In this document: positions 1 through 64,000 of the stretch, piece by piece
How the letters are laid out: every line of letters starts with the position of its first letter
Position numbering within the stretch: position 1 is the first letter of the stretch
From: Agromyces intestinalis
GTDB lineage: Bacteria > Actinomycetota > Actinomycetes > Actinomycetales > Microbacteriaceae
Length of the DNA: 64,000 nt
Reading direction: 5' to 3'
Assembly: GCF_008365295.1 (NCBI RefSeq)
Contig: NZ_CP043505.1
Coordinates: 1,178,001 to 1,242,000, forward strand
Notes under the pieces: model-generated
Told to the model about the DNA's origin: nothing
The model's database searches: none
What the model saw: the letters and a program-made list of their open reading frames with translations, nothing else
Position numbers and translations under genes: made by a program

Positions 1-901
1 TCGAGAACTGCTCGCCCGCCTTGATCGCCTTGACCGAGTCGAGCTCGGCGTCCTGGCCCGAGATGATCGGCCAGCCGTCGCCGACCGTGTACCCGGCGTC
101 GGTGAGGGCCGAGATGATGCCGCGCGACAGGCCGTCGTAGGGCGAGAGCACCGCGTTGACCTGCGAGCCGTCGGAGTACGTCGAGGTGAGCAGGTTCTCC
201 ATGCGCTCCTGCGCGACCTCGCCGTCCCAGCGGAGGATGGCGGCCTGCTCGAAGTCGGTCTGACCCGACTTCACGACCAGGGTGCCCTCATCGATGTACG
301 GCTGCAGGGTGTCGATCGCGCCGTTCCAGAAGAACGTGGCGTTGTTGTCGTCGGGCGAACCGGCGAACAGCTCGATGTTGAAGGGCCCGGACGACGCGTC
401 GGCGGCGGGCTCGCCCTCGAGGTCGGTGAGGCCGAGGCCGTAGAGCAGGGAGGTCGCCTGCTGCACGCCGACGATGTAGTTGTCGAACGACGCGTAGAAG
501 TCGACATTCTCGGAGTCGCGGATGAGGCGGTCGTACGCGATGACCGGGATGTCGTTGTCGGCCGCCTGCTGCAGCACCTCGCTGAGCGTGGTGCCGTCGA
601 TCGAAGCGATGATCAGCGCCTCGGCACCCTTGGTGATCATGTTCTCGATCTGCGAGACCTGGGTGGGGATGTCGTCCTCGGCGTACTGCAGGTCGACCTT
701 GAAGCCCTGCGCCTCGAGCTGCTCCTTGACGGCGTCGCCGTCCTGGATCCAACGCTCCGACGACTTGGTGGGCATGGCGACGCCGATCAGGCCCCCGTCA
801 CCCTCGCCCTCGCCGCCGCCGCTGGTGCCCGAGCAGGCAGCCAGAGCGAGCATCGAGCCCGCGGCGATCGTGGCGAGGAGCACCTTCTTCGTGATCTTCA
901 C
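1..901 (-). CDS. chvE: ChvE-like sugar-binding lipoprotein, 3' part beyond the left edge
   Basis: Periplasmic-binding-protein-type receptor of an ABC monosaccharide importer, tethered outside the membrane. About 300 residues are visible; the C-terminus lies outside the window. The start is GTG at 901, with AAAGGA 6 nt upstream; an in-frame ATG at 928 exists but has no ribosome site. A signal peptide ([19 protein letters not shown]) ends in a lipobox with Cys23, followed by a Gly/Glu linker. The body closely matches the protein at 3657-4775, sharing [36 protein letters not shown] and SGQ(T)D, so both belong to the multiple-monosaccharide (ChvE) family. It lies 114 bp after araD in the same direction, which suggests arabinose uptake. 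The ATPase and permease genes would lie off the left edge. Confidence 0.9.
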
Positions 902-1015
902 GATGTGTCCTTTCACTGTGTCAGTCATGGACGTCGTTGTCTCGGTGACAAGTCGGATGCGGCCGCGTCCATGCCGATCGCATCCCTCGCGTCCCCCGGG
1001 CGGGGTCGGCAAGTC

Positions 1016-1738
1016 TCAAGGGGTGTCGCGACGTGCGTCGCTCGCCTGTCCGTACACGTTCTGGTACCGGTCGTAGAGTCGGTCGATCGACTCCTGCGGA
1101 ATGGGGATGAGCTCGCCCTGCGAGCGGGCGAGGTGCACCGTGCGGGCGACGTCCTCGACCATGACGGCGGCCTTGACCGCGTCCTTCGCCGAGACGCCGA
1201 TCGTGAACGGACCGTGGTTCTGCATCAGCACTGCGCGCGAGCGATGCCCGCGGAGGGTCTCGACGATGCCCCGGCCGATCGAGTCGTCGCCGATGATCGC
1301 GAACGGCCCGATGGGGATCGGCCCGCCGAACTCGTCGGCCATGGCCGTGATCACGCAGGGGATCTCCTCGCCGCGCGCGGCCCAGGCGGTCGCGTACGTC
1401 GAGTGGGTGTGCACGACCCCGCCGACCTCGGGCATGTTGCGGTAGACGTACGCGTGGGCGGCGGTGTCGCTCGACGGCGAGCGCTCGGCGCCGGGCGTGC
1501 CCGGCACGACGTTGCCGTCGAGGTCGCAGAGGATCATGTTGTCGGGCGCGAGCTCGTCGTACGAGACACCCGACGGCTTGATCACGAACAGGTCCGCACC
1601 CGGCACCCGGCCCGACACGTTGCCGCCCGTCCAGACGACGAGCCCGTACCGCACGAGCTCGGCGTGCAGCTTCGCGACATCGGCGCGGGTGCGCGCGATC
1701 GCGACCTCGAGGCGGGCGGCGTCAGGGGCGGCGAGCAA
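1016..1738 (-). CDS. araD: L-ribulose-5-phosphate 4-epimerase
   Basis: Class II aldolase/epimerase of 240 residues that converts L-ribulose 5-phosphate to D-xylulose 5-phosphate in L-arabinose catabolism. Family motifs are GNVSGRV (phosphate binding), KPSGVSYDEL, the SSDTAAH acidic segment, the zinc-binding HTHSTYAT, and QNHGPFTIG near the C-terminus. I take TTG at 1738 as the start because AAGGAG lies 6 nt upstream. An in-frame ATG at 1783 would force translation through the operator palindrome at 1769-1786 and is rejected. The gene follows a LacI repressor and precedes the sugar-binding lipoprotein, so repression by that LacI is likely. Confidence 0.92.
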   Translation of the reverse strand: MLAAPDAARLEVAIARTRADVAKLHAELVRYGLVVWTGGNVSGRVPGADLFVIKPSGVSYDELAPDNMILCDLDGNVVPGTPGAERSPSSDTAAHAYVYRNMPEVGGVVHTHSTYATAWAARGEEIPCVITAMADEFGGPIPIGPFAIIGDDSIGRGIVETLRGHRSRAVLMQNHGPFTIGVSAKDAVKAAVMVEDVARTVHLARSQGELIPIPQESIDRLYDRYQNVYGQASDARRDTP

Positions 1739-1768
1739 TGGGGACTCCTTCGTCACGGATGGCGGTTC

Positions 1769-1786
1769 AATGTGACCGGTCACATT
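1769..1786. promoter_or_regulatory. LacI-type operator before araD
   Basis: Perfect 18-bp palindrome AATGTGACCGGTCACATT, 30 bp upstream of the araD start. The same half-sites recur at 2965-2981 beside the LacI gene, which is good evidence for an operator of the repressor encoded at 1896-2912. No protein-binding evidence is available from sequence alone. Confidence 0.75.
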
Positions 1787-1895
1787 CAGACCGCTATCGT
1801 AACCGGACGATCGCAGGGTCTGTCAATCCGGTCGGGTCACGGCTTGGTAACGCGCGGATGCCTCGCGGCGCGCCGAGCCGCGCGCCCTCCGCCGT

Positions 1896-2912
1896 TCAGA
1901 ACGCGGGGAACGACGTGCTCGAGCGCACGATGAGCTCGGGCGAGATGGTCGCCGCGACGCCCTCGAGATTCGGGTCGAGGTCGCCCAGCAGCACGGCGAC
2001 GCAGCGGCGGCCGAGTTCGGCGAAGTCCTGCCGCACGGTGGTCAGCGGCGGCCAGAAGTGCGCCGCGTCGGGGATGTCGTCGAACCCGACGATCGACAGG
2101 TCGCGTGGAATGTCGAGACCGGCCTCGCGCGCGGCGTGCATGACGCCGAGCGCCATCTGGTCGTTCGACGCGAACACCGCCGTGAAGTCGCGAACCGTCA
2201 GCAGCTCACGCCCCGCGTGGTACCCGAACGCCGCCGACCAGTCGCCGAGGATGGGCGCCGTCATCGGCACGTCGTGCGCGCCCATCTCGTCGAGGAATCC
2301 GCGCATCCGCGCCTCGGCCTCCATCCAGTCCTGCGGACCGGCGAGGTGGTAGATGTGCCGGTGCCCGAGTTCGATCAGGTGCCTGGTGGCCAGCCGCGCG
2401 CCCTCGATCTGGTCGACCGAGATGGCGCGGTCGGGGTCGCCGCTGGTCTGCAGCGCGACGTAGGGCACCTCGATCCGCATGCGTGCGAGCGTGCGGAACA
2501 CGCGCGCCTGCGGGGCGATGACGACGAGCCCCTCGACGCCCTGCGCGGCGAGGTGCGCGAGCGCCGCCGAGATCGAGTCGGAGTCGGGCGATTCGATGCT
2601 CGCCGTGCTGACCCAGTAGCCCGCATTGCGGGCGGCCGCGTCGATCGCGGCGATCGCCGACGCCGGGCCGTACTGCGTGGTGGCGGACGAGAGGATGCCG
2701 ATGGTACGCGACCGGCTGGTCGACAGGGCGCGCGCGGCGCGGTTGGGCGTGTATTGCAGTTCGGCCATCACATCGAGCACGCGCTGCTTCGTCGCCGGGC
2801 GGATGCTCGGGTGGTGGTTGAGCACCCGGCTCACGGTCTGATGCGAGACCCCCGCGAGGCGCGCGACATCGCGGATGCTGGGGGCACGGCCCCGCGTGGC
2901 TTCCTCGGACAC
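1896..2912 (-). CDS. LacI-family repressor, probably of the arabinose genes
   Basis: A 338-residue repressor. The N-terminal helix-turn-helix is SIRDVARLAGVSHQTVSRVL (about residues 12-31), followed by the hinge helix (ALSTSRSRTIGIL region) and a periplasmic-binding-protein-like effector domain with the usual VFASNDQMALG and SIVGFDDIPDA motifs. The start is GTG at 2912, preceded by GAGGAAC. It is clearly paralogous to the LacI at 7889-8884. It is transcribed towards araD and divergently from the gene at 3009. Operator palindromes lie on both sides, so it probably represses itself, araD and the divergent gene. The inducer is inferred from araD, not shown. Confidence 0.9.
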   Translation of the reverse strand: MSEEATRGRAPSIRDVARLAGVSHQTVSRVLNHHPSIRPATKQRVLDVMAELQYTPNRAARALSTSRSRTIGILSSATTQYGPASAIAAIDAAARNAGYWVSTASIESPDSDSISAALAHLAAQGVEGLVVIAPQARVFRTLARMRIEVPYVALQTSGDPDRAISVDQIEGARLATRHLIELGHRHIYHLAGPQDWMEAEARMRGFLDEMGAHDVPMTAPILGDWSAAFGYHAGRELLTVRDFTAVFASNDQMALGVMHAAREAGLDIPRDLSIVGFDDIPDAAHFWPPLTTVRQDFAELGRRCVAVLLGDLDPNLEGVAATISPELIVRSSTSFPAF

Positions 2913-2963
2913 CGTTCCTCGCTCCGGACGTGCTCGATCACATCGTCAGCACCAGTATGCCCC

Positions 2964-2997
2964 GAATGTGACGGTCACATTCATGACGGTCACATCC
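2964..2997. promoter_or_regulatory. Tandem LacI operator sites between divergent genes
   Basis: GAATGTGACGGTCACATTC (2964-2982) is a palindrome with one central base. It is followed directly by a second, shorter site containing TGACGGTCACAT (2984-2995). Both repeat the half-site seen at 1769-1786, but the half-sites are one base closer here. They sit between the divergent starts at 2912 and 3009 and probably control both genes. Confidence 0.65.
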
Positions 2998-3008
2998 ATA
3001 ATGGGGGG

Positions 3009-3548
3009 ATGAGCGACTACATGCGCTTCCTGCCGCTCTCCTGGAAGGAGCGCGTCGACGAGTCCGGAGTGCACTCCGACCGTCGCATCGAGTACGCCGA
3101 AGTGCTCGAACAGGCGGCGCTCATCGCCGATCGGCTGCCCGAGCCCGGTGTCGCGATCGGCGACGTCGATCGGCTGCGCGCTCGCGGCGCACCCGATACC
3201 GCCGGCGCGGAGCTGCCCGACCGGCTGCGCGCGCTGGCCGCGGACGCCAGGAACGGACGCAAGGTACCGGTGCGCTTCCTGGCCCGAGCCGTGCTGCTGT
3301 ACCTCGACCTCGCGCGCGAGGTCGGCGAGCCGGCGCGGCTCGCCCCGCTCACGAGCGGTGCGGTATCGCTCTACCTCGCCACCGCGGCGCCGACCGAGAT
3401 CCGAGCCGTCATCCGCGAACACGCGCTGCGCGCCACCGACGCCGGCTGGGAATTCGGCCGCGGCAGCGTACTCGAGGCCACCGCCGTCGAACTGGTCGAA
3501 TTCCTCGGCGGGCGCAGCCTCACTCCCCCGCGCCGCGCCGCGAACTGA
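3009..3548 (+). CDS. Hypothetical protein divergent from the arabinose-type repressor
   Basis: A 179-residue soluble protein that I do not recognise. It opens with MSDYMRFLPLSWKERVDESG, has no signal peptide or membrane segment, and looks mostly helical and Arg/Ala/Glu-rich. The ATG at 3009 is preceded only by a run of G (GGGGGG), so the ribosome site is poor and the true start is moderately certain. It begins just 12 bp after the tandem LacI operators, so it probably belongs to the same regulon. A strong bidirectional terminator follows at 3604-3636. A role in arabinose metabolism is inferred from location only. Confidence 0.65.
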   Translation: MSDYMRFLPLSWKERVDESGVHSDRRIEYAEVLEQAALIADRLPEPGVAIGDVDRLRARGAPDTAGAELPDRLRALAADARNGRKVPVRFLARAVLLYLDLAREVGEPARLAPLTSGAVSLYLATAAPTEIRAVIREHALRATDAGWEFGRGSVLEATAVELVEFLGGRSLTPPRRAAN

Positions 3549-3603
3549 CGCCTGGCCCGAAGCATCCGGCCCGAAGCATCCGGCCCGCCCGCCCCACGCC
3601 GAA

Positions 3604-3636
3604 GCGGCCCCCGCTCCGAACCGGAGCGGGGGCCGC
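3604..3636. terminator. Bidirectional terminator
   Basis: Perfect 14-bp stem GCGGCCCCCGCTCC (3604-3617) with its complement (3623-3636) and a 5-nt loop. It lies between two convergent genes that end at 3548 and 3657. Confidence 0.85.
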
Positions 3637-3656
3637 CGTCGCGATCGCGCTGCTGC

Positions 3657-4775
3657 TTACTGCGCGGCGTTGACGATCTCGAGGAGGTTCGGGTTGTTGG
3701 CGTACGCCTCGGCCGCGTTCTCCTTGGTCACGATGACCGGAGCGAGCAGGTACGCAGGGACGACCTTCACACCGTTGTCGTACTGCTCGGTGTCGTTGAC
3801 GTCGACCTCTTCGCCCGCCTGGAGCTGCTGGATCATCCTGATGGTCTGCTCGACCAGGAGCGTGGTGTCCTTGTTGATGGTCGAGAACTGCTCACCGGCC
3901 ATGATCGACTTGACCGACTCGACCTCGGAGTCCTGACCGGTCACCGTGATCGTCGCGATGTCCTTGCCGGCCTGCTTAGCCGACGTGATGATCGCGCGAG
4001 CGAGGGTGTCGTTCGGCGAGAGGACGCCGTCGATGTTCTTGTCGCCGTAGTTCGCGGCGAGCAGCGAGTCCATGCGGCTCTGGGCGTTCTCGGCCTTCCA
4101 ACCCTGGGTCGCGGTCTGCTGGATGTCGGTCTGGCCCGACACCACGACCAGCGTGCCGTCGTCGATCTTCGGCTGCAGCACGTCCATGGCGCCGTTGAAG
4201 AAGACCGCCGAGTTCGCGTCGTCGGGCGAGCCCGAGAACAGCTCGATGTTCCACGGAGCGGCGTGGCCCGAGCGCTGCTCGAGGCCCTGCAGGAGCGCCT
4301 CGCCCTGAAGCTGGCCGACCTTGAAGTTGTCGAACGCGACGTAGAAGTCGACGTTCGGCGTGTTCTCGATCAGGCGGTCGTAGGCGATGATCGTGACGCC
4401 GGCGTCGGCAGCCTGCTGGAGCTGCGTGCCGAGCTGCTTGCCGTCCTTCGCGCCGATGACGATGACCTTGGCGCCGTTGGTGACCATGGCCGAGATCTGG
4501 TTCTGCTGCTCGGCGACGGTGTTCGACGCGGGTGCGTACTGCACGTCGGGGGTGAAGCCGGCCGCCTTCAGGCCGTCCTCGAACAGGCCGCCCGCGAGCA
4601 CCCAGTTCTCCGAGGTCTTGTCGGGCAGGGCCACGCCGATCGTGGCGTCGGCTGCGAAGCCCGCGGCCTCGGTCGCGTCGCCGCCGTCGGTGCCACCGCG
4701 CTCCGAGGAGCAGCCGGTCAGCGCGAGGGCCGCGGCCGCCGCGACAGCGGTCGCTGCCAAAGCGATTCTCTTCAT
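3657..4775 (-). CDS. chvE: ChvE-like multiple-monosaccharide-binding lipoprotein
   Basis: Substrate-binding lipoprotein of 372 residues. The signal peptide ends at a lipobox (ALTGCSS, Cys22) and is followed by a Gly/Asp/Thr linker and a type I periplasmic-binding fold. Typical pieces include IGVALPDKTSENW, IAYDRLIENTPNVDFYVAFDN, ELFSGSPDDANS, VLSPNDTLARAI and TVTGQDSEVESV. It is the last gene of the ATPase-permease-binding-protein operon running from 7744 to 3657, separated from the permease by 66 bp. It is paralogous to the gene cut by the left edge. The family binds several aldoses; the actual sugar is not evident. Confidence 0.93.
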   Translation of the reverse strand: MKRIALAATAVAAAAALALTGCSSERGGTDGGDATEAAGFAADATIGVALPDKTSENWVLAGGLFEDGLKAAGFTPDVQYAPASNTVAEQQNQISAMVTNGAKVIVIGAKDGKQLGTQLQQAADAGVTIIAYDRLIENTPNVDFYVAFDNFKVGQLQGEALLQGLEQRSGHAAPWNIELFSGSPDDANSAVFFNGAMDVLQPKIDDGTLVVVSGQTDIQQTATQGWKAENAQSRMDSLLAANYGDKNIDGVLSPNDTLARAIITSAKQAGKDIATITVTGQDSEVESVKSIMAGEQFSTINKDTTLLVEQTIRMIQQLQAGEEVDVNDTEQYDNGVKVVPAYLLAPVIVTKENAAEAYANNPNLLEIVNAAQ

Positions 4776-4841
4776 TGATCAGTCACTTTCTCTTGGTTGT
4801 GAGATGAGGCCGGATGCTCCGGCCCGAACGCGTCACGCGAA

Positions 4842-6200
4842 TCACTGCCGCGTGAGGTCGGCCGGCTGGCTCGTCTCGTTGGTCCCGGCCGACGGCACGA
4901 CGGCGGGAGGTACTGGGGCCTCTGCGCGCGCCGCGCGGCGCGCCGACCAGATGCCGAGGATGGAGGCCCGGCCGCCGCGCTTGCTCAGCACGTCGACCGC
5001 GACCGCGATGAGCAGCACGAGGCCCTTGATGATCGACACCAGGTCGGCGCCGACGCCGAGCAGCTGCAGGCCGTTGTTCAGGAACGCCATCACGAGGCCA
5101 CCGATGATCGAGCCGATCACGGTGCCGATACCACCCGAGACCGCCGCGCCACCGATGAAGACGGCGGCGATGGCGTCGAGCTCCCAGCCGTTGCCGTCCT
5201 GCGGGCCCGACGCGGTCGAACGGGCGACGAAGATCATGCCGGCCAGCGCGGCCAGCACCGACATGTTCATCATCACGAAGAAGTCGACCCGGCGGTCCTT
5301 CACGCCCGACAGCGACGCGGCGAGGCGGTTGCCGCCGACCGCGTAGATGTGACGGCCGAAGACGGTGTTGTTCGTCACGAACGAGTAGATGATGACGAGC
5401 ACGACGAGGATGATGCCCGAGATCGGGAAGCTCGTGCCGGGGCGGCCGGTCGCGAACAGCCACGCGGCCCACAGGATCACGCCGGCGAGCAGCACGACCT
5501 TGAGGACGCTCACCCAAGCGGGAGCCATGTCGCCGCCGGTGCGCTTCTGCTGCGCACGCACGCGGAGTTCGTTCCAGATGATCCAGCCTGCGCCCAGGAC
5601 GCCGAGCAGCATGGTGAGCACGTTGAACGGCAGCGGGATGGGCAGCTCGGGCAGGTAACCGGCACCGATGAAGGTGAACTCCTGCGGCACGGGCGTCGTG
5701 GTCGACTGGCCGATCCACTGGTTGCCGCCACGGAAGATGAGCATGCCGGCCAGCGTCACGATGAACGCCGGTACCCCGACATAGGCGACCCAGAAGCCCT
5801 GCCAGGCGCCGATCAGCGCGCCGACGACGAGGCCGAGCACGATCGCGAGCGGCCACGGCACGCTCCACTCGTTCATCGCCTTGGCCACCACGATGCCCGT
5901 GAACGCGGCCACCGAACCGACCGACAGGTCGATGTGCCCCATGATGATGACCATCACCATGCCGATCGCGAGGATCAGGATGTAGGAGTACTGATTGACG
6001 ACGTTGATCAGGTTCGTCGACGAGAGCGTCAGGCCCTGGCCCTTGTAGATGTACGTCAGCACCTGGAACAGCACGATGATGACGATGAGGCTGCCGAGGA
6101 TGCCGAACTGACGAGCACTCGACTGGCCGCCGCCGAACATCTTGCGGATGTCGGAGAGGCCGCCGCTCTTCTTCTCGGTGGGGGCGCTGGGGCTGGTCAT
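4842..6200 (-). CDS. mmsB: Monosaccharide ABC transporter permease (GguB/MmsB type)
   Basis: Inner-membrane permease of 452 residues, longer than RbsC (~320) as is usual for the GguB group. It has about ten hydrophobic segments, a conserved [15 protein letters not shown] loop after the second or third segment, an extended region (about residues 145-240) between membrane segments, and [12 protein letters not shown] plus [15 protein letters not shown] near the C-terminal half. Its ATG overlaps the ATPase stop by 4 nt, which indicates translational coupling. It works with the ATPase at 6197-7744 and the binding protein at 3657-4775. Confidence 0.93.
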
Positions 6201-7744
6201 GCGTTCGCCTTCTTCTTCGCGGAGGTCATGCTGCGCATGAGGTTCTCCGGGGTCGCTTCGGATGCGGGGATGTCATCGGTGATCTGGCCTTCGAACACCG
6301 TGTAGATGCGGTCGGCGATGCCGAGCAGCTCGGGCAGCTCGCTGGAGATGAGGATGACGCCCTTCCCCTGTGCGGCCAGCTGCTGGATGATCGTGTAGAT
6401 CTCGTATTTCGCGCCCACATCGATGCCGCGGGTGGGCTCGTCGAGGATCAGCAGGTCGGGGTCGGTGAACATCCACTTGGCCAGCACGACCTTCTGCTGG
6501 TTGCCGCCGGACAGCTTCGAGACGCCGGCCTCGACGGTCGGGGTCTTGATGCGCAGGCGCTTGCGGTAGTCCTCGGCGATGCCGTGCTCCCGCGAATTGT
6601 CGATGACGCCGCGCTTGGCGATCTTCGACAGCTTCGCCGAGACGATCGAGCGCTTGATCGAGTCGAGCAGGTTGAGGCCGAGCACCTTGCGGTCCTCGCT
6701 CACGTACGCAAGGCCGTGGTCGATGGCCGACTCGACGTCCTTCAGCACGATCTCCTGGCCGTCCTTGACGATCGTGCCCGACAGGTAGGTGCCGTACGAG
6801 CGACCGAAGAGGCTCATCGCCAGCTCCGTGCGCCCGGCACCCATCAGCCCCGCGAGGCCGACGATCTCGCCGCGCCGGACGGTGAGGTTCGAGCCCTTCG
6901 CGACGAGCCGTTCGGGTACCTGCGGGTGCTGGACCGTCCAGTCCTTGACCTCGAAGAACACCTCGCCGATCTTCGGCGTCCGGTCGGGGAAGCGGCTCTC
7001 GAGCGAACGGCCGACCATGCCGCGGATGATGCGGTCTTCATCGACCCCGCCGGCGGCGACGTCGAGGGTCTCGATGGTCTGGCCGTCGCGGATGATGGTG
7101 ATCGAGTCGGCGATCTGCTCGATCTCGTTGAGCTTGTGGCTGATCATGATCGACGTGATGCCCTTGGCCTTCAGGCCGAGGATCAGGTCGAGCAGATGCT
7201 GCGAGTCGTCTTCGTTGAGGGCCGCGGTCGGCTCGTCGAGGATGAGCAGCTTCACGTTCTTCGCGAGCGCCTTGGCGATCTCGACGAGCTGCTGCTTGCC
7301 GACGCCGAGGTGCTTGATCTTCGTGTCGGGGTTCTCGCGCAGGCCGACGCGCGCGAGCAGTTGGATCGCCTCGCGCTTGGCCTCGACCCAGTCGATGCGG
7401 CCGGCGCGCTCGATCTCGTTGCCGAGGAAGATGTTCTCGGTGATCGACAGCTCGGGGATGAGCGCGAGCTCCTGGTGGATGATCGCGATGCCGGCGCGCT
7501 CGGAGGCGCGGATGTCCTTGAACTCGACGATGTCGCCCTGGAACCAGATCTCACCGGTGTAGGTGCCGTGCGGGTAGACGCCCGAGAGCACCTTCATGAG
7601 CGTCGACTTGCCCGCGCCGTTCTCGCCGCAGATGGCGTGGACCTCTCCGGCGCGCACGGTGATCGAGACGTCGGAGAGTGCCTTGACCCCGGGGAACTCC
7701 TTGGTGATGGAGCGCATCTCGAGAATCGCGGGCGTGTCGTTCAC
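6197..7744 (-). CDS. mmsA: Monosaccharide ABC transporter ATPase with two ABC domains (GguA/MmsA type)
   Basis: Cytoplasmic ATPase of 515 residues. The N-terminal ABC domain has Walker [10 protein letters not shown], a signature-like [15 protein letters not shown] and Walker B LLILDEPT. The C-terminal ABC domain has the degenerate [10 protein letters not shown], signature [15 protein letters not shown] and [18 protein letters not shown]. This pattern is typical of RbsA-like CUT2 ATPases. I choose GTG at 7744, preceded by GAGG, over an in-frame ATG at 7852. The longer form adds 36 unconserved residues and reads through the operator at 7819-7832. It is the first gene of the operon, downstream of the LacI gene at 7889. 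Confidence 0.93.
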
Positions 7745-7818
7745 AGTGACCTCGCTGTCGATGATCGTGCAGGCGGTGGTGATTGGGCGGTGCTGCCGGA
7801 GTGCGGCTGCGATGTTCG

Positions 7819-7832
7819 TGTTAACGTTCACA
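7819..7832. promoter_or_regulatory. LacI-type operator before the mmsA operon
   Basis: TGTTAACGTTCACA is a 14-bp near-palindrome with one mismatched pair, about 75 bp upstream of the ATPase start. A related site lies before the LacI gene at 8925-8942. It is probably the operator for the repressor at 7889-8884. Confidence 0.65.
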
Positions 7833-7888
7833 TCGCGCGTGCCATCATGCATCTCAGCACGACACGTGTCAAGTCGGCACGACGGCGG

Positions 7889-8884
7889 CTAAGTTGCGAG
7901 CGGCGGCGCAGCGGACGCGCGCACCACGAGCCGGTGCGCGACCTCGTGCTCCGACGCCTCCGAGGTGCCGTGCATCTCGTCGAGCAGCAGCGCGACCGCC
8001 CTGCGGCCGAGCGCTTGGAAATCCTGGTGCACCGTGGTGAGCGGCGGCCAGACGTGCGGAGCGAGCGGGATGTCGTCGAAGCCGACCACGCTGACCGCGC
8101 GCGGCACGTCGAGCCCGGCGTCTCGGAAGCCGTGCATGAGCCCGATCGCCATCACGTCGTTCGCCGCGAACACCGCCGTGAAATCACGTCGCCTCGCCAG
8201 TTCGCGGCCCGCGTAGTACCCGAACTCGGCGGTCCAGTCGCCGAGCACCGGCGGATGGGTGCGCAGGTCGGCGTCGGAGATCGCGTCGAGGAACCCGCGC
8301 ATCCGGCTGTCGGCCTCGATCCAGTCCTGGGCGCCGGCGACGTGCACGATCTCGCGGTGTCCGAGCGTGATCAGATGCTCGGTCGCGAGTCGGGCGCCAT
8401 GCATCTGATGCGTCGAGGTCTCGGTGCGCAGTTCGCCGGGCTCGGACTGCAGGCTGACGAAGGGCAGGCCGACCCTGAGGTCGCTGAGCACGTCGAACAC
8501 CCGCACCTGCGGCGCGATGACGACGAGCCCCTCGATCGCCTGCTCGAGCAGGTGGTCGACGGCTTCGACGAGCGCTTCGGGCGAACCGTCGGCGAGGTTC
8601 GCGGTGTTGACGAGGTATCCGGCCTCGCGAGCCGCCTCCTCGATCGCGGCGACCGACGACGACGGCCCGTACTCGCCGCGAGTGCCGAGCAGCACGCCGA
8701 TCGTGCGGGAACGACTCGTGACCAGGGCGCGCGCGGCGCGATTCGGCCGGTACTGCAGCGCCTCCATCGCGTCGAGGACGCGCTGGCGGGTCTCGGGTCG
8801 CAGGCTCGGGTGCTCGTTGATGACGCGAGAGACCGTCTGATGCGACACGTTGGCGAGCCGCGCCACATCTCGCATGCTCGGCAT
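7889..8884 (-). CDS. LacI-family repressor of the second monosaccharide importer
   Basis: A 331-residue repressor with N-terminal helix-turn-helix SMRDVARLANVSHQTVSRVI (residues 3-22), hinge region RAARALVTSRSRTIGVL, and an effector domain with VFAANDVMAIGLMHG and SVVGFDDIPLAPHVWPPLTTV. It closely resembles the LacI at 1896-2912, so the two importers and their repressors probably arose by duplication. It lies directly upstream of, and in the same direction as, the mmsA operon. Sites resembling TGTTnACGTTCACA lie before both, which suggests autoregulation plus control of the importer. Confidence 0.9.
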   Translation of the reverse strand: MPSMRDVARLANVSHQTVSRVINEHPSLRPETRQRVLDAMEALQYRPNRAARALVTSRSRTIGVLLGTRGEYGPSSSVAAIEEAAREAGYLVNTANLADGSPEALVEAVDHLLEQAIEGLVVIAPQVRVFDVLSDLRVGLPFVSLQSEPGELRTETSTHQMHGARLATEHLITLGHREIVHVAGAQDWIEADSRMRGFLDAISDADLRTHPPVLGDWTAEFGYYAGRELARRRDFTAVFAANDVMAIGLMHGFRDAGLDVPRAVSVVGFDDIPLAPHVWPPLTTVHQDFQALGRRAVALLLDEMHGTSEASEHEVAHRLVVRASAAPPLAT

Positions 8885-8924
8885 GCGCCCTCCGTCCGTG
8901 GCCGGCTTCGCGACCGGTTCGCTG

Positions 8925-8942
8925 CATGTTCACGTTCACATG
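8925..8942. promoter_or_regulatory. Operator-like site before the second LacI gene
   Basis: CATGTTCACGTTCACATG is an imperfect 18-bp palindrome sharing TGTTnACGTTCACA with the site at 7819-7832. It lies 41 bp upstream of the LacI start. The remainder of 8943-9046 shows no gene. Confidence 0.55.
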
Positions 8943-9046
8943 CGATGGCACTCCATTATGCACACACACCGCGAGCCGCATCCCGACGGGGTCGGATGCG
9001 GTGGCACCTCGGGGCGGGAACGCGCTGCGGCAACCCGTGTGACGAG

Positions 9047-10525
9047 TCACATACCGGGCTCGCGGCCGCCCCGCACGGATTCGCCCGAGCCCGGCGGCCG
9101 CACCCGCGGCGCGAGCACCACCGCGATGAGCGCGATCGCGAGCGTCACGGCGAAGTCGGCCTCGAACACTCCCTGGCCCACCGCGCTGGTCACGAGCGCC
9201 GTCACGGCGAGGGCCGTCGCGGCGCCGATCGACTCGGCGATCGTGAGCGCAGCCGAGTTGAAGCCCTGCTCGGTGCGCTTGGACAGCGACAGCACTTCGA
9301 CGTTGAACCTCGGGTACATGAAGCCCATCGCCGCTCCCGCGAGCGTCCATCCGGCGAACGCGATCGCCGGGTGCAGCGTGAACAGGGCGACGGCGAACAC
9401 CGTCGCCAGCGCGACCGCCAGGGCGATCGCGGCGATGACGATCGCCTGCGTGTTCGACACCCGCTCGCCGAGCCGCCCCTGCAGCCACGACGCGAACGCC
9501 CACGAGATGCCGGCACCCGTCAGCACCGCGCCCGCGAGACTCGGACTGAAGTCGTACCGTTCCATGAACAGGTAGGGCAGGTAGATCTCGGCGCCGAAGA
9601 ACGCTCCGGCGACCACGAGCTTCTGCAGGATCGTCGCCGGCATGCCCCGCACCGCACGCAGCGTGCCGCGCGGCATCAGCGGGCGGATCGCGACCGCGAC
9701 GACCGCGATCGCGACCGCAGCGAGCACCCACTGCCACGGTGGCCCGAGCTCCTTCGCCACCGAGACGCCGAGCGCTGCCGCAGCCGCGAGCACGGACCAT
9801 CCGACCCGCCCGAGGCTCCACCGCACCGACCGATCGCCGCGTACCTGCTCCCGCACGCGCAGCAGAGGCGGCAGCACCATGGCTGCCGCGGGCAGCACGA
9901 GCACGATGACGCCGAGGAACACCCAGTGCCAGGTGAACGCCTCGACCACGAGCCCCGCGAGCGCGGGCCCGACGATCGACGGGATGACCCACGCCGCCGC
10001 GAACCCGGCGAAGACGCGGGCGCGCAGGCGTTCGGGGTAGACCCTCGCGACGATCACGTAGAGCGGCACGATCACCGCCGCCCCGCTCAGTCCGTGCACG
10101 AACCGACCGACGATGAACACGCCCATGTCGGTCGCGGTGCCGGCGATGACCAGCCCCACGACGAACAGCGCCGCCGCCGTGACGAGAGACGGCAGCGGGC
10201 CGGCACGGTCGGTCCAGTTGCCGGCGATCACCATGCCGGGAATGCCGGCCGCCATCGGAACGGCGAACGCGAGGGCGAACAGCGCCTCACCACCGAGGTC
10301 GCGCGCGACGATCGGCATGATCGTCGTCACGGCCATCGCTTCGAACGCGGCGATGAAGATCAGCGCGAACATGCCGATCGACAGCCACGTGAACGGCGGC
10401 GAGAGCGGACCGCGGGCGCGCGCGGCGGCGCGCTCGATCACCGGGTGCGATGCGTCGAGCACGGCAGGGCGATCGGATGTCTCGTGCCCCGCGGCATCCG
10501 TCGCCTGCTCGTCGTGCGCCGTCAC
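9047..10525 (-). CDS. MFS transporter of the multidrug (EmrB/QacA-like) type
   Basis: Integral membrane protein of 492 residues with about 14 hydrophobic segments after a ~45-residue cytoplasmic N-terminus. Family features are the first-helix segment FEAMAVTTIMPIVARDLGG, the loop GNWTDRAGPLPSL, and motif C-like FVHGLSGAAVIVPLYVI. It starts at GTG 10525, inside the stop of the aldo/keto reductase (GTGA overlap), so the two are co-translated. It is probably a drug or metabolite exporter with an unknown substrate. The ribosome site is GAGGAG within the end of the upstream gene. Confidence 0.85.
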   Translation of the reverse strand: MTAHDEQATDAAGHETSDRPAVLDASHPVIERAAARARGPLSPPFTWLSIGMFALIFIAAFEAMAVTTIMPIVARDLGGEALFALAFAVPMAAGIPGMVIAGNWTDRAGPLPSLVTAAALFVVGLVIAGTATDMGVFIVGRFVHGLSGAAVIVPLYVIVARVYPERLRARVFAGFAAAWVIPSIVGPALAGLVVEAFTWHWVFLGVIVLVLPAAAMVLPPLLRVREQVRGDRSVRWSLGRVGWSVLAAAAALGVSVAKELGPPWQWVLAAVAIAVVAVAIRPLMPRGTLRAVRGMPATILQKLVVAGAFFGAEIYLPYLFMERYDFSPSLAGAVLTGAGISWAFASWLQGRLGERVSNTQAIVIAAIALAVALATVFAVALFTLHPAIAFAGWTLAGAAMGFMYPRFNVEVLSLSKRTEQGFNSAALTIAESIGAATALAVTALVTSAVGQGVFEADFAVTLAIALIAVVLAPRVRPPGSGESVRGGREPGM

Positions 10526-11352
10526 ATCTCCTCGTGCGTGTTCGGGTCGGCGCCCCACAGCCGGCCGCGTTCGAGCGCGGAGATCGCCTCGACCTCTTCA
10601 GGCGCGAGCTCGAAGCCGAACACGTCGAGGTTCGACCGACGCCGGACCGCGTCGGCGGACTTCGGGATCGGAATCGTCTCGAGCTCGACGTGCCAGCGCA
10701 GCACCAGCTGGGCGGGCGTGACGCCGTGGCGCGCGGCGAGCTCGGTGATCACGGGCTCCTCGAGCAGCGCGCTGCGCTTGCCGAGCGGGCTCCAGCTCTC
10801 GGTGCGGATGCCGTGCTCGTCGTGGAAGGCGCGCAACTCGCCCTGCGGGAAGTAGGGGTGCAGTTCGACCTGGTTGACGACCGGCAGCAGGCCGGTCTCG
10901 TCACCCAGGCGGGTGAGCATCTGCTCGGTGAAGTTCGAGACCCCGATCGAGCGTGCGAGCCCCTTCTCGCGAAGCGAGATCATCGCGCGCCACGACTCGA
11001 CGTACTTGTCCACGCTCGGATTCGGCCAGTGGATGAGGTACAGGTCGATCCACTCGACGCCGAGCCGGCGCCGCGACTCCTCGAAGCTCTGCAGCGTCTC
11101 GTCGTAGCCGTGATGGCGGCCGGGCAGCTTGGTCGTGATGATGAGGTCGCTGCGGTCGACGTCGGTGCGAGCGACCGCATCGCCGATGACCTGCTCGTTT
11201 CCGTAGTTGTACGCCGTGTCGAGCAGACGGTATCCGTCGTCGATGGCGGCGAGCACCGCGTCGACGCCCGCCTCGTCGTTCAACCCGTAGGTGCCGAGCC
11301 CGAGAGCCGGGATGCGGTTGCCGTCTCGCAGGGCGTACTCGGGAGCGATCAT
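10522..11352 (-). CDS. Aldo/keto reductase
   Basis: NADPH-dependent oxidoreductase of 276 residues, the normal length for this TIM-barrel family (2,5-diketo-D-gluconate reductase-like). The catalytic tetrad is visible: Asp and Tyr in LLDTAYNYGNE (about residues 45-55), Lys in TTKLPG, and His in YLIHWPNP. The NADP-binding end shows IPIPKSADAVRRRSNLDVF. The start ATG 11352 is preceded by GGAGGA; longer in-frame starts lack family similarity. It is the first gene of a two-gene operon with the MFS exporter. Its substrate is unknown. Confidence 0.9.
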   Translation of the reverse strand: MIAPEYALRDGNRIPALGLGTYGLNDEAGVDAVLAAIDDGYRLLDTAYNYGNEQVIGDAVARTDVDRSDLIITTKLPGRHHGYDETLQSFEESRRRLGVEWIDLYLIHWPNPSVDKYVESWRAMISLREKGLARSIGVSNFTEQMLTRLGDETGLLPVVNQVELHPYFPQGELRAFHDEHGIRTESWSPLGKRSALLEEPVITELAARHGVTPAQLVLRWHVELETIPIPKSADAVRRRSNLDVFGFELAPEEVEAISALERGRLWGADPNTHEEM

Positions 11353-11440
11353 TCCTCCATCCTCACGCACACCGGTTCCGCTCGCCACCACGGCCCGCCG
11401 CGCGACGAACGTGCACCCGTTTCCCGACCAGCGGAACGAC

Positions 11441-12373
11441 TCAGGGCAATTCGGCGAACGCACGCACCGGGAAGGTGCCGAAGCCCTCGACGCGCGGCGG
11501 CACGGCGGTGAACCGGGCCCCGCGCGGCGGCACCCCCGCGAGTCCGGTGAGGTGTTCGACCACGTGCACGCCCGCCCCGAGCAGGATCGAGTGCGCCGGC
11601 CGCTCGCCGCCCGACTCGGTGTCGTCGATGTTGAGCGCGTCGATGCCGACGAGCACGACCCCGGCCTCCGCCAGGTACCGCGCCCCGGCCTCGGTGAGGA
11701 ACGGCGACCCGACGCCGTACTCGGGTCGGCCGAAGCGCGCATCCCATCCGGTGTGCAGCAGCACGGCGGCACCGCTCAGGTCGTCGACCCGGTCGGCGAA
11801 GGCCTCGGCCGGGATTCCGCGCTCCGCGGCATCCGTCAGCCTGAAGACCTCGGCGCGCAACCCGACGAGCGTGTCGAGCGACAGCGAGGCGAGGTCGCCG
11901 CCGTCGGCGTACCGGTGGAACGGGCTGTCGAGATAGGTGCCGGTGTTCCCGGCCATCGTGATGAGGTCGATCTCGAACTCGGTGCCCGGTGCGTACACCG
12001 CACGCGACGCCTCGCGGGTGAGGTGCGGCGTGATCGTCGGCGCCGGGATGCCCGGATACGTCACGAGCCCCGCGCGGATCGGATGACTGAGGTCGACGAG
12101 CCGGCGCGGGCTCGAGGCATCCGGCCCGCTCCCGCCCTGCTCGGGCGCCGGCGCGATGCCGCGTGAGCCCTTGTGCGCCTCTTCGACGACCTCGAGGTTC
12201 CGGAGATCGACGCGCCCGACCATCGCGAGCCCGAGGTGGCGCACGAGGAGCCGGCCGATCTCGTCGGCGTCGAGGTCGGCGGCGGGCAGGTCGAGGCGGA
12301 AGCCCTCGGTGCGCAGCCCGCCCCCGTTGAGGAAGGCGATGTCGGCATCGAAGACGGCGCGGTACTCGGTCAT
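11441..12373 (-). CDS. Cyclase/kynurenine formamidase-family protein with an extra N-terminal domain
   Basis: A 310-residue protein. Residues ~95-310 match the cyclase family (PF04199) that includes isatin hydrolase and kynurenine formamidase, opening with RLVDLSHPIRAGLVTYPG. The family metal motif HxGTHxDxPxH reads NTGTYLDSPFH here, so the first two His ligands are Asn and Tyr while Asp and the last His remain. The first ~85 residues (AVFDADIAFLNGGGLRTEGF, then LAMVGRVDLRNL) form a separate region that I do not recognise from the standard cyclase fold. Its ATG overlaps the permease stop by 4 nt, so the permease probably imports its substrate. Whether it hydrolyses anything is uncertain. Confidence 0.8.
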   Translation of the reverse strand: MTEYRAVFDADIAFLNGGGLRTEGFRLDLPAADLDADEIGRLLVRHLGLAMVGRVDLRNLEVVEEAHKGSRGIAPAPEQGGSGPDASSPRRLVDLSHPIRAGLVTYPGIPAPTITPHLTREASRAVYAPGTEFEIDLITMAGNTGTYLDSPFHRYADGGDLASLSLDTLVGLRAEVFRLTDAAERGIPAEAFADRVDDLSGAAVLLHTGWDARFGRPEYGVGSPFLTEAGARYLAEAGVVLVGIDALNIDDTESGGERPAHSILLGAGVHVVEHLTGLAGVPPRGARFTAVPPRVEGFGTFPVRAFAELP

Positions 12374-13722
12374 GTGGTGTCCGGATTCTGGATGCGGCGG
12401 CGGACGGGACGAATGCGGCGTGCGCGACGGATGCGCCGGACGACGGTGACGGCGATGGCGGCGATGGCCAGCACGGCAGGCACGAGCAGGTTCGCGCCGG
12501 CGAGCACCAGCAGGCCCGCGGTGAGCACGGTCGCGACGACGGCCAGCCACCAGCCGACGCTCCAGCGCCGCAGCAGCAGGGTCGCCGCGAGCATGCCGAC
12601 GAAGTAGATGGCCACCATATTGCTGGTGTGGATGAGGATGAACGTCGACAGCTCACCGCCGTTGGCGACCATGAGCACGAAGTACACCAGGGTCACCGAG
12701 CCCGAGAGCACGAGCGCCCGGCGCGGCACCTCGCCGCCTGCCGCCCCCTTGGCGAAGAAGCGGGGCAGGTCGCCGTCGCGGCCGAGGGCGGCACCGAGGT
12801 TGCCGAAGGCGGGCAGGTAGGCGTTCATCACGCCGGTGGTGACGATGACCGCGATCGCCGCGACGATCGCCGGGCCGATGCCCGGCAGCACGACGTCGAC
12901 CAGATCGATGAGCGGCACGACGCCGGCGCCCGCACGATCGCCCAGCACGCCGACCGTCACGATCTGCAGCGCAAGGTAGCCGAGGCCCACGACGACGATG
13001 GCGATGGCTGTGGCGAGCGGGATGACGCGGCGCGGGTTCGTGAATTCGCCGGCGATGTGGGTGCCGACCTCCCACCCGGCGAACGCCCACACGAAGAGGC
13101 TGATCGCCGTGCCCACACCGGCCCAGCCGTTCGGCAGGAAGGGAGCGAACGACCCGGCCTCGACGTGCGGGAAGGTGAGCGCCACCACGCTGACGACGAC
13201 GGCGAGCAGCAGGCCGGTGAGCACGAGCTGCACCCAGCCGGCGACCCGCACGCCGAACCAGCTGATCACGTACGGCGGCACGAAGATCGCCGCGGCGATG
13301 AACGGCACCGCCGACCGATCGACGCCGAGCGCGGCCACCACGTACTCGCCGCAGAGCAGCGTCACGACCGGAGCGCCGACGCAGACGCCGAAGAAGAACC
13401 AGTACCCCGTCATACGCGCAACGGTGTCGCCGAACACTCGACGCGCGTAGCTCGCCACCCCGCCGGGGTCGGGGAACCGCGACGCGAGCGCCGCGAACGT
13501 GCCCGCGAGCGGGATCGACAGCACCAGCACGGCCGCGACGGCGAGGACCGAAGCCGGACCGGCCGCCGCAGCGGCGAGGCCGGGCAGCGCCAGAATGCCG
13601 GTGCCGAGCACGCTCGCGACGTAGAGGGCGGTGCCCTGGCCCAGCCCGAGCGTGCCGTGATTCGGCGTCGCCGCAGTGCTCGGGGCATCCGTCATCGTGG
13701 TCACGGGTTCAGTCTGGGGCAT
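12370..13722 (-). CDS. APC-family amino acid permease
   Basis: A 450-residue membrane transporter with about 12 hydrophobic segments. The first carries the APC signature ALYVASVLGTGILALPGLAA, and SIPLAGTFAALASRFPDPGG follows. It resembles the YjeH/L-methionine or general amino acid efflux-uptake group, but the substrate cannot be read from sequence. I chose ATG 13722 with a weak GGCGGG upstream; a later ATG (MTDAPSTAATP) is possible. It is co-transcribed and overlaps by 4 nt with the cyclase-family gene. Confidence 0.85.
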   Translation of the reverse strand: MPQTEPVTTMTDAPSTAATPNHGTLGLGQGTALYVASVLGTGILALPGLAAAAAGPASVLAVAAVLVLSIPLAGTFAALASRFPDPGGVASYARRVFGDTVARMTGYWFFFGVCVGAPVVTLLCGEYVVAALGVDRSAVPFIAAAIFVPPYVISWFGVRVAGWVQLVLTGLLLAVVVSVVALTFPHVEAGSFAPFLPNGWAGVGTAISLFVWAFAGWEVGTHIAGEFTNPRRVIPLATAIAIVVVGLGYLALQIVTVGVLGDRAGAGVVPLIDLVDVVLPGIGPAIVAAIAVIVTTGVMNAYLPAFGNLGAALGRDGDLPRFFAKGAAGGEVPRRALVLSGSVTLVYFVLMVANGGELSTFILIHTSNMVAIYFVGMLAATLLLRRWSVGWWLAVVATVLTAGLLVLAGANLLVPAVLAIAAIAVTVVRRIRRARRIRPVRRRIQNPDTT

Positions 13723-13806
13723 CCCGCCGACACGCGGTGCTGGCAGCGCCGCCCACCTTCGGTGAGATCCTGCCAAGCGCGTCGGCCACCCATCGAGCGC
13801 TGCGCG

Positions 13807-14979
13807 CTACAGCGCGGCGAGCGCCTGGTCGATGTCGGCGAGCAGATCGTCGACGTCCTCGATGCCGACCGAGAGCCGCACGATCGACTCGGGCACCTCG
13901 GCCTCGGTGCCGCGCACCGACGCGTGGGTCATCTCCGACGGGTAGTTGACGAGCGACTCGACGCCGCCCAGCGACTCCGCGAGCTGGAACACGCGTGTCG
14001 ACTCGGCGAACCGGCGGGCGGCCGCCGCCCCGCCCGCGAGCTCGATCGAGATCATGCCGCCGAAGCCCGACATCTGGCGGGCGGCCAGCTCGTGTCCCGG
14101 GTGCGTGGGCAGGCCGGGGTACAGCACGCGCGCGACGCCGGGGTGCCCCACGAGCCGCTCGGCGATGGCGTGCGCGTTCGACGAGTGCCGCTGCATCCGG
14201 ATGCCGAGCGTCTTGATCCCGCGCGAGGTGAGGAACGCGTCGAACGGCCCCGAGACCGCGCCCGCGGCGAACTGCGTGAACTCGACGCGCTCGGCGAGCT
14301 CCTCCTGCCCGGCCGCGAACACGAGCGCACCGCCGATCACGTCGGAGTGCCCGCCCAGGTACTTCGTGGTCGAGTGAACGATCACGTCGGCGCCGAGCGA
14401 GATCGGCTGCTGCAGCGCGGGGCTCGCGAACGTGTTGTCGACGACCGTGACGAGCCCGGCCTCGTGGCCGACCTCGGCGAGCGCCGCGATGTCGCTGATC
14501 TTCATGAGCGGGTTCGACGGGGTCTCGACCCAGAGCACCTTGGTCGTGCCGAGCTCGATCGCCGCCTCCACCGCGGCGACGTCGCTCGTGTCGACCGTCG
14601 AGTGCGTCACGCCCCACTCGCCGAAGATGCGGCGGATGAGCCGGTGCGTGCCGCCGTAGACGTCGTTGCCGATCACCACGTGGTCGCCGGGGCGCAGCAC
14701 GGTACGCAGCAGCGCGTCCTCGGCGGCGAGGCCCGACGCGAACGACAGGCCGCGGATGCCTCCCTCGAGGGCCGCGAGCTGCGTCTCGAGGGCGGTGCGA
14801 GTGGGGTTGCCGCCGCGCGAGTACTCGTACCCGTTGCGCAGGCCCCCGATGCCGTCTTGGACGTACGTCGAAGTGAGGTAGACGGGCGGGATGACCGCAC
14901 CGGTCGTCGGGTCGAAGGCCTGCCCGGCGTGGATCGCACGGGTGTCGAACCCACCCGCACTCTTTTCAGGAACGCTCAT
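13807..14979 (-). CDS. metB: Cystathionine gamma-synthase / gamma-lyase family enzyme
   Basis: PLP-dependent transsulfuration enzyme of 390 residues. Visible features are the N-terminal FDTRAIHAGQAFDPTTGAVIPP, the substrate-pocket YEYSRGGNPTR, GLAAEDALLRTVLRPGDHVV, the PLP-binding VDNTFASP and the Schiff-base Lys in STTKYLGGHSD. The C-terminal LVNYPSEMTHASV is typical. It either makes cystathionine from an acylated homoserine or cleaves cystathionine; these activities cannot be separated by eye. Location 93 bp downstream of cbs in the same orientation fits a homocysteine-to-cysteine role as well as the classical metB name. Confidence 0.92.
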   Translation of the reverse strand: MSVPEKSAGGFDTRAIHAGQAFDPTTGAVIPPVYLTSTYVQDGIGGLRNGYEYSRGGNPTRTALETQLAALEGGIRGLSFASGLAAEDALLRTVLRPGDHVVIGNDVYGGTHRLIRRIFGEWGVTHSTVDTSDVAAVEAAIELGTTKVLWVETPSNPLMKISDIAALAEVGHEAGLVTVVDNTFASPALQQPISLGADVIVHSTTKYLGGHSDVIGGALVFAAGQEELAERVEFTQFAAGAVSGPFDAFLTSRGIKTLGIRMQRHSSNAHAIAERLVGHPGVARVLYPGLPTHPGHELAARQMSGFGGMISIELAGGAAAARRFAESTRVFQLAESLGGVESLVNYPSEMTHASVRGTEAEVPESIVRLSVGIEDVDDLLADIDQALAAL

Positions 14980-15072
14980 GCTCGTGACATCCGTTTCTGG
15001 TCGAAATCAATGATGAAGGGTTGAATCAGGCCGTCTTCGCGGCGAAGCCCGCGAAAACTCCTGAAAAAAGCT

Positions 15073-16440
15073 CTAGTGGGAGAGGTAGGTGAGGAGGTCG
15101 GCGCGAGTCACGACGCCGAGCGCCTTGCCGCCGTCGGCGACCAGCAGCGCGGGCCGATCGCCGAGCGCCTGCCGCGCCGCCGCGACCGGCTCGTTCACGC
15201 CGATGAGGGGCAGCGGCTCGCCGATCACCGAGGTGACGGGGTCGGTGAGCTTCACCCGGCCCGAGAACACCAGCTCGAGCAGTTCGTCTTCGTGCACCGC
15301 GCCACGCACCTCGCCGAGCACGACGGGCGGCTCGGCCGAGAGCACCAGCAGTTGCGAGACGCCCGTGTCGGTCATCCGGTCGATGGCCTCGCGCACCGAG
15401 TCGGCGGGGTGCGCGTAGACGAGCGGGGCGGTGCGGTCGGCCTTCGCCGCCAGCAGATCGGCGACGCTGTGACCGGATGGCGCGTTGCCGAAGCCGTACG
15501 CACGCATCCACTTGTCGTTGTAGATCTTGCCGAGGTACCCGCGGCCGCCGTCGGGCAGCAGCACGACGAACACGTCGGCGGGCGACGCGCCCTTCGCGGC
15601 CTGCAGCGCCGCGGCCACCGCCATGCCGCTCGAGCCGCCGACCAGCAGGCCTTCCTCGCGCGCGAGCCGACGCGTCATCCGGAACGAGTCGGCGTCGCTG
15701 ATGGCGAGCACCTCGTTCGGAACGGCGGGGTCGTAGGTGTCGGGCCACATGTCCTCGCCGACACCCTCGACGAAGTACGGTCGGCCGGTGCCGCCCGAGT
15801 ACACCGAACCCTCGGGGTCGGCCCCGATCACGCGCACCCGGTCGCCCGAGACCTCGCGCAGGTAACGGCCGGTGCCGGTGATCGTGCCACCCGTGCCGAT
15901 GCCCGCGACGAAGTGCGTCACCCGCCCCTCGGTGTCCTGCCAGATCTCGGGGCCGGTGGTCTCGTAGTGCGCACGCGGCCCGTTCGGGTTCGCGAACTGG
16001 TTCGGCTTGAAGGCGCCCGGGATCTCGCGGGCGAGCCGGTCGGAGACGCCGTAGTACGACTCGGGGCTGTCGGGCGCGACCGACGTCGGCGTCACGACCA
16101 CCTCGGCGCCGTAGGCGGCCAGCACGTTGCGCTTCTCCTCGCCGAACTTGTCGGGCACCACGAAGATGCACCGGTAGCCGCGCTGCTGCGCCACGAGCGC
16201 GAGGCCGACGCCGGTGTTGCCGCTCGTCGGCTCGACGATCGTGCCCCCGGGCCTCAGGAGTCCGTCGCGCTCGGCCGCGTCGATCATGCGCGACGCGATG
16301 CGGTCTTTCACCGAGCCGCCCGGGTTGAGGTACTCGACCTTGGCGAGCACGGTGGCCTCGGTCGCGCCCGCGGTGACGCGGTTCAGCTTGACGAGGGGGG
16401 TGTGGCCGACGAGGTCGGCGATGTTCTCTGCATAGCGCAT
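15073..16440 (-). CDS. cbs: Cystathionine beta-synthase
   Basis: PLP enzyme of 455 residues joining serine and homocysteine into cystathionine. The catalytic domain (about 1-320) shows the PLP Lys in NPGGSVKDRIA, SGNTGVGLALVA, and the phosphate-binding loop GIGTGGTITGTGRYL. The C-terminal ~120 residues hold a pair of CBS regulatory modules (VREAIDRMTDTGVSQLLVL and ALLVADGGKALGVVTRADLL). It lies upstream of metB in the same direction, which gives a reverse transsulfuration pair. ATG 16440 is used; the upstream region shows no clear ribosome site. Confidence 0.93.
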   Translation of the reverse strand: MRYAENIADLVGHTPLVKLNRVTAGATEATVLAKVEYLNPGGSVKDRIASRMIDAAERDGLLRPGGTIVEPTSGNTGVGLALVAQQRGYRCIFVVPDKFGEEKRNVLAAYGAEVVVTPTSVAPDSPESYYGVSDRLAREIPGAFKPNQFANPNGPRAHYETTGPEIWQDTEGRVTHFVAGIGTGGTITGTGRYLREVSGDRVRVIGADPEGSVYSGGTGRPYFVEGVGEDMWPDTYDPAVPNEVLAISDADSFRMTRRLAREEGLLVGGSSGMAVAAALQAAKGASPADVFVVLLPDGGRGYLGKIYNDKWMRAYGFGNAPSGHSVADLLAAKADRTAPLVYAHPADSVREAIDRMTDTGVSQLLVLSAEPPVVLGEVRGAVHEDELLELVFSGRVKLTDPVTSVIGEPLPLIGVNEPVAAARQALGDRPALLVADGGKALGVVTRADLLTYLSH

Positions 16441-16566
16441 GTGGTCAGTCCTTTTGGGTCGCGCGCGCCGTTGCGCCGCTCGTGCCTGCGGGGTCGCGGG
16501 AGGGTGGCTAGCGACGACAACACGAGAGACGGATCACGCGCACCACTCTATCCATAGCGAAGCGAC

Positions 16567-16642
16567 CGGATGCCACGTCGCGGCGTATTCCGTTCGCGGC
16601 ATCCGTCGCGGCATCCGCTCGCACGCCGCTTCGCGGCATCCG
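16567..16642. repeat. Cluster of GGCATCCG repeats between cbs and the MscS gene
   Basis: One CGGATGCC (16567-16574) and three direct copies of GCGGCATCCG lie within 76 bp. The first inverted pair (16567-16574 with 16598-16605) could form the terminator stem for the MscS gene that ends at 16649. Nothing else is evident in the 208-bp gap 16441-16648. Confidence 0.5.
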
Positions 16643-16648
16643 CCCGAC

Positions 16649-18070
16649 TCACCCGAGCAGGCTGCCGCGTGCGACGCCCGCGGTCGCGACCGCCTGCTCG
16701 GCCAGGCGACGCTTCTTCTCGATCACGCGGCCGATGCTGCGCGCGAGCTCGGGGTGGGAGCGGACCAGCGCGTCGAGCGTGGCGCGCGGGATCACGAGCA
16801 CCGTCGTGACGTCCAGCGCGGTCGCACCGACGAACGCGGGCTCGCGGGTGAGCGACGTGTGCCCGACGTACTCCCCCGCCTCCGCCGTCGCGATGTCGAT
16901 CCGCTGGTCGCCCGCCATGACCCAGAGCTGCATGCGGCCTTCGACGACGACGCGCAGGTGCCGAGGCACGACCCCGACCCGCTGCACCGCCTCGCCGACG
17001 CCGTACCGCTCGAGGTGCGAGTCGGCGAGCACCGCCTCGGCCGCCGGCCCGTCGAGGTGCAGCAGCGGCGCGACCTGGTCGACCGCGGCCCGCAGCCGCT
17101 CGGGGTCGGCGACCGGATCCGTGGAATCCCCGTCGAGCGAGAGGCGCCGCCGCCTCGCGGCGTACCAGAGCCACGCGAGGAACGTGCCCTGGGCCTCGGC
17201 GGCCACCGCCGGGCTGCGCAGCGGCAGGTCGACCGTGTAGGCGCTCTCGCCGTTGTAGCGGGCGACCGGCCTGCCGCCCGGCGCGAGCATGGGCAGCGCG
17301 CCGGCGACCTCGGCGAGCACCGCCATGACGTCGAACGGCGGGTCGTCGACGCCGAACGCGATGTCGACCGACACGTGGTACCCGTTCGGCGGCCGGCTGA
17401 GGTTCGTGAACGAGGCGTCGGCGAGCGATGCGTTCGGCACGATGCGCGTGCCCGACGGCGTCTCGATGTGCACGGCGCGCCAGTTCACGTCGATCACCCG
17501 ACCGCGCACGTCGCCCGTGTCGAGCCAGTCGCCGATCGTGAACGGCTGCTCGAACAACAGCAGCAACCCCGAGATCACGCTGCCCACCGCGTTCTGCAGC
17601 GCGAGGCCGATCACGATCGACGTCACGCCGAGCGCGGTGAAGAACCCGCCCACGTCGGCGCCCCACACCCACGAGAAGATCAGCGCGAGCCCGACGAGGA
17701 TGAGCAGCACCCGCACGATCGACACGAAGATGTTCGGGATCCGGTCGCGCCAGGTGCCCGCCCGTGCGTTCTGGAACAGCGCCACGTTGAACGCCGCGAG
17801 CACGAGCAGGATGAGCAGGAATCCGAACAGCGTCGCGACGAGCCGCACCCCCACCTGCTCGGCCGGCTGCTGCACCGCGAACAGCAGGAACACCAGCACC
17901 GCGGCGACCGGCACCACCCAGTTGCGCAGGAACCGCACCGGGCCGGCGGCCGGGTTGCGGCGTCGGGTGAGCTCGGCGAGCACCTCGGTGAGCACGACGA
18001 GCACGAGCGGGATCCCGACCGCGATCGCGATCGCCCAGATCACCCACCCCGTGTCGACGCCCGCGTCCAT
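16649..18070 (-). CDS. MscS-family mechanosensitive channel with C-terminal cyclic-nucleotide-binding domain
   Basis: A 473-residue inner-membrane channel. About four hydrophobic segments occupy residues 8-160, and the last one, with GVTSIVIGLALQNAVGSVISGLLLLFEQPF, is the MscS pore-lining helix and following signature. The MscS beta domain (DVRGRVIDVNWRAVHIETPSGTRIVPNA) comes next. The last ~130 residues form a cNMP-binding-like fold (LERYGVGEAVQRVG to EAGEYVGHTSLTREPAF), as in bacterial cyclic-nucleotide-gated channels. The start ATG lies only 2 nt after the stop of the nucleotidyl cyclase gene, which strongly suggests that the cyclase product gates this channel. Ligand identity is unknown. 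Confidence 0.9.
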   Translation of the reverse strand: MDAGVDTGWVIWAIAIAVGIPLVLVVLTEVLAELTRRRNPAAGPVRFLRNWVVPVAAVLVFLLFAVQQPAEQVGVRLVATLFGFLLILLVLAAFNVALFQNARAGTWRDRIPNIFVSIVRVLLILVGLALIFSWVWGADVGGFFTALGVTSIVIGLALQNAVGSVISGLLLLFEQPFTIGDWLDTGDVRGRVIDVNWRAVHIETPSGTRIVPNASLADASFTNLSRPPNGYHVSVDIAFGVDDPPFDVMAVLAEVAGALPMLAPGGRPVARYNGESAYTVDLPLRSPAVAAEAQGTFLAWLWYAARRRRLSLDGDSTDPVADPERLRAAVDQVAPLLHLDGPAAEAVLADSHLERYGVGEAVQRVGVVPRHLRVVVEGRMQLWVMAGDQRIDIATAEAGEYVGHTSLTREPAFVGATALDVTTVLVIPRATLDALVRSHPELARSIGRVIEKKRRLAEQAVATAGVARGSLLG

Positions 18071-18072
18071 GG

Positions 18073-20337
18073 TCAGGCCTCTCGAACGACTTTCCAGACC
18101 GCCTGCCGGCCGTCTTTCGCGTCGACGGTTCCGGCCTGCTCGAAACGCATCGCATCGCCGATGCCGTCGCGCACGCTCTCGCTCACGAAGATGCCGGGCT
18201 CGCCGGTCACCGCCTGCACGCGGTGGGCGAGGTTCACCGCCGCGCCCCAGAGGTCGTACGCGAGGCTGGTGCGGCCGACCAGCCCGGCCGTCACGGTGCC
18301 GGTCGCCACGCCGGTGCGCATCGCGAGCTTCGCGTCGTTGCGGGCGTTGAACCGCTCGACGACGTCATGCAGCTCGACCGCGAAGTCGACAGCCCGCCGC
18401 ACGTTGTCGATACGCGGAACCATGAGCCCCGAGCTCGCGAGGTAACCCTCGCGCAGCGGCCGCACCTTCTCGACGCCGATGCGCTCGGCGGCCTCGTCGA
18501 AGCTGTGCACCAGTTCGTTCAGGCGCGACACCCCGGCCTCGCCGCCCAGTGAGTCGGCGAAGTCGTCCCATCCGATGAGTTCGGCGTACACGACCGAGAC
18601 ATCCTGGTGCTCCTCGGCGATCGCGTCCTCGCCCTTGCGGTACCGCCGCGCGACCGACGCGGGCATGAGGGTGAGCAGCAGCTTGTCGTAGTCGGCCTTC
18701 TGCTGGTCGATGAGGTCCTGCTTGACCCGCAGGCTCTTCGCCATGTCGTTGAACGCCGAGCCGAGGTCGCCGAACTCGTCTCGAGTGTTCGTCTGCACCT
18801 TCACGTCGAGGTCGCCGCCGGCAACCCTGCGCACCGCTTCGCCCAGTCGGCGGATGGGCCGGGTGAACGCCTGCGCGAGCAGCAGTGCGAGCAGGCTCAC
18901 GACGAGCATGATGCCGAGCGTCGTGAGCACCAGCGTGCGGGTGAAGACGTCGACCGGTGCGAACGCCTCGCTCGCCTCCATGCGCGCCACCATCACCCAT
19001 TCGACGTCGGCCGCGTCGAACGGCGCATACGCGACGAGACTCGTGCCGCCGATGTACTCCTGACTCGACATGACGCCGGTGCCGCCGGCGAGCGCCGCAG
19101 CGACCGCGGGCGACGACGCCGGCTGCAGCAGGACGGTGCTGCCCGCCGCGACGACCTGCTCGGCGACGCGCGGGGGCGTGCCGCGGTCGATGACCCGTTC
19201 GGCGTAGGTGTCGGGATCCTCGATGAGCGGCCGCGAGTTCGAGCGCATCAACCCGTCCGCGCCGACGAGGAAGACCTCACCGGTCTCGCCGAGCCCCTGC
19301 TGCTCCCACCCCTCGTCGCCGGTCATGACGTCGTCGATCGTCGCGATCGGCACCTGCACCGCGAGCGCCCCCGTGATGTCCCCCGCGTCGCCCACCGGTG
19401 ACACCGCCCACGCGGTGGGCACGTCGAGCGACGGCACATAGGGTTCGAAGTCGGTCGTCGCGACCGTCGTGGTGCTGCCCGACCGCAGCGCCTCGCGATA
19501 CGCGTCGGCGAGCGCGGTGCGCTCGAACGGCCCGCTCTGCAGGTCGGTGCCGAGGTCGATGCCCTTGTCGACGGTGTAGACCACCCGGCCGCGGTCGTCG
19601 ATGAGCAGCACGTCGACGTACCCGAAGTTGTCGACGAGCCGGGTGAAGTAGTCATGGAACCGCGCGTGCACCGCCGACCAGGCGCTGCCGTCGCCCGCGT
19701 CCTCGACGGCGGTGGCCGCGGATTGGTCTTCGTACGGGTCGGTCGGCACCGTGTACCGCAACTGCAGGTACTGCCCGGCCGGGCTCGACGGCACGAGGGC
19801 GCGGGCATCGAAGGTCTCGCCCGACCGTTCCTCGAGCTTCGGCACGAACGAGGTCTGATACCAGTCGAGCAGTCGCTCGGCGTCGGCCTGGGAGATGTCG
19901 GTCTGCTCGAGGTCGGCGAACGCGCGGTTGAACTCGGCCGACGCGATCTCGGCGCTCGCGTTCGCCGCGGCCACCCGGACGCCCGCCTCGAAGTCGCGCA
20001 GGGTGCGCAGCAGCTCGGCGGTGCGGAACTCGCGGATCGTCGTGAGCTCGTCGTAGGCGGCGGCGCGCAACGAATCGCGGCCGCTGATCCAGCCGATCAC
20101 GCCGACCACGAGCGCCGACAGCAGGCTCGTCACCAGCAGGATGATGAGCAGCTTCGACTGGATGCTGATTCCGCGGCGCCGGCGACGGGCGGAGGTCGCG
20201 GCGGCGGGCACGGCGCCCGTCGCCGGCGCGACACCGGACGCGGATGCGCCGCCGGCCGCCGGCACCGCACCGGTCTTCGGCGGCTCGACCGCGGGCGCGC
20301 TCGGACCCGTCGAACGCGTCGCGCGCTGCTCGTCCAT
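18073..20337 (-). CDS. Membrane-bound class III nucleotidyl cyclase with extracytoplasmic sensor and HAMP domain
   Basis: A 754-residue two-membrane-segment receptor. An Ala/Pro-rich cytoplasmic tail (1-50) precedes TM1 (about 60-85). A large extracytoplasmic, dCache-like region (85-455) contains VDVLLIDDRGRVVYT, and TM2 (about 470-490) leads to HAMP (FTRPIRRLGEAVRRVAGGDLDV) and a C-terminal cyclase homology domain. The usual metal-binding Asp residues appear replaced: VVYAELIGW has Glu for the first, and LREGYLA has Glu in the second position by my alignment. The later GVATGTVTAGLVG and AVNLAHR (catalytic Asn/Arg) are kept. Activity and product (cAMP, cGMP or other) are therefore open. It is followed directly by the cNMP-binding MscS channel. 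Confidence 0.88.
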   Translation of the reverse strand: MDEQRATRSTGPSAPAVEPPKTGAVPAAGGASASGVAPATGAVPAAATSARRRRRGISIQSKLLIILLVTSLLSALVVGVIGWISGRDSLRAAAYDELTTIREFRTAELLRTLRDFEAGVRVAAANASAEIASAEFNRAFADLEQTDISQADAERLLDWYQTSFVPKLEERSGETFDARALVPSSPAGQYLQLRYTVPTDPYEDQSAATAVEDAGDGSAWSAVHARFHDYFTRLVDNFGYVDVLLIDDRGRVVYTVDKGIDLGTDLQSGPFERTALADAYREALRSGSTTTVATTDFEPYVPSLDVPTAWAVSPVGDAGDITGALAVQVPIATIDDVMTGDEGWEQQGLGETGEVFLVGADGLMRSNSRPLIEDPDTYAERVIDRGTPPRVAEQVVAAGSTVLLQPASSPAVAAALAGGTGVMSSQEYIGGTSLVAYAPFDAADVEWVMVARMEASEAFAPVDVFTRTLVLTTLGIMLVVSLLALLLAQAFTRPIRRLGEAVRRVAGGDLDVKVQTNTRDEFGDLGSAFNDMAKSLRVKQDLIDQQKADYDKLLLTLMPASVARRYRKGEDAIAEEHQDVSVVYAELIGWDDFADSLGGEAGVSRLNELVHSFDEAAERIGVEKVRPLREGYLASSGLMVPRIDNVRRAVDFAVELHDVVERFNARNDAKLAMRTGVATGTVTAGLVGRTSLAYDLWGAAVNLAHRVQAVTGEPGIFVSESVRDGIGDAMRFEQAGTVDAKDGRQAVWKVVREA

Positions 20338-20435
20338 TGCGGGCGTCCCCCTCCGACCGCGATGCTCCTCACCCTAGCGAGGCGGGCGCGGTGGGGCCAC
20401 CGGAAGCGCGCGTCTCGCGGAGCGAGGGGGCCGCC

Positions 20436-22361
20436 TCAGTTCGCCGGCACCTCGGGCCGGTCAGCCTGCTCCCGGTACAGCGACGCGTACACGCCGCCCT
20501 CGGCGAGGAGCTCGGCGTGCGTGCCGCGCTCGACGACGCGGCCCGAGACCACGACGAAGATCACATCGGCGGATGCCACGGTCGAGAGCCGGTGCGCGAT
20601 CGCGATGGTGGTGCGCCCGCGAGCGGCGTCGTCGAGCGCCGCCTGCACGACGCGCTCGCTGATGGTGTCGAGCGCGCTCGTCGCCTCGTCGAGCAGCAGC
20701 ACGGCCGGGTCCTTCAGCAGCACGCGCGCGATCGCGATGCGCTGCTTCTCGCCCCCCGAGAGGCGGTAGCCGCGCTCGCCCACGACGGTGTCGTAGCCGT
20801 CGGGGAACGACGCGATGGTCTCGTGGATGTTCGCGGCACGCGCCGCGGCCTCCAGCTCGGCGTCGGTGGCGTCGGGCCTCGCGTAGCGCAGGTTCTCGGC
20901 GATCGTGGCATGGAAGAGGTAGGTCTCCTGGCTCACGATGCCGATGTTCGACACGAGCGAGGTCTGCCGCAGGTCGCGCACGTCGACCCCGGCGAAGCGC
21001 ACCGAACCGCCGGATGCCTCGTACAGCCGCGGCACGAGGTAGGACACGGTGGTCTTGCCCGCGCCCGACGGCCCGACGAACGCGGCGTACTGTCCGGGTT
21101 CGATCGTGAACGAGACGTCGTCGAGGGTCGGGCGCGAGTCGTCGTCGGCATCCGGGTACCGGAACGACACGTGGTCGAACTCCACCCGCCCGAGCTCGGG
21201 GCCCTGCGGGACATCCTTCGCCTTCGGGGCGTCCGTGATCGATGGCCGCAGGTCGAGGTACTCGAAGATGCGCGCGAAGAGCGCGCTCGAGGTCTGCAGG
21301 TCGAGGGCGACCCGCATGAGCCCCATGAGCGGGAAGAGCAGCCGGGCCTGCACCGTCGTGAACGCGACGATCGTGCCCGCCGTGATGTCTGCGACGCCGC
21401 CCGCGATGAGCCACCCGGCGAGCAGGTAGACGATCGCGGGCACTGCCGACATGAAGATGTTCACCATCGCGAAGAACCACTGGCCGGTCATCTGCTGGCG
21501 CACCTGCAACCCGATCTGGGTGCGGTTCTCGTCGGCGTACCGGTCGATCTCGCTCTGCTGACGCGTGAAGCTCTTGGCGAGCAGGATTCCCGACACGCTC
21601 AGGGTCTCCTGCGTGATCGCGGTCATCTCGGACAGCGACTCCTGCGTCTTGGCCGCGATGCGAGCGCGCACCTGGCCGACCCGCCGCTGCGCGATCACCA
21701 TGACGGGCAGCAGCACGAGCGCGATGAGGGTGAGCTGCCAGTTCAGCAGCAGCATCGCCACGAAGGCGCTGATCACCGTGACGGTGTTGCCGAGCACGCT
21801 CGACACGGTGTTGGTCAGCACGGATGCCACTCCGCCGACGTCGTTCTGCAACCTCGACTGGATGACGCCCGTCTTCGTGCGGGTGAAGAAGCTGAGCTCC
21901 ATGGCCTGCAGGTGGCTGAACAGGCGCACGCGCAGCGCGCCCATCACCTGGTTGCCGACGGTCGCGGTGAGCCAGGTCTGCCAGACGCCCAGCAGCGCCG
22001 AAACGATGAAGACGGCGATCATCGCGACCACGATCCAGGTCAGCGCCGAGAGGTTCGGGCCGGATGCCTCGCCGCTGGCGTCGACCGGGAACAGGCCGTC
22101 GTCGAACGCACGCTGGGTGAGCAGCGGCGGCACGACGCTGAGGGCCGCACCGACCAGCACGAGGGCGACGGTCGTGATGAGCGCGGCCTTGTGCGCGGCG
22201 AAGAGGCCCGCGATGCGGCGCAGCAGGTGCGGGATCTTCGGCGCGTCGGCGTTGATCGCGCGCTGCGTCTGCTCGTCGGCCGTGCCGATGCGCCGGCCGC
22301 CCCCGCCACCGCCCGCCGCGCGCGCGGCGCTGCCCCGCCCACCGCCGCCGTGCATGCTCAT
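20436..22361 (-). CDS. ABC exporter, membrane and ATPase domains fused
   Basis: Type IV ABC exporter half-transporter of 641 residues, expected to act as a dimer. A Gly-rich cytoplasmic N-terminus (about 1-30, MSMHGGGGRGS) precedes six membrane segments (about 60-345). The nucleotide-binding domain follows with Walker A GPSGAGKTTVS, Q-loop VSQETYLF, signature LSGGEKQRIAIARVLL, Walker B VLLLDEATSALD and H-loop IAHRLSTV. ATG 22361 is chosen; ATG 22355 is an alternative start. It stands alone between the cyclase gene and a divergent SnoaL-like gene. The substrate is unknown; lipid or drug export is typical of the family. Confidence 0.9.
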   Translation of the reverse strand: MSMHGGGGRGSAARAAGGGGGGRRIGTADEQTQRAINADAPKIPHLLRRIAGLFAAHKAALITTVALVLVGAALSVVPPLLTQRAFDDGLFPVDASGEASGPNLSALTWIVVAMIAVFIVSALLGVWQTWLTATVGNQVMGALRVRLFSHLQAMELSFFTRTKTGVIQSRLQNDVGGVASVLTNTVSSVLGNTVTVISAFVAMLLLNWQLTLIALVLLPVMVIAQRRVGQVRARIAAKTQESLSEMTAITQETLSVSGILLAKSFTRQQSEIDRYADENRTQIGLQVRQQMTGQWFFAMVNIFMSAVPAIVYLLAGWLIAGGVADITAGTIVAFTTVQARLLFPLMGLMRVALDLQTSSALFARIFEYLDLRPSITDAPKAKDVPQGPELGRVEFDHVSFRYPDADDDSRPTLDDVSFTIEPGQYAAFVGPSGAGKTTVSYLVPRLYEASGGSVRFAGVDVRDLRQTSLVSNIGIVSQETYLFHATIAENLRYARPDATDAELEAAARAANIHETIASFPDGYDTVVGERGYRLSGGEKQRIAIARVLLKDPAVLLLDEATSALDTISERVVQAALDDAARGRTTIAIAHRLSTVASADVIFVVVSGRVVERGTHAELLAEGGVYASLYREQADRPEVPAN

Positions 22362-22483
22362 GCTCTCGACCCTACGCCGCACCACGGACGCGACGGCCCG
22401 TCACGCTCGCGATCGCGCCCGGACGCAGATGTCGGTGGCCGGCGGCAGGGTGGCGCACGCAACCCCGGAAGGAAGGACGAGAG

Positions 22484-22900
22484 ATGACGACGACAGCACC
22501 CACCGACACCGAGTCCGGCGCCGAGACCGGCGCCGAGACCGTGAGCCGACGCTGGACCGAGCTGTGGAACGGGCAGTTGCCCGCGACCGAGCTCGTCACC
22601 GCCGATGCCCGGGTCGAATTCGGGCGCACCCAGCCCGTGCCCGACTGGGAGACCACCGTCGGCCCGGCCGAACTGCAGGCCGTCATCGACGGGATCCGCG
22701 CGCGGTTCCCCGATGTCGTGTACTCGCTGCCGACTTCTCCGATCCCGGCCGCGGACGGCCGACTGACCCTGCTGTGGGACGTCGGCTCCGAGGCCGGCGG
22801 ATTCCACCGCACGGGCATCGACCTGCTCGTCGTGCGCGAGGGCCGGGTCGTGAGCGGTCGCTCGGTGACGGGCGACCACGCCTTGCACCCGCTCGGCTGA
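22484..22900 (+). CDS. SnoaL/NTF2-like protein
   Basis: Small 138-residue protein with an NTF2-like cone fold pattern: an N-terminal helix with RRWTELWNGQ, GPAELQAVIDGIRARFPDVVYSLP, and strands LTLLWDVGS, TGIDLLVVREGRVVSG and GDHALHPL. Proteins of this family (ester cyclase or SnoaL-like) bind small hydrophobic ligands and some isomerise them. No substrate can be assigned. A strong ribosome site (AAGGAAGGACGAGAG) precedes ATG 22484. It is a single-gene unit ended by the terminator at 22926-22957. Confidence 0.8.
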   Translation: MTTTAPTDTESGAETGAETVSRRWTELWNGQLPATELVTADARVEFGRTQPVPDWETTVGPAELQAVIDGIRARFPDVVYSLPTSPIPAADGRLTLLWDVGSEAGGFHRTGIDLLVVREGRVVSGRSVTGDHALHPLG

Positions 22901-22925
22901 GACGCGGCGCTCGCACCGCACGAGA

Positions 22926-22957
22926 CGGATGCCGCGGGCCCCCACCCGCGGCATCCG
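22926..22957. terminator. Bidirectional terminator
   Basis: Perfect 13-bp stem CGGATGCCGCGGG with a 6-nt loop, between convergent genes that end at 22900 and 22990. Its base is the GGATGCC/GGCATCC word shared by several terminators in the window. Confidence 0.8.
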
Positions 22958-22989
22958 CCTCCCCCTGCCGTAGCGACAGTCCGGGTCCG

Positions 22990-23982
22990 CTACCCCTTCG
23001 TCGAGCCTGCGAGCAGGCCGCGCACGAAGTAGCGCTGGAGGCTGAAGAACACGATCAACGGGATGATCATCGAGATGAATGCGCCGGCCGTCAGGCGTTC
23101 CCATTCCTGACCGCGCGAGCCGACGAGCTCGGCCAATCGTTGGGTCAGTGGCGCGACGTCCTGTGTGCCGCCCGAGAAGATCAGGGCCACGAGCAGGTCG
23201 TTCCACACCCAGATGAACTGGAAGATCGCGAACGACGCGATCGCCGGCGTGGCGAGCGGCAACACGATGCGGAAGAAGATCTGCCCGTGGGTGGCGCCGT
23301 CGACGCGCGCCGCCTCGATCACGTCGTTCGGGATCTCGGAGATGAAGTTGTGCAGCAGGAAGATCGCCAGCGGCAGCGCGAACATCGAGTGCGCGAGCCA
23401 CACCGGCGCGTAGTTCTGCTCGGGGATGATCGGGATCACATCGTGCACCCACGCCTGCATGGGCCGCAGCCAGGTCGAGAAGATCTGCAGCAGCGGCACG
23501 AGCGCCATCTGCAGGGGCACGATCTGCAGCGCGAACACGAGGATGAAGATCACGTTCGCGCCCTTGAACTTGATCCAGGCGAACGCGTAGGCCGCCATCG
23601 TCGCGAGCACGAGCGGAATCAGCGTGCCGAGCAGCGAGATCGCGAGCGAGTTCACGATGTACGCGCCGAGCTGCGGCGACGACTGCGACGGCGACAGCAG
23701 GACGTCGGCGTAGTTCTCGAGCGTGAACCCGGGGTTCTCGAAGACGGTCCACCAGCCGGTGGTGCGCACCAGGTCGCCCGGTCGGAACGACGAGACGAGC
23801 AGACCGAACGTCGGGATCGTCCACAGCACCGCGATGATCAGCGAGATGATCGTGGCGGTTCGCGACGTGAGCCGCTTCTTGACCCGCGCGGTCTTGGTGG
23901 GGCCGTACTCGGCCTGCTCGGCGGCCTCGATCGAGCCGAGATCCTTGCCGATCGGAAGATCGGCCGGGGCGACGCTGCTCAT
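22990..23982 (-). CDS. Sugar ABC transporter permease (MalG/AglG-like)
   Basis: A 330-residue CUT1 permease with six predicted membrane segments after a ~50-residue cytoplasmic N-terminus. The family EAA loop appears as EIPNDVIEAARVDGATHGQIFFRIVLPLATPAIASF. A long loop with QAWVHDVIPIIPEQNYAPVW is typical of the alpha-glucoside AglG group rather than MalG itself. ATG 23982 overlaps the previous stop by 4 nt and has GGGAGAT upstream. It is the third gene of the operon binding protein-permease-permease (26416 to 22990); no dedicated ATPase is present, so a shared MsmK/MalK-type ATPase elsewhere is expected. Confidence 0.92.
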   Translation of the reverse strand: MSSVAPADLPIGKDLGSIEAAEQAEYGPTKTARVKKRLTSRTATIISLIIAVLWTIPTFGLLVSSFRPGDLVRTTGWWTVFENPGFTLENYADVLLSPSQSSPQLGAYIVNSLAISLLGTLIPLVLATMAAYAFAWIKFKGANVIFILVFALQIVPLQMALVPLLQIFSTWLRPMQAWVHDVIPIIPEQNYAPVWLAHSMFALPLAIFLLHNFISEIPNDVIEAARVDGATHGQIFFRIVLPLATPAIASFAIFQFIWVWNDLLVALIFSGGTQDVAPLTQRLAELVGSRGQEWERLTAGAFISMIIPLIVFFSLQRYFVRGLLAGSTKG

Positions 23983-24947
23983 CGGATCTCCCTCTGCTTG
24001 CGCAGGATATTGATGTTGTAGACGACGATCGGCAGCACCAGCACGAACAGGATCAGCGCCAGCGCCGACCCGCGCCCGACCTCGCTGGCGCGGAACGCCT
24101 GGGTGTACATCTCGTTGGCGATGACCGAGGTGTTGAAGTTGCCCGCGGTCATCGTTCGCACGATGTCGAAGACCTTCAGCGTCGCGATCGAGATCGTCGT
24201 GAGCACGACCACGAGCGAACCGCGGATGCCCGGGACGGTGACGTTCCAGAACCGCTGCCAGGCGTTGGTGCCGTCGAGCTGGGCGGCTTCGACCTGCTCG
24301 GTCGGCACGCCCTTGATCGCCGCGCTCAGCAGCACCATCGCGAAGCCGGTCTGGATCCAGATCATCACGATGATGAGCAGCAACGTGTTGAGCGGGTCGG
24401 TCTGCAACCACTGCACGGGTTCGCCGCCGAACGCGACCACGATCGCGTTCAGCAGGCCGATCTGCTCGCGGCCAGCCGACTTGTATTCGTACACGAACCG
24501 CCAGATGATGCCGGCGCCGACGAACGAGATCGCGATCGGCATGAACAGCACGACCTTGAAGTACTTCTCACCGCGAGACCGGTCGATGAACACGGCGTAC
24601 GCGAGCCCGATCGCCGTCGACACGGTCGGCACGATGAGCACCCAGACGATGGTGTTCAAGAGCGTGCGCAGTGCGACGGGTTGGGTGAAGGTCCACACGA
24701 AGTTGTCGAGCGTCCAGTCGCCGCCGCTGGTCTGGAACGCGAGGATGCTGGTGCGGATCGCCGGGTAGACGAGTCCGACGATGAGGAACAGCAGCGCCGG
24801 CGTGAGGAAGCCGGCCAGCTGCCAGTAGTCGCGCCCTCGCTTGGGCGCCTTGTCGATGAAGAAGATGAGGAGGCCGATGATCGCGGCGAAGATGGCGAGC
24901 CCCATCACCACCTGCAGGATCTTGCCGAGCAGGTCTTCCGTGGTCAT
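23979..24947 (-). CDS. Sugar ABC transporter permease (MalF/AglF-like)
   Basis: A 322-residue CUT1 permease. It has an unusual N-terminal membrane segment (GLAIFAAIIGLLIFFID), then LAGFLTPALLFLIVGLVYPAI and the permease core with the EAA loop GVPTEQVEAAQLDGTNAWQRFWNVTVPGIRGSLVVV. The extra N-terminal segment and WTLDNFVWTFTQP fit the AglF group. It pairs with the downstream permease (4-nt overlap). It is separated from the binding-protein gene by two strong hairpins that may lower its expression relative to the binding protein. Confidence 0.92.
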   Translation of the reverse strand: MTTEDLLGKILQVVMGLAIFAAIIGLLIFFIDKAPKRGRDYWQLAGFLTPALLFLIVGLVYPAIRTSILAFQTSGGDWTLDNFVWTFTQPVALRTLLNTIVWVLIVPTVSTAIGLAYAVFIDRSRGEKYFKVVLFMPIAISFVGAGIIWRFVYEYKSAGREQIGLLNAIVVAFGGEPVQWLQTDPLNTLLLIIVMIWIQTGFAMVLLSAAIKGVPTEQVEAAQLDGTNAWQRFWNVTVPGIRGSLVVVLTTISIATLKVFDIVRTMTAGNFNTSVIANEMYTQAFRASEVGRGSALALILFVLVLPIVVYNINILRKQREIR

Positions 24948-24984
24948 CGTGCCTCCCGGGTTCGTCGTCGAGCTCTGGGGGTGA

Positions 24985-25050
24985 CGAGGGGCGGGAAGCT
25001 CGTCCCCGCCCCTCGATCATGCCGCCCGGCCGAGGGTTCGGCCGGGCGGC
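24985..25050 (-). terminator. Two tandem hairpins between binding-protein and permease genes
   Basis: Hairpin 1 is CGAGGGGCGGG (24985-24995) with its complement at 25005-25015. Hairpin 2 is GCCGCCCGGCCGA (25021-25033) with a perfect 13-bp partner at 25038-25050 and a 4-nt loop, 7 nt after the binding-protein stop. Neither is followed by a U-run. They probably act as partial terminator or 3'-end mRNA stabiliser within the operon, a common way to make more binding protein than permease. Confidence 0.7.
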
Positions 25051-25057
25051 GCGCTGA

Positions 25058-26416
25058 TCAACTCGCGGGCCAGCTGGCCTCGATCGTGTCGATCGTGTCC
25101 TGCGTGCTCTGACCCGTGACCCACGCGACCATGCCCTTCCAGAAGGAATCGGCGCCCACAGCACCGGGCATCAGGTCGGATCCGTCGAAGCGGAACGTGG
25201 TCTCGTCGTCCTGCAGGATCTCGATCGACTGCACGAGCAGCTCGCTCGAGGCGACCTCGGGGTCGAGCCCCTTGTTCGCGCTGATGACGCCGCCGAGGCT
25301 CACTCGGTTGTTCGCCCACGTGTCGCTCGAGAGGTACGCGCGCACGGCCTCGACCTCTTCCGCGTCACGGAACGCGACCGGGAACTCGCCACCGCCGGTG
25401 ACCGACAGCGGGTCGTCGGCGTTCACCGGCGGCATGAGGAACGCGAACACGGTGCCATCGCTGGCCACGGTGTTCTCGTCGCCGCCCTCGGGGTTCCAGA
25501 AGGTCTCGTAGAACGAGGCCTGGTGGTGCAGCGAGCACTCGCCGTCGAGGATGGGCAGACCCGCGGTCTGGAACGCCTCGCTGACGATCGTCGACACGTC
25601 GCCGATGCCGCCGTTGACCATGTCGGGGTTCTTCAGGATCTCGCCCGCGGCGTCGAACGCCTCGGCGACCTGCGGGTCGTTGAACGGGATGTCGTGCGTG
25701 ACCCACTGGTCGTAGACGTCGGCGCCGTGCAGGCGCAGCATGTAGTCCTCGATCCAGTCGGTGCCGGGCCATCCGGTCGCGTCGCCCGACTCGAAGCCGG
25801 CGCACCAGGGCTTGTGCTCGCCCTCGGCCGCGATCTGCTCGCTCAGTGCGGTCAGCTCGTCGAGGGTCTTCGGGATCTCGTAGCCCTTCTCCTCGAACTC
25901 GGTCGGCGAGTACCAGATGTAGCCCTTGATGCTCGCCATCAGCGGTGCTGCGTAGAAGGTGCCGTCGACCGTGCCGTACTGCTTCCAGTCCTCGCTCCAG
26001 AACTCGTCGACGTTGTCTTCGACGGGCTGCGACGCGGGGATCAGCCAGCCGCCCGCGGCGAGCCTCTGCAGCAGGCCGGGCTGGGGCACGATGCCGATGT
26101 CGGGAGCGTTGCCGCCCTCGGCGAGCACGGCGATCTGGGCCTCGAACTCGCTCGAACCCTGGTAGTCGACCTCGATGCCGGTGCAGGTCTCGAAGTCGCT
26201 CCACGATTCGACGAGGCGGTCGGCTTCGAGGTCGAGGATGGTGCCCGAGATGGTGACGTTCTTGCCCTCGAACGTGCCGTACTGCTCGTAGGGGCCGCAG
26301 TCGACGTCGGCGGCGTCCTCGTTCGAGACGTCGCCGGTACAGGCGGTGAGCGTCAGCCCGACGGCGGCGGCCGCCACGACGGGGACCAGCCATCGGCGAT
26401 GCCGTGTGAGTCTCAT
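25058..26416 (-). CDS. Sugar-binding protein of a CUT1 importer (AglE-like)
   Basis: A 452-residue extracytoplasmic solute-binding lipoprotein. The signal peptide ends at LTLTACTG (lipobox Cys26). The mature part opens with YGTFEGKNVTISGTI, and contains WCAGFESGDATGWPGTDWIEDY and LPILDGECSLHHQASFY. These long conserved segments are characteristic of the AglE alpha-glucoside group, longer than MalE. It is the first gene of the operon; the ATG is preceded by GAGGAGA. A LacI-family regulator is encoded divergently, with operator-like palindromes between. The likely substrates are alpha-glucosides, from family resemblance only. Confidence 0.9.
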   Translation of the reverse strand: MRLTRHRRWLVPVVAAAAVGLTLTACTGDVSNEDAADVDCGPYEQYGTFEGKNVTISGTILDLEADRLVESWSDFETCTGIEVDYQGSSEFEAQIAVLAEGGNAPDIGIVPQPGLLQRLAAGGWLIPASQPVEDNVDEFWSEDWKQYGTVDGTFYAAPLMASIKGYIWYSPTEFEEKGYEIPKTLDELTALSEQIAAEGEHKPWCAGFESGDATGWPGTDWIEDYMLRLHGADVYDQWVTHDIPFNDPQVAEAFDAAGEILKNPDMVNGGIGDVSTIVSEAFQTAGLPILDGECSLHHQASFYETFWNPEGGDENTVASDGTVFAFLMPPVNADDPLSVTGGGEFPVAFRDAEEVEAVRAYLSSDTWANNRVSLGGVISANKGLDPEVASSELLVQSIEILQDDETTFRFDGSDLMPGAVGADSFWKGMVAWVTGQSTQDTIDTIEASWPAS

Positions 26417-26444
26417 GTCTTCTCCTCGTTGAGTGCGCAGGACG

Positions 26445-26462
26445 GGAACCGGAATCGGTTCC
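26445..26462. promoter_or_regulatory. Operator-like inverted repeat upstream of the AglE-like gene
   Basis: GGAACCGGAATCGGTTCC, 28 bp before the binding-protein start. Its right part, GGAATCGGTTCC, differs by one base from the GGAACCGGTTCC core of the perfect site at 26608-26621. It is likely bound by the same regulator. Confidence 0.6.
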
Positions 26463-26549
26463 AGTTGCCCACGCTAGGACAGGTCACCGCGCCGCTGCAA
26501 GGTGTCGCTGGTCACGTTTCGGACACTGCTCGGAGTTTGGGCGGAATCT

Positions 26550-26569
26550 AGGAGAGAGCGCTCTCTCCT
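26550..26569. promoter_or_regulatory. 20-bp perfect palindrome with an AGCGCT core
   Basis: AGGAGAGAGCGCTCTCTCCT reads identically on both strands. The AGCGCT core resembles CebR-type LacI operators (TGGGAGCGCTCCCA in Streptomyces). It lies midway between the divergent binding-protein and LacI genes and is unlike the two GGAACCGG-type sites that flank it. Confidence 0.65.
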
Positions 26570-26607
26570 TGGCTGTCGCAGGTCGGCGACGCTCGATGCC
26601 AAGCGGC

Positions 26608-26621
26608 TGGAACCGGTTCCA
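26608..26621. promoter_or_regulatory. Perfect palindromic operator upstream of the LacI gene
   Basis: TGGAACCGGTTCCA, 59 bp before the LacI-family start at 26680. The near-copy at 26451-26462 makes a shared operator for the divergent transcripts likely. Confidence 0.65.
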
Positions 26622-26679
26622 TCCGCGGCCTCTCCGGGGCTATGCTCACGTTCGAGCGACCCCGCAGAAGGGAGGCGCG

Positions 26680-27708
26680 ATGCCAGCGATCGGCGATGTC
26701 GCGCGTCTCGCCGGCGTGTCGAAGGCGACGGCGTCCCGGGCCCTCACGGGCAAGGGCCATGTCGCCGAGGCGACCCGTCGCCGGGTCGAACACGCTGCCG
26801 CCGAGATCGGCTACATCGCATCACCAGACGCGGCGAGCCTCGTGACCGGCCGCACGAAGAACGTCGGCGTCGTGATCCCGTTCGTGAACGCCTGGTTCTT
26901 CGGTGAGGTGCTCGAGGGCATCGAACGCGCCCTGATCGGGGCGGGCTACGACCTGACCCTCTACAACGTGCCGCCCGGCGGCGACGACGCGCGATCGCGG
27001 GTGTTCGACTTCTTCCTCGCACGCAAGCGCGTGGATGCGCTCATCGCGGTGGGCGTCGACCTCGACGAGCACGAGGTCGCGGTGCTCGACCGCCGCGACA
27101 AGCCGGTGCTCTGCCTGGGCGGTCGGGCCCCAGGCGCGGCGCGGCTGTCGATCGACGACCGCGCCGTCGCCCAGCTCGCGACCGAGCACCTGCTACACCT
27201 CGGCCACACCCGCATCGCGCACCTCGCGGGCCCGGGCGCCGCGGCCTCGCCGCACAGCGTGCCCGGCGAGCGCCGGCACGGCTTCCTCGAGGCGATGGCC
27301 GCCGCGGGGCTCGCTCCGGGCGGACGGGCGAACATCGTCGAGACGCCGATGACGATGCCCGGCGGCTACGCGGCCGCGCTGCAGTTGCTCGGCCAGCCGG
27401 GCATGCGCCCGACGGCCGTGGTCGCGTGTTCCGACGAGGTCGCATTCGGCACCATGCGCGCGGCCGAACGGCTCGGGATCGACGTGCCGGGCGAGCTCTC
27501 GGTGATCGGCATCGACGGTCACGAGCACGCCGAGATGTTCGGCCTCACCACGATCGAGCAGTACCCCGAGGAACAGGGTCGGGTGGCCGTCGAGGTGGTG
27601 CTGCGGCTGATCGCCCGCGGCGACGAGCCCGATCCGCTCCCCGACTCGGGCGCGCCGCTGCCGACCCGGCTGGTGGTGCGCTCGAGCACGAGCCGTCCGC
27701 GGCGATGA
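26680..27708 (+). CDS. LacI-family regulator of the alpha-glucoside-type importer
   Basis: A 342-residue regulator. The N-terminal helix-turn-helix is AIGDVARLAGVSKATASRAL (residues 3-22), followed by hinge DAASLVTGRTKNVGVVIPF and an effector domain ending with VACSDEVAFGTMRAAERLG and SVIGIDGHEHAEMFGLTTIEQYP. The last motif (GIDGHEHAE) is the variant common in regulators of alpha-glucoside genes, in place of GFDD. The start ATG 26680 has AAGGGAGG upstream; longer in-frame starts would cross the operators. It is divergent from the AglE-like operon and probably represses it. Confidence 0.9.
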   Translation: MPAIGDVARLAGVSKATASRALTGKGHVAEATRRRVEHAAAEIGYIASPDAASLVTGRTKNVGVVIPFVNAWFFGEVLEGIERALIGAGYDLTLYNVPPGGDDARSRVFDFFLARKRVDALIAVGVDLDEHEVAVLDRRDKPVLCLGGRAPGAARLSIDDRAVAQLATEHLLHLGHTRIAHLAGPGAAASPHSVPGERRHGFLEAMAAAGLAPGGRANIVETPMTMPGGYAAALQLLGQPGMRPTAVVACSDEVAFGTMRAAERLGIDVPGELSVIGIDGHEHAEMFGLTTIEQYPEEQGRVAVEVVLRLIARGDEPDPLPDSGAPLPTRLVVRSSTSRPRR

Positions 27709-27740
27709 TCGCGCGACCACCGGCGATGATCGCGCGATCA

Positions 27741-27758
27741 CCAGAAACCCCTTTCTGG
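27741..27758. promoter_or_regulatory. Inverted repeat upstream of the second CUT1 operon
   Basis: CCAGAAACCCCTTTCTGG has 7-bp arms and a 4-base centre. It lies in the 192-bp stretch between the LacI stop (27708) and the leader ORF (27901). It may be a regulatory site or, being just after a stop, a weak terminator. Confidence 0.4.
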
Positions 27759-27842
27759 AAGATGTCTACGCGCTGACCAGCCATTTCAGGCCGGGGTCTT
27801 GTGGAATGCGGTTTCCCACTGCTAGAAAACCAGTCACGTCGA

Positions 27843-27854
27843 GATAGCGCTTTC
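27843..27854. promoter_or_regulatory. Possible LacI operator with an AGCGCT core
   Basis: GATAGCGCTTTC is a near-palindrome (one mismatched pair) about 45 bp upstream of the leader ORF start. The central AGCGCT is typical of LacI-family operators. It is a candidate site for the LacI-PmoA fusion regulator at 31378-33345. Confidence 0.45.
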
Positions 27855-27900
27855 TGACTCGACGATCCGAGACATCGACGACGATCGACTGGAGGAGCAC

Positions 27901-27972
27901 GTGGCACCGTCGCCCGCGCCATCCGAACCGCCATCCGCACCGCCGCACCCGACCGCCGGGGCCGAACGATGA
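27901..27972 (+). CDS. Proline-rich 23-residue leader peptide before the CUT1 permease
   Basis: A short ORF starting at GTG 27901 with a strong ribosome site (GGAGGAGCAC) directly upstream. It encodes 23 residues, about a third of them proline (opening MAPSPAPSEPPSAPP), and its TGA overlaps the permease ATG as ATGA at 27969-27972. The permease itself has no good ribosome site, so translation of this ORF probably delivers ribosomes to it. Repeated Pro-Pro pairs could slow ribosomes and make coupling sensitive to elongation factor P. Alternatively it is simply a coupling ORF. Coding status is inferred from signals, not homology. Confidence 0.55.
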   Translation: MAPSPAPSEPPSAPPHPTAGAER

Positions 27973-28898
27973 GCGCCCTCGGCGAGCTGCGCAGCCTGAA
28001 GGGCTCGACCGCTCCGCGCCAGAAGAAGCAGAACCGCGCGGCGTTCCTGTTTCTCACGCCCTGGTTCCTCGGCCTCGCGATCGTCACCGTCGGCCCGATG
28101 ATCGCCTCCCTGGTGCTCGCGTTCACGAAGTACAACCTGCTGAGCCCGCCGCGGTTCACCGGGCTGGCGAACATCGAGAAGATGCTCGGGGACGAGCGGC
28201 TGCACACCTCGCTCGGCGTGACGTTCCAGTACGTGTTCGTCTCGGTGCCGCTGCAGCTCGCGCTCGCGCTGCTGCTCGCGGTGGTGCTCGACCGGGGGCT
28301 GCGCGGGCTGGCGTTCTACCGGTCGGCGTTCTACCTGCCGTCGCTGCTCGGGGCGTCGGTCGCGATCGCGATGCTCTGGCGCCAGATCTTCGGCGTCGAC
28401 GGCCTCGTGAACATCGTGCTCGGCTGGTTCGGCATCGAAGGCCAGGGCTGGATCTCGAGCCCCGACACCGCACTCGGCACGCTGATCCTGCTGAACGTGT
28501 GGACTTTCGGCTCGCCGATGGTGATCTTCCTCGCCGGTCTGCGCCAGATCCCGGCCATGTACTACGAGGCGGCCTCGGTCGACGGTGCGAACCGACGCCA
28601 GCAGTTCTGGCGCATCACGCTGCCGATGCTGACGCCCATCATCTTCTTCAACCTGGTGCTGCAGATCATCCACGCGTTCCAGTCGTTCACCCAGGCGTTC
28701 ATCGTCTCGGGCGGCACGGGCGGGCCGGTCGACTCGACCCTCTTCGCCACGCTGTACCTCTACCAGAAGGGGTTCACGAACCTCGAGATGGGCTACGCAT
28801 CGGCGATGGCGTGGCTGCTCCTGCTCATCATCGCCGCCTTCACGGCCATCAACTTCTGGGCCTCCAAGTATTGGGTTTTCTACGATGACCAGGACTGA
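27969..28898 (+). CDS. Sugar ABC transporter permease (MalF/UgpA-like)
   Basis: A 309-residue CUT1 permease with six membrane segments. The first is AAFLFLTPWFLGLAIVTVGPMIASLVLAF. The EAA loop is QIPAMYYEAASVDGANRRQQFWRITLPMLTPIIFF. It ends with INFWASKYWVFYDDQD. It starts inside the leader ORF stop (ATGA), with no ribosome site of its own. It precedes the second permease, the binding protein, the LacI-PmoA regulator and a Gfo/Idh dehydrogenase, all on the same strand. Confidence 0.92.
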   Translation: MSALGELRSLKGSTAPRQKKQNRAAFLFLTPWFLGLAIVTVGPMIASLVLAFTKYNLLSPPRFTGLANIEKMLGDERLHTSLGVTFQYVFVSVPLQLALALLLAVVLDRGLRGLAFYRSAFYLPSLLGASVAIAMLWRQIFGVDGLVNIVLGWFGIEGQGWISSPDTALGTLILLNVWTFGSPMVIFLAGLRQIPAMYYEAASVDGANRRQQFWRITLPMLTPIIFFNLVLQIIHAFQSFTQAFIVSGGTGGPVDSTLFATLYLYQKGFTNLEMGYASAMAWLLLLIIAAFTAINFWASKYWVFYDDQD

Positions 28899-28902
28899 CA
28901 CC

Positions 28903-29820
28903 ATGCTCGACTCCGCCCCCCTCACCGAGTCGGTCGTCACCGGGCTGCCGACCGGCGCGGTCCGCGAGCAGCGCCGCCGCCGCAACCCGCTGCGCACGCC
29001 CGCCACCAGGGTGATCCGGCACGTCTTGCTCATCGTCGCGGCGCTCATCATGCTCTACCCGGTGATCTGGATGGTGGTCAGCTCGCTGCGACCGAACGAG
29101 GAGATCTTCCGCGAGCCGGGCATCATCCTCGACAGCTTCGAGTTCGAGAACTACGTCGACGGATGGAACGCCCTCTCGTACCCGTTCAACGTCTACCTGC
29201 TCAACTCGGCGCTCGTGGTCGCCGGCAGCATCATCGGCAACCTCGTGTCGTGCTCGCTGGCGGCCTACGCGTTCGCGCGGCTCGAGTTCACCGGCAAGAA
29301 GACCTGGTTCGCGATCATGCTGCTCAGCATCATGCTGCCGATCCACGTCGTCATCGTGCCGCAGTACGTGCTGTTCTCGAACCTCGGCTGGGTCAACACG
29401 TTCCTGCCGCTCATCCTGCCGAAGCTGCTCGCGACCGACGCGTTCTTCATCTTCCTGATGGTGCAGTTCATCCGCGGCATCCCGAGAGAGCTCGACGAAG
29501 CCGCACGCATCGACGGAGCGGGGCATCCGCGCATCTTCCTGCAGATCATCCTGCCGCTCATGGTTCCCGCCCTCGCGACCACGACCATCTTCACGTTCAT
29601 CTGGACCTGGAACGACTTCTTCAGCCAGCTCATCTACCTGACCAAGCCGAACCTCTACACGGTGCCGCTCGCACTGCGCGCATTCGTCGACGCGCAGAGC
29701 GCGACCGACTACGGCGAGATGTTCGCGATGAGCGTCGTGTCGCTCATCCCGATCTTCCTGATCTTCCTCTTCGGCCAGCGGTTCCTCATCAAGGGCATCG
29801 CGACGACGGGGATCAAGTGA
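28903..29820 (+). CDS. Sugar ABC transporter permease (MalG/UgpE-like)
   Basis: A 305-residue CUT1 permease with six membrane segments after an Arg-rich N-terminus (VREQRRRRNPLRTP). The EAA loop is GIPRELDEAARIDGAGHPRIFLQIILPLMVPALATT. ATG 28903 is preferred because AGGA lies 8 nt upstream, 4 nt after the previous stop; an in-frame ATG at 28885 overlaps the upstream gene but lacks a ribosome site. It forms the membrane channel with the preceding permease. No ATPase gene is nearby. Confidence 0.92.
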   Translation: MLDSAPLTESVVTGLPTGAVREQRRRRNPLRTPATRVIRHVLLIVAALIMLYPVIWMVVSSLRPNEEIFREPGIILDSFEFENYVDGWNALSYPFNVYLLNSALVVAGSIIGNLVSCSLAAYAFARLEFTGKKTWFAIMLLSIMLPIHVVIVPQYVLFSNLGWVNTFLPLILPKLLATDAFFIFLMVQFIRGIPRELDEAARIDGAGHPRIFLQIILPLMVPALATTTIFTFIWTWNDFFSQLIYLTKPNLYTVPLALRAFVDAQSATDYGEMFAMSVVSLIPIFLIFLFGQRFLIKGIATTGIK

Positions 29821-29884
29821 CCGGCTCCCCCGGTCCGCACCACCACCTCTGCACCACGATCACACGCAACCGAAAGGAATGACC

Positions 29885-31219
29885 ATGCGAGGCATCTCTC
29901 GCCGCCGGGGCGGCATCGCGGCCGCCATCGGCGCGGTGTCCGTGCTGGCGCTCACGTCGTGCGCCGGCAGCGACACCGGCGGCTCGACCGAGTCCGACCT
30001 GACCCTCTCCGACGAGCCCGTGACCCTCTCGTTCACCTGGTGGGGCAACGACACCCGCCATGCGATCACCGAGGAACTCATCGCCGCCTTCGAGGATGAG
30101 TACCCGAACATCACGATCGAGCCGCAGTACACCGACTGGGCCGGGTACTGGGACAAGCTGTCGACGTCGGTCGCCGCGGGCGACACCCCCGACATCATCC
30201 AGATGGACGAGAAGCAGCTCTCGACCTACGCCGCGAACGGGGTGCTCGCCGACCTGGGCGGGTACTCGTCGATCCTCGGCACCGAGGACTTCCCGGCCGC
30301 GGTGCTCGGCACCGGCGCGCTCGACGACACCCTGTACGGCATCCCGATCGGCATCAACTCGTACACGATCATGGCTAACACGACTCTGCTCGACCAGTAC
30401 GGCGTCGACCTGCCCGACGACGAGACCTGGACGTGGGACGAGTTCGTCGAGACCGCAGTGAAGGTGGGCGAGGCCTCGGGCGGCTCGGTCGTCGGCACCC
30501 AGTCGTGGGGCTTCGAGGACGGCGGCCTGAACAACTGGCTGCGCCAGCGCGGCAGCGCGCTCTACACGACCGACGGCGGCGTGGCCGCCACCGAGGACGA
30601 CCTCGCGTCGTGGTGGCAGTTCCTGCTGGATGCCACGGAGGGCGGCGCGACGCCCGATCCGTCGGCGACGATCGAGCGGGAGTCGGGCGGTCTCGCCGAG
30701 TCGTTCACGGCCACCAACGCGTCGGCGTTCGGGCCCTGGTGGTCGAACCAGGTGCAGGCGCTGCGCGACGCGAGCGGCCAAGACCTCGTCGCGCTGCGCG
30801 TGCCGGCACTCGACGACGCCCCCGACGGGTGGGCGTACTACAAGCCGTCCATGTTCTGGTCGGCGTCGGCGAAGACCGAGCACCCGGCCGAGGTCGCGAC
30901 CTTCATCGACTGGCTGTCGAACAGCGAGGCGGCAGCCGACCTGCTGCTCGCCGAGCGGGGGGTGCCCGCCAACGAGAAGATCCGCGAGTACATCACGCCG
31001 AAGCTCGACGAGGTGAACCAGACCGTGGTCGCGTTCCTCGACGACCTCGCTCCGCTCGTCGGCGACGCCCCGCCCGCCACGCCCCCGGGCGGCGGTGCGA
31101 TCGAGACGATCATCGACCAGCACACCCAGCGTGTGCTGTTCGGCGAGCTCACCCCGGAAGAGGCGGCGAAGAGCTTCATCGACGAGCTGCAGACCGCGCT
31201 CGACGACGCGGCCGTGTAG
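29885..31219 (+). CDS. Sugar-binding lipoprotein of the second CUT1 importer
   Basis: Family 1 extracellular solute-binding protein of 444 residues. The signal peptide ends at ALTSCAG (lipobox), then a Ser/Thr/Gly linker. The mature chain opens with VTLSFTWWGNDTRHAITEELIAAF and contains YPNITIEPQYTDWAGYWDKLSTSVAAGDTPDIIQMD, a classic N-terminal pattern. The start is ATG 29885 with AAGGA 6 nt upstream; an earlier ATG at 29879 touches the ribosome site. It is the third gene of the operon. A hairpin at 31249 follows, which may separate it from the regulator gene. The substrate is unknown. Confidence 0.92.
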   Translation: MRGISRRRGGIAAAIGAVSVLALTSCAGSDTGGSTESDLTLSDEPVTLSFTWWGNDTRHAITEELIAAFEDEYPNITIEPQYTDWAGYWDKLSTSVAAGDTPDIIQMDEKQLSTYAANGVLADLGGYSSILGTEDFPAAVLGTGALDDTLYGIPIGINSYTIMANTTLLDQYGVDLPDDETWTWDEFVETAVKVGEASGGSVVGTQSWGFEDGGLNNWLRQRGSALYTTDGGVAATEDDLASWWQFLLDATEGGATPDPSATIERESGGLAESFTATNASAFGPWWSNQVQALRDASGQDLVALRVPALDDAPDGWAYYKPSMFWSASAKTEHPAEVATFIDWLSNSEAAADLLLAERGVPANEKIREYITPKLDEVNQTVVAFLDDLAPLVGDAPPATPPGGGAIETIIDQHTQRVLFGELTPEEAAKSFIDELQTALDDAAV

Positions 31220-31248
31220 GTCGTCGTCGCCACTGCCTCTTCACCTTC

Positions 31249-31280
31249 GAGCGGCTGCCGCGTTCGCGCGGCAGCCGCTC
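31249..31280 (+). terminator. Strong hairpin after the sugar-binding-protein gene
   Basis: Perfect 14-bp stem GAGCGGCTGCCGCG (31249-31262) with its complement at 31267-31280 and a 4-nt loop, followed by a C-rich run rather than U. It is a probable full or partial terminator 30 nt after the stop. Confidence 0.7.
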
Positions 31281-31377
31281 CCCTCCCCCACTTCGCGTGG
31301 CATCCCCGTGTTTCCCGCTGCGACCGCCCGCCGACCGGCGTACGTTCGTTTCCGATCACCGAAAGCCGGAGGTCCCC

Positions 31378-33345
31378 GTGCCCAAGTCGCCCCGTCAGGT
31401 CACCATCGCTCAGGTGGCCGAATACGCCGGCGTCTCGCAGGCATCCGTGTCCCGGGTCCTGAACCGCAACCAGACCGTCGACCCGACCATCGCCGCCAAG
31501 GTGCGCGACGCTGTCGAGAAGCTCAACTACTCGCCGAGCCAGACCGCGCGCAACCTCGTGAGCGGGCGCAGCAACACCGTGGCGCTCGTCGTGCCCGACC
31601 TCGAGAATCCGATGTTCCAGGGCGTGCTCAAGGGCCTCAGCCGCGAAGCCGCGCGCGACGGGTACCGCGTGCTCGTCGCCGACACCGCCGAGCGGGTCGC
31701 CGACGAGGAGGAGATCGCGATCGAGGCGCGCTCGCGGTGCGACGCGCTCGTGCTGGTGTCGCCGCGTATGCCGGGCGACCGGCTCGAAGCCCTGATCGCC
31801 CGCTCAGGGCCCGCCGTGGTGGTGAACCGGCCGGTCGCGAGCGACCCGGCGGCCGAGCTGTCGGTCGACTACGAGCACGCCGCCCGCACCCTCGCCGAGC
31901 ACCTCGCGTCGCTCGGGCACACCCGCATCGCGTACCTCGCGGGGCCCCCGCAGGCGTTCGCCGACCGGCTGCGCCGGCGCGGCCTCGCCGAGGTCGCCGG
32001 GCGCTACCCGGGCCTCGAGATCCTCGACCTCGCCGCCGGCTCGCAAGTGGAGGACGGCTACCACGCCGCCGATGCGCTGCTCGCCTCGGGGGCCACGGCC
32101 GCACTCGCGTTCAACGACCTCGTGGCGCTGGGCCTGCTCGCCCGGCTGCGCGAACTCGGGGTCGACGTGCCGGGCGAGATCTCGGTCGCCGGCGTCGACG
32201 ACATCCCGCTGGCGCGGTTCTCGGCGCCCGCGCTCACGACCATGTCGGTGCCCCGGGTCGAGATCGGCGCCCAGGCCTGGCGGCGCCTGCGCGACGCGAT
32301 GGCCGGTGCGCCCGCGACGCATCCGCTCTCGTACCGGCCCATCCTCGAGGTGCGCCAGAGCACCGGACCCGCTCCCGAGGCGTCGGGCTGGCTCAGCCCC
32401 GGACGCCCCGTGCTGCGCATCGGCGACGGCATCGTCGCCCGCTACGACGAGGGCACCACGATCGACTCGGTGCTCTCGCCGCGCCCGTTCCTGCACCCCG
32501 TCACCACGCTCGCGGGCGTGCGCGTCACCGACAGCCACCCGACCGATCACCTGCACCACTTCGGCATCGGCCTCGCCCTGCCCGACGTGAACGGCACGTC
32601 CTACTGGGGCGGTCGCACCTACGTGCACGACATCGGCTCGATCATGCTCGAGAATCAAGGCCGTCAGCGGCGCGACGAGATCACGATCGACGGCGAGGTG
32701 CTCACCGAACGCCTCACCTGGCTCGACGAGCGCGGCGAGGCGCAGCTCAGCGAGGTGCGCACGTTGCGCGGCCGGCCGGTTCGCGCGGGCGGCGGCGACG
32801 CGTGGGCGCTCGGCTGGCGGAGCCTGCTGACCGCCAACTTCGGCGCGCTCGCATTCGGGTCGCCGGCCACGAACGGTCGCGAGGGCGCCGGGTACGGCGG
32901 CCTCTTCTGGCGGTTCCCCCGGTGGGATGCCACGGTGCTGACGCGCGACGGAGTGGGCGAGGATGCCGCGCACGGCTCGCGCTCCCCGTGGCTGGCCGTG
33001 GTCGATGTCGGGCGTGCGGTGACCGTGCTGCTCGTGCAGCCCGCCGACGGCGAGGTCATGCCGTGGTTCGCCCGGGTCGCCGAGTACCTCGGCGTCGGCC
33101 CTGCGGTCGCGTGGGACGCCGTGCGCACACTGCCCGAGGGGGGCCGGCTCGCGCTCGGCATCGACGCCGTGCTCGTCGATCGCGCGATCACCGATGCGGC
33201 GGAGCTCGAGGCCATCGCCGGGGTCGCCGGGCTCGCCGGGGTCGCGGGGCTCGCGGAAGTCGCCGGGCTCGCCGGGGCGCCTGACGAGGCGGCATCGCCG
33301 ACGGCTGCACAGTCGCCGACCGCCGCGCCGGATCCGCGGGCATGA
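31378..33345 (+). CDS. LacI-family regulator fused to a PmoA-like (DUF6807) domain
   Basis: A 655-residue fusion. Residues 1-~335 form a complete LacI regulator: helix-turn-helix TIAQVAEYAGVSQASVSRVL, hinge QTARNLVSGRSNTVALVV, and effector domain with ALAFNDLVALGLL and SVAGVDDIPLARFSAPALTTM. From about 345 a second domain matches the PmoA/DUF6807 family: SPRPFLHPVTTLAGVRVTDS, then the His-rich HPTDHLHHFGIG, SYWGGRTYVHD, and GLFWRFP. The end is a low-complexity Gly/Val/Ala/Leu repeat and an Ala/Pro tail. GTG 31378 has GGAGG upstream. The stop overlaps the Gfo/Idh gene by 4 nt. The PmoA part may sense or process the imported sugar; its biochemistry is not established. Confidence 0.85.
   Translation: MPKSPRQVTIAQVAEYAGVSQASVSRVLNRNQTVDPTIAAKVRDAVEKLNYSPSQTARNLVSGRSNTVALVVPDLENPMFQGVLKGLSREAARDGYRVLVADTAERVADEEEIAIEARSRCDALVLVSPRMPGDRLEALIARSGPAVVVNRPVASDPAAELSVDYEHAARTLAEHLASLGHTRIAYLAGPPQAFADRLRRRGLAEVAGRYPGLEILDLAAGSQVEDGYHAADALLASGATAALAFNDLVALGLLARLRELGVDVPGEISVAGVDDIPLARFSAPALTTMSVPRVEIGAQAWRRLRDAMAGAPATHPLSYRPILEVRQSTGPAPEASGWLSPGRPVLRIGDGIVARYDEGTTIDSVLSPRPFLHPVTTLAGVRVTDSHPTDHLHHFGIGLALPDVNGTSYWGGRTYVHDIGSIMLENQGRQRRDEITIDGEVLTERLTWLDERGEAQLSEVRTLRGRPVRAGGGDAWALGWRSLLTANFGALAFGSPATNGREGAGYGGLFWRFPRWDATVLTRDGVGEDAAHGSRSPWLAVVDVGRAVTVLLVQPADGEVMPWFARVAEYLGVGPAVAWDAVRTLPEGGRLALGIDAVLVDRAITDAAELEAIAGVAGLAGVAGLAEVAGLAGAPDEAASPTAAQSPTAAPDPRA
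33223..33276 (+). repeat. Three 18-bp in-frame repeats
   Basis: Three consecutive 18-nt units encode GVAGLA-type hexapeptides (VAGLAG, VAGLAE, VAGLAG) near the C-terminus of the LacI-PmoA fusion. Units 1 and 3 are identical at the DNA level. This is a likely slippage-prone linker of no obvious function. Confidence 0.8.
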
Positions 33346-34469
33346 CCGCCCCGCTGCCCCGCATCGGCGTCGCCGGCATCCACGGGCACGGCGCCACGCA
33401 TGTCGCCGCCGCGCGTGCACTCGAGGCATCCGGCCGTGCCCGTCTCGTGGCCGTCGCCGACCACCGCCCGCCCGAGGTCGACCTCGGCGACGTGGCGGTC
33501 TTCCACGACGCGACCGACCTGATCACCCGGGCCGACCTCGACGTCGTCGTGCTGTCGACACCGATGCACACGCACCTGCCGCTCGCGTATGCCGCCCTCG
33601 AGGCGGGCGTGCACGTGCTCCTCGAGAAGCCGCCGACGCCGTCGCTCGCCGACTTCCGCACCCTCGTCGACGCATCCGAGCAAGCCGGGCGGGCCGTACA
33701 GGTGGGCTTCCAGAGCCTCGGATCGAAGGCGGTGCCGTTCGTGCGGTCGCTCGTGGCCGGCGGCACGATCGGGCAGGTCGAACGCTACGGCGCGCTCGGC
33801 ACGTGGCTGCGCACCGAGTCGTACTGGACCCGCGCGCCCTGGGCCGGGCGTCGCACGCTCGACGGGCGCGCGGTCGTCGACGGCGCGGTCACGAACCCGC
33901 TCGCCCATGCCACGGCGACGGCGCTCGCGGTCGCGGATGCCACGACCGAGTCGGATGTCACGAGCCTGCGTCTCGACCTGCACCGGGCCAACGCGATCGA
34001 CGCGGACGACACGTCGTCGTACGTGGCGGCGCTCGCGGGCGGCCGTTCGCTCGCCGGCGCGCTGGTGCTGACTGCGCCGCGGCGCAGCGAGCCGTGCGTC
34101 ATCGTGCACGGATCGACCGGACGCATCGTGCTCTGGTACACGCTCGACCTCGTGCAGGTCACGACGCCCGGATCGAGCATCGCCTGGACGACCTCGCACC
34201 AGCGCACGAACCTGCTCGCGAACCTCGTCGACCACGTGGTCGACGGTGTGCCGCTGCTCGTGCCGCTCGCCGCGACGGGTGGCTTCATGCGCGTGCTCGA
34301 AGCGGTGCGACTCGCGCCGGATCCGTCGCCGATCGCTCCGGGATTCGTCGAGCGGCGGTCGGATGCCTCGGGCGACGCGCACCTCGTGGTGCGCGACGTC
34401 GAGACGTGGAGCGAGCGGGTCGTCGCCGAGGGCCGCACCTTCGCCGAGCTGGGCGCCCCCTGGGCGTAG
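33342..34469 (+). CDS. Gfo/Idh/MocA-family oxidoreductase
   Basis: NAD(P)-dependent sugar dehydrogenase-like protein of 375 residues. The Rossmann N-terminus is RIGVAGIHGHGATHV, where the dinucleotide loop GxHGHG is unusual compared with GxGxxG. LDVVVLSTPMHTHLPLAYAALEAGVHVLLEKPPTPSL contains the conserved EKP motif with its catalytic Lys. The C-terminal half holds DGAVTNPLAHATATAL and a beta-sheet domain. It overlaps the LacI-PmoA stop by 4 nt. PmoA-domain proteins and Gfo/Idh enzymes commonly adjoin, so the pair probably acts on the sugar imported by the upstream transporter. Confidence 0.88.
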   Translation: MTAPLPRIGVAGIHGHGATHVAAARALEASGRARLVAVADHRPPEVDLGDVAVFHDATDLITRADLDVVVLSTPMHTHLPLAYAALEAGVHVLLEKPPTPSLADFRTLVDASEQAGRAVQVGFQSLGSKAVPFVRSLVAGGTIGQVERYGALGTWLRTESYWTRAPWAGRRTLDGRAVVDGAVTNPLAHATATALAVADATTESDVTSLRLDLHRANAIDADDTSSYVAALAGGRSLAGALVLTAPRRSEPCVIVHGSTGRIVLWYTLDLVQVTTPGSSIAWTTSHQRTNLLANLVDHVVDGVPLLVPLAATGGFMRVLEAVRLAPDPSPIAPGFVERRSDASGDAHLVVRDVETWSERVVAEGRTFAELGAPWA

Positions 34470-34509
34470 CATCCCTTCGCATCCCGCACGGGACCCCCGC
34501 GCCGACCGA

Positions 34510-34600
34510 CCGTCTGCGGCACCGACCCGTCACGTCGCGCACAGCTCACGCCGCAGACGGCTCCGCCCGATGCCCCGTAGGGTTCGGGCACCGGGCGGAG
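34510..34600. terminator. Two nested terminators between convergent genes
   Basis: CCGTCTGCGG (34510-34519) pairs with CCGCAGACGG (34551-34560) across a 31-nt loop. Directly after, CTCCGCCCG (34561-34569) pairs with 34592-34600, with an inner TGCCC/GGGCA stem. They lie between the genes that end at 34469 and 34617. Confidence 0.7.
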
Positions 34601-34616
34601 GACTGGAGCGGCGGCC

Positions 34617-35855
34617 TCAGGCGGCGTCGCCGAGCAGCACCGCCTCGGCTTCGTCGACGTCGTCGAGCTCCTCCTCGTCGACGTCGGCACGGGCGAGCGG
34701 CTTGGCGCACGCGATCACGATGACCGCGGCGATCGCGACCGAGACGGCAGCGGCGAAGTACGGGGCATCCGCACCGAACTCCCTCGCGATCTCGGTCGCA
34801 GCCGGCGGAGCGATCGCGCCGCCGATGAAGCGCACCGCCGAGTAGGCGCCCGACGCGACCACTCGCGGCAGATCGGTCGCCCCCATGACGCACTCGGTGA
34901 GCACGGTGTTCAGCACGCCGAGCACCAGCCCGCCCGCCACGATGAGCACGACCAGCATCGTGGGGTCGTTCCAGAACACCCCGCACAGCACGAGGACGAC
35001 CGCGAGCAGTGGCAGCGCGATCCAGAGCACGCGCGAGCGGCGCATCCGCGCGGTGAGCACGGGCGCGAGGAACACCGACGTGATCGCCAGTGCCAGGCCC
35101 CACCCGAAGAACGTGAGGCCGAGACCCCACACGTCGAAGCCCAGCACGAACGGCGAGTATGCGAGCAGCACGAAGAAGCCGATGTTGTAGAACAGCGCGG
35201 CGAGCGCGAGGGCGAGCAGCGTGGGCTGGGCGAGCGCTTTGAACGGCGCGCTCAGCCTGGTCGGCTCGAGCTTCGAGTCATCCGTCTTCGGCAGGAATGC
35301 GACGATCGCGATGAACGCGACGGCCATGAGGCTCGCGGTGCCGAAGAACGGGCCGCGCCAGCTGATGTTGCCGAGCGCCGCGCCGATCAGCGGTCCGGCG
35401 GCGATGCCGAGCCCGAGCGCCGCCTCGTACAGGATGATCGCGGCGGCGCGGCCGCCCTTCGCCGAGTCGACGATCGTCGCGAGGGCGGTGGAGATGAAGA
35501 ACGCGTTGCCGAGGCCCCAGCCCGCGCGGAAGCCGATGATCGCCTCGACGTTGTTCGACAGGCCGGCCGCGGCCGCGAAGACCACGATCAGCACGAGGCC
35601 CACGAGCAGGGTCTTCTTCACGCCGATGCGGCTCGACACCCAGCTCGTGAAGAGCATCGCGACACCCGTGACCGCGAGGTAGGCCGTGAACAGCATCTCG
35701 GTCTCGGTCGGGGTGGCCTGGAGACTCTCGGCGATCGCCGGCAGGATCGGGTCGACGAGCCCGATGCCCATGAACGAGATAACGCTCGCGAATGCGACCG
35801 CCCAGACCGCCTTCGGCTGCTTCAGGATCGAACCGGATGCGCCGTGTGCGCTCAC
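34617..35855 (-). CDS. MFS transporter (12-segment drug efflux type)
   Basis: A 412-residue membrane protein with about 12 segments. It opens with KAVWAVAFASVISFMGIGLVDPILPAIAESLQATPTE, the usual first segment of DHA1 drug exporters. SRIGVKKTLLVGLVLIVV is the loop 2-3 motif and EAALGLGIAAGPLIGAALG is motif C. The C-terminal tail is very acidic (DVDEEELDDVDEAEA). GTG 35855 lies within the MarR stop (GTGA overlap) and AAGGGAG is upstream. It forms an operon with the MarR regulator, which probably represses both. Confidence 0.9.
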   Translation of the reverse strand: MSAHGASGSILKQPKAVWAVAFASVISFMGIGLVDPILPAIAESLQATPTETEMLFTAYLAVTGVAMLFTSWVSSRIGVKKTLLVGLVLIVVFAAAAGLSNNVEAIIGFRAGWGLGNAFFISTALATIVDSAKGGRAAAIILYEAALGLGIAAGPLIGAALGNISWRGPFFGTASLMAVAFIAIVAFLPKTDDSKLEPTRLSAPFKALAQPTLLALALAALFYNIGFFVLLAYSPFVLGFDVWGLGLTFFGWGLALAITSVFLAPVLTARMRRSRVLWIALPLLAVVLVLCGVFWNDPTMLVVLIVAGGLVLGVLNTVLTECVMGATDLPRVVASGAYSAVRFIGGAIAPPAATEIAREFGADAPYFAAAVSVAIAAVIVIACAKPLARADVDEEELDDVDEAEAVLLGDAA

Positions 35856-36316
35856 GCGACGGCTCCCTTCGCTGCTGCGGCCGCGTCGGCGCGTTCGATG
35901 CGCTCGCGGATGATGTCGGTCGAGTGCGTCAGCGCGGCGAGCTCGTCGGCGTCGAGGTCGGCGAACATCGGCGCGAGCCGGCCGGCCAGCTCTTCGCGCC
36001 AGGCGTCGAGCGCGGCGCGCCCGCGCGGGTCGATCGAGATGAGCCAGGCGCGTGCGTCGTCGCGGTCGGCGATGCGGCGGATCCAGTCGCGCTCGTGAAG
36101 CGTGTGAACGAGCTTGGTCATGGTCGGCTGGCTGACGCGGCTCGCCTTCGCGAGCTCGCCCAAGCGCAGCGGTCCGTGATCGCGCAGCACGCTGAGCGTG
36201 CGCCACACGGCGGGCGACTCGGTGCTGCCGGTGGCCGCGGCGGCCAGGCGGGTGAGCCGATGGCTCAGCGCCACGAGGTCGCCGATGAGGACGGTGAGTT
36301 CATCGGGAGCGGGCAT
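35852..36316 (-). CDS. MarR-family regulator
   Basis: Winged-helix repressor of 154 residues. The DNA-binding part is LRLGELAKASRVSQPTMTKLVHTLHERDWIRRIADRDDARAWLISI, with the wing basic/acidic pattern DRDDARA. Flanking helices (LTVLIGDLVALSHRLTRLAAA and the C-terminal ALTHSTDIIRERIER) form the dimer interface. The start ATG 36316 lies 6 nt after a TATACT -10 element, which suggests a leaderless transcript. It is co-transcribed with the MFS exporter; small-molecule ligands would relieve repression. Confidence 0.9.
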   Translation of the reverse strand: MPAPDELTVLIGDLVALSHRLTRLAAAATGSTESPAVWRTLSVLRDHGPLRLGELAKASRVSQPTMTKLVHTLHERDWIRRIADRDDARAWLISIDPRGRAALDAWREELAGRLAPMFADLDADELAALTHSTDIIRERIERADAAAAAKGAVA

Positions 36317-36322
36317 CCCACG

Positions 36323-36351
36323 AGTATATAGCCAAACTATCTATATGTCGC
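36323..36351 (-). promoter_or_regulatory. Promoter and MarR operator, leaderless
   Basis: On the minus strand a GCGACA -35-like element (36346-36351), 17-bp spacer and TATACT -10 (36323-36328) sit just upstream of the MarR ATG. The spacer holds an AT-rich inverted repeat, ATAG and CTAT separated by 5 nt (36328-36340), in very GC-rich surroundings. Transcription would begin about at the start codon. Confidence 0.6.
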
Positions 36352-36387
36352 CGACGCCCGGTGGACTGCGGGGGCGGGGCGGAGACG

Positions 36388-36427
36388 ACGGATGCCCCGT
36401 GCCGACATGTCGGCACGGGGCATCCGT
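36388..36427. terminator. Terminator of the rplJ-rplL operon
   Basis: Perfect 40-bp palindrome centred on ACATGT, with base ACGGATGCC and its complement. It gives a long hairpin 56 nt after the rplL stop and upstream of the MarR promoter. Confidence 0.85.
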
Positions 36428-36482
36428 GTGTTCAGGTGACGCAGGTCACCTCAAGTGAGCCGCCCTCTGACGAGGGCACGCA

Positions 36483-36872
36483 TTACTTGAGGGTGACGGT
36501 CGCGCCGGCCTCCTCGAGGGCGGCCTTCGCCTTGTCGGCGGTCTCCTTGTTCGCGCCCTCGAGCACGGCCTTGGGAGCACCGTCGACGACGGCCTTGGCC
36601 TCGCCGAGGCCGAGCGAGGTGAGCTCGCGGACGACCTTGATGACCTGGATCTTCTTGTCGCCGGCAGCCTCGAGGACGACGTCGAAGGAGTCCTTCTCCT
36701 CGACCTCTTCGGCGGCGGCACCGGCGCCACCGGCGGCCGGGGCGGCAACGGCGACGGGGGCGGCCGCGGTGACCTCGAAGGTCTCCTCGAACGCCTTCAC
36801 GAACTCCGAGAGCTCGATGAGGGTCAGGCCCTTGAACTGCTCGAGCAGCTCCTCAGTGGACAGCTTCGCCAT
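36483..36872 (-). CDS. rplL: 50S ribosomal protein L7/L12
   Basis: Acidic stalk protein of 129 residues that recruits translation factors. The N-terminal dimerisation part is [20 protein letters not shown], followed by an Ala-rich hinge (about 36-55) and the C-terminal domain [25 protein letters not shown]. The ending GATVTLK is typical. It lies 50 bp after rplJ in the same operon. An AAGGAGA ribosome site precedes ATG 36872. Confidence 0.98.
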
Positions 36873-36922
36873 GATGTTTCTCCTTAGATTCCTTGGTTAC
36901 TCACCGCTTGAGAGGCTCGCGC

Positions 36923-37438
36923 CTACGCAGCGGACTCCTGCTTCTCACGCAGCGCGTCGACCGTGCGAACGGCCTTCGAGAGCGGTGCGTTGAACAGATA
37001 TGCGGCTCCGAACAGCGAGGCCTTGAAGGCGCCGGCGAGCTTGGCCAGCAGCACTTCACGGGACTCGAGGTCGGCGAGCTTGCCTACCTCTTCGGCGGTC
37101 AGGGGCTTGCCATCGAAATAGCCGCCCTTGACCACGAGGAGGGGGTTCGCCTTGGCGAAGTCGCGCAGTGCCTTCGCGACAGCGACCGGGTCGCCGTGCA
37201 CGAACGCGATCGCAGACGGACCGGCGAGCTCGTCGTCGAACGACGAGATGCCGGCGTTGTTCGCCGCGATCTTGGTCAGCGTGTTCTTCACCACGGCGTA
37301 GCTCGCGTCCTCACGAATGCTGTTGCGCAGCTGCTTGAGCTGGGCAACCGTGAGGCCGCGGTATTCGGTCAGCAGAACGGCAGTCGAGCTCTCGAACAGG
37401 TTCGTGAGTTCGGCAACCGCGGCTTCCTTGTTCGCCAT
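36923..37438 (-). CDS. rplJ: 50S ribosomal protein L10
   Basis: Stalk base protein of 171 residues, anchoring L7/L12 dimers to 23S rRNA. It opens [31 protein letters not shown] and has [15 protein letters not shown] and the C-terminal L12-binding helix. ATG 37438 is preceded by AAGGAG; an in-frame upstream start (37501) runs into the leader and is rejected. Expression is likely feedback-controlled through the leader RNA upstream. Confidence 0.97.
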
Positions 37439-37500
37439 GGCCACTCCTTGTGTACTCAACGTGCATCGCGGTGGCGGTGCACGGCCTCGGAGCGCTGGCA

Positions 37501-37534
37501 AAGAAAAGAGCCCCGGCGCAGTTGCGCGGAGCTC
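37501..37534 (-). terminator. Attenuator in the rplJ leader
   Basis: On the minus strand, GAGCTCCGCGCA pairs with TGCGCCGGGGCTC (37508-37534), followed at once by TTTTCTT, a true intrinsic terminator about 65 nt before the rplJ start. It probably ends part of the transcripts inside the L10 leader. Confidence 0.7.
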
Positions 37535-37638
37535 GGTCGGGAAACCCGGAAGTCTTCGTCACACCTGCGCGGGCACCTGCTTTCGCAGGACTTCGGTCGA
37601 TTTCGCACGCGAAACACGACAACCAGCGGTCTTCGGCT
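37535..37638 (-). ncRNA. L10-type ribosomal protein leader RNA
   Basis: Structured 5' untranslated RNA before rplJ. It contains GACCGCTGG, CCTGCGAAAGCAGG (a perfect small hairpin) and CCCGCGCAGG, resembling the L10 leader that L10(L12)4 binds to control its own operon. It is followed by the attenuator at 37501-37534. Assigned from position and motif resemblance; a covariance-model search would settle it. Confidence 0.65.
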
Positions 37639-37644
37639 CAGAGC

Positions 37645-37673
37645 AGCTTATCGGATGCCGCGTGGCCGGCCAA
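37645..37673 (-). promoter_or_regulatory. Probable rplJ promoter
   Basis: TTGGCC (37668-37673), 17-bp spacer and TAAGCT (37645-37650) on the minus strand, placing transcription start near 37638. The rest of the 419-bp gene-free stretch 37439-37857 holds the leader, the attenuator and the terminator at 37798-37836; nothing else is seen in 37674-37797. Confidence 0.5.
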
Positions 37674-37797
37674 ATCGGCACGACATCGCGACGAGACATC
37701 CACCGGGGACGCTCGTTGTCGCTCTGCGCCGCACCATGCGACAACACGCGACCCCGATGATGCGCTGCGCGCCCGGCGTGCCCAGCCCAGCATGGAA

Positions 37798-37836
37798 CGG
37801 CGACGGGCCGGGAGGTTCGCTCCCGGCCCGTCGCCG
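37798..37836 (-). terminator. Terminator of the peptidase operon
   Basis: A 17-bp stem (CGGCGACGGGCCGGGAG and its complement) with a 5-nt loop, 22 nt after the stop of the X-Pro dipeptidyl-peptidase gene. Confidence 0.8.
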
Positions 37837-37857
37837 CCGATCGGCGGAGGTGATCGA

Positions 37858-38328
37858 TCAGATCAGGGTGAGCGTAAACACACCCGTGTAGGTGCCCGAC
37901 CGCGTCGAGCCGGGCACACCGAGCTCGAGCCCGCCCGAGCACGCGAACGCGCCCGCGCTGTGGCCGGATCCGGCGGTGCAGAGGGTGAGCGGCGCACGCA
38001 GGCCCGCACCCGGCTCGACGACCGAGCCCGGCGCCACGATCGGCGCCTCGTCCTCGACGGTCGGCAGCCCGCCCGTCTCGACCGAGGCCGCGGGCGACCA
38101 CCCGAGGTTCTCGGCGAGGATGACGCCCGACCCGCTGGTGAAGTCCGACACCTGGCCCGTGAGGTCCCACCCGGCGGCGGTGCCGCGCGAGTCGACCACG
38201 CGCACGGGGTGCAGCGCGCCCGACGTCGACTGGTCGACACCGGTGAGCGCGACCGCGTCGAGGGCGATCGGGTCGGCGCTCGAGACGGCCATCGACAGCG
38301 CACCGCCCGTAACCTCGGCGCTGATCAC
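37858..38328 (-). repeat. C-terminal surface-domain repeat, copy A
   Basis: Coding repeat of about 471 bp, very similar to 40365-40835 at DNA and protein level; by eye about 131 of 156 residues match. It encodes the WxL-like domain of the X-Pro dipeptidyl-peptidase. Confidence 0.85.
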
Positions 38329-40197
38329 CTGGTAGCCCGCGCCCGGACCGCCGGCGGCGAGGTTGGCGAGCAGCTCGCCGGCGCCGCCGACGATCGGCAG
38401 CTGCAGGTTCGAGCCGGCGGGGGCGAGGGTGAGCCGGGTGCCCGCCGCGGGGCGGATCGTGTACTCGTAGTCGGAGCTCATGACGACCAGGCCGATCTGC
38501 GATCCGGCCGGGAACACGTAGTCCTTCGGCTCGAACTCGAAGTCGAACCGGTACGACGTGCCGGGCTCGATCGGGTCGGTCACCGCGTCGGAGTTGCGGT
38601 TCTGCACGTCCATCCAGCCGCGCGTGACGATCTTCGGCGCACCGCTGGCCGGGTAGCTCACGAGCAGCGCCGTGAGGTTCGCCTTGTCGCGGTCGACCGC
38701 GAGGTCGAGCGAGACCTTCGGCGTGCCCGACAGGCGCACCGCCCCGGTGAGCTCACGCGAGCGGTAGGCGAGGCGGTTCTCGGACTGCGCCGCCTGCGCG
38801 AGCGTGGTCGCGCGCTGCTGCGCGTCGTCGACGAACGACTCGGTGCGACCCGAGGCATCCGTGCCGAAGTCGAGCCCGCCGATGCCGCCTGCCGCACCGG
38901 CCGCCGCGAGGTTCAGCGTGACGGGCGCGGTGCCCGGCTGCGGCCACTCGGGGTACTCGGTGAGCTGGTTGTTCTCGCGCACGACGTACGCCTTGGGCAG
39001 CGACTCGACGCCGTTCTGCACCTTGAAGAGGTAGCGCGTGAACCAGCGGTTCAGCAGCGTGTCGTTCGGCGCACCCCCGTGACCGCCCTGGTGCAGGTAG
39101 ATCTGGTGGGGGGTGCCGTTCTTCTTCACCGCCTCGTAGAGGTCGGACGCGTTCTTCGTCATCACGTTCCAGTCGTTCTGGCCGTGGGCGACGAGGGTCG
39201 CAGCGGTGATCTTGTCGGCGTTCGCGAGGTAGTTCCGCTCGGCCCAGAACTCGCTGCGGTCACCCGTGGCGCGATCCTGGTTGGCGCGCAGCTCGTCGAT
39301 CACGGGCTGGCAGACGGCCTGGTCGGCGCGCGTGTGCACGTAGTCGGCGAGCACGTCGAGGTCTTCGCCCTGGTAGCCGCCCGGGGCGCGCACCGCGCCG
39401 TTCGCGCGGTAGTAGTTGTACCAGTCGGAGATCGCCGAGATCGGCACGATCGCGTCGAGGCCCTTCACGCCGGTGCTCGCCACGCCGATGGGCAGCGTGC
39501 CGTTGTACGACGTGCCGATCATGCCGACGCTGCCGGTCGCCCAGTTCGCCGTCACCTCGGTGGAGCGGGCGGTCGACGTGTAGCCCTTCGCACGGCCGTT
39601 CAGCCAGTCGACGACCGCCTTGCCGCCGAGCGACTCGTTGAGCCCGCCCGAGGTCGGGCACCCCTCCGAGAAGCCGCTGCCGAGCGATTCGGCGTGCACC
39701 ACGGCGAAGCCGCGCGGCACCCAGGTCGACTCGAAGCTGCTCGAGATCTTGGGGCTGGTGCGCGGTGCGGCCGGTGCGGCGAAGCCCGGCTTCGAGGTCG
39801 GCGGGTCGCCGAGCTCGTGGTCGACCGCCCAGTTGCCGACGTTGCTGCCGCCCGCGTAGTACGGGCTCATCTCCATGATGACCGGCACCTTCAGGTTGTC
39901 GCTGTTCGTCTCGGGCACCCGGGTGACGTCGATGTGCACGAGGTCGTTGCGACCGTCGCGGTCGGAATCGACCTCGCTCTCGACCCAGAGCTCCTGGCGG
40001 ATCCACTCGCTCGTGGTCTTCGTGAAGACCGCCTGCGAGAGGCCATCCTGGAACGTCGGCGCCGCGGGCTCGGGGGCGGGGGCCGCGGTCGCCGCCATGG
40101 GGCCGGCGAGGGCGATCCCGCCGATGAGCACGGGACCGGCGATGAGCATCGCCGTCCGTCGCAGTCGACGCCGTGGGACGCCGTTCGGGTGTGGCAT
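37858..40197 (-). CDS. Secreted X-Pro dipeptidyl-peptidase (S15/CocE-like) with C-terminal WxL-like domain
   Basis: A 779-residue secreted serine peptidase. The signal peptide (MLIAGPVLIGGIALAGP... ATAAPAP) ends near residue 40. The alpha/beta-hydrolase domain has nucleophile Ser230 in GTSYNGT, an acidic HGQNDWNV and His in HQGGHGG. A jelly-roll part follows (RSRELTGAVRLSGTPKVSLDL). The family removes Xaa-Pro dipeptides. The last ~156 residues are an added domain nearly identical to that of the M64 protein at 40365-42752, with a GWDL (W-x-L) motif, two Cys and a terminal YTGVFTLTLI. ATG 40197 has AAGGAG upstream. It is the third gene of the DUF916/M64/S15 operon and is probably displayed on the cell wall. 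Confidence 0.9.
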   Translation of the reverse strand: MPHPNGVPRRRLRRTAMLIAGPVLIGGIALAGPMAATAAPAPEPAAPTFQDGLSQAVFTKTTSEWIRQELWVESEVDSDRDGRNDLVHIDVTRVPETNSDNLKVPVIMEMSPYYAGGSNVGNWAVDHELGDPPTSKPGFAAPAAPRTSPKISSSFESTWVPRGFAVVHAESLGSGFSEGCPTSGGLNESLGGKAVVDWLNGRAKGYTSTARSTEVTANWATGSVGMIGTSYNGTLPIGVASTGVKGLDAIVPISAISDWYNYYRANGAVRAPGGYQGEDLDVLADYVHTRADQAVCQPVIDELRANQDRATGDRSEFWAERNYLANADKITAATLVAHGQNDWNVMTKNASDLYEAVKKNGTPHQIYLHQGGHGGAPNDTLLNRWFTRYLFKVQNGVESLPKAYVVRENNQLTEYPEWPQPGTAPVTLNLAAAGAAGGIGGLDFGTDASGRTESFVDDAQQRATTLAQAAQSENRLAYRSRELTGAVRLSGTPKVSLDLAVDRDKANLTALLVSYPASGAPKIVTRGWMDVQNRNSDAVTDPIEPGTSYRFDFEFEPKDYVFPAGSQIGLVVMSSDYEYTIRPAAGTRLTLAPAGSNLQLPIVGGAGELLANLAAGGPGAGYQVISAEVTGGALSMAVSSADPIALDAVALTGVDQSTSGALHPVRVVDSRGTAAGWDLTGQVSDFTSGSGVILAENLGWSPAASVETGGLPTVEDEAPIVAPGSVVEPGAGLRAPLTLCTAGSGHSAGAFACSGGLELGVPGSTRSGTYTGVFTLTLI

Positions 40198-40247
40198 GTC
40201 TCTCTCCTTCATCGGGTGGTGCGAGGTGAGTCGGTGGTGCGCTGGGG

Positions 40248-40307
40248 CTGGTAGTGCGTGGTGCTGGTAGTGCGTGGTGCTGGTGCTGGTAGTGCGTGGT
40301 GCTGGTG
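40248..40307 (+). repeat. Tandem repeat of CTGGTAGTGCGTGGTG
   Basis: Three copies of the 16-bp unit CTGGTAGTGCGTGGTG, with one CTGGTG hexamer inserted before the third copy and another after it. It lies in the 167-bp gap between the two peptidase genes, upstream of the dipeptidyl-peptidase ribosome site. It is a probable variable-number repeat. Confidence 0.9.
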
Positions 40308-40326
40308 CTGCGATGGTGCGCCCCGA

Positions 40327-40355
40327 GGGCGGGCGGCCCCTGCGTCCGCCCGCCC
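40327..40355 (-). terminator. Hairpin after the M64 peptidase gene
   Basis: Stem GGGCGGGCGG with complement CCGCCCGCCC and a 9-nt loop, 9 nt after the stop at 40365. It may end or attenuate transcription before the dipeptidyl-peptidase gene. Confidence 0.6.
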
Positions 40356-40364
40356 CCGGGTCGA

Positions 40365-40835
40365 TCAGATGAGCGTGAGGGTGAGCACGCCCGTGTAGGT
40401 GCCCGACCGCGTCGAGCCCGGCACGCCGAGCTCGAGGCCGCCCGAGCAGGCGAACGCGCCCGCGCTGTGGCCGGTGCCGGCCGCGCACAGCGTGAGCGGT
40501 GCGCGAAGGCCGGCGCCCGGCGCGACGCCGGCGCCCGGGGTCACCACGGGAGCCTCCTCGTCGACGGTCGGCAGCCCGCCCGTCTCAACCGAGGCCGCCG
40601 GCGTCCAGCCGAGGTTCTCGGCGAGGATCACGCCGGTGCCGCTCGTGAAGTCCGACACCTGGCCGGTGAGGTTCCATCCGGCGGCGGTGCCGCGCGAGTC
40701 CGACACGCGCACGGCGTGCAGCGAGCCCGAGGTCGACTGGTCGGCGCCCGTGAGCACGACGGGCTCGAGCACGACCGGGTCGGTGCTCGAGACGGCCATC
40801 GACAGGGCTCCGCCCGTGACATCCGCCTGGATGAC
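40365..40835 (-). repeat. C-terminal surface-domain repeat, copy B
   Basis: Partner of the repeat at 37858-38328, in the same orientation and about 2.5 kb away. It encodes the WxL-like domain of the M64 peptidase. Such similarity between otherwise unrelated peptidases implies domain duplication or gene conversion. Confidence 0.85.
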
Positions 40836-42752
40836 CTGGCGCGGGTCGGCGTCGTCGCCGCCGAGCACGGTGACGGTGAACGCCTTGACCTCGCCGATGT
40901 TGCCGGCGGCGTCGGTCGCGCGGTACTCGACACGGTGCGTGCCGTACCCCGGCTCGCGCTCCTGGAAGGGCGAGAGCGACATGCCGCCCGTACCGAGGTT
41001 GCCGTAGATCAGGTCGTCGATGTTGGTGCCCGTCGGCGTGAAGCGGAACGGCGCATCCTTGTCGGTCGGCCAGCCGTAGTAGTTGTGCCAGCCGTCGCCG
41101 TCGAGGCGGAACTCCGTCACGAGCGCGCCGTCACGGTCGTCGGTCGCCACGAGCTTCATGTCGAACTGCTCGTTCACCACGTAGTGCGGCTCGCCGTTCG
41201 CTGCAGTGCTCGACGCGATGGGCGCGGTGATCGTGGCCTCCACGGACGGACCCGCCGCATCGACCGTCCACGTCTGCACGACTGAGCCGGCGTCGGGGAA
41301 CTCGGGGTCGGTCACGGTCGCGGTGACGGTGTGTTCGCCGGCGCCGAGGCCGAGGGTCGCGAGCGGCAGGTTCCGCTTGGCGTAGGGGTTCGGCACCGTG
41401 ACGCCGTCGACCTGCCACGCGACATCCATGATGCGTCCGTCGGGGTGGTTGGTCTCGACGTAGAGGACGTCGCTCGAGCCGGCCGCGTGGTCGGTCGTCG
41501 TCGCCTCGGTGATCTCGGGCGTCGACGGGGTCGCCTCAGGCAGCGTCGTGTCACCGACGGTCCACGTGCGGGTCTGCGTCATCGACGCGCGGGCGCGCAG
41601 CGCGGGGTCGCGCACGAACTCGGTGTTGTCGACGATCGTCGCGGTCACGGTCGCGCCTGCGGCCACGTCGAGCGTCGCGAGGTCGAGGTTGCGCTGGTTG
41701 CCGCCGAGGTCGACCGCCTCGCCGTTCACCGACCAGGTCACGTCGATCTCGTGGTACACCGGGTGCGAGGTCTCGACCCAGAGCACGGCGTCGCGCGCGA
41801 CGGTGCCCTCGGGCGTCGACGCCGGCACGAGCGGCACCTTCGACGAGATGCGCTCCGTCATGATCTCGCGGCCGACCTGGTCGAACTGGTACCCGAGGGT
41901 CTTCATCATCGAGTGCCGGCTGGGGCGCCACACGCCCGTCGAGTAGTACATGCCGCCCTCGTAGGCGCCGATCACGCCGCCCGACTCGCTGGGCTCGCCG
42001 AGCCAGCGCCACCACTTCACCTGCTGCGCCGCCATCTGGTCGACGGTGAGCTTCGTGTGGTGGGCGCTCGACGGCTCGCCGCCGGTGTAGTTGCCGGTCG
42101 TCACGCCGCGCGTGTAGTAGTCGTACTCGTCCTGCAGGCCGCCGAGCGAGTGACCGATCTCGTGCGGCGAGATGAGCGCCGACAACGCGTTGCCGCCGCT
42201 CGCGGTCGCGTACGCACCGCCCGCGCCGCCGTAGGTGTCGCTGTTCGCGAGCGCGAGGATCTGGTCGACTTTCGGCGCGAGGTTCGCGTACTGGCGGGCG
42301 ATCGTGTTGTTCACCGTGAGCAGGCGCTGCACGCTCGAAGCGCTGCATCCGCCCCAGAACGCCATCTTCAGCGGCGTGTCGCGACGCGGCGAGTCCAGCG
42401 AGTCGTCGCAGCTCACGCCCGACTCGCCCGAGACGATCTCGACCGCGTAGACGTTGAACGAGTTGCGGTAGCTCTTGTAGGGCTCGATGCTCCACATGGT
42501 CTCGAGGTGCTCGTCGACCTGCTCGCGGAACTTCGGCAGCTCGGCCGCGGTGTACCCGTCGCCGAGGATGACGAGCGAGAACCGCTCGGCCGGGTCGCCG
42601 GTGATCTGGATCGGCACGAGCGTGGCGCTGCCCACGGCGTCGTCGGCCGCGGCCGGCTGCGCACCGACGGCGACGAGCCCGCCCACGAGCAGCGGCACGG
42701 CGAGGGCGGCGACGGCGGTGCGCCGTCGGGCCGTCTTGGATGGATCGGTCAT
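40365..42752 (-). CDS. Secreted M64-family metallopeptidase with C-terminal WxL-like domain
   Basis: A 795-residue secreted protein. A signal peptide (residues ~9-37, ending AQPAAADD) precedes the M64 (IgA-peptidase-type) domain, which opens with RFSLVILGDGYTAAELPKF and carries the zinc motif HEIGHSLGGLQDEY (HExxH at 197-201). Two tandem ~75-residue Ig-like repeats follow (VLWVETSHPVYHEIDVTWSVNG and VLYVETNHPDGRIMDVAWQVDG), then a cadherin/Big-like segment, and a final ~156-residue domain with GWNL (W-x-L), two Cys and terminal YTGVLTLTLI. AGGGAG precedes ATG 42752. It sits between the DUF916 gene and the dipeptidyl-peptidase gene. Its natural substrate is unknown; IgA cleavage should not be assumed. 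Confidence 0.9.
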   Translation of the reverse strand: MTDPSKTARRRTAVAALAVPLLVGGLVAVGAQPAAADDAVGSATLVPIQITGDPAERFSLVILGDGYTAAELPKFREQVDEHLETMWSIEPYKSYRNSFNVYAVEIVSGESGVSCDDSLDSPRRDTPLKMAFWGGCSASSVQRLLTVNNTIARQYANLAPKVDQILALANSDTYGGAGGAYATASGGNALSALISPHEIGHSLGGLQDEYDYYTRGVTTGNYTGGEPSSAHHTKLTVDQMAAQQVKWWRWLGEPSESGGVIGAYEGGMYYSTGVWRPSRHSMMKTLGYQFDQVGREIMTERISSKVPLVPASTPEGTVARDAVLWVETSHPVYHEIDVTWSVNGEAVDLGGNQRNLDLATLDVAAGATVTATIVDNTEFVRDPALRARASMTQTRTWTVGDTTLPEATPSTPEITEATTTDHAAGSSDVLYVETNHPDGRIMDVAWQVDGVTVPNPYAKRNLPLATLGLGAGEHTVTATVTDPEFPDAGSVVQTWTVDAAGPSVEATITAPIASSTAANGEPHYVVNEQFDMKLVATDDRDGALVTEFRLDGDGWHNYYGWPTDKDAPFRFTPTGTNIDDLIYGNLGTGGMSLSPFQEREPGYGTHRVEYRATDAAGNIGEVKAFTVTVLGGDDADPRQVIQADVTGGALSMAVSSTDPVVLEPVVLTGADQSTSGSLHAVRVSDSRGTAAGWNLTGQVSDFTSGTGVILAENLGWTPAASVETGGLPTVDEEAPVVTPGAGVAPGAGLRAPLTLCAAGTGHSAGAFACSGGLELGVPGSTRSGTYTGVLTLTLI

Positions 42753-42829
42753 GGTCTCTCCCTGGGGGTCGAAGCCGTGCCGCGGGCGCGACGGATCGCG
42801 CCGACCGCATCGGCGTTCGTTCGGATCGT

Positions 42830-43924
42830 TCAGCGTGCGTCGACGAGGTCGCGGCGGGCGGCATCGTCGTCGCCTGCTGCGTCGTCGACCGGTTCGGGAA
42901 CCGAGTCGGATGCCTCGGGCTCGGGTTCCCGAGCCTTCGGCCGAGCCGCCTTCGCCCGACGGATCCGCTTCGCGACGGCGAATCCGGCGATGCCCAGCAG
43001 CAGAAGGGCGACGAGCGCCACGGGGTAGGGGATCGCCCAGCCCGTTCCGCTCGCCAGGTGCTCGCCGCCGACGGCGGCACCGCCGTCGAGCCCGGGTGTC
43101 AGCTCGACGGACGCGAAGACGAGCAGCGCCGGAATGATGCCGGTGAGCTGCTCCTCGACCCGGACGCTCGCGCCCGGGAGGATCTCGGCCTGCTCGCGAG
43201 CCTCTGCCTCGCCGAGCCGCCAGCCGAACGGCCCGTCGACCACCAGCTGCGATTCGCCGCCGACCCGCATGTTGCCCGAGTTCGCGAGCGTGTACGTGAC
43301 GTTCGCGGTGCCATCGAAGAGGTTCCAGCCGCCGTCGTAGGCGATGGTCACGTCGCGCACATCGAGGGCGGGCAGCTGCTCGCCCGGCACGGTGACGTAG
43401 ATGCGCGCGCCGACGCGGCGGTCGACCGCGACCTGCTGCGCACCGTCGCCCGTGGCGGAGAGCTCGCTGAGCGCGGCGACGATGCCGCCGGCGTGATCGC
43501 CCGGTGAGACGTCGGGCGGCACGGTGAGCCGGAACGGGATGTCGAGTCGGGTGCCGGGTGCGATCTCGAACACCTCGTCGCCGCCGACACCGACCCAGGC
43601 ACCGACGTCCTCCGACTCGGTGCCGGCGGGCGGCAGCGTGAAGGCGCCGTCGGCGGTGGTCGTGGCATCCATCGCGTAGACCTTGACCGAGATGGGCGCC
43701 GCACCGAGGTTCGAGACGCCGACGTAGTCGGTGACGGTCTCGCCCGGGCCGAGCGTGTACTCGAACGCGCCGCGGCCGTCGGGCCCCTGCTCGCTCGACG
43801 GCTGCACGCCCCAGATCGCCTCGTCGACCTCCTCGGCGTGCGCGGCGACGCCGCCGCCCAGCATGAGCAGGGTCGTGATCGCCGCGGCCGCAGCCGCCCT
43901 GCGGGTCATGTTCGTCGTCGACAT
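42830..43924 (-). CDS. DUF916/WxL-interacting-protein-like membrane-anchored surface protein
   Basis: A 364-residue protein. The signal peptide ends near GGGVAAHAEE (about residue 30). The extracellular part (30-185) matches the DUF916 (WxL-protein peptidoglycan-binding) pattern: WGVQPSSEQGPDGRGAFEYTLGPG, VTDYVGVSNLG, FRLTVPPDVSPGDHAGGIVAAL. A second beta-rich part (190-285) resembles the DUF3324 half, with ANVTYTLANSGNMRVGGES. One membrane helix (PYPVALVALLLLGIAGFAV, about 300-318) and a basic then acidic cytoplasmic tail finish it. ATG 43924 has GGAGGGAG upstream. As first gene of the operon with two WxL-like peptidases, it probably anchors or displays them on the cell wall. Confidence 0.85.
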   Translation of the reverse strand: MSTTNMTRRAAAAAAITTLLMLGGGVAAHAEEVDEAIWGVQPSSEQGPDGRGAFEYTLGPGETVTDYVGVSNLGAAPISVKVYAMDATTTADGAFTLPPAGTESEDVGAWVGVGGDEVFEIAPGTRLDIPFRLTVPPDVSPGDHAGGIVAALSELSATGDGAQQVAVDRRVGARIYVTVPGEQLPALDVRDVTIAYDGGWNLFDGTANVTYTLANSGNMRVGGESQLVVDGPFGWRLGEAEAREQAEILPGASVRVEEQLTGIIPALLVFASVELTPGLDGGAAVGGEHLASGTGWAIPYPVALVALLLLGIAGFAVAKRIRRAKAARPKAREPEPEASDSVPEPVDDAAGDDDAARRDLVDAR

Positions 43925-44047
43925 CCGAACTCCCTCCGACGCGCGGCCACTGCCTCGGCTCCAGCCTAGGAATCCGCTGTGCGCAGGGCATGAGCCAGCT
44001 GTCGAACACCTGGCGCCCGCCGTTCGACGTTTGTCGAATGCGACGGC

Positions 44048-45277
44048 TCAGACCCGTTCGGCCGGGTCGGCCTCGACCTTCATGAGCATGATCGCGAGGT
44101 GCAGGCCCAGCCGCTCGACGCCGTTCTGCAGGTCGATGCCGAGGATGCGCTCGAGCCGGCCGAGCCGGTGGTACAGCGAGGTGCGATGCACGTTGAGTCG
44201 CGCCGCCGTCTCTTGTGCGCGCCCGCCGAGCGCGAGGTACGCCTCGGCGGTCTCGAGGAGCATCCGGCCGTCGCGCTCGCCCAGCAGCCGGTCGAGGCCG
44301 AGCTGGAAGTCCGCCGCGACCAGGCCCGCAGCGGCCGCGCTGTCGAGCCCGCGGTGGATGCCGAGCCGATCCCAGTGCGCGATCGGCCCCGCCAACCCGA
44401 AGGCGAGCGAGATGCGCTCGGCCCGCTCCGCCTCGGCCGCGCTCGCGCGCGCGGCGCCGAGCAGGTCTCGCGCGCCGCCGATCGAGACGAGCGGAGCCGC
44501 GGCCGCACCGACCGGCGCGAAGACGGCCGTCGCGGCGTCGAGCAGTGCACCGGCCGCGTGGTCGGAATCCACGGCCGTGCCGTCGCCCGCACGGGCCTGC
44601 GGCACGAGGAAGACCGCACGATCGCCGCGCACGAGGTGCAGCGCCCCGCGCAGGACCGACCGCTGGGTCGCCGTGCGCGCGGAGCGCTCGAGGAGTTCGC
44701 GAGCGTCGTCGGCGTCGACGCCGCTGCCGGCGCGCACGCTGAGCTGGATGGCCCGCACGCCCGCGTCATCGGGAAAGAATCCCTCCTCGATGATCGCCCC
44801 GGCGGACCGCGCCCGGGCCTTGGCGTTGCCGAACAGCAGGTCGCGGGTGTGCTCGTTCATCAGCGCGATCTCGAGATCGTGCTGGGCGCGGGCCCTCGTC
44901 CACTCCTCGGCCAGGCGTTCGGCGAGGTGGTCGGCGCGCTCGATCTCGTCGACGCCCATGCGGTCGGGTGCGTCGATGAACCACAGGAAGCCCATCGATT
45001 CGTCGGCGCGCCGGATCGGCACGAGCAGGCGGGGCAGCATGCCGAGCTCGGCGTTCTGCGGGACCCTCGTGGAGACCTTGGCGTTGTAGACGCCGAGCCG
45101 CAGCAGCCACGAGCTCACGGCCGGCCCGGCGTGGTGCTGCAGGATCGTCTTGCGCCGTACCTCGTCGATGACCCCGGACTGCGGGCTGTACGCGACGACG
45201 CGTTGGCGCTGGTCCTCGAGCACGGCCGGTCGGCCCACCACTCTCGCGATGTGGTTGACCAGCTGATTCACGCTCAT
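44048..45277 (-). CDS. PucR/CdaR-family transcriptional regulator
   Basis: A 409-residue regulator with an N-terminal sensor region (GAF-like, VLEDQRQRVVAYSPQSGVID), a GGDEF-like middle (VSIGGARDLLGAARASAAEAERA) and a C-terminal helix-turn-helix: ETAEAYLALGGRAQETAARLNVHRTSLYHRLGRLERILGIDL. This C-terminal arrangement defines the PucR/CdaR group, which often controls nitrogen-compound use. Its target is not evident. It lies after the WxL-like operon promoter region and divergent from the DHA2 efflux operon, 157 bp away. A TAGACT element at 45308-45313 on the minus strand could be its -10. Confidence 0.85.
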   Translation of the reverse strand: MSVNQLVNHIARVVGRPAVLEDQRQRVVAYSPQSGVIDEVRRKTILQHHAGPAVSSWLLRLGVYNAKVSTRVPQNAELGMLPRLLVPIRRADESMGFLWFIDAPDRMGVDEIERADHLAERLAEEWTRARAQHDLEIALMNEHTRDLLFGNAKARARSAGAIIEEGFFPDDAGVRAIQLSVRAGSGVDADDARELLERSARTATQRSVLRGALHLVRGDRAVFLVPQARAGDGTAVDSDHAAGALLDAATAVFAPVGAAAAPLVSIGGARDLLGAARASAAEAERAERISLAFGLAGPIAHWDRLGIHRGLDSAAAAGLVAADFQLGLDRLLGERDGRMLLETAEAYLALGGRAQETAARLNVHRTSLYHRLGRLERILGIDLQNGVERLGLHLAIMLMKVEADPAERV

Positions 45278-45366
45278 CGGGGCTGCCTCGGGTGTCGACG
45301 TCGGAGCAGTCTACGTCGCCGGGGCGGCGTATGACACGCCGTCAGAATAGTTGACCGAAATCCAAA

Positions 45367-45410
45367 GTTGACAGATTTCAACCATCTGCCTATAGTTGAT
45401 CGGTATCAAC
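45367..45410 (+). promoter_or_regulatory. Sigma-70-type promoter with twin operators for the DHA2 pump operon
   Basis: TTGACA (45368-45373), 17-bp spacer and TATAGT (45391-45396) form a near-consensus promoter. Two copies of GTTGA-N6-TCAAC overlap it: 45367-45382 over the -35 and 45395-45410 at the -10/start. A half-site GTTGA lies about 17 bp farther upstream. The MarR protein encoded as second gene of the operon is the obvious candidate repressor. Confidence 0.75.
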
Positions 45411-45434
45411 TTATCCATCATCGGAGGATCCTCT

Positions 45435-47180
45435 TTGTCCGCTGTCTCCGACACGCACTCGCCGGCCCAGGCCGAGCGCACCCCGCGCGAGGTGTTCGTC
45501 GCGCTCTCGGGCCTCATCGTCACGATGTTCGTCGCCGTGCTCTCGGGCACCGTCGTCTCGACCTCGATGCCGCGCATCATCGCCGACCTCGGCGGTGACC
45601 AGTCCGCCTACACGTGGGTGATCACGGCGAGCCTGCTCGCCACCGCCGTCTCGACCCCGATCTGGGGCAAGCTCGCCGACCTCGTCAACCGCAAGGTGCT
45701 GCTGCAGCTTTCCATCGGCCTGTTCGTCGTCGGCACCGCGATCGCCGGCTTCGCACAGGACACGACGACCCTCATCGCGGTGCGCGTCGTGCAGGGCCTC
45801 GGCGCCGGCGGCCTCATGTCGCTCGTCATGATCATCGTCGCGCTCATCATCTCGCCGCGCGAGCGCGGCAAGTACATGGGCTTCGTCGGCGGCATCATGG
45901 CCGTCGCCACCATCGGCGGCCCGCTCCTCGGCGGCGTCATCACCGATGCGTGGGGCTGGCGCGCGAACTTCTTCCTGCCGCTGCCGCTCGCGATCGTCGC
46001 GCTGGTGCTGCTGCAGTTCACGCTGCACCTGCCGAAGATGCCGAAGCGCCCCGTGAAGATCGACTTCCTCGGCGCGGCCCTCATGGCGGTCGGCGTCTCG
46101 CTCGCGCTGGTCTGGGTCACCCTCGGCGACAAGGAGTTCGCCTGGGACTCGAAGACCAGCCTCGTCATGATCGGCGTCGCCGCAGCCGCGCTCATCGCGT
46201 TCGTCATCGTCGAGTTCTTCGTCGCCGAGCCGATCGTGCCGATGAAGCTGTTCAAGAACCGCACCTTCACGCTCGCGGTGATCGCCTCGATCGCCATCGG
46301 CGTGGCGATGTTCGCGACCAGCGTGTTCCTCGCCCAGTACTTCCAGCTGGCGCGTGGTGCCACACCGACCGAGTCGGGTCTCATGACGATCCCGATGATC
46401 GTCGGCCAGATGGGCGCCTCGATCATCGTCGGCGCGCTGATCAGCCGGTTCGGCAAGTGGAAGGGCTTCATGGTCGCAGGCGCACTGCTCGTGATCGCGG
46501 GCACGTTCCTCATGACCACCCTGCGCTACGACACCGACTACCTCGTCGTGAGCGTCGCGATGGTCGTGCTCGGCGCCGGCCTCGGCATGGTCATGCAGAA
46601 CCTCACGCTCGTCGTGCAGAACGACACCCCGGTGTCGCAGCTCGGCGCGGCCTCGTCGAACGTGAACTTCTTCCGCTCGATCGCCGGCACGGTCGGCGTG
46701 ACCGTCATGGGGTCGCTGCTGGCCACCCAGGTCTCCACGCACATCGCAGACGGGTTCGAGGGCTTCGTGCCGTCGTCGCCCGAGGAGCTCGAGGCGCTGA
46801 AGGGCCTGCAGAGCGGTGCGCTGCCGAACGTGCACGAGCTGCCCGACACGATCCGCGTCATCATCGAGGGCGCCTACGGGCAGGGCATCTCCGAGGTGTT
46901 CTGGATCGCGGTGCCGCTCGCGGTGCTGTCGCTCATCGCCATCGCGTTCCTGCCGAACAAGAAGCTGTCGACCAAGTCGGCGGCGCAGGAACTGGCCGAA
47001 GAGCTGGCCGAGGACGCCGAGAACGCCGTCGTCGAGCTGGCCGAGGCCGAGATCGGCGCGCCGGTCGCCACCGTCGCCGAGCAGTTCGACGAGGCGGATG
47101 ACTCGCGCGAGCCGGTCGGCGTGGCCACCGGGTCGGTCGCCGCCGTCGAGGGACGGGACGCTCCGGAGGCCCGGCGATAA
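45435..47180 (+). CDS. DHA2-family MFS multidrug efflux pump
   Basis: A 581-residue exporter with 14 membrane segments. It opens with PREVFVALSGLIVTMFVAVLSGTVVSTSMPRIIADLGG. Family motifs are WGKLADLVNRKVLLQLSIGLF, RVVQGLGAGGLMSLVMIIVA and GGPLLGGVITDAWGWRANFF, as in EmrB/QacA-type pumps. A long acidic cytoplasmic C-terminus (AQELAEELAEDAENAVVELAEA) follows the last segment. The start is TTG 45435 with GGAGGA 8 nt upstream; no good ATG is available. It forms an operon with the MarR gene 1 nt after its stop, and is probably induced by its substrate through that repressor. Confidence 0.92.
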   Translation: MSAVSDTHSPAQAERTPREVFVALSGLIVTMFVAVLSGTVVSTSMPRIIADLGGDQSAYTWVITASLLATAVSTPIWGKLADLVNRKVLLQLSIGLFVVGTAIAGFAQDTTTLIAVRVVQGLGAGGLMSLVMIIVALIISPRERGKYMGFVGGIMAVATIGGPLLGGVITDAWGWRANFFLPLPLAIVALVLLQFTLHLPKMPKRPVKIDFLGAALMAVGVSLALVWVTLGDKEFAWDSKTSLVMIGVAAAALIAFVIVEFFVAEPIVPMKLFKNRTFTLAVIASIAIGVAMFATSVFLAQYFQLARGATPTESGLMTIPMIVGQMGASIIVGALISRFGKWKGFMVAGALLVIAGTFLMTTLRYDTDYLVVSVAMVVLGAGLGMVMQNLTLVVQNDTPVSQLGAASSNVNFFRSIAGTVGVTVMGSLLATQVSTHIADGFEGFVPSSPEELEALKGLQSGALPNVHELPDTIRVIIEGAYGQGISEVFWIAVPLAVLSLIAIAFLPNKKLSTKSAAQELAEELAEDAENAVVELAEAEIGAPVATVAEQFDEADDSREPVGVATGSVAAVEGRDAPEARR

Positions 47181-47181
47181 C

Positions 47182-47631
47182 ATGTCCCTCATGACCGCCG
47201 AAGCTGCCCTCGACCACGCCATCGCGGCGGTCGAGGAGCAGTTCGGCATCGTGTTCAACCGGGCCAGGCTGCTCTGGTTCGAGTCGGCGAAGCAGGTGCA
47301 CCCCGAGCTGCAGCCCGCCGGCTACAAGCTGCTCGCGAGCATCGTGCGCGCCGGATCCACCAACGCGCACGTGCTCGCCGAGCAGCTCGACATGGACAAG
47401 AGCGCGGTGAGCCGTCAGGTGCGCCAGCTCGAGGAGATGGGGTTGGTCGAGAGCCGTGCCGACGAGCGCGACGGGCGAGCCAGAGTGCTCGTCGGCACGC
47501 CGCTCGCCGAGCAGCGCATCGCCGAGGTGCGCCGGGCCAATCAGGCTCGCCTGCGCGGCTCGCTCGAGGGCCGATCGGTCGAGGAGCTGCTTCTGCTCGC
47601 CGACGTGCTGCGGGCGATCGCCGACGCCTGA
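47182..47631 (+). CDS. MarR-family repressor of the efflux pump operon
   Basis: A 149-residue winged-helix protein with DNA-binding segment AHVLAEQLDMDKSAVSRQVRQLEEMGLVESRADERDGRARVLVGTPLAEQRI, containing the wing motif DERDGRAR. The N-terminus (AIAAVEEQFGIVFNRARLLWFESAK) supplies dimer helices. ATG 47182 follows the pump stop by 1 nt; ATG 47191 is an alternative. It likely binds the GTTGA-N6-TCAAC sites at 45367-45410. A strong terminator follows. Confidence 0.9.
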   Translation: MSLMTAEAALDHAIAAVEEQFGIVFNRARLLWFESAKQVHPELQPAGYKLLASIVRAGSTNAHVLAEQLDMDKSAVSRQVRQLEEMGLVESRADERDGRARVLVGTPLAEQRIAEVRRANQARLRGSLEGRSVEELLLLADVLRAIADA

Positions 47632-47648
47632 CCACGATCTCGCATCTG

Positions 47649-47681
47649 ACGGAAGGCGGGGCCGACGGCCCCGCCTTCCGT
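47649..47681 (+). terminator. Terminator after the MarR gene
   Basis: Perfect 15-bp stem ACGGAAGGCGGGGCC with a GAC loop, 17 nt after the MarR stop. Confidence 0.85.
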
Positions 47682-47723
47682 GATCTGCGGAGGATGTCGG
47701 GGGTCGCCGGTAGACCGGTACAC

Positions 47724-48122
47724 ATGAACATCGAGCATCTGAATCCTCCCGCCCTGCACACCAATCCGGCCTTCAGCCAGGGCGTCCTCGTGCGCGGCGA
47801 CCACGACACGCTCTACGTCGGCGGCCAGAACGGCACGGATGCCTCGGGGCAGATCGTCCCCGGTGGCCTGGCCGCCCAGTCAGCGCAGGCGATCCGCAAC
47901 GTGCTCGCCGTGCTCGAGGCCGCGGGTGCCGACCAGACGAACGTGGTGCACCTGACGATCACGCTCCTTTCGGGCGAGTCGTTCCAAGACGGCTACTCGG
48001 CCGTCATCCCGATCTGGGGCATGCACCCCACCGCGATCACGGGCACGCAGGTCTCTGCACTCGCCCGGCCGGATGCCCTCGTCGAGATCGAGGCGATCGC
48101 CGCGATCCCACGGGCGCAGTAG
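47724..48122 (+). CDS. RidA/YjgF-family protein
   Basis: A 132-residue protein of the RidA superfamily, trimeric enzymes that hydrolyse reactive enamine/imine intermediates. It shows NPPALHTNPAFSQGVLV, LYVGGQNGTDASG, AAQSAQAIRNVLAVLEAAGADQTNVVHLTI and PTAITGTQVSALARPDALVEIEAIAAIP. The canonical RidA catalytic Arg in the R-P-x-R region is not obvious here, so it may belong to another Rid subgroup. No clear ribosome site precedes ATG 47724; an in-frame ATG at 47694 is possible. It is a single-gene unit. Confidence 0.85.
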   Translation: MNIEHLNPPALHTNPAFSQGVLVRGDHDTLYVGGQNGTDASGQIVPGGLAAQSAQAIRNVLAVLEAAGADQTNVVHLTITLLSGESFQDGYSAVIPIWGMHPTAITGTQVSALARPDALVEIEAIAAIPRAQ

Positions 48123-48140
48123 CCACCCACGCCGGTGGGG

Positions 48141-49682
48141 CTACCCGGCCGGCAGGGTCACGGTGAACGCGGTGCGCCCGGGTTCGCTCTCGACCTCGAC
48201 CGTGCCGTCGTGTGCCTCGACGACCGCCTTCACGATGGCGAGTCCGAGCCCGGTGCTGCCGGCGCGCCGCGACCGCGACGAATCCCCGCGGGTGAACCGC
48301 TCGAACAGCCGCGCCTGCAGGTCGTGGTCGATGCCGGGTCCGTCATCGACCACGACCAGGCGAGCACGGGTGTCGTCGGCCTGGAGTCGCGCCGCGACCG
48401 CCGTGCCGCCTGGCGTGTGCACCCGCGCGTTCGCGAGCAGGTTGGCGAGCACCTGGCGCAGCCGCGCCTCGTCGCCCACCACGGTGACGGGGGCGTCGGG
48501 CAGGTCGGCCGACCAGTCGTGGTCGGGGCCGGCAGCCTGCGCGTCGGCGACCGAGTCGGCGACCAGTGCACGCAGGTCGACGGGCCGGTGCTCGAGCTCA
48601 CGACCCTCGTCGAGGCGGGCGAGCAGCAGCAGGTCCTCGACGAGCTCGGTCATGCGCAGCGACTCCGACTCGATGCGGCCGATCGCGTGCGTCACGTCGT
48701 CGGACAGGTCGCCGCCGTGCAGGCGCGTGAGCTCGGCGTAGCCGCGGATCGAGGCGAGCGGCGTGCGCAGTTCGTGCGAGGCATCCGCCACGAAGCGGCG
48801 CACCTTGCGCTCGGACTGCTCACGGGCCGACAGCGCCGACGCCACGTGGCCGAGCATGCGGTTGAACGCCGTGCCGAGCCGGCCGACCTCGGTGCGGGGG
48901 TCATCGACGGGCACCCGTTCGTCGAGGTCGACGTCGCCGCGGTCGAGGGGCCGCTCCGACACCGCCTGCGCGGTCGCGGTCACCTGCTCGAGCGGCGCGA
49001 GCGAACGGCGCACGACGTACGAGCCGACCCCGAGCGCGAACACCAGCCCACCGAGCGCCACGACGGCGACCGTCACGGCGAGCTGGGTGGTCTGCGCGGT
49101 CACCGCCGCGAGCGGCAGGGCCAGCGCGATGCGCACGTCGGGCGAGGTCTCGATCGCGAGGGAACGGTACTCCCCCAGTTCGCCGACCGTCACGGTGTGC
49201 ACGAACCGATCGGTCGGCACCTCGGCGAGGGCGGCCGTCGCCGCGGGCCCGGCGGGCAGCAGCTGTCCATCGGCGATGTACGCCGAATCCGACGCCGGGC
49301 CCGCGAAGATCGCGCCGACGGTTCCGTCGGGCTGGCCCGGCACGCTGAGGAACCCGATGACGGTCTCTCTGGGGTTGGCGGGGATGCCCGGACCGGTCGC
49401 CTCGTCGGCACGCGCGGCCGCCGCTCGCAGGCTGGCGTCGAGCCGCTCGACGCTGGTCGCGTGGAACAGCACCACGGTCGCGACGCCGATCACGGCGCCC
49501 ATCGCGACGAGCAGCCCGGCGACGAGCGTGAGCAGTCGCCGGCGCAGCGTCCAGGGTGCGCGACCCGGCCGGGTCGCTGCCCCGGCGTCGGAGGATTCGA
49601 GCCCGCCGTCAGCCGCCACCGCACCCGTCGTCGCCCGCGCGCGTGCCGACGCCGCGTGGCCTGGATCGCCGGGGCGGGTCAT
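48141..49682 (-). CDS. Two-component sensor histidine kinase
   Basis: A 513-residue membrane kinase. A cytoplasmic N-terminus precedes TM1 (LLTLVAGLLVAMGAVIGVATVVLF, about 50-75), an extracytoplasmic sensor (~75-205), TM2 (LAVTVAVVALGGLVFALGVGSYV), HAMP, and the HisKA phosphoacceptor in VADASHELRTPLASIRGYAELTRL. HATPase motifs follow: NLLANARVHT, VVDDGPGID, FTRGDSSRSRRAGSTGLGLAIVKA. Its ATG overlaps the regulator stop by 4 nt. Nearness to a divergent MacB-type exporter suggests it controls that exporter in response to envelope stress or peptides. Confidence 0.93.
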   Translation of the reverse strand: MTRPGDPGHAASARARATTGAVAADGGLESSDAGAATRPGRAPWTLRRRLLTLVAGLLVAMGAVIGVATVVLFHATSVERLDASLRAAAARADEATGPGIPANPRETVIGFLSVPGQPDGTVGAIFAGPASDSAYIADGQLLPAGPAATAALAEVPTDRFVHTVTVGELGEYRSLAIETSPDVRIALALPLAAVTAQTTQLAVTVAVVALGGLVFALGVGSYVVRRSLAPLEQVTATAQAVSERPLDRGDVDLDERVPVDDPRTEVGRLGTAFNRMLGHVASALSAREQSERKVRRFVADASHELRTPLASIRGYAELTRLHGGDLSDDVTHAIGRIESESLRMTELVEDLLLLARLDEGRELEHRPVDLRALVADSVADAQAAGPDHDWSADLPDAPVTVVGDEARLRQVLANLLANARVHTPGGTAVAARLQADDTRARLVVVDDGPGIDHDLQARLFERFTRGDSSRSRRAGSTGLGLAIVKAVVEAHDGTVEVESEPGRTAFTVTLPAG

Positions 49683-50422
49683 CCGGTCGCCGCCTTCAGC
49701 ATGTAGCCGGCGCCGCGCACAGTGTGGATCATGGGTGCCCGCCCCGCGTCGATCTTCTTTCGCAGGTACGAGATGTAGAGCTCGACGACCGTCTCGCGGC
49801 CGCCGAAGTCGTACGACCAGACCCGGTCGAGGATCTGCGCCTTCGACAGCACCCGCCGCGGATTGCGCATGAGGAACCGCAGCAGTTCGAACTCGGTCGC
49901 GGTGAGCTCGATCGGCGTTCCGGCGCGCTCGACCTCGTAGGAGTCCTCGTCGAGGGTGAGGTCGCCGACCCGCAGCACGGGGTCGCGCTCCTGCGCGAGG
50001 GTGAGGGTCGAGCGGCGGATGAGTCCGCGCACGCGCGCGACGACCTCTTCGAGGCTGAACGGCTTGGTGACGTAGTCGTCGCCCCCCGCGGTGAGACCCG
50101 CGATGCGGTCGTCGAGCGAGTCCTTCGCGGTGAGGAACAGCACGGGCGTCTCGGCACCGTCGGCGCGCACGCGCTGCAGCACCTCGAGTCCGTCGATGTC
50201 GGGGAGCATGATGTCGAGCACGATCGCGTCGGGGCGGAACTCGCGCGCGACCCGCACGGCCGAGAGGCCATCGGCGGCGGTGCGCACGTCCCAGCCCTCG
50301 TAGCGCAGGGCCATCTTCAGCAGGTCGGTGAGGGACGCCTCGTCGTCGACGACGAGCACGCGCACCATCGACCCGTCGGGCTTGTGGAGCTGGGGAAGGT
50401 GCTGGGCGCGCTCGTTCGACAT
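49679..50422 (-). CDS. OmpR-family response regulator
   Basis: A 247-residue regulator. The receiver domain opens with VRVLVVDDEASLTDLLKMAL; the phosphoacceptor Asp lies in AIVLDIMLPDIDGLEVL and the switch Thr/Lys in LFLTAKD and YVTKPFSLEEVVARV. The C-terminal winged helix shows VLRVGDLTLDEDSYEVERAG, ELTATEFELLRFLMRNPRRVLSKAQIL and YISYLRKKID. It is the first gene of the two-component operon and is co-translated with the kinase. Confidence 0.95.
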   Translation of the reverse strand: MSNERAQHLPQLHKPDGSMVRVLVVDDEASLTDLLKMALRYEGWDVRTAADGLSAVRVAREFRPDAIVLDIMLPDIDGLEVLQRVRADGAETPVLFLTAKDSLDDRIAGLTAGGDDYVTKPFSLEEVVARVRGLIRRSTLTLAQERDPVLRVGDLTLDEDSYEVERAGTPIELTATEFELLRFLMRNPRRVLSKAQILDRVWSYDFGGRETVVELYISYLRKKIDAGRAPMIHTVRGAGYMLKAATG

Positions 50423-50456
50423 GCGTCCCAGTATCGGTGGGAGCGCTATGCGTCTG

Positions 50457-50648
50457 CTATGCCTCGTCTGTGCCTTCGTCGAGGCGGGGCTCGGCTGCGC
50501 CGGGTCGGGTCTGCGCGTCGTCGGCGATGTCGACCCGGGTGACGCCGTCGTGTTCGGTCACATCGACCTGCGACGGCAGATCCTCGGGATTCACGATCTC
50601 TTCCGCTCCGCGGTCGGGATGCGACGGGGTGAGCTCGGGGTCGGACAT
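50457..50648 (-). CDS. Small acidic hypothetical protein
   Basis: A 63-residue, strongly acidic, proline-containing protein opening MSDPELTPSHPDRGAEEIVNPEDLPSQ, without a membrane segment. AAGGGAA lies about 6 nt before ATG 50648. It is 34 nt upstream of the response-regulator gene on the same strand, so it is probably part of that operon. I do not recognise a function; it looks intrinsically disordered. Confidence 0.6.
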   Translation of the reverse strand: MSDPELTPSHPDRGAEEIVNPEDLPSQVDVTEHDGVTRVDIADDAQTRPGAAEPRLDEGTDEA

Positions 50649-50800
50649 CGGGATTCCCTTCGTCGGTGAGGTGATCGAACCTACGCGCTGGCGTCTGCGC
50701 CCGCAGCGGGCTTGCGGCGAACGACGTCGCGCAGTAGCTCATGGCCGATCCATGGGAACGTGAAAGGGGCGGCATAGCCCGTCGACCTAGCGTCGGCGAC

Positions 50801-52360
50801 ATGTTCTTCACCTACCTCCGGCGCGAACTCGCCGGGCGCCGCAGACAGACCGCGATCATCGCGATCGGCATGGCGCTGGCCATCGCGCTCGTCATGATCG
50901 TGAACGCCGTCTCGGTCGGCGTGCGCGACGCCCAGGCCGCCGTACTCCAGTCGGTCTACGGCGTCGGCACCGACCTCACCGTGAGCCGGACCCCGACCCC
51001 GCCCGGGGAGGGCGAGGACGGTCAGGGCGGGGGCGGGCCCCAGCGCTTCGAGTTCGGCGCAGCCGACGGCCAGACCACCGACGGCTCGACCGCGATCAGC
51101 CAGTCACGGCTCACCGCCGGGTTCGGCTCGTCGACCTTCGACGCCTCGGCGCTCGAGACCGTGCAGGGCATCGACGGCGTGGCCGCGGCAGCGGCCACCC
51201 TCTCGCTCAGCAACATCTCGTTCTCGGGTGAGCTGCCCGACTTCCAGCAGCGCACCGAGGGCGGCAACGCAGCGGGCGGCGACACCGCCCAGCAGGGGCC
51301 GACCGACCAGGCGCAGGGCCAGCCCCCGCAGGGCGGCTTCGACGGCGCGGGCGGCAGCGCGTTCGACGTCGACAACTTCACGGTGCTCGGCATCGACCCG
51401 TCGGGTGACGCGGTCGGGCCGCTGTCGGCCGTCGAGCTCGCCGACGGGCGCGGGCTCGAGGCATCCGATGCCGGCGACGCCGTGGTCGTACTCGACGCGG
51501 ACTACGCGACCAGCGCCGAACTCGCCGTCGGCGACACCCTGAACATCGGCGGTACCGATTTCGAGATCGTCGGCACCGTGACGTCGACCTCGGCCGACTC
51601 GGCCACCGCATCGAACGCGTACATCCCGCTCGACCTCGCGCAGTCGCTCTCGGGCCAGGACGACATGGTCTCGAGCGTCTACGTGCAGGCCACGTCCTCC
51701 GACCGGATCGATGCCGTGCAGGCCGACATCGAGGCGGCGCTGCCCGAGGCCACCGTCAGCTCCCAGTCGGATCTGGCGTCGAACGTCTCGGGGTCGCTCG
51801 CGAGCGCCTCCAGCCTGATCGCGAACCTCGGCCTCTGGCTCTCCATCGCGGTGCTGGCCGCCGCGTTCCTCATCGCGATCCTCTTCACCATCCAGGGCGT
51901 CACCCGACGCACTCGCGAGTTCGGCACCCTGAAGGCGATCGGCTGGTCGAACCGCCGCATCGTCGGGCAGGTCGCGGGCGAGTCGCTCGTGCAGGGCCTC
52001 ATCGGCGGTGCCGCGGGCCTGGTCGTCGGGCTCGCGGGCATCTGGGTCATCAACCTGATCGGCCCGACCCTCGGCGGCAGCGCCACCGGCGGCTCGTTCG
52101 CCGCAGGCGGCGCCGGCGCGACGGGCGGCGGCGCCGGCGGCCCCGGCGGCGGGCAGTTGGGCGGAGGCGGCGGACCGTTCGGTCGCATGGCCGAGGCGGC
52201 GAGCTCGACCACCGAGGTCGTGCTCAACGCCCCGGTGACCGTGAGCGTCATCCTGATCGCCATCGGCCTCGCCGTACTCGGCGGTCTCGTCGCCGGGTCC
52301 ATCGGCGGATGGCGGGCATCCCGGCTGCGACCGGCCGAGGCGCTGCGGAGCGTCGCATGA
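50801..52360 (+). CDS. MacB/FtsX-type ABC transporter permease
   Basis: A 519-residue permease. TM1 (TAIIAIGMALAIALVMIVNAVS, about 20-42) is followed by a large extracytoplasmic domain (~45-330) containing a low-complexity Gly/Gln stretch, then three C-terminal segments (around 340-370, 400-430, 490-515). A Gly-rich insert of about 45 residues (GGSATGGSFAAGGAGATGG) lies between the last two. IQGVTRRTREFGTLKAIGWSNRRIVGQV is the classic FtsX-family cytoplasmic motif. I prefer ATG 50801; a TAGCGT element 7 nt upstream suggests a leaderless transcript. In-frame ATG 50741 is an alternative. It is divergent from the two-component operon and overlaps its ATPase partner by 4 nt. Confidence 0.88.
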   Translation: MFFTYLRRELAGRRRQTAIIAIGMALAIALVMIVNAVSVGVRDAQAAVLQSVYGVGTDLTVSRTPTPPGEGEDGQGGGGPQRFEFGAADGQTTDGSTAISQSRLTAGFGSSTFDASALETVQGIDGVAAAAATLSLSNISFSGELPDFQQRTEGGNAAGGDTAQQGPTDQAQGQPPQGGFDGAGGSAFDVDNFTVLGIDPSGDAVGPLSAVELADGRGLEASDAGDAVVVLDADYATSAELAVGDTLNIGGTDFEIVGTVTSTSADSATASNAYIPLDLAQSLSGQDDMVSSVYVQATSSDRIDAVQADIEAALPEATVSSQSDLASNVSGSLASASSLIANLGLWLSIAVLAAAFLIAILFTIQGVTRRTREFGTLKAIGWSNRRIVGQVAGESLVQGLIGGAAGLVVGLAGIWVINLIGPTLGGSATGGSFAAGGAGATGGGAGGPGGGQLGGGGGPFGRMAEAASSTTEVVLNAPVTVSVILIAIGLAVLGGLVAGSIGGWRASRLRPAEALRSVA

Positions 52361-53115
52361 GCGCCGTCGACACCGCGGCCACGCCGGCCACCGGGGCTGT
52401 CTCGCCCGAGGCATCCGTCACCCCTACCCGACCAGAGAGAGGCAGCGCCATGTACCGGCTGGAGAACGTCGGCAAGCAGTACACCGGCACGCGCACGGTG
52501 ACCGCGCTGAAGCACGTGACGCTCGAGATCCCCGCGGGCCAGCTCGTCGCGATCCAGGGCCCGACCGGCGGCGGCAAGTCGACGCTGTTGCAGATGCTCG
52601 GTGCGCTCGACCGCCCGACGTCGGGCACGATCACGCTCGGCTCCGACGAGCTCAGCCATCTGCCCGACGGCAAGCTCGGCAGGATCCGGGCCAAGGAGAT
52701 CGGATTCGTGTTCCAGGGCTTCAACCTGATTCCGACGCTCACCGCCCAGGAGAACGTCGAGACCGCGCTCGAACCACTCGGAATCCCGGCCGCCGAGCGC
52801 ACCCGCCGCGCGACCGAGGCGCTGGCCTCGGTCGGCCTCGCCGAGCGCACCTCGCACGTGCCCGGCGAGCTCAGCGGCGGTCAGCAGCAACGGGTCGCCA
52901 TCGCGCGCGCCCTCGTGAAGGAACCGGTCGTGCTGCTCGCCGACGAACCCACAGGCGCGCTCGACGAGGAGACCCGCGACGAGATCCTGAACCTGCTCGA
53001 GGGCCTCTGGCGCGACCGCGGGCTCACGCTCATCATCGTCACCCACGACAGCGCGGTGGCGAAGCGGGCGGAACGCCGCCTGCACATCAAGAACGGCGTC
53101 GTCACCGAACGCTGA
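52357..53115 (+). CDS. MacB/LolD-type ABC transporter ATPase
   Basis: A 252-residue ATPase partner of the preceding permease. Walker A is GPTGGGKSTLL, Q-loop FVFQGFNLIPTLTAQENV, signature LSGGQQQRVAIARAL, Walker B VVLLADEPTGALD and H-loop IIVTHD. ATG 52357 overlaps the permease stop (ATGA) and has GGAG 6 nt upstream. It gives a disordered ~30-residue N-terminal extension; a start at ATG 52450 would give the usual 221-residue form. The pair likely exports a peptide or antibiotic, or removes it from the membrane. Confidence 0.92.
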   Translation: MSAVDTAATPATGAVSPEASVTPTRPERGSAMYRLENVGKQYTGTRTVTALKHVTLEIPAGQLVAIQGPTGGGKSTLLQMLGALDRPTSGTITLGSDELSHLPDGKLGRIRAKEIGFVFQGFNLIPTLTAQENVETALEPLGIPAAERTRRATEALASVGLAERTSHVPGELSGGQQQRVAIARALVKEPVVLLADEPTGALDEETRDEILNLLEGLWRDRGLTLIIVTHDSAVAKRAERRLHIKNGVVTER

Positions 53116-53121
53116 ACACGT

Positions 53122-53204
53122 CCCGCCGGATCAGCTCCCGGCGGGTGCGCGAAGACGGCGGATGCCGCGGCGGGACTCCCTCCCCAGCCGGGGCATCCGC
53201 CGTC
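53122..53204 (+). terminator. Two hairpins after the ABC exporter operon
   Basis: CCCGCCGG (53122-53129) pairs with 53138-53145. Then GACGGCGGATGCC (53154-53166) pairs perfectly with 53192-53204 across a GC-rich loop. They lie 7-90 nt after the ATPase stop. Confidence 0.75.
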
Positions 53205-53290
53205 GGCGTCTCCGCGGCCGGCCGGACCCAGAGCCGATCGATACGCGGTGCGGATGATTCGCACAGACTCGGCGCCTACCGTCGGTCGGG

Positions 53291-54019
53291 ATGTCTCAGC
53301 ACCGCTCCCCCGAATCCGCATCGGCCCGCGACTCCCGTCGGCCACGCACCCTCGTGATCGCCGCGACCGCGCTCGCGGTCGCCGGCCTCGCCGTCGGTGC
53401 CGTCGCGATCGGTTCGGCGCCGGGCGGGACGGATGCTTCCCCCGCTGCGCGTGATTCGCTGACGGGCAGCGCCGCCGGGGCGGACGCGGCATCCGATGGC
53501 TCGAGCGAAGCCGCCGGCAGCGAGGTCCTGCCCGCCCCGGTCGCCGCGCAGCTCGCGTACGTCGAAGCGCACTGGCAGGACACCGCGGACGACGAGTTCG
53601 GCTACCTCGACGAGAGCGACTGCGTGAACTTCGCGAGCCAGTCGCTGCTCGCCCGGGGGTGGCAGGTCGACGACGAGTGGTGGCACACGACCGACGGCGA
53701 CCCGTACGCGAGTTCGGACGCCTGGATCAGCTCCACCGCGTTCCGCGACTACCTGGTCGCGCATCCCGAGCGTGCGACCGCACTCACCGACGACCAGCGC
53801 GACCAGGTGAAGGTCGGCGACATCGTGCAGTTCGACTGGGACGATTCGGGCGACCGCGACCACACCGGCATCGTCACCGGCGTGACCACGCTCGCCGACG
53901 GCACGATCTCGATCGAGTACGCCGGGCACACCGACGCGACGTTCGACCGCACGGTCGACGAGGCGATCCACGAGATCCACCCGGGCGGCGTCGCGTACTA
54001 CTGGAGCATCCCGCAGTAG
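53291..54019 (+). CDS. Secreted or membrane-anchored amidase-domain protein
   Basis: A 242-residue protein. An N-terminal hydrophobic segment (TLVIAATALAVAGLAVGAVAIG, about 20-41) acts as signal or anchor, followed by an Ala/Ser/Gly linker (to ~80). The C-terminal ~150 residues match the putative amidase domain family (PF12671, NlpC/P60-like fold): catalytic Cys in DESDCVNFASQSLLARGW, and His in DHTGIVTGV within VGDIVQFDWDDSGDRDHTG. It ends with HPGGVAYYWSIPQ. It may act on peptidoglycan peptides or another wall amide. A TACCGT element about 20 nt upstream could be its -10. It is a single-gene unit. Confidence 0.82.
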   Translation: MSQHRSPESASARDSRRPRTLVIAATALAVAGLAVGAVAIGSAPGGTDASPAARDSLTGSAAGADAASDGSSEAAGSEVLPAPVAAQLAYVEAHWQDTADDEFGYLDESDCVNFASQSLLARGWQVDDEWWHTTDGDPYASSDAWISSTAFRDYLVAHPERATALTDDQRDQVKVGDIVQFDWDDSGDRDHTGIVTGVTTLADGTISIEYAGHTDATFDRTVDEAIHEIHPGGVAYYWSIPQ

Positions 54020-54051
54020 TCGGCGCTGCGCGCCCAATCGACCAGCGTCGG

Positions 54052-55059
54052 CTACTGGTTCGAGAACGCCGCGTCGAACGATGCGGTCGGCCGCGGGAAG
54101 AGCTTGGAGCGGATGAACCCGACCGCTTCGGCGGCGCCGTGCAGGCGGTCCATGCCGGCGTCCTCCCACTCGACCGAGATCGGCCCGGTGTAGCCGATCG
54201 CGTCGAGCGCGCGGAACGCGTCCTCCCAGGGGACATCGCCGTGCCCGGTCGACACGAAGTCCCAGCCGCGCCGCGGGTCGCCCCACGGCAGGTGCGACCC
54301 CAGCACGCCCGCACGCCCGGTCGCCGGCCGCAGCCGGGTGTCCTTGCAGTCGACGTGGTAGATGCGGTCGGCGAACTCGACGATGAACCCGACGGGGTCG
54401 ATCCCCTGCCACATCATGTGCGACGGGTCCCAGTTGAATCCGAACGCCTCACGGTGGTCGATCGCCTCGAGCGAGCGCACCGAAGTCCAGTAGTCGTACG
54501 CGATCTCGGACGGGTGCACCTCGTGCGCGAAGCGCACGCCCTCAGCGTCGAACACGTCGAGGATCGGGTTCCACCGGTTCGCGAAGTCCTCGTATCCGGC
54601 CTCGATCACGCTGGCGGGCACCGGTGGGAATCCGGCGACGTACGGCCAGATGCTCGAGCCCGTGAACCCGACGACGACGTCGACGCCGAGCTTCCGCGCC
54701 ACCCGCGCCGAGCGCTTCATGTCGTCGGCCGCACGCTGCCGCACGCCCTCGGGGTCGCCGTCGCCCCACGTGTCGGGCCGCACGATCGCCTGGTGCCGGA
54801 AATCGATGGGGTCGTCGCACACCGCCTGCCCGGTGAGGTGATTCGAGATCGCGTAGACCTCGAGCCCGTGGCGCTTGAGGATCTCGCGGCGCTCGTCGAG
54901 GTATCCGGGCTCCTCCTCGGCGAGTTTCAGGTCGAGGTGATCGCCCGAGCAGGCGATCTCGAGCCCGTCGTAGCCCCACTCGGCCGCACGGCGCGCGACC
55001 TCGGCGAACGGCAGGTCGGCCCACTGGCCGGTGAACAGGGTGACGGGGTGGGTGCTCAT
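54052..55059 (-). CDS. Sugar phosphate isomerase/epimerase-family protein (xylose isomerase-like TIM barrel)
   Basis: A 335-residue AP-endonuclease-2-fold protein. It opens with VTLFTGQWADLPFAEVARRAAEWGYDGLEIACSGDHLDL. Probable metal-binding residues are in GVRFAHEVHPSE (Glu), FGFNWDPSHMMWQG (Asp/His), HVDCKDTRL and ISVEWED (Glu). This subgroup often accompanies Gfo/Idh dehydrogenases in polyol, inositol or keto-sugar catabolism. ATG 55059 overlaps the stop of the preceding isomerase gene by 4 nt. It is the last gene of the operon that begins at 62235. Confidence 0.88.
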   Translation of the reverse strand: MSTHPVTLFTGQWADLPFAEVARRAAEWGYDGLEIACSGDHLDLKLAEEEPGYLDERREILKRHGLEVYAISNHLTGQAVCDDPIDFRHQAIVRPDTWGDGDPEGVRQRAADDMKRSARVARKLGVDVVVGFTGSSIWPYVAGFPPVPASVIEAGYEDFANRWNPILDVFDAEGVRFAHEVHPSEIAYDYWTSVRSLEAIDHREAFGFNWDPSHMMWQGIDPVGFIVEFADRIYHVDCKDTRLRPATGRAGVLGSHLPWGDPRRGWDFVSTGHGDVPWEDAFRALDAIGYTGPISVEWEDAGMDRLHGAAEAVGFIRSKLFPRPTASFDAAFSNQ

Positions 55060-55925
55060 GCGGGGTGCCTTTCGTCCTGGAGGGCGGTCAGGTATCGGAT
55101 GCTCCGTGCCGCCAGTTCGTCCTGCGACGACGCGAGCGGGCGCCACACCGAGGCGGCCACCGCGATCGTCGCGTTCTCGCCCGTGAAACTCTCGAGCCCG
55201 AGCGGGCCCGTGTAGCCGACGTCGTCGAGCGCGTCGAGGAACTCCGGCCAGTCGAGGTGGTCGTCGCCGACTGCGCCGCGGTCGTTGCCGCACACCTGCA
55301 CGTGCGCGAGGTGGTCGCCGGCGGCACGGATCGCGTCGCCGACGTGCTTCTCCTCGATGTTCAGGTGGTAGCTGTCGAGCGTGAGCCCGAGGCCCGGCCC
55401 GAGCAGCGGGCCGAGCGCCTCGAGGGCCTGCTCGACGGTGTTCACGAGGCTCGTCTCGTACCGGTTGAGCGGTTCGATCGCGAGCCGGATGCCCCGCTCC
55501 TCCGCCTGCCGCACCACGGGTGCGAGCGCGGTGCGCAGTTCCCGGTAGCGCGCCTCGCGCTCCTCGGCGTCCATGCGCCAGGTGCGGCCGGTAGCCGCGG
55601 TGAACGGGCCGGCGACCACGCGAGAGCCGAGCCGCTCGGCGGTCTTCACGCACTGCACCAGGTAGTTCTGGGTCGCCACGACCTCGGATCCGGGCGCCGC
55701 GACGAGGTTGCGCCCCGGCCCCATCGCCCCCACGACCACCGCCGACAGACGGTGTTCGGCCAGCACCTCGCTCGCGACATCCGCCGACCAGTCGCCCGGT
55801 TGCTCCACCGGCAGCTCGAGCGCACCGAACCCCATGCCGGCCGCCTTCGCCGCGATCTCGCGGAGCGAGTCGTCGGTGAGCGGTGAGACCCAGACCCACG
55901 TGTTGACGCCGATCGTGCGGCGCAT
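55056..55925 (-). CDS. Sugar phosphate isomerase/epimerase-family protein (D-tagatose 3-epimerase-like)
   Basis: A 289-residue TIM-barrel isomerase. It opens with RRTIGVNTWVWVSPLTDDSL. Probable metal ligands are Glu in LAIEPLNRYETSLVNT, Asp in LGLTLDSYHLNIEEKHV, His in LAHVQVCGNDRGAVG and Glu in GPLGLESFTG, the order seen in D-tagatose/D-psicose 3-epimerases and related isomerases. ATG 55925 has a strong AAGGAGG ribosome site. A foldback repeat at 55984-56051 separates it from the binding-protein gene. It is probably co-transcribed with the second isomerase. Confidence 0.88.
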   Translation of the reverse strand: MRRTIGVNTWVWVSPLTDDSLREIAAKAAGMGFGALELPVEQPGDWSADVASEVLAEHRLSAVVVGAMGPGRNLVAAPGSEVVATQNYLVQCVKTAERLGSRVVAGPFTAATGRTWRMDAEEREARYRELRTALAPVVRQAEERGIRLAIEPLNRYETSLVNTVEQALEALGPLLGPGLGLTLDSYHLNIEEKHVGDAIRAAGDHLAHVQVCGNDRGAVGDDHLDWPEFLDALDDVGYTGPLGLESFTGENATIAVAASVWRPLASSQDELAARSIRYLTALQDERHPA

Positions 55926-55983
55926 GCTGCCTCCTTGCAACCGTCCCGTCCGCACCCATCCTTCCCCCTGCCCGCCCGATCGC

Positions 55984-56051
55984 CGAGCGTTTCCGTTCGC
56001 GCACGAGGTTTCCGGTGGATCGGAAACACTCGGCGCGAACGGAAACGCTCG
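55984..56051. repeat. Foldback repeat element, copy 1
   Basis: Perfect 19-bp inverted arms CGAGCGTTTCCGTTCGCGC (55984-56002) and its complement (56033-56051). Inside is a second inverted pair: CGAGGTTTCCG and CGGAAACACTCG. The element therefore holds four copies of about CGAGnGTTTCCG, two in each orientation. It lies 21 nt after the binding-protein stop (minus strand) and before the isomerase gene. A related copy is at 63616-63685. Confidence 0.85.
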
Positions 56052-56071
56052 ACCGGTCGGTGAAAGGTGGA

Positions 56072-57280
56072 TTACGGGATGATGCGGTCCTCCCAGACCT
56101 GCGGGTACCCCGGCAGGTCCTCGCCGCCGAACTTCGCGTAGTGCCCGTCGGGCATGTTCTCGTTCAGCGCGAGGTACTGGTCGAGCTCGCCCGCCTCGAT
56201 CGGCGACTGCGGCAGCACCCACTCCTTCGGCACCTGCTCGCCCGCGAAGATCTTCTGGATCGCGAGCAGCGGCGTGCGCCACTGGAAGTTGGAGTAGACG
56301 GGGGCCAGGCCGTCGAGCCCGGTCTCCTTCCACTTGCGCAGGAAGCTCATCTCGTCCTCACCGGTCATCACCGGGTAGTCGACGCCGGCGTCCTCGAACG
56401 CCTCGATGGCCGCGACGGCGCCGTCACCGGCATCCATCCAGACCCCCGCGACGTCGCCCTTCGCGAGTTCGTCGGAGATGATCTTCTTGATCTCCGCCGG
56501 GTCGGCCCCGGTGAAGTAGTCGACCGCCTCGATGCCGGCCTCGTCGAACAGCTTCTCGGCCGCGGCCCAGCGCTGTTCGAGCACGTCGACGCCGGGCAGG
56601 ATCCGCAGCGCGACGACCTTGTCCCCCTCCTCGAGTCGGTCGATCAGGAACTCGGCCGTGTCGATGCCCCAGGCGAAGCCGCCGATCGGGTGGATGAACG
56701 TGACCGGGCAGTCGGTCTGCACGCCGCGGTCGAACACGATTACCGGCTTGCCGGTGTCGCACGCACGCTGCACCGCAGGCGTCATGGCCGCCGTCGAGTT
56801 CGGCGAGATGACGAAGACGTCGCAGTTGCCCTCGTTGATGAAGTAGTCGATGTCGGCGATCTGCGTGTCATCCGAGTCCTGCGCATCGCGGGTCTCCATC
56901 TCGCTGATCGCGCCGGCCTCCTGCAGCACCTTGAGCTGTTCATTCATGGTGATCCAGCCGGTCTGCCGCCACGGATTCGAGATCGAGGCGTTCGCGAAAC
57001 ACGCCTTCTTCGGCCCCGCCGACGCGTACTGCGCGGTGTCGACGAACTCGGCGTTGATGTACTGGAGCCATGGCTGGCCGTCGGGGCCCTCGGGCACGAC
57101 GTCGCGTTCGGCGTCCTGCTTGTCGAAGAGCGCCTGATCGAACCAGTCGACCGCCTCCTCCGTGGGTTCCGCCGCTTCCTCGGACGGGGCCACAGAGGGG
57201 TCGGTGGTGCATCCGGCCAGTGCCGCCATCAGCGCGAGAGCGCCGACGATGGCAGTTGCCGTGGTGTGCCTGCGTCGCAT
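56072..57280 (-). CDS. Sugar-binding lipoprotein of a CUT2-type importer
   Basis: A 402-residue type I periplasmic-binding lipoprotein. The signal peptide ends at LAALAGCTTD (lipobox), followed by an acidic linker. The fold shows CFANASISNPWRQTGWITMNEQ, CDVFVISPNSTAAMTPAVQRACDTGKPVIVFDRGV, GVWMDAGDGAVAAIEAFEDAG and YPVMTGEDEMSFL. The order of motifs fits the RbsB/ribose group, but the sugar is not evident. AAAGGAGG lies 6 nt before ATG 57280, and the ATG shares one base with the permease stop (TGATG). It is encoded last among the transporter genes, before two isomerases. Confidence 0.9.
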   Translation of the reverse strand: MRRRHTTATAIVGALALMAALAGCTTDPSVAPSEEAAEPTEEAVDWFDQALFDKQDAERDVVPEGPDGQPWLQYINAEFVDTAQYASAGPKKACFANASISNPWRQTGWITMNEQLKVLQEAGAISEMETRDAQDSDDTQIADIDYFINEGNCDVFVISPNSTAAMTPAVQRACDTGKPVIVFDRGVQTDCPVTFIHPIGGFAWGIDTAEFLIDRLEEGDKVVALRILPGVDVLEQRWAAAEKLFDEAGIEAVDYFTGADPAEIKKIISDELAKGDVAGVWMDAGDGAVAAIEAFEDAGVDYPVMTGEDEMSFLRKWKETGLDGLAPVYSNFQWRTPLLAIQKIFAGEQVPKEWVLPQSPIEAGELDQYLALNENMPDGHYAKFGGEDLPGYPQVWEDRIIP

Positions 57281-58425
57281 CACGAACCTCCTTTGGTTTC
57301 GTTGTCTGCCCTCGGCGTCGAGGGAATGGGTGCAGGACGAGCCGAGGCGGTCGCCTCGGGCCCCTCCACAGGCGCATCGGATGCTTCCGATGCCTGCGAA
57401 GTCTCGATGGCGCGGCCGCGACGGCGCGCGCGGAACACCGTGGCCGAGTAGGCGACGGCGAGGATGATGATGACGCCCTGGACGGCGTCTCGGTAGGTCG
57501 ACGGCACGCCCGCGAAGTTGAGCAAGGTGAACAGCGCCTCGAGCGAGAACGCACCGGCCGCCGCTGCGACCACCCAGCCGCGCCCGCCGCCGAGCACCAC
57601 GCCGCCGAGCACGACCGCGGTGATCGCGGTGAACTCGTAGCCGCGGCCGACCGACGGGTGCACGCCCGCGTACCCGACGAGCAGCACGCCCGCCACCGTC
57701 GCCGACAGCGACGAGATGATGAACGTCGCGGTCTTGACCCACCAGGTGCGGGTGCCCGAGTAGCGGGCGGTGACGGGGTTGTCGCCGAGCGCGATGATGG
57801 TGCGGCCGAACGGCCGCTTCGAGAACCAGATCGCGGCGGCCAGCACGATCGCGAGCACCACCACCGACCAGGGCAGGATCTCGAGCACCGGGATGCCGCG
57901 GATGCCGCCACGCCCGATCTCGCGGAACCCGTCGGCCGGGTTGCCGGTCGCCGCGCCGCCCGTCCAGTAGAGCACGCCGCCCAGCAGCGCGAGCATCATG
58001 CCGAGGGTCACGATGAAGCTCGGCACCCGGAGGAACGAGACGATGAGGCCGTTCACCAGGCCGATGAGGGCGCCGAACGCGAGCATGAGGGCGAGCACCG
58101 GCAGCGAGCGCGACTCGTCCTGGCCGATCAGGTTGCCGGCGATCACGACCTGCGCCGTGACCACCGAGCCCATCGAGAGGTCGAACTCGCCGCCGACGAT
58201 CACGAAGTACTGCCCGATCGCCACGATCGCCACGGGTGCGACGCGCTGGATGAATCGGATGAACTGCCCGGGCTCGGCGAACGACGGGTTCAGCACCACG
58301 ATCGCGATGAGCAGCACCGCGAGCAGCAGGAACACGGCACCACGCGGGCTCACGAGCACTCGGCCGAGCTCGGCGAGACGCTCGAGCAGGCTCGGTCGCG
58401 CGACGGTCGCGTCGGTCGCGGTCAT
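57280..58425 (-). CDS. CUT2 ABC transporter permease (RbsC-like), second of a pair
   Basis: A 381-residue permease with about ten hydrophobic segments. It contains GGEFDLSMGSVVTAQVVIAG, the family's membrane loop, VNGLIVSFLRVPSFIVTLGMM, and RTIIALGDNPVTARYSGTRTW. A charged cytoplasmic tail (~50 residues) ends the protein. Together with the permease at 58422-59549 it probably forms a heterodimeric channel, as in some CUT2 systems with two permease genes. Confidence 0.92.
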   Translation of the reverse strand: MTATDATVARPSLLERLAELGRVLVSPRGAVFLLLAVLLIAIVVLNPSFAEPGQFIRFIQRVAPVAIVAIGQYFVIVGGEFDLSMGSVVTAQVVIAGNLIGQDESRSLPVLALMLAFGALIGLVNGLIVSFLRVPSFIVTLGMMLALLGGVLYWTGGAATGNPADGFREIGRGGIRGIPVLEILPWSVVVLAIVLAAAIWFSKRPFGRTIIALGDNPVTARYSGTRTWWVKTATFIISSLSATVAGVLLVGYAGVHPSVGRGYEFTAITAVVLGGVVLGGGRGWVVAAAAGAFSLEALFTLLNFAGVPSTYRDAVQGVIIILAVAYSATVFRARRRGRAIETSQASEASDAPVEGPEATASARPAPIPSTPRADNETKGGS

Positions 58426-59549
58426 GCGCGCACCTCCAGTCCTTCACCCGATGCCCCGGGGCCGGCGCCGGGCGTCGTGCCCGAGGCATCCGCGCCGCGT
58501 GCGCCCGACCCGCCCGCGCCGTCGGCGGCGGGCCCGCCCGACCCGAACCTGGGTCGGCGTCGGTCGAGCTGGCGGCTCGTGTAGATCGCGACCGCGGCGA
58601 CGATGACGATGCCGCGCACCACGTCCTTCAGGAACGGGTTCACCTGCATGACGCTCATCACGTTGTCGACGACCGCGAAGATCGCAACGCCGCCGATGGT
58701 GCCCCAGATCGACCCGCGACCGCCCATCAGCAGAGTGCCGCCGAGCACGACCGCGGCGATCGACAGCAGGTCGTAGCCGCCCTGGGTGCCGACGGTCGGG
58801 CTGCCGACGCCGAGCCGGCTCGCGAGCAGGAGCCCGGCGAGCGCGGCCGTCATCGAGCAGAGCATGTGCGCGATGATGAGCGGCCGGGCGGTGCGGATGC
58901 CGCTGAACCTGGCGACCTGCTCGTTGCCGCCCACCGCGTAGAGGTGGTGGCCGGTGCGGGTGCGGGCGAGGAACAGCGCGCCGAGCAGCGCGACGCCGAG
59001 CATGATGAGCGTCGACACGGGTACCGGCCCGAGCCCGGTCGCCCCGATGAGCTGGAAATCCCACGGCACGTTGCCGCTGGTGCCCTTGTAGTTCGTGTCG
59101 AGGTAGCCCTCGATGATGAGCCCGACCCCGAGCGTCGCGATGAAGCCGTTCACGTGCAGCTTCGTGACGATGAGCCCGTTGGCCAGCCCGATGAGTGCGG
59201 CGACGCCGAGCGCGGCGAGCACCGCGACCGGGATGTTCGCCGGGTTGCCGCGCATGAGGTCGGCCGCGATGAGGCTCGACAGGCTGACCACGTACGGCAC
59301 CGACAGGTCGAGCGACGCGCCCAGGATGACGAAGGTCTGCCCGATCGCGACGAACCCGAGCACGCTCATGCCGGTGAGGATGTCGCGGATGTTGCCGGGG
59401 CTGAAGAAGTTGCGGCCGACGGTGGCGACGAGAATCGCGCCGATCACGATCACCGCGACGAGGGCGATGCCGACGATGAGGCTCGCGTCGAGCCGCCGCC
59501 GCCGGCGCGGACGCGGGGAAGGGGCGGATGCCACGGGCGCGGCGCTCAT
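58422..59549 (-). CDS. CUT2 ABC transporter permease (RbsC-like), first of a pair
   Basis: A 375-residue permease with about ten segments after an Arg-rich cytoplasmic N-terminus. Motifs are LGASLDLSVPYVVSLSSLIAADL, ANGLIVTKLHVNGFIATLGVG, HLYAVGGNEQVARFSGIRTARP and AVVLGGTLLMGGRGSIWGT. The C-terminal tail is rich in Gly and Ala. Both ends overlap its neighbours by 4 nt, between the ATPase and second permease genes. Confidence 0.92.
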   Translation of the reverse strand: MSAAPVASAPSPRPRRRRRLDASLIVGIALVAVIVIGAILVATVGRNFFSPGNIRDILTGMSVLGFVAIGQTFVILGASLDLSVPYVVSLSSLIAADLMRGNPANIPVAVLAALGVAALIGLANGLIVTKLHVNGFIATLGVGLIIEGYLDTNYKGTSGNVPWDFQLIGATGLGPVPVSTLIMLGVALLGALFLARTRTGHHLYAVGGNEQVARFSGIRTARPLIIAHMLCSMTAALAGLLLASRLGVGSPTVGTQGGYDLLSIAAVVLGGTLLMGGRGSIWGTIGGVAIFAVVDNVMSVMQVNPFLKDVVRGIVIVAAVAIYTSRQLDRRRPRFGSGGPAADGAGGSGARGADASGTTPGAGPGASGEGLEVRA

Positions 59550-61120
59550 CGCGCTCCCCCCGGTTCCGTGGCATCCGTTCCCCCGGTGCCCCCCAGCCGG
59601 AGTGTGCCGGTCGCGGCGGTGAGGATCGTGGCCTCATCGCTGCGGGCCGGCAGCTCCGACGACGCGCGACCGTCGTGCATCACGACGATGCGGTCGCTCA
59701 TGCCGATGACCTCGGGCAGTTCGGAGCTGATCATGAGGATCGCCACGCCCTCCTTCGCGAGTCGGCGCATGAGGCGGTAGACGGCGACCTTCGCGCCGAC
59801 GTCGATGCCGCGGGTGGGTTCGTCGAACAGCACGATGCGGGGGCGCGCGGCGAGCCACTTCGCGAGCACGACCTTCTGCTGGTTGCCCCCCGAGAGGTAC
59901 TGCACCTCTTGGTCGAGCCCGCGCGAGATGACCTCGAGCGAACTCAGCACGCCGGGCAGCTCGCGTCGCACCTCGCGGGTGCGGCGGGCGAACACCGAGC
60001 GGATCACCAGCAGCGCGTTGTCGCCGATCGACTGATTGACGGCGAGGCCCTGCGCCTTGCGATCCTCGGCGATGAGGGCGATGCCCGCCTTCACCGCCTG
60101 CCGCGCGGCGCCGATGCGCTGCTCGCGACCGTCGAGGAGCATCGACCCCCGCGTGAACGGGGTGATGCCGAAGACCGCTTCGACGAGTTCGGTGCGACCC
60201 GAGCCCTGCAGGCCTGCGACGCCGACGATCTCGCCCGCGCGCACCTCGAGGTCGACGGAGTCGACGTAGGCGTTGCCGGCCGCGCGCAGTTCGAGGCGTG
60301 GCGCACCGAGCTCGGTGCCCGGTTCGGGGTCGGGGTAGTACGCCTCGATCGGGCGGCCGACCATGCGCCGCACGAGCTCGTCGGTGTCGAGGTCGGCGGC
60401 GGGGCTCGTCGAGACGAGCGCGCCGTCCTTCAGCACGGTGATGGTGTCGCAGAGGTCGAAGATCTCCTTCAGTCGGTGCGACACGTAGAGGATCGCGACT
60501 CCGCGCGCCTGCAGGCGGCGGATGATCGCGTACAGCAGCTCGACCTCGTGGTCGGCCAGCGCTGCGGTCGGCTCGTCCATCTGGATGACTCGCGCCCCGG
60601 TCGAGAGCGCCTTCACGATCTCGACGATCTGCTGCTCGGCGACGGTGAGGCTGCGCACCGGGGCATCCGCGTCGATCGCGTCGATGCCGATCTCGGCGAG
60701 CAGTTCGCGGGTCTGGCGCAGCATGCCCCGGCGGTCGACGAAGCCGCGCCGGCGCGGCTCGCGACCGAGGAACACATTCTCGGCGACCGTGCGCTCGGGC
60801 AGCAGGTTGAATTCCTGGAACACGGTCGCGAGCCCAGCGTGCGCCGCCTCGACGGGGTGATGGAAGTCGACCGGCTCTCCGGCCAGCTCGACCGTGCCGG
60901 CGTCGCGCTCGTAGACGCCCGCGAGGATCTTCATGAACGTCGACTTGCCGGCGCCGTTCTCGCCGACCAGCCCGTGCACCTCGCCGGCGCGCAGCTCGAG
61001 GCCCACGCCGTGCAGCACGGATACGCCGAAGAACGACTTCTCGAGGCCGGAGGCGACGAGCACGGGTGCGGCCTCGGCGGTGGCACCGCCGGCGGGCGCG
61101 GCGGTCGTGACATCCGTCAT
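59546..61120 (-). CDS. CUT2 sugar ABC transporter ATPase (two ABC domains)
   Basis: A 524-residue ATPase of the RbsA group. The first domain has [46 protein letters not shown] and VIQMDEPTAAL. The second has the degenerate GLQGSGRTELVEAVF, then [15 protein letters not shown] and [19 protein letters not shown] 61120 overlaps the dehydrogenase stop by 4 nt; the open frame continues farther upstream, but that part belongs to other genes. It energises uptake through the two permeases. Confidence 0.93.
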   Translation of the reverse strand: MTDVTTAAPAGGATAEAAPVLVASGLEKSFFGVSVLHGVGLELRAGEVHGLVGENGAGKSTFMKILAGVYERDAGTVELAGEPVDFHHPVEAAHAGLATVFQEFNLLPERTVAENVFLGREPRRRGFVDRRGMLRQTRELLAEIGIDAIDADAPVRSLTVAEQQIVEIVKALSTGARVIQMDEPTAALADHEVELLYAIIRRLQARGVAILYVSHRLKEIFDLCDTITVLKDGALVSTSPAADLDTDELVRRMVGRPIEAYYPDPEPGTELGAPRLELRAAGNAYVDSVDLEVRAGEIVGVAGLQGSGRTELVEAVFGITPFTRGSMLLDGREQRIGAARQAVKAGIALIAEDRKAQGLAVNQSIGDNALLVIRSVFARRTREVRRELPGVLSSLEVISRGLDQEVQYLSGGNQQKVVLAKWLAARPRIVLFDEPTRGIDVGAKVAVYRLMRRLAKEGVAILMISSELPEVIGMSDRIVVMHDGRASSELPARSDEATILTAATGTLRLGGTGGTDATEPGGAR

Positions 61121-62235
61121 GCGCGCACCTCCACCCACTGACCGCTCGCCGCGGAGGCGAGCACCGCCTCGGTCACGCGCACCGCGCGCACTCCGTCGAC
61201 GAAGGTCGGCAGGCCGTCGGGCGCCTCGCTCGCGCCCGCTTCGGCTGCCGAGACGGCCGCGTAGGCGTCGGCGACGAAGGCGTTGAAGGCGTCCTGGTAG
61301 CCCATCGGATGGCCCGCCGGCACGATCGACAGCCGCGCCGCGTCGGCGCTCAGCCGGGCGGGGTCGCGCTCGACGATGCTCGAGACGTCGGTGCGGCCGA
61401 TCCACAGCGTCTCGGGGCGCTCCTGTTCGAAGCGCACGCTCGCGTCGGTGCCGGCGAGCTCGAGCACCAGGCCGTTCTTGTGCCCCGGCGCGACCTGCGA
61501 CACCAGCAGGGTGCCGATCGCACCGCTCGCGAGCTCGACGACGACGGCGACGAGGTCTTCGGTGGCGATGTCGGTGTTCGTCGCCCGCGACCGGTAGGCG
61601 GTGCGGGTGGCGGCGTTCAGCCGCACGATGCGATCGCCCGAGACGAACTCGAGCAGGTCGACGAGGTGGGAGCCGATGTCGGCGAACGCGCGGCTCGGGC
61701 CGCCCTGGGCCGGGTCGACCCGCCAGTCGTCGTCGCCGGGAGCCGCGAGCCAGTCCTGCAGGTACGCACCCTGCACGCCGAGCAGCCGCCCCGTCTCGCC
61801 GGCGGCGACGCGGGCTCGCGCCTCGCGGGCCATCGGGTGGAAGCGATAGACGAACGGCACCGCCGCGACCACCCCGCGATCGGCGGCGAGCGCGGCGAGC
61901 GCCTCGGCGCCCGCGATGTCGGTGGCGAGCGGCTTCTCGCAGATCACGTGCCGGCCTGCCTCGAGGGCTCGGGTGGCGATGTCGACGTGGGTCGCGTTGG
62001 GGGTGCACACGTGCACGACGTCGACATCGGCGATGAGGTCGTCGAGCGAGGCGTAGCCCTGCGACAGGCCGAGTCGCTCGGCCGCGGAGACGGATGCCTC
62101 GGGGCTCGACGACGCCGCACCTTCGAGTGCGGCACCGGCCGCGCGCGCCGCCCGGGAGTGCACGGCGGCCATGAAGCCGCCTCCGACGAAGCCGGCACGC
62201 AGCGTGCGGGCTCGGGCGCTGACATCCGTTGTCAT
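61117..62235 (-). CDS. Gfo/Idh/MocA-family dehydrogenase
   Basis: A 372-residue NAD(P)-dependent oxidoreductase. The Rossmann start is LRAGFVGGGFMAAVHSRAAR. VVHVCTPNATHVDIATRALEAGRHVICEKPLATD includes the conserved EKP Lys; YRFHPMAREAR and FADIGSHLVDLLEFVSG (catalytic Asp/His) follow. It resembles inositol 2-dehydrogenase and related enzymes. ATG 62235 is used; there is no clear ribosome site, so a leaderless or weakly initiated transcript is possible. As first gene of the operon it probably performs the initial oxidation of the imported sugar or polyol. Confidence 0.9.
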   Translation of the reverse strand: MTTDVSARARTLRAGFVGGGFMAAVHSRAARAAGAALEGAASSSPEASVSAAERLGLSQGYASLDDLIADVDVVHVCTPNATHVDIATRALEAGRHVICEKPLATDIAGAEALAALAADRGVVAAVPFVYRFHPMAREARARVAAGETGRLLGVQGAYLQDWLAAPGDDDWRVDPAQGGPSRAFADIGSHLVDLLEFVSGDRIVRLNAATRTAYRSRATNTDIATEDLVAVVVELASGAIGTLLVSQVAPGHKNGLVLELAGTDASVRFEQERPETLWIGRTDVSSIVERDPARLSADAARLSIVPAGHPMGYQDAFNAFVADAYAAVSAAEAGASEAPDGLPTFVDGVRAVRVTEAVLASAASGQWVEVRA

Positions 62236-62351
62236 GGGCACATGGTGACACAGATTGCACAACTTCTGCCAGTGGTTCGGCAAAAGTCGCCCGTTTCGTG
62301 ACATTGCTGTGATCAATGCCGTCTCGAAGTGCGTGTGCTTTACTCAGTGAC
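62236..62351. promoter_or_regulatory. Divergent control region between the catabolic operon and the ROK regulator
   Basis: A 116-bp, relatively AT-rich gap. It contains the inverted pair TTCTGCC (62264-62270) and GGCAAAA (62279-62285) with one mismatch and an 8-nt spacer, a plausible ROK-repressor operator. TTTACT lies 7 nt before the ROK ATG and may be a leaderless -10. It probably drives both divergent transcripts. Confidence 0.5.
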
Positions 62352-63539
62352 ATGGTCGACATCAGTCGGGGATCGGCACTCGGCACCTCGGGGGCGAGCG
62401 AGCTGTTCCAGCTGCTGCGCGACGGCGTACCGCGCACGCGGGCGTCGCTCGCGCAGGCCACCGGGCTCGCGCGATCGACCGTCGCCGCACGCGTCGACGA
62501 GCTCATGGACCTCGGCCTGATCACGCCGGTCGCCGATGCCGTCTCGACGGGCGGGCGGCCGCCGTCGCAGTTCGCGCTGAACCCCGCGTCGCGCCTCGTG
62601 CTGGCCGCTGACCTCGGCGCGTCGCACGCGATCATCGCCGTCACCGACCTCACCGGCACCGTGCTCGCCCAGCACGGCGAGCCGATGGACATCGCCGATG
62701 GCCCCGAGCGCGTGCTCGGCTGGATGGTCGAGCAGGGGCTCGCGCTCGTCGACGGACTCGGCCGCGACCGGCACGACCTCGTCGCCGTCGGCATCGGCGT
62801 GCCCGGCCCGGTCGAGCACTCGACCGGACGCCCCGTGAACCCGCCGATCATGCCCGGATGGGATCGCTTCGACGTGCCCGGCTGGGTGCAGCAGCACCTC
62901 GAGGTGCCAGTGCTCGTCGACAACGACGTGAACATCATGGCGCTCGGCGAGCGCGCCCTGGCCTGGCCGGCGGTCGAGCACCTCGTGTTCGTGAAGGTCG
63001 CCACCGGCATCGGCTCGGGCATCATCTCGGGCGGGCTGCTGCAGCGCGGCGCGCAGGGCATCGCGGGCGACATCGGGCACATCCAGGTGGCGCGCGGTGC
63101 CGACGTGCCGTGCCACTGCGGCAATCGCGGATGCCTCGAGGCCCTCGCCTCGGGCCCGGCGATCGCTCGGGCGCTGCGCGAGCGCGGCGTCGAGGCGGTC
63201 GGCGGCAACGACGTGATCGACCTGGTCAAGCGCGGCGACCTCGAGGCGATCCAGGCCGTGCGCCAGGCGGGCCGCGACATCGGCGAGGTGCTGACCGCGT
63301 GCGTCAGCCTCGTGAACCCGTCGGTCATCGCGATCGGCGGGTCGATGGCCCGCGCGGGCGAACACCTCATCGCCGGTGTGCGCGAGGCGGTGTACTCGCG
63401 GTCGATGCCGCTGGCCACCGAGCACCTCGCGATCGTGCAGTCGGCGGCCGCCGGCAACGCAGCCGTGCTCGGCGCGAGCATGCTCGCGATCCACCACGCG
63501 CTCAGCCCCGAGGGCATCGACGCGCTCGCGGCGCGCTGA
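62352..63539 (+). CDS. ROK-family transcriptional repressor
   Basis: A 395-residue regulator. The N-terminal winged helix-turn-helix (GVPRTRASLAQATGLARSTVAARVDELMDLGLI) is fused to a ROK sugar-kinase-like domain: VLAADLGASHAIIAVTD (phosphate-1), VGIGVPGPVEH, and the zinc-binding GHIQVARGADVPCHCGNRGCLEALASG. The CxCGxxGC cluster is complete. A sugar or sugar phosphate probably binds in the kinase-like domain and releases DNA. It is divergent from the dehydrogenase operon, which is its likely target. Confidence 0.92.
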   Translation: MVDISRGSALGTSGASELFQLLRDGVPRTRASLAQATGLARSTVAARVDELMDLGLITPVADAVSTGGRPPSQFALNPASRLVLAADLGASHAIIAVTDLTGTVLAQHGEPMDIADGPERVLGWMVEQGLALVDGLGRDRHDLVAVGIGVPGPVEHSTGRPVNPPIMPGWDRFDVPGWVQQHLEVPVLVDNDVNIMALGERALAWPAVEHLVFVKVATGIGSGIISGGLLQRGAQGIAGDIGHIQVARGADVPCHCGNRGCLEALASGPAIARALRERGVEAVGGNDVIDLVKRGDLEAIQAVRQAGRDIGEVLTACVSLVNPSVIAIGGSMARAGEHLIAGVREAVYSRSMPLATEHLAIVQSAAAGNAAVLGASMLAIHHALSPEGIDALAAR

Positions 63540-63615
63540 CGCGGCATCCGTCCCCTCCCCACCCCACCCCGGCACCCCCACCCCGCACACCCCACCCCGC
63601 ACCCCACCCCGCACC

Positions 63616-63685
63616 CCGAGTGTTTCCGTTTGCGCAGCAGGTTTCCGCTCGAACGGGAACTCAGTGCGCGAACGGAAACACTCGG
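63616..63685. repeat. Foldback repeat element, copy 2
   Basis: Inverted arms CCGAGTGTTTCCGTTTGCGC (63616-63635) and its complement with one T/G mismatch (63666-63685). An inner pair reads TTTCCG and CGGGAA. Relative to copy 1, the arm change C to T is matched by G to A on the other side, so pairing is kept. It lies 76 nt after the ROK stop. Between them, 63545-63615 is a CACCCC-rich low-complexity stretch. Confidence 0.85.
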
Positions 63686-63727
63686 CGGGGTCGGCGGGGG
63701 CGGGCGGTCGGCGAGTAACCTCGGAGG

Positions 63728-64000
63728 GTGATCGACCAGCCGTTCGCCCTCTTCGACCTCGACGAGCGTGCACCCGCGGTCGCAGCGGCGATCCGCGCGC
63801 CGCACCCGCACGAGCGGCGCATCGTGGCCGACTCGGGCGATCGGGTCGCGTGGCTGCGGGCCCGCTCCCGCGGGGTCACCGCGACGGATGCCGCGAAGCT
63901 CGCCGGTCGCAACTCGGTGCGCACCGCCGCATGGGAGAAGCTGCACGGCACGGGCGGCCGCGGGTTCGGCGGCAGCCGGTTCACCGACCACGGGCGCGAG
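63728..64000 (+). CDS. YqaJ-like nuclease, N-terminal part, cut by the right edge
   Basis: The first 91 residues of an ORF starting at GTG 63728, open to the window end. The segment WLRARSRGVTATDAAKLAGR, followed by TAAWEKLHG, resembles the start of YqaJ-type (lambda-exonuclease fold) nucleases, where GITASDA-like motifs precede the catalytic core. The core lies outside the window, so the assignment is tentative. TAACCT sits 6 nt upstream of the GTG and suggests a leaderless promoter; GGAGG abuts the start codon. Such genes occur in phages and as stand-alone chromosomal genes. Confidence 0.6.
   Translation, partial: MIDQPFALFDLDERAPAVAAAIRAPHPHERRIVADSGDRVAWLRARSRGVTATDAAKLAGRNSVRTAAWEKLHGTGGRGFGGSRFTDHGRE

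What the first reader, a model, noticed from the sequence alone, without database searches (positions are those of the whole stretch)
37858..43924. Actinobacterial WxL-like cell-surface display operon
Seen: one operon encodes a DUF916-like membrane-anchored protein and two secreted peptidases of unrelated folds (M64 and S15). Both peptidases end in a ~156-residue domain with a proximal W-x-L motif (GWDL/GWNL) and a terminal YTGVxTLTLI strand. Known: in Firmicutes, WxL domains bind peptidoglycan and are encoded with DUF916/DUF3324 WxL-interacting proteins. Inference: this is a diverged actinobacterial counterpart that displays proteolytic enzymes on the wall. The distal motif has Leu where Firmicutes have Trp, and two Cys could form a disulfide.
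Basis: partly seen in the sequence, partly recalled or inferred. Interest (0 to 1): 0.78.

Follow-up and report, generated by a model that had tools for sequence, protein, structure and literature searches.

The report
Actinobacterial WxL-type enzyme-display operon
A bacterium of the Actinobacteria appears to hold two secreted protein-cutting enzymes at its surface by plugging near-identical tails into a membrane-anchored holder, a scheme described in print mainly from lactic acid bacteria and their relatives.

The parts
42830..43924 (-). WxLIP-like protein (364 aa): signal peptide, DUF916/PGBD-like Ig domain (about residues 36-182), second Ig-like domain (about 186-298), TM helix (about 300-326), K/R-rich tail
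40365..42752 (-). M64 (IgA-peptidase family) metallopeptidase, 795 aa, signal-like N-terminus, HEIGH zinc motif, C-terminal WxL-like domain
   Evidence: PF09471 7.9e-46; HEIGHSLGG; translation
40365..40838 (-). WxL-like domain of the M64 peptidase; D-S-R-G-T-A-A-G-W-N-L proximal motif, Y-T-G-V-L-T-L-T-L-I terminal strand
   Evidence: PF13731 8.3e-4, under cut-off; hhalign of its alignment A3 to Bacillota WxL E 5.9e-11; AF2 pLDDT 88.5, all-beta
37858..40197 (-). S15 Xaa-Pro dipeptidyl-peptidase, 779 aa, signal-like N-terminus, GTSYNG motif, C-terminal WxL-like domain
   Evidence: PF02129 1.6e-63, PF08530 5.3e-38; NF003780 729.9 bits against cut-off 642
37858..38334 (-). WxL-like domain of the S15 peptidase, 84% identical to that of the M64 peptidase
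   Evidence: PF13731 0.019, under cut-off
37798..37836 (.). Perfect 17-bp inverted repeat with 5-nt loop just 3' of the S15 stop: probable terminator hairpin of the operon
40215..40363 (.). M64-S15 intergenic stretch: GTGGTGCTG-type tandem repeat (40215-40320) and 18-nt, 89% inverted repeat (40319-40336/40346-40363); possible attenuator or processing site

Best explanation
This is an actinobacterial, enzyme-carrying form of the WxL/WxLIP surface system. Signal peptides export all three proteins (read from sequence). The WxLIP stays in the cell membrane through its C-terminal helix and basic tail, with two Ig-like domains outside. The WxL-like tails of the M64 endopeptidase and the S15 X-prolyl dipeptidase dock onto the WxLIP, most likely by the beta-strand insertion predicted for Enterococcus WxLIP/WxL, so both enzymes are held at the cell surface instead of being lost. 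The endopeptidase would cut proline-rich protein outside the cell and the dipeptidase would trim the fragments close to the uptake machinery. The homology and the gene pairing are shown here; docking, surface location and substrate are inferred.
Against: No binding or localisation data. The second WxL motif is absent (0 of 85) and the window domains do not reach the PF13731 cut-off. The second WxLIP domain has no PF11797 match; NPCBM_assoc scores there instead. The fold search of the tail lists pilin domains and the N-terminal domain of GH123 enzymes, not a WxL chain, in the 50 rows shown. hhalign of WxLIP covers only the first domain, prob 61.5. Co-diversification can come from linkage alone. 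The homogenised tails are seen at one depth only: between window and the closer G037 the orthologous tails (88, 84%) are as alike as the tails within an operon (84, 80%), and in G021 the two tails are only 58% alike. 11 of 18 fetched genus copies that lacked an adjacent PF06030 gene have no WxLIP in the fetched stretch. Only 14 of 32 scanned carriers are recognisable enzymes; 6 show only Ig-like or fn3-type domains and 11 no Pfam family.
Confidence: 0.72

Rival explanations
1. The WxL-like domain anchors the enzymes by binding peptidoglycan itself, as proposed for Bacillota WxL; WxLIP only stabilises or caps it.
For: Peptidoglycan binding of WxL domains and predicted GlcNAc binding of WxLIP are reported (PMC10599100 parts 1-2 of 4, PMC5817068 passages). 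Domain copies occur without a WxLIP in the fetched stretch: 11 of 18 fetched.
Against: Tight pairing and co-diversification with WxLIP and, at one depth, tails kept alike within an operon point to a protein partner. All 18 of the 41 genus genomes with the domain also have a WxLIP somewhere (15; G005, G011, G038).
Confidence: 0.18
2. The tail is a carbohydrate-binding or generic beta-sandwich module that targets substrate; the DUF916 gene is only a co-regulated neighbour.
Against: The same tail is fused to proteins with unrelated substrates: peptidases, GH18, phosphatases, GDPD, and an HtaA-domain protein. Homology to WxL. Pairing 32 of 36.
Confidence: 0.06
3. It is a host-adhesion or virulence system, the role usually given to WxL loci, with the M64 'IgA peptidase' acting on antibodies and the WxLIP helix inserting into host membranes.
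For: The M64 family name; host-side roles and host-membrane insertion proposed for WxL/WxLIP (PMC10599100). 6 of 32 scanned carriers show only Ig-like or fn3-type domains, as adhesins do.
Against: 14 of 32 scanned carriers are hydrolases of protein, chitin or phosphate compounds. 55 of 61 WxLIP helices end in a K/R-rich tail, the usual mark of a helix left in the bacterium's own membrane (rule recalled). The named carriers are not known to me as animal pathogens (recalled).
Confidence: 0.04

Closest known systems
WxL domain (PF13731) of Bacillota large WxL / CscC proteins
   Same: C-terminal all-beta domain of secreted multi-domain proteins; D-x-R...W-x-[LV] proximal motif; Y...T terminal strand; adjacent DUF916 gene
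   Different: Distal W-x-L reads L-T-L (no Trp in 85 of 85); an L-G-W Trp in 68 of 85 that the 6 Bacillota domains aligned here lack; under the family cut-off; passengers are often enzymes (14 of 32 scanned); a minority has a Cys pair
WxLIP (DUF916-DUF3324-TMH), solved as EfmWxLIP1 (PDB 9i25, 9i1y; listing seen, paper not read)
   Different: No PF11797 match; 12-14% identity; in the window operon the WxLIP gene is first rather than last (3 of 32 paired genes)
cscABCD clusters of Lactobacillus plantarum (Siezen 2006, PMC1534035, passages)
   Same: cscA-like (WxLIP), cscB-like (small WxL) and cscC-like (large WxL) genes; a small LPxTG frame 3' of WxLIP in 3 loci and a longer one in a fourth, of 61 WxLIPs examined
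   Different: The window operon has one A and two C only; small WxL-like copies often follow large enzymes with another C-terminal domain (A6; 26 of 57 tail matches)
Ang-2 / HupE-UreJ_2 neighbourhoods with metallophosphatases and DUF916 (PMC12537917, passages)
   Same: The purple-acid-phosphatase locus of this genome (L009) has a DUF916 gene and, by my reading of the translation, a HupE/UreJ_2-like gene beside it
   Different: In the passages seen, that paper notes DUF916 as a neighbour; a WxL-like tail on the phosphatase is not mentioned there
Chaperone-usher chaperone/pilin pairs (CfaA-CfaE, 6k73)

Membership tests
WxL domain (PF13731) | Profile match at or above curated cut-off (25 bits) | tested here: not met
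   19.8 and 15.4 bits for the two window proteins; relatives in 4 of 26 genomes and the L022 GH18 do reach it
WxL domain (PF13731) | Homology to known WxL domains over the whole domain | tested here: met
   hhalign E 5.9e-11, prob 97.1, 149 of 158 columns; controls 0.07
WxL domain (PF13731) | Proximal W-x-L preceded by D-x-R-G / GTxAG turn | tested here: met
   DSRGTAAGW[ND]L in both; D 82/85, R 80/85, W 85/85 in relatives, though W+2 is V in 46 and L in 32
WxL domain (PF13731) | Distal W-x-L motif (YxxxLTWxL) | tested here: not met
   Leu at the Trp position in the window; Trp in 0 of 85
WxL domain (PF13731) | C-terminal position in a secreted protein | tested here: met
   secretion read from the N-termini
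WxL domain (PF13731) | Encoded beside DUF916 (WxLIP) | tested here: met
   32 of 36 PF06030 genes; 18 of 21 genomes; seen from the domain, 35 of 57
WxL domain (PF13731) | Same fold as a solved WxL domain | tested here: inconclusive
   Model pLDDT 88.5; listed rows are pilin domains and GH123; no WxL chain among 50 shown
WxL domain (PF13731) | Binds peptidoglycan | not testable with these tools
   needs protein
WxLIP | DUF916/PGBD domain (PF06030) | tested here: met
   Borderline: 25.7 bits, under 27.3, by protein scan; 28.1 bits, over it, by genome scan; fold match to 9i25_C covers it
WxLIP | DUF3324/HBD second domain (PF11797) | tested here: inconclusive
   No PF11797 hit, but the model aligns over both domains of 9i25_C, residues 35-299
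WxLIP | C-terminal transmembrane helix | tested here: met
   helix 300-326 in the model; mean hydropathy 2.33 and 7 K/R in the 12 residues after it
WxLIP | Binds WxL | not testable with these tools
   No complex modelling offered; co-diversification only
WxL cluster (definition in PMC10599100) | At least one WxLIP plus two WxL proteins within four genes | tested here: met
   Window operon: one WxLIP-like and two proteins with WxL-like tails, with the qualification above on the tails; no LPxTG gene found 3' of this WxLIP

The most novel reading that the evidence does not exclude
The WxLIP/WxL pair is a donor-strand socket of chaperone/pilin type, kept in the bacterium's own membrane. In Actinobacteria it is the base of a plug-in enzyme array. 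Some enzymes (as in this window) carry the plug themselves; other, mainly glycan-degrading enzymes carry a second, unnamed C-terminal domain (A6, two invariant Cys) that docks on small WxL adaptors, giving a cellulosome-like surface assembly with few anchors and up to 25 client proteins per genome.
Probability: 0.2. Interest if true: 0.85.

Novelty: new variant of a known kind. Interest (0 to 1): 0.6.

Why it matters
The WxL papers I saw (parts or passages) describe the system mainly from Bacilli and discuss it largely as adhesion and virulence. Here the same pairing runs through Actinomycetota with a re-worked motif and often carries hydrolases for protein, chitin and phosphate compounds. If true, that makes it a general enzyme-display socket. 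It makes the proposal that the WxLIP helix enters host membranes directly testable, and it offers further organisms in which to work out how WxL proteins are held. In the plasmid collection none of 10 records with a close relative of the tail names WxL there (5 RICIN-domain, 3 hypothetical, 2 without a listed gene; that gene table is incomplete), so such proteins may be under-recognised.

Tried and rejected
Rejected: (1) chance resemblance of two W-x-L-like tails: excluded. (2) Generic CBM: carriers have unrelated substrates. (3) The Cys pair as a defining trait: 16-17 of 85 have Cys at those columns. (4) Host-membrane insertion of the WxLIP helix: K/R-rich tails in 55 of 61.

Led nowhere: sequence searches of PDB with the tail profile A3, with the intermediate set A5 and with one intermediate alone gave no WxL chain. 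The fold search of the tail did not list the WxL chain of 9i25 among its 50 rows, which is not evidence of a different fold. Of the carriers scanned with Pfam at 1e-3, 7 of 10 and 3 of 10 gave no family (and 1 of 10 at 0.01); for L096, L101 and L102 an A6-type gene lies in another frame just 5' of the tail, so the long frame scanned there is probably not coding and the tail protein is small. The scanned 32 are a chosen set with orthologues in it, not a random sample. The genome-contig scan was made with a single sequence, not an alignment, and found only 8 loci.

Rows dropped before counts: one search kept all 36 PF06030 and 57 tail matches. Of the 22 tails without PF06030 within 6 kb, four truncated ones (G039:C14, G039:C16, G026:C151, G020:C6) were not fetched, so 18 were looked at. 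One search used 61 of 67 WxLIP hits (matched length at least 250). One search's 85 copies were found with models of the same family, so conservation of the proximal Trp is partly by selection. The 18 of 21 was counted by hand from the rows. In this check I mended the passenger counts and the limits of the tail-homogenisation argument, lowered the best explanation from 0.75 to 0.72 for that, and lowered the rivals so that the odds do not exceed one.
Full report
What is there. The window is 1178001-1242000 of a 3.80-Mb single-contig genome. On the minus strand three genes follow one another: a 364-aa DUF916 protein (43924-42830), a 795-aa M64 peptidase (42752-40365) and a 779-aa S15 peptidase (40197-37858). 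Gaps are 77 and 167 bp. A perfect 17-bp inverted repeat follows the S15 stop (37798-37836). Pfam gives M64 7.9e-46, S15 1.6e-63 and PepX_C 5.3e-38; NCBIfam places the S15 protein in an Xaa-Pro dipeptidyl-peptidase subfamily above its cut-off. HEIGH and GTSYNG are intact. Both enzymes end in a 157-159-residue domain, 84% identical between them.

Own genome. A search with that domain finds five strong copies (E below 1e-6; two more at 0.02 and 0.4 were set aside), and PF06030 finds four DUF916 genes. The five copies lie beside the four DUF916 genes: the window operon (two copies); a GH18 chitinase with the tail beside a DUF916 gene (L008 6898-8946 and 5674-6819); a small protein that is little more than the domain, between a GH20 gene and a DUF916 gene (L008 11296 onwards, 10112-11230); and a purple-acid phosphatase with the tail beside a DUF916 gene (L009 6719-9187 and 5511-6701).

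Is it WxL? PF13731 touches both window tails below its cut-off. Four further lines bear on it. (a) Relatives found with the five-row alignment of the own-genome copies in distant Actinomycetota reach the PF13731 cut-off at the same places in 4 of 26 genomes searched, best 54.1 bits, and 11 of 12 members of a hand-picked intermediate alignment match it at E up to 0.01. (b) One such intermediate finds Bacillota proteins, several annotated as WxL, by tblastn. (c) hhalign of 12 actinobacterial tails against 6 Bacillota WxL domains gives prob 97.1, E 5.9e-11 over 149 of 158 columns; two control pairs give 0.07. (d) The residues that PMC9772566 lists for WxL (Asp W-8, Arg W-6, the turn before the Trp; passages) are present: D 82/85, R 80/85, W 85/85. 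The distal Trp is missing in 85 of 85, while an L-G-W Trp that the six Bacillota domains lack is present in 68 of 85. So it is homologous to WxL but is a variant that fails one defining feature.

Co-occurrence. In 41 genomes of the genus PF06030 gives 36 genes in 15 genomes, and the tail gives 57 matches in 18 genomes. 32 of 36 PF06030 genes have a tail within 6 kb, all on the same strand, against 0.6 expected; 29 of the 32 have the tail gene 5', and three, the window's among them, only 3'. 35 of 57 tails have a PF06030 gene within 6 kb. Of the 22 others, 18 were fetched: six have a WxLIP that PF06030 missed at E 0.001 but my own model detects, one has a short WxLIP-like remnant, and 11 have none in the fetched stretch. 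Across the phylum 23 of 296 genomes have the tail. Of the 21 of these that are not G000 or G007, 18 have PF06030 adjacent (counted by hand), G194 has one by my model, G076 has one on another contig and G320 none at E 0.01.

Signs of a working pair. Distances among 61 tails and their cognate WxLIPs correlate at r 0.83; among 48 within-genome paralogue pairs r is 0.82 and none of 2000 within-genome re-pairings reaches it. Linkage could explain part or all of this. The two tails of one operon are 84% (window), 87% (Compostimonas) and 80% (G037) identical. Between window and Compostimonas the orthologous tails are only 65 and 63% identical while the catalytic parts are 76 and 75% identical. So at that depth tails changed faster than their enzymes yet were kept alike within an operon, as expected if both must fit one partner. 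Against this, between window and the closer G037 orthologous tails (88, 84%) are no less alike than the tails within an operon, and in G021 the two tails are only 58% alike. The argument rests on two lineages.

Passengers. 32 tail-bearing proteins were scanned with Pfam (2, 10 each). 14 are recognisable enzymes: M64 (3), S15 (2), GH18 (3), purple acid phosphatase (4), alkaline phosphatase, GDPD. One is an HtaA-domain protein (heme-binding by recall), 6 show only Ig-like, TIG or fn3-type domains, and 11 gave no family. The identified ones read as nutrient harvesting. For the window operon an endopeptidase plus an X-prolyl dipeptidase suggests use of proline-rich protein (inference).

A second layer. 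Some tail copies are small WxL-like proteins encoded directly after large secreted proteins that end in another shared domain of about 95 residues with two invariant Cys (alignment A6, 11 rows). 26 of 57 tail matches have an A6 domain within 1.2 kb 5' on the same strand; none of the genus carriers with a Pfam-identified passenger does. There are 128 A6 copies in 24 of 41 genomes: 105 in the 11 genomes with such a pair, 12 in the 7 other genomes with a tail, and 11 in the 23 genomes without a tail. Pfam and NCBIfam have no consistent match. Five A6 proteins scanned carry GH20 (two), alpha-L-fucosidase, GSDH with ThuA and CBM6, and pectate-lyase-like domains. A docking role is a hypothesis; the 11 copies in genomes without the tail speak against strict dependence.

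Novelty. Searches for WxL or DUF916 together with Actinobacteria, Actinomycetota, Actinomyce-, Microbacterium or Streptomyces listed no title or start of abstract on an actinobacterial WxL system; of these papers I looked at passages of PMC5817068, PMC4449606 (WxL there is in Lactobacillus) and PMC12537917, which notes DUF916 near metallophosphatases in Ang-2 neighbourhoods. A search for WxL with donor strand listed one unrelated review. PMC9772566 says over 91% of 938 WxL sequences are in Firmicutes (section read), so some others were already counted. Most subscription papers are not in the library. Hence: new variant of a known kind.

Noticed in passing
L008:12052-12351 and alignment A6 (L107, L108, L109, L114, L115, L119, L098): Unnamed ~95-aa C-terminal domain with two invariant Cys on large secreted, often glycan-active proteins; 26 of 57 tail matches have it just 5'; 128 copies in 24 of 41 genomes; no consistent Pfam or NCBIfam family.
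   Followed up: partly
L091, L092, L102 (3' of WxLIP); L023: Small LPxTG-type reading frames directly after the WxLIP gene (longer in L023), like cscD of Lactobacillus; 4 of 61 WxLIPs.
   Followed up: partly
window 37858-38334 and 40365-40838; L020; L082; L083: Two tails of one operon are 84% (window) and 87% (Compostimonas) alike while orthologous tails of the two are 63-65% and catalytic parts 75-76% alike: old homogenisation in two lineages; not seen in G021 (58%) nor between window and G037.
   Followed up: yes
L009 9318-10718: HupE/UreJ_2-like membrane protein gene (my reading of the translation) beside the tail-bearing phosphatase, like the Ang-2 neighbourhoods of PMC12537917.
   Followed up: no
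window 44048-45277: Regulator-like gene (PucR/CdaR type by my reading) 123 bp upstream of WxLIP on the same strand; may control the operon.
   Followed up: no
window 40215-40363: GTGGTGCTG-type tandem repeats and an imperfect inverted repeat between the M64 and S15 genes.
   Followed up: no
actinobacterial tails, position 79 of the M64 tail: An L-G-W Trp present in 68 of 85 tails, all of which lack the distal WxL Trp; possible compensating swap, not tested in the model.
   Followed up: no
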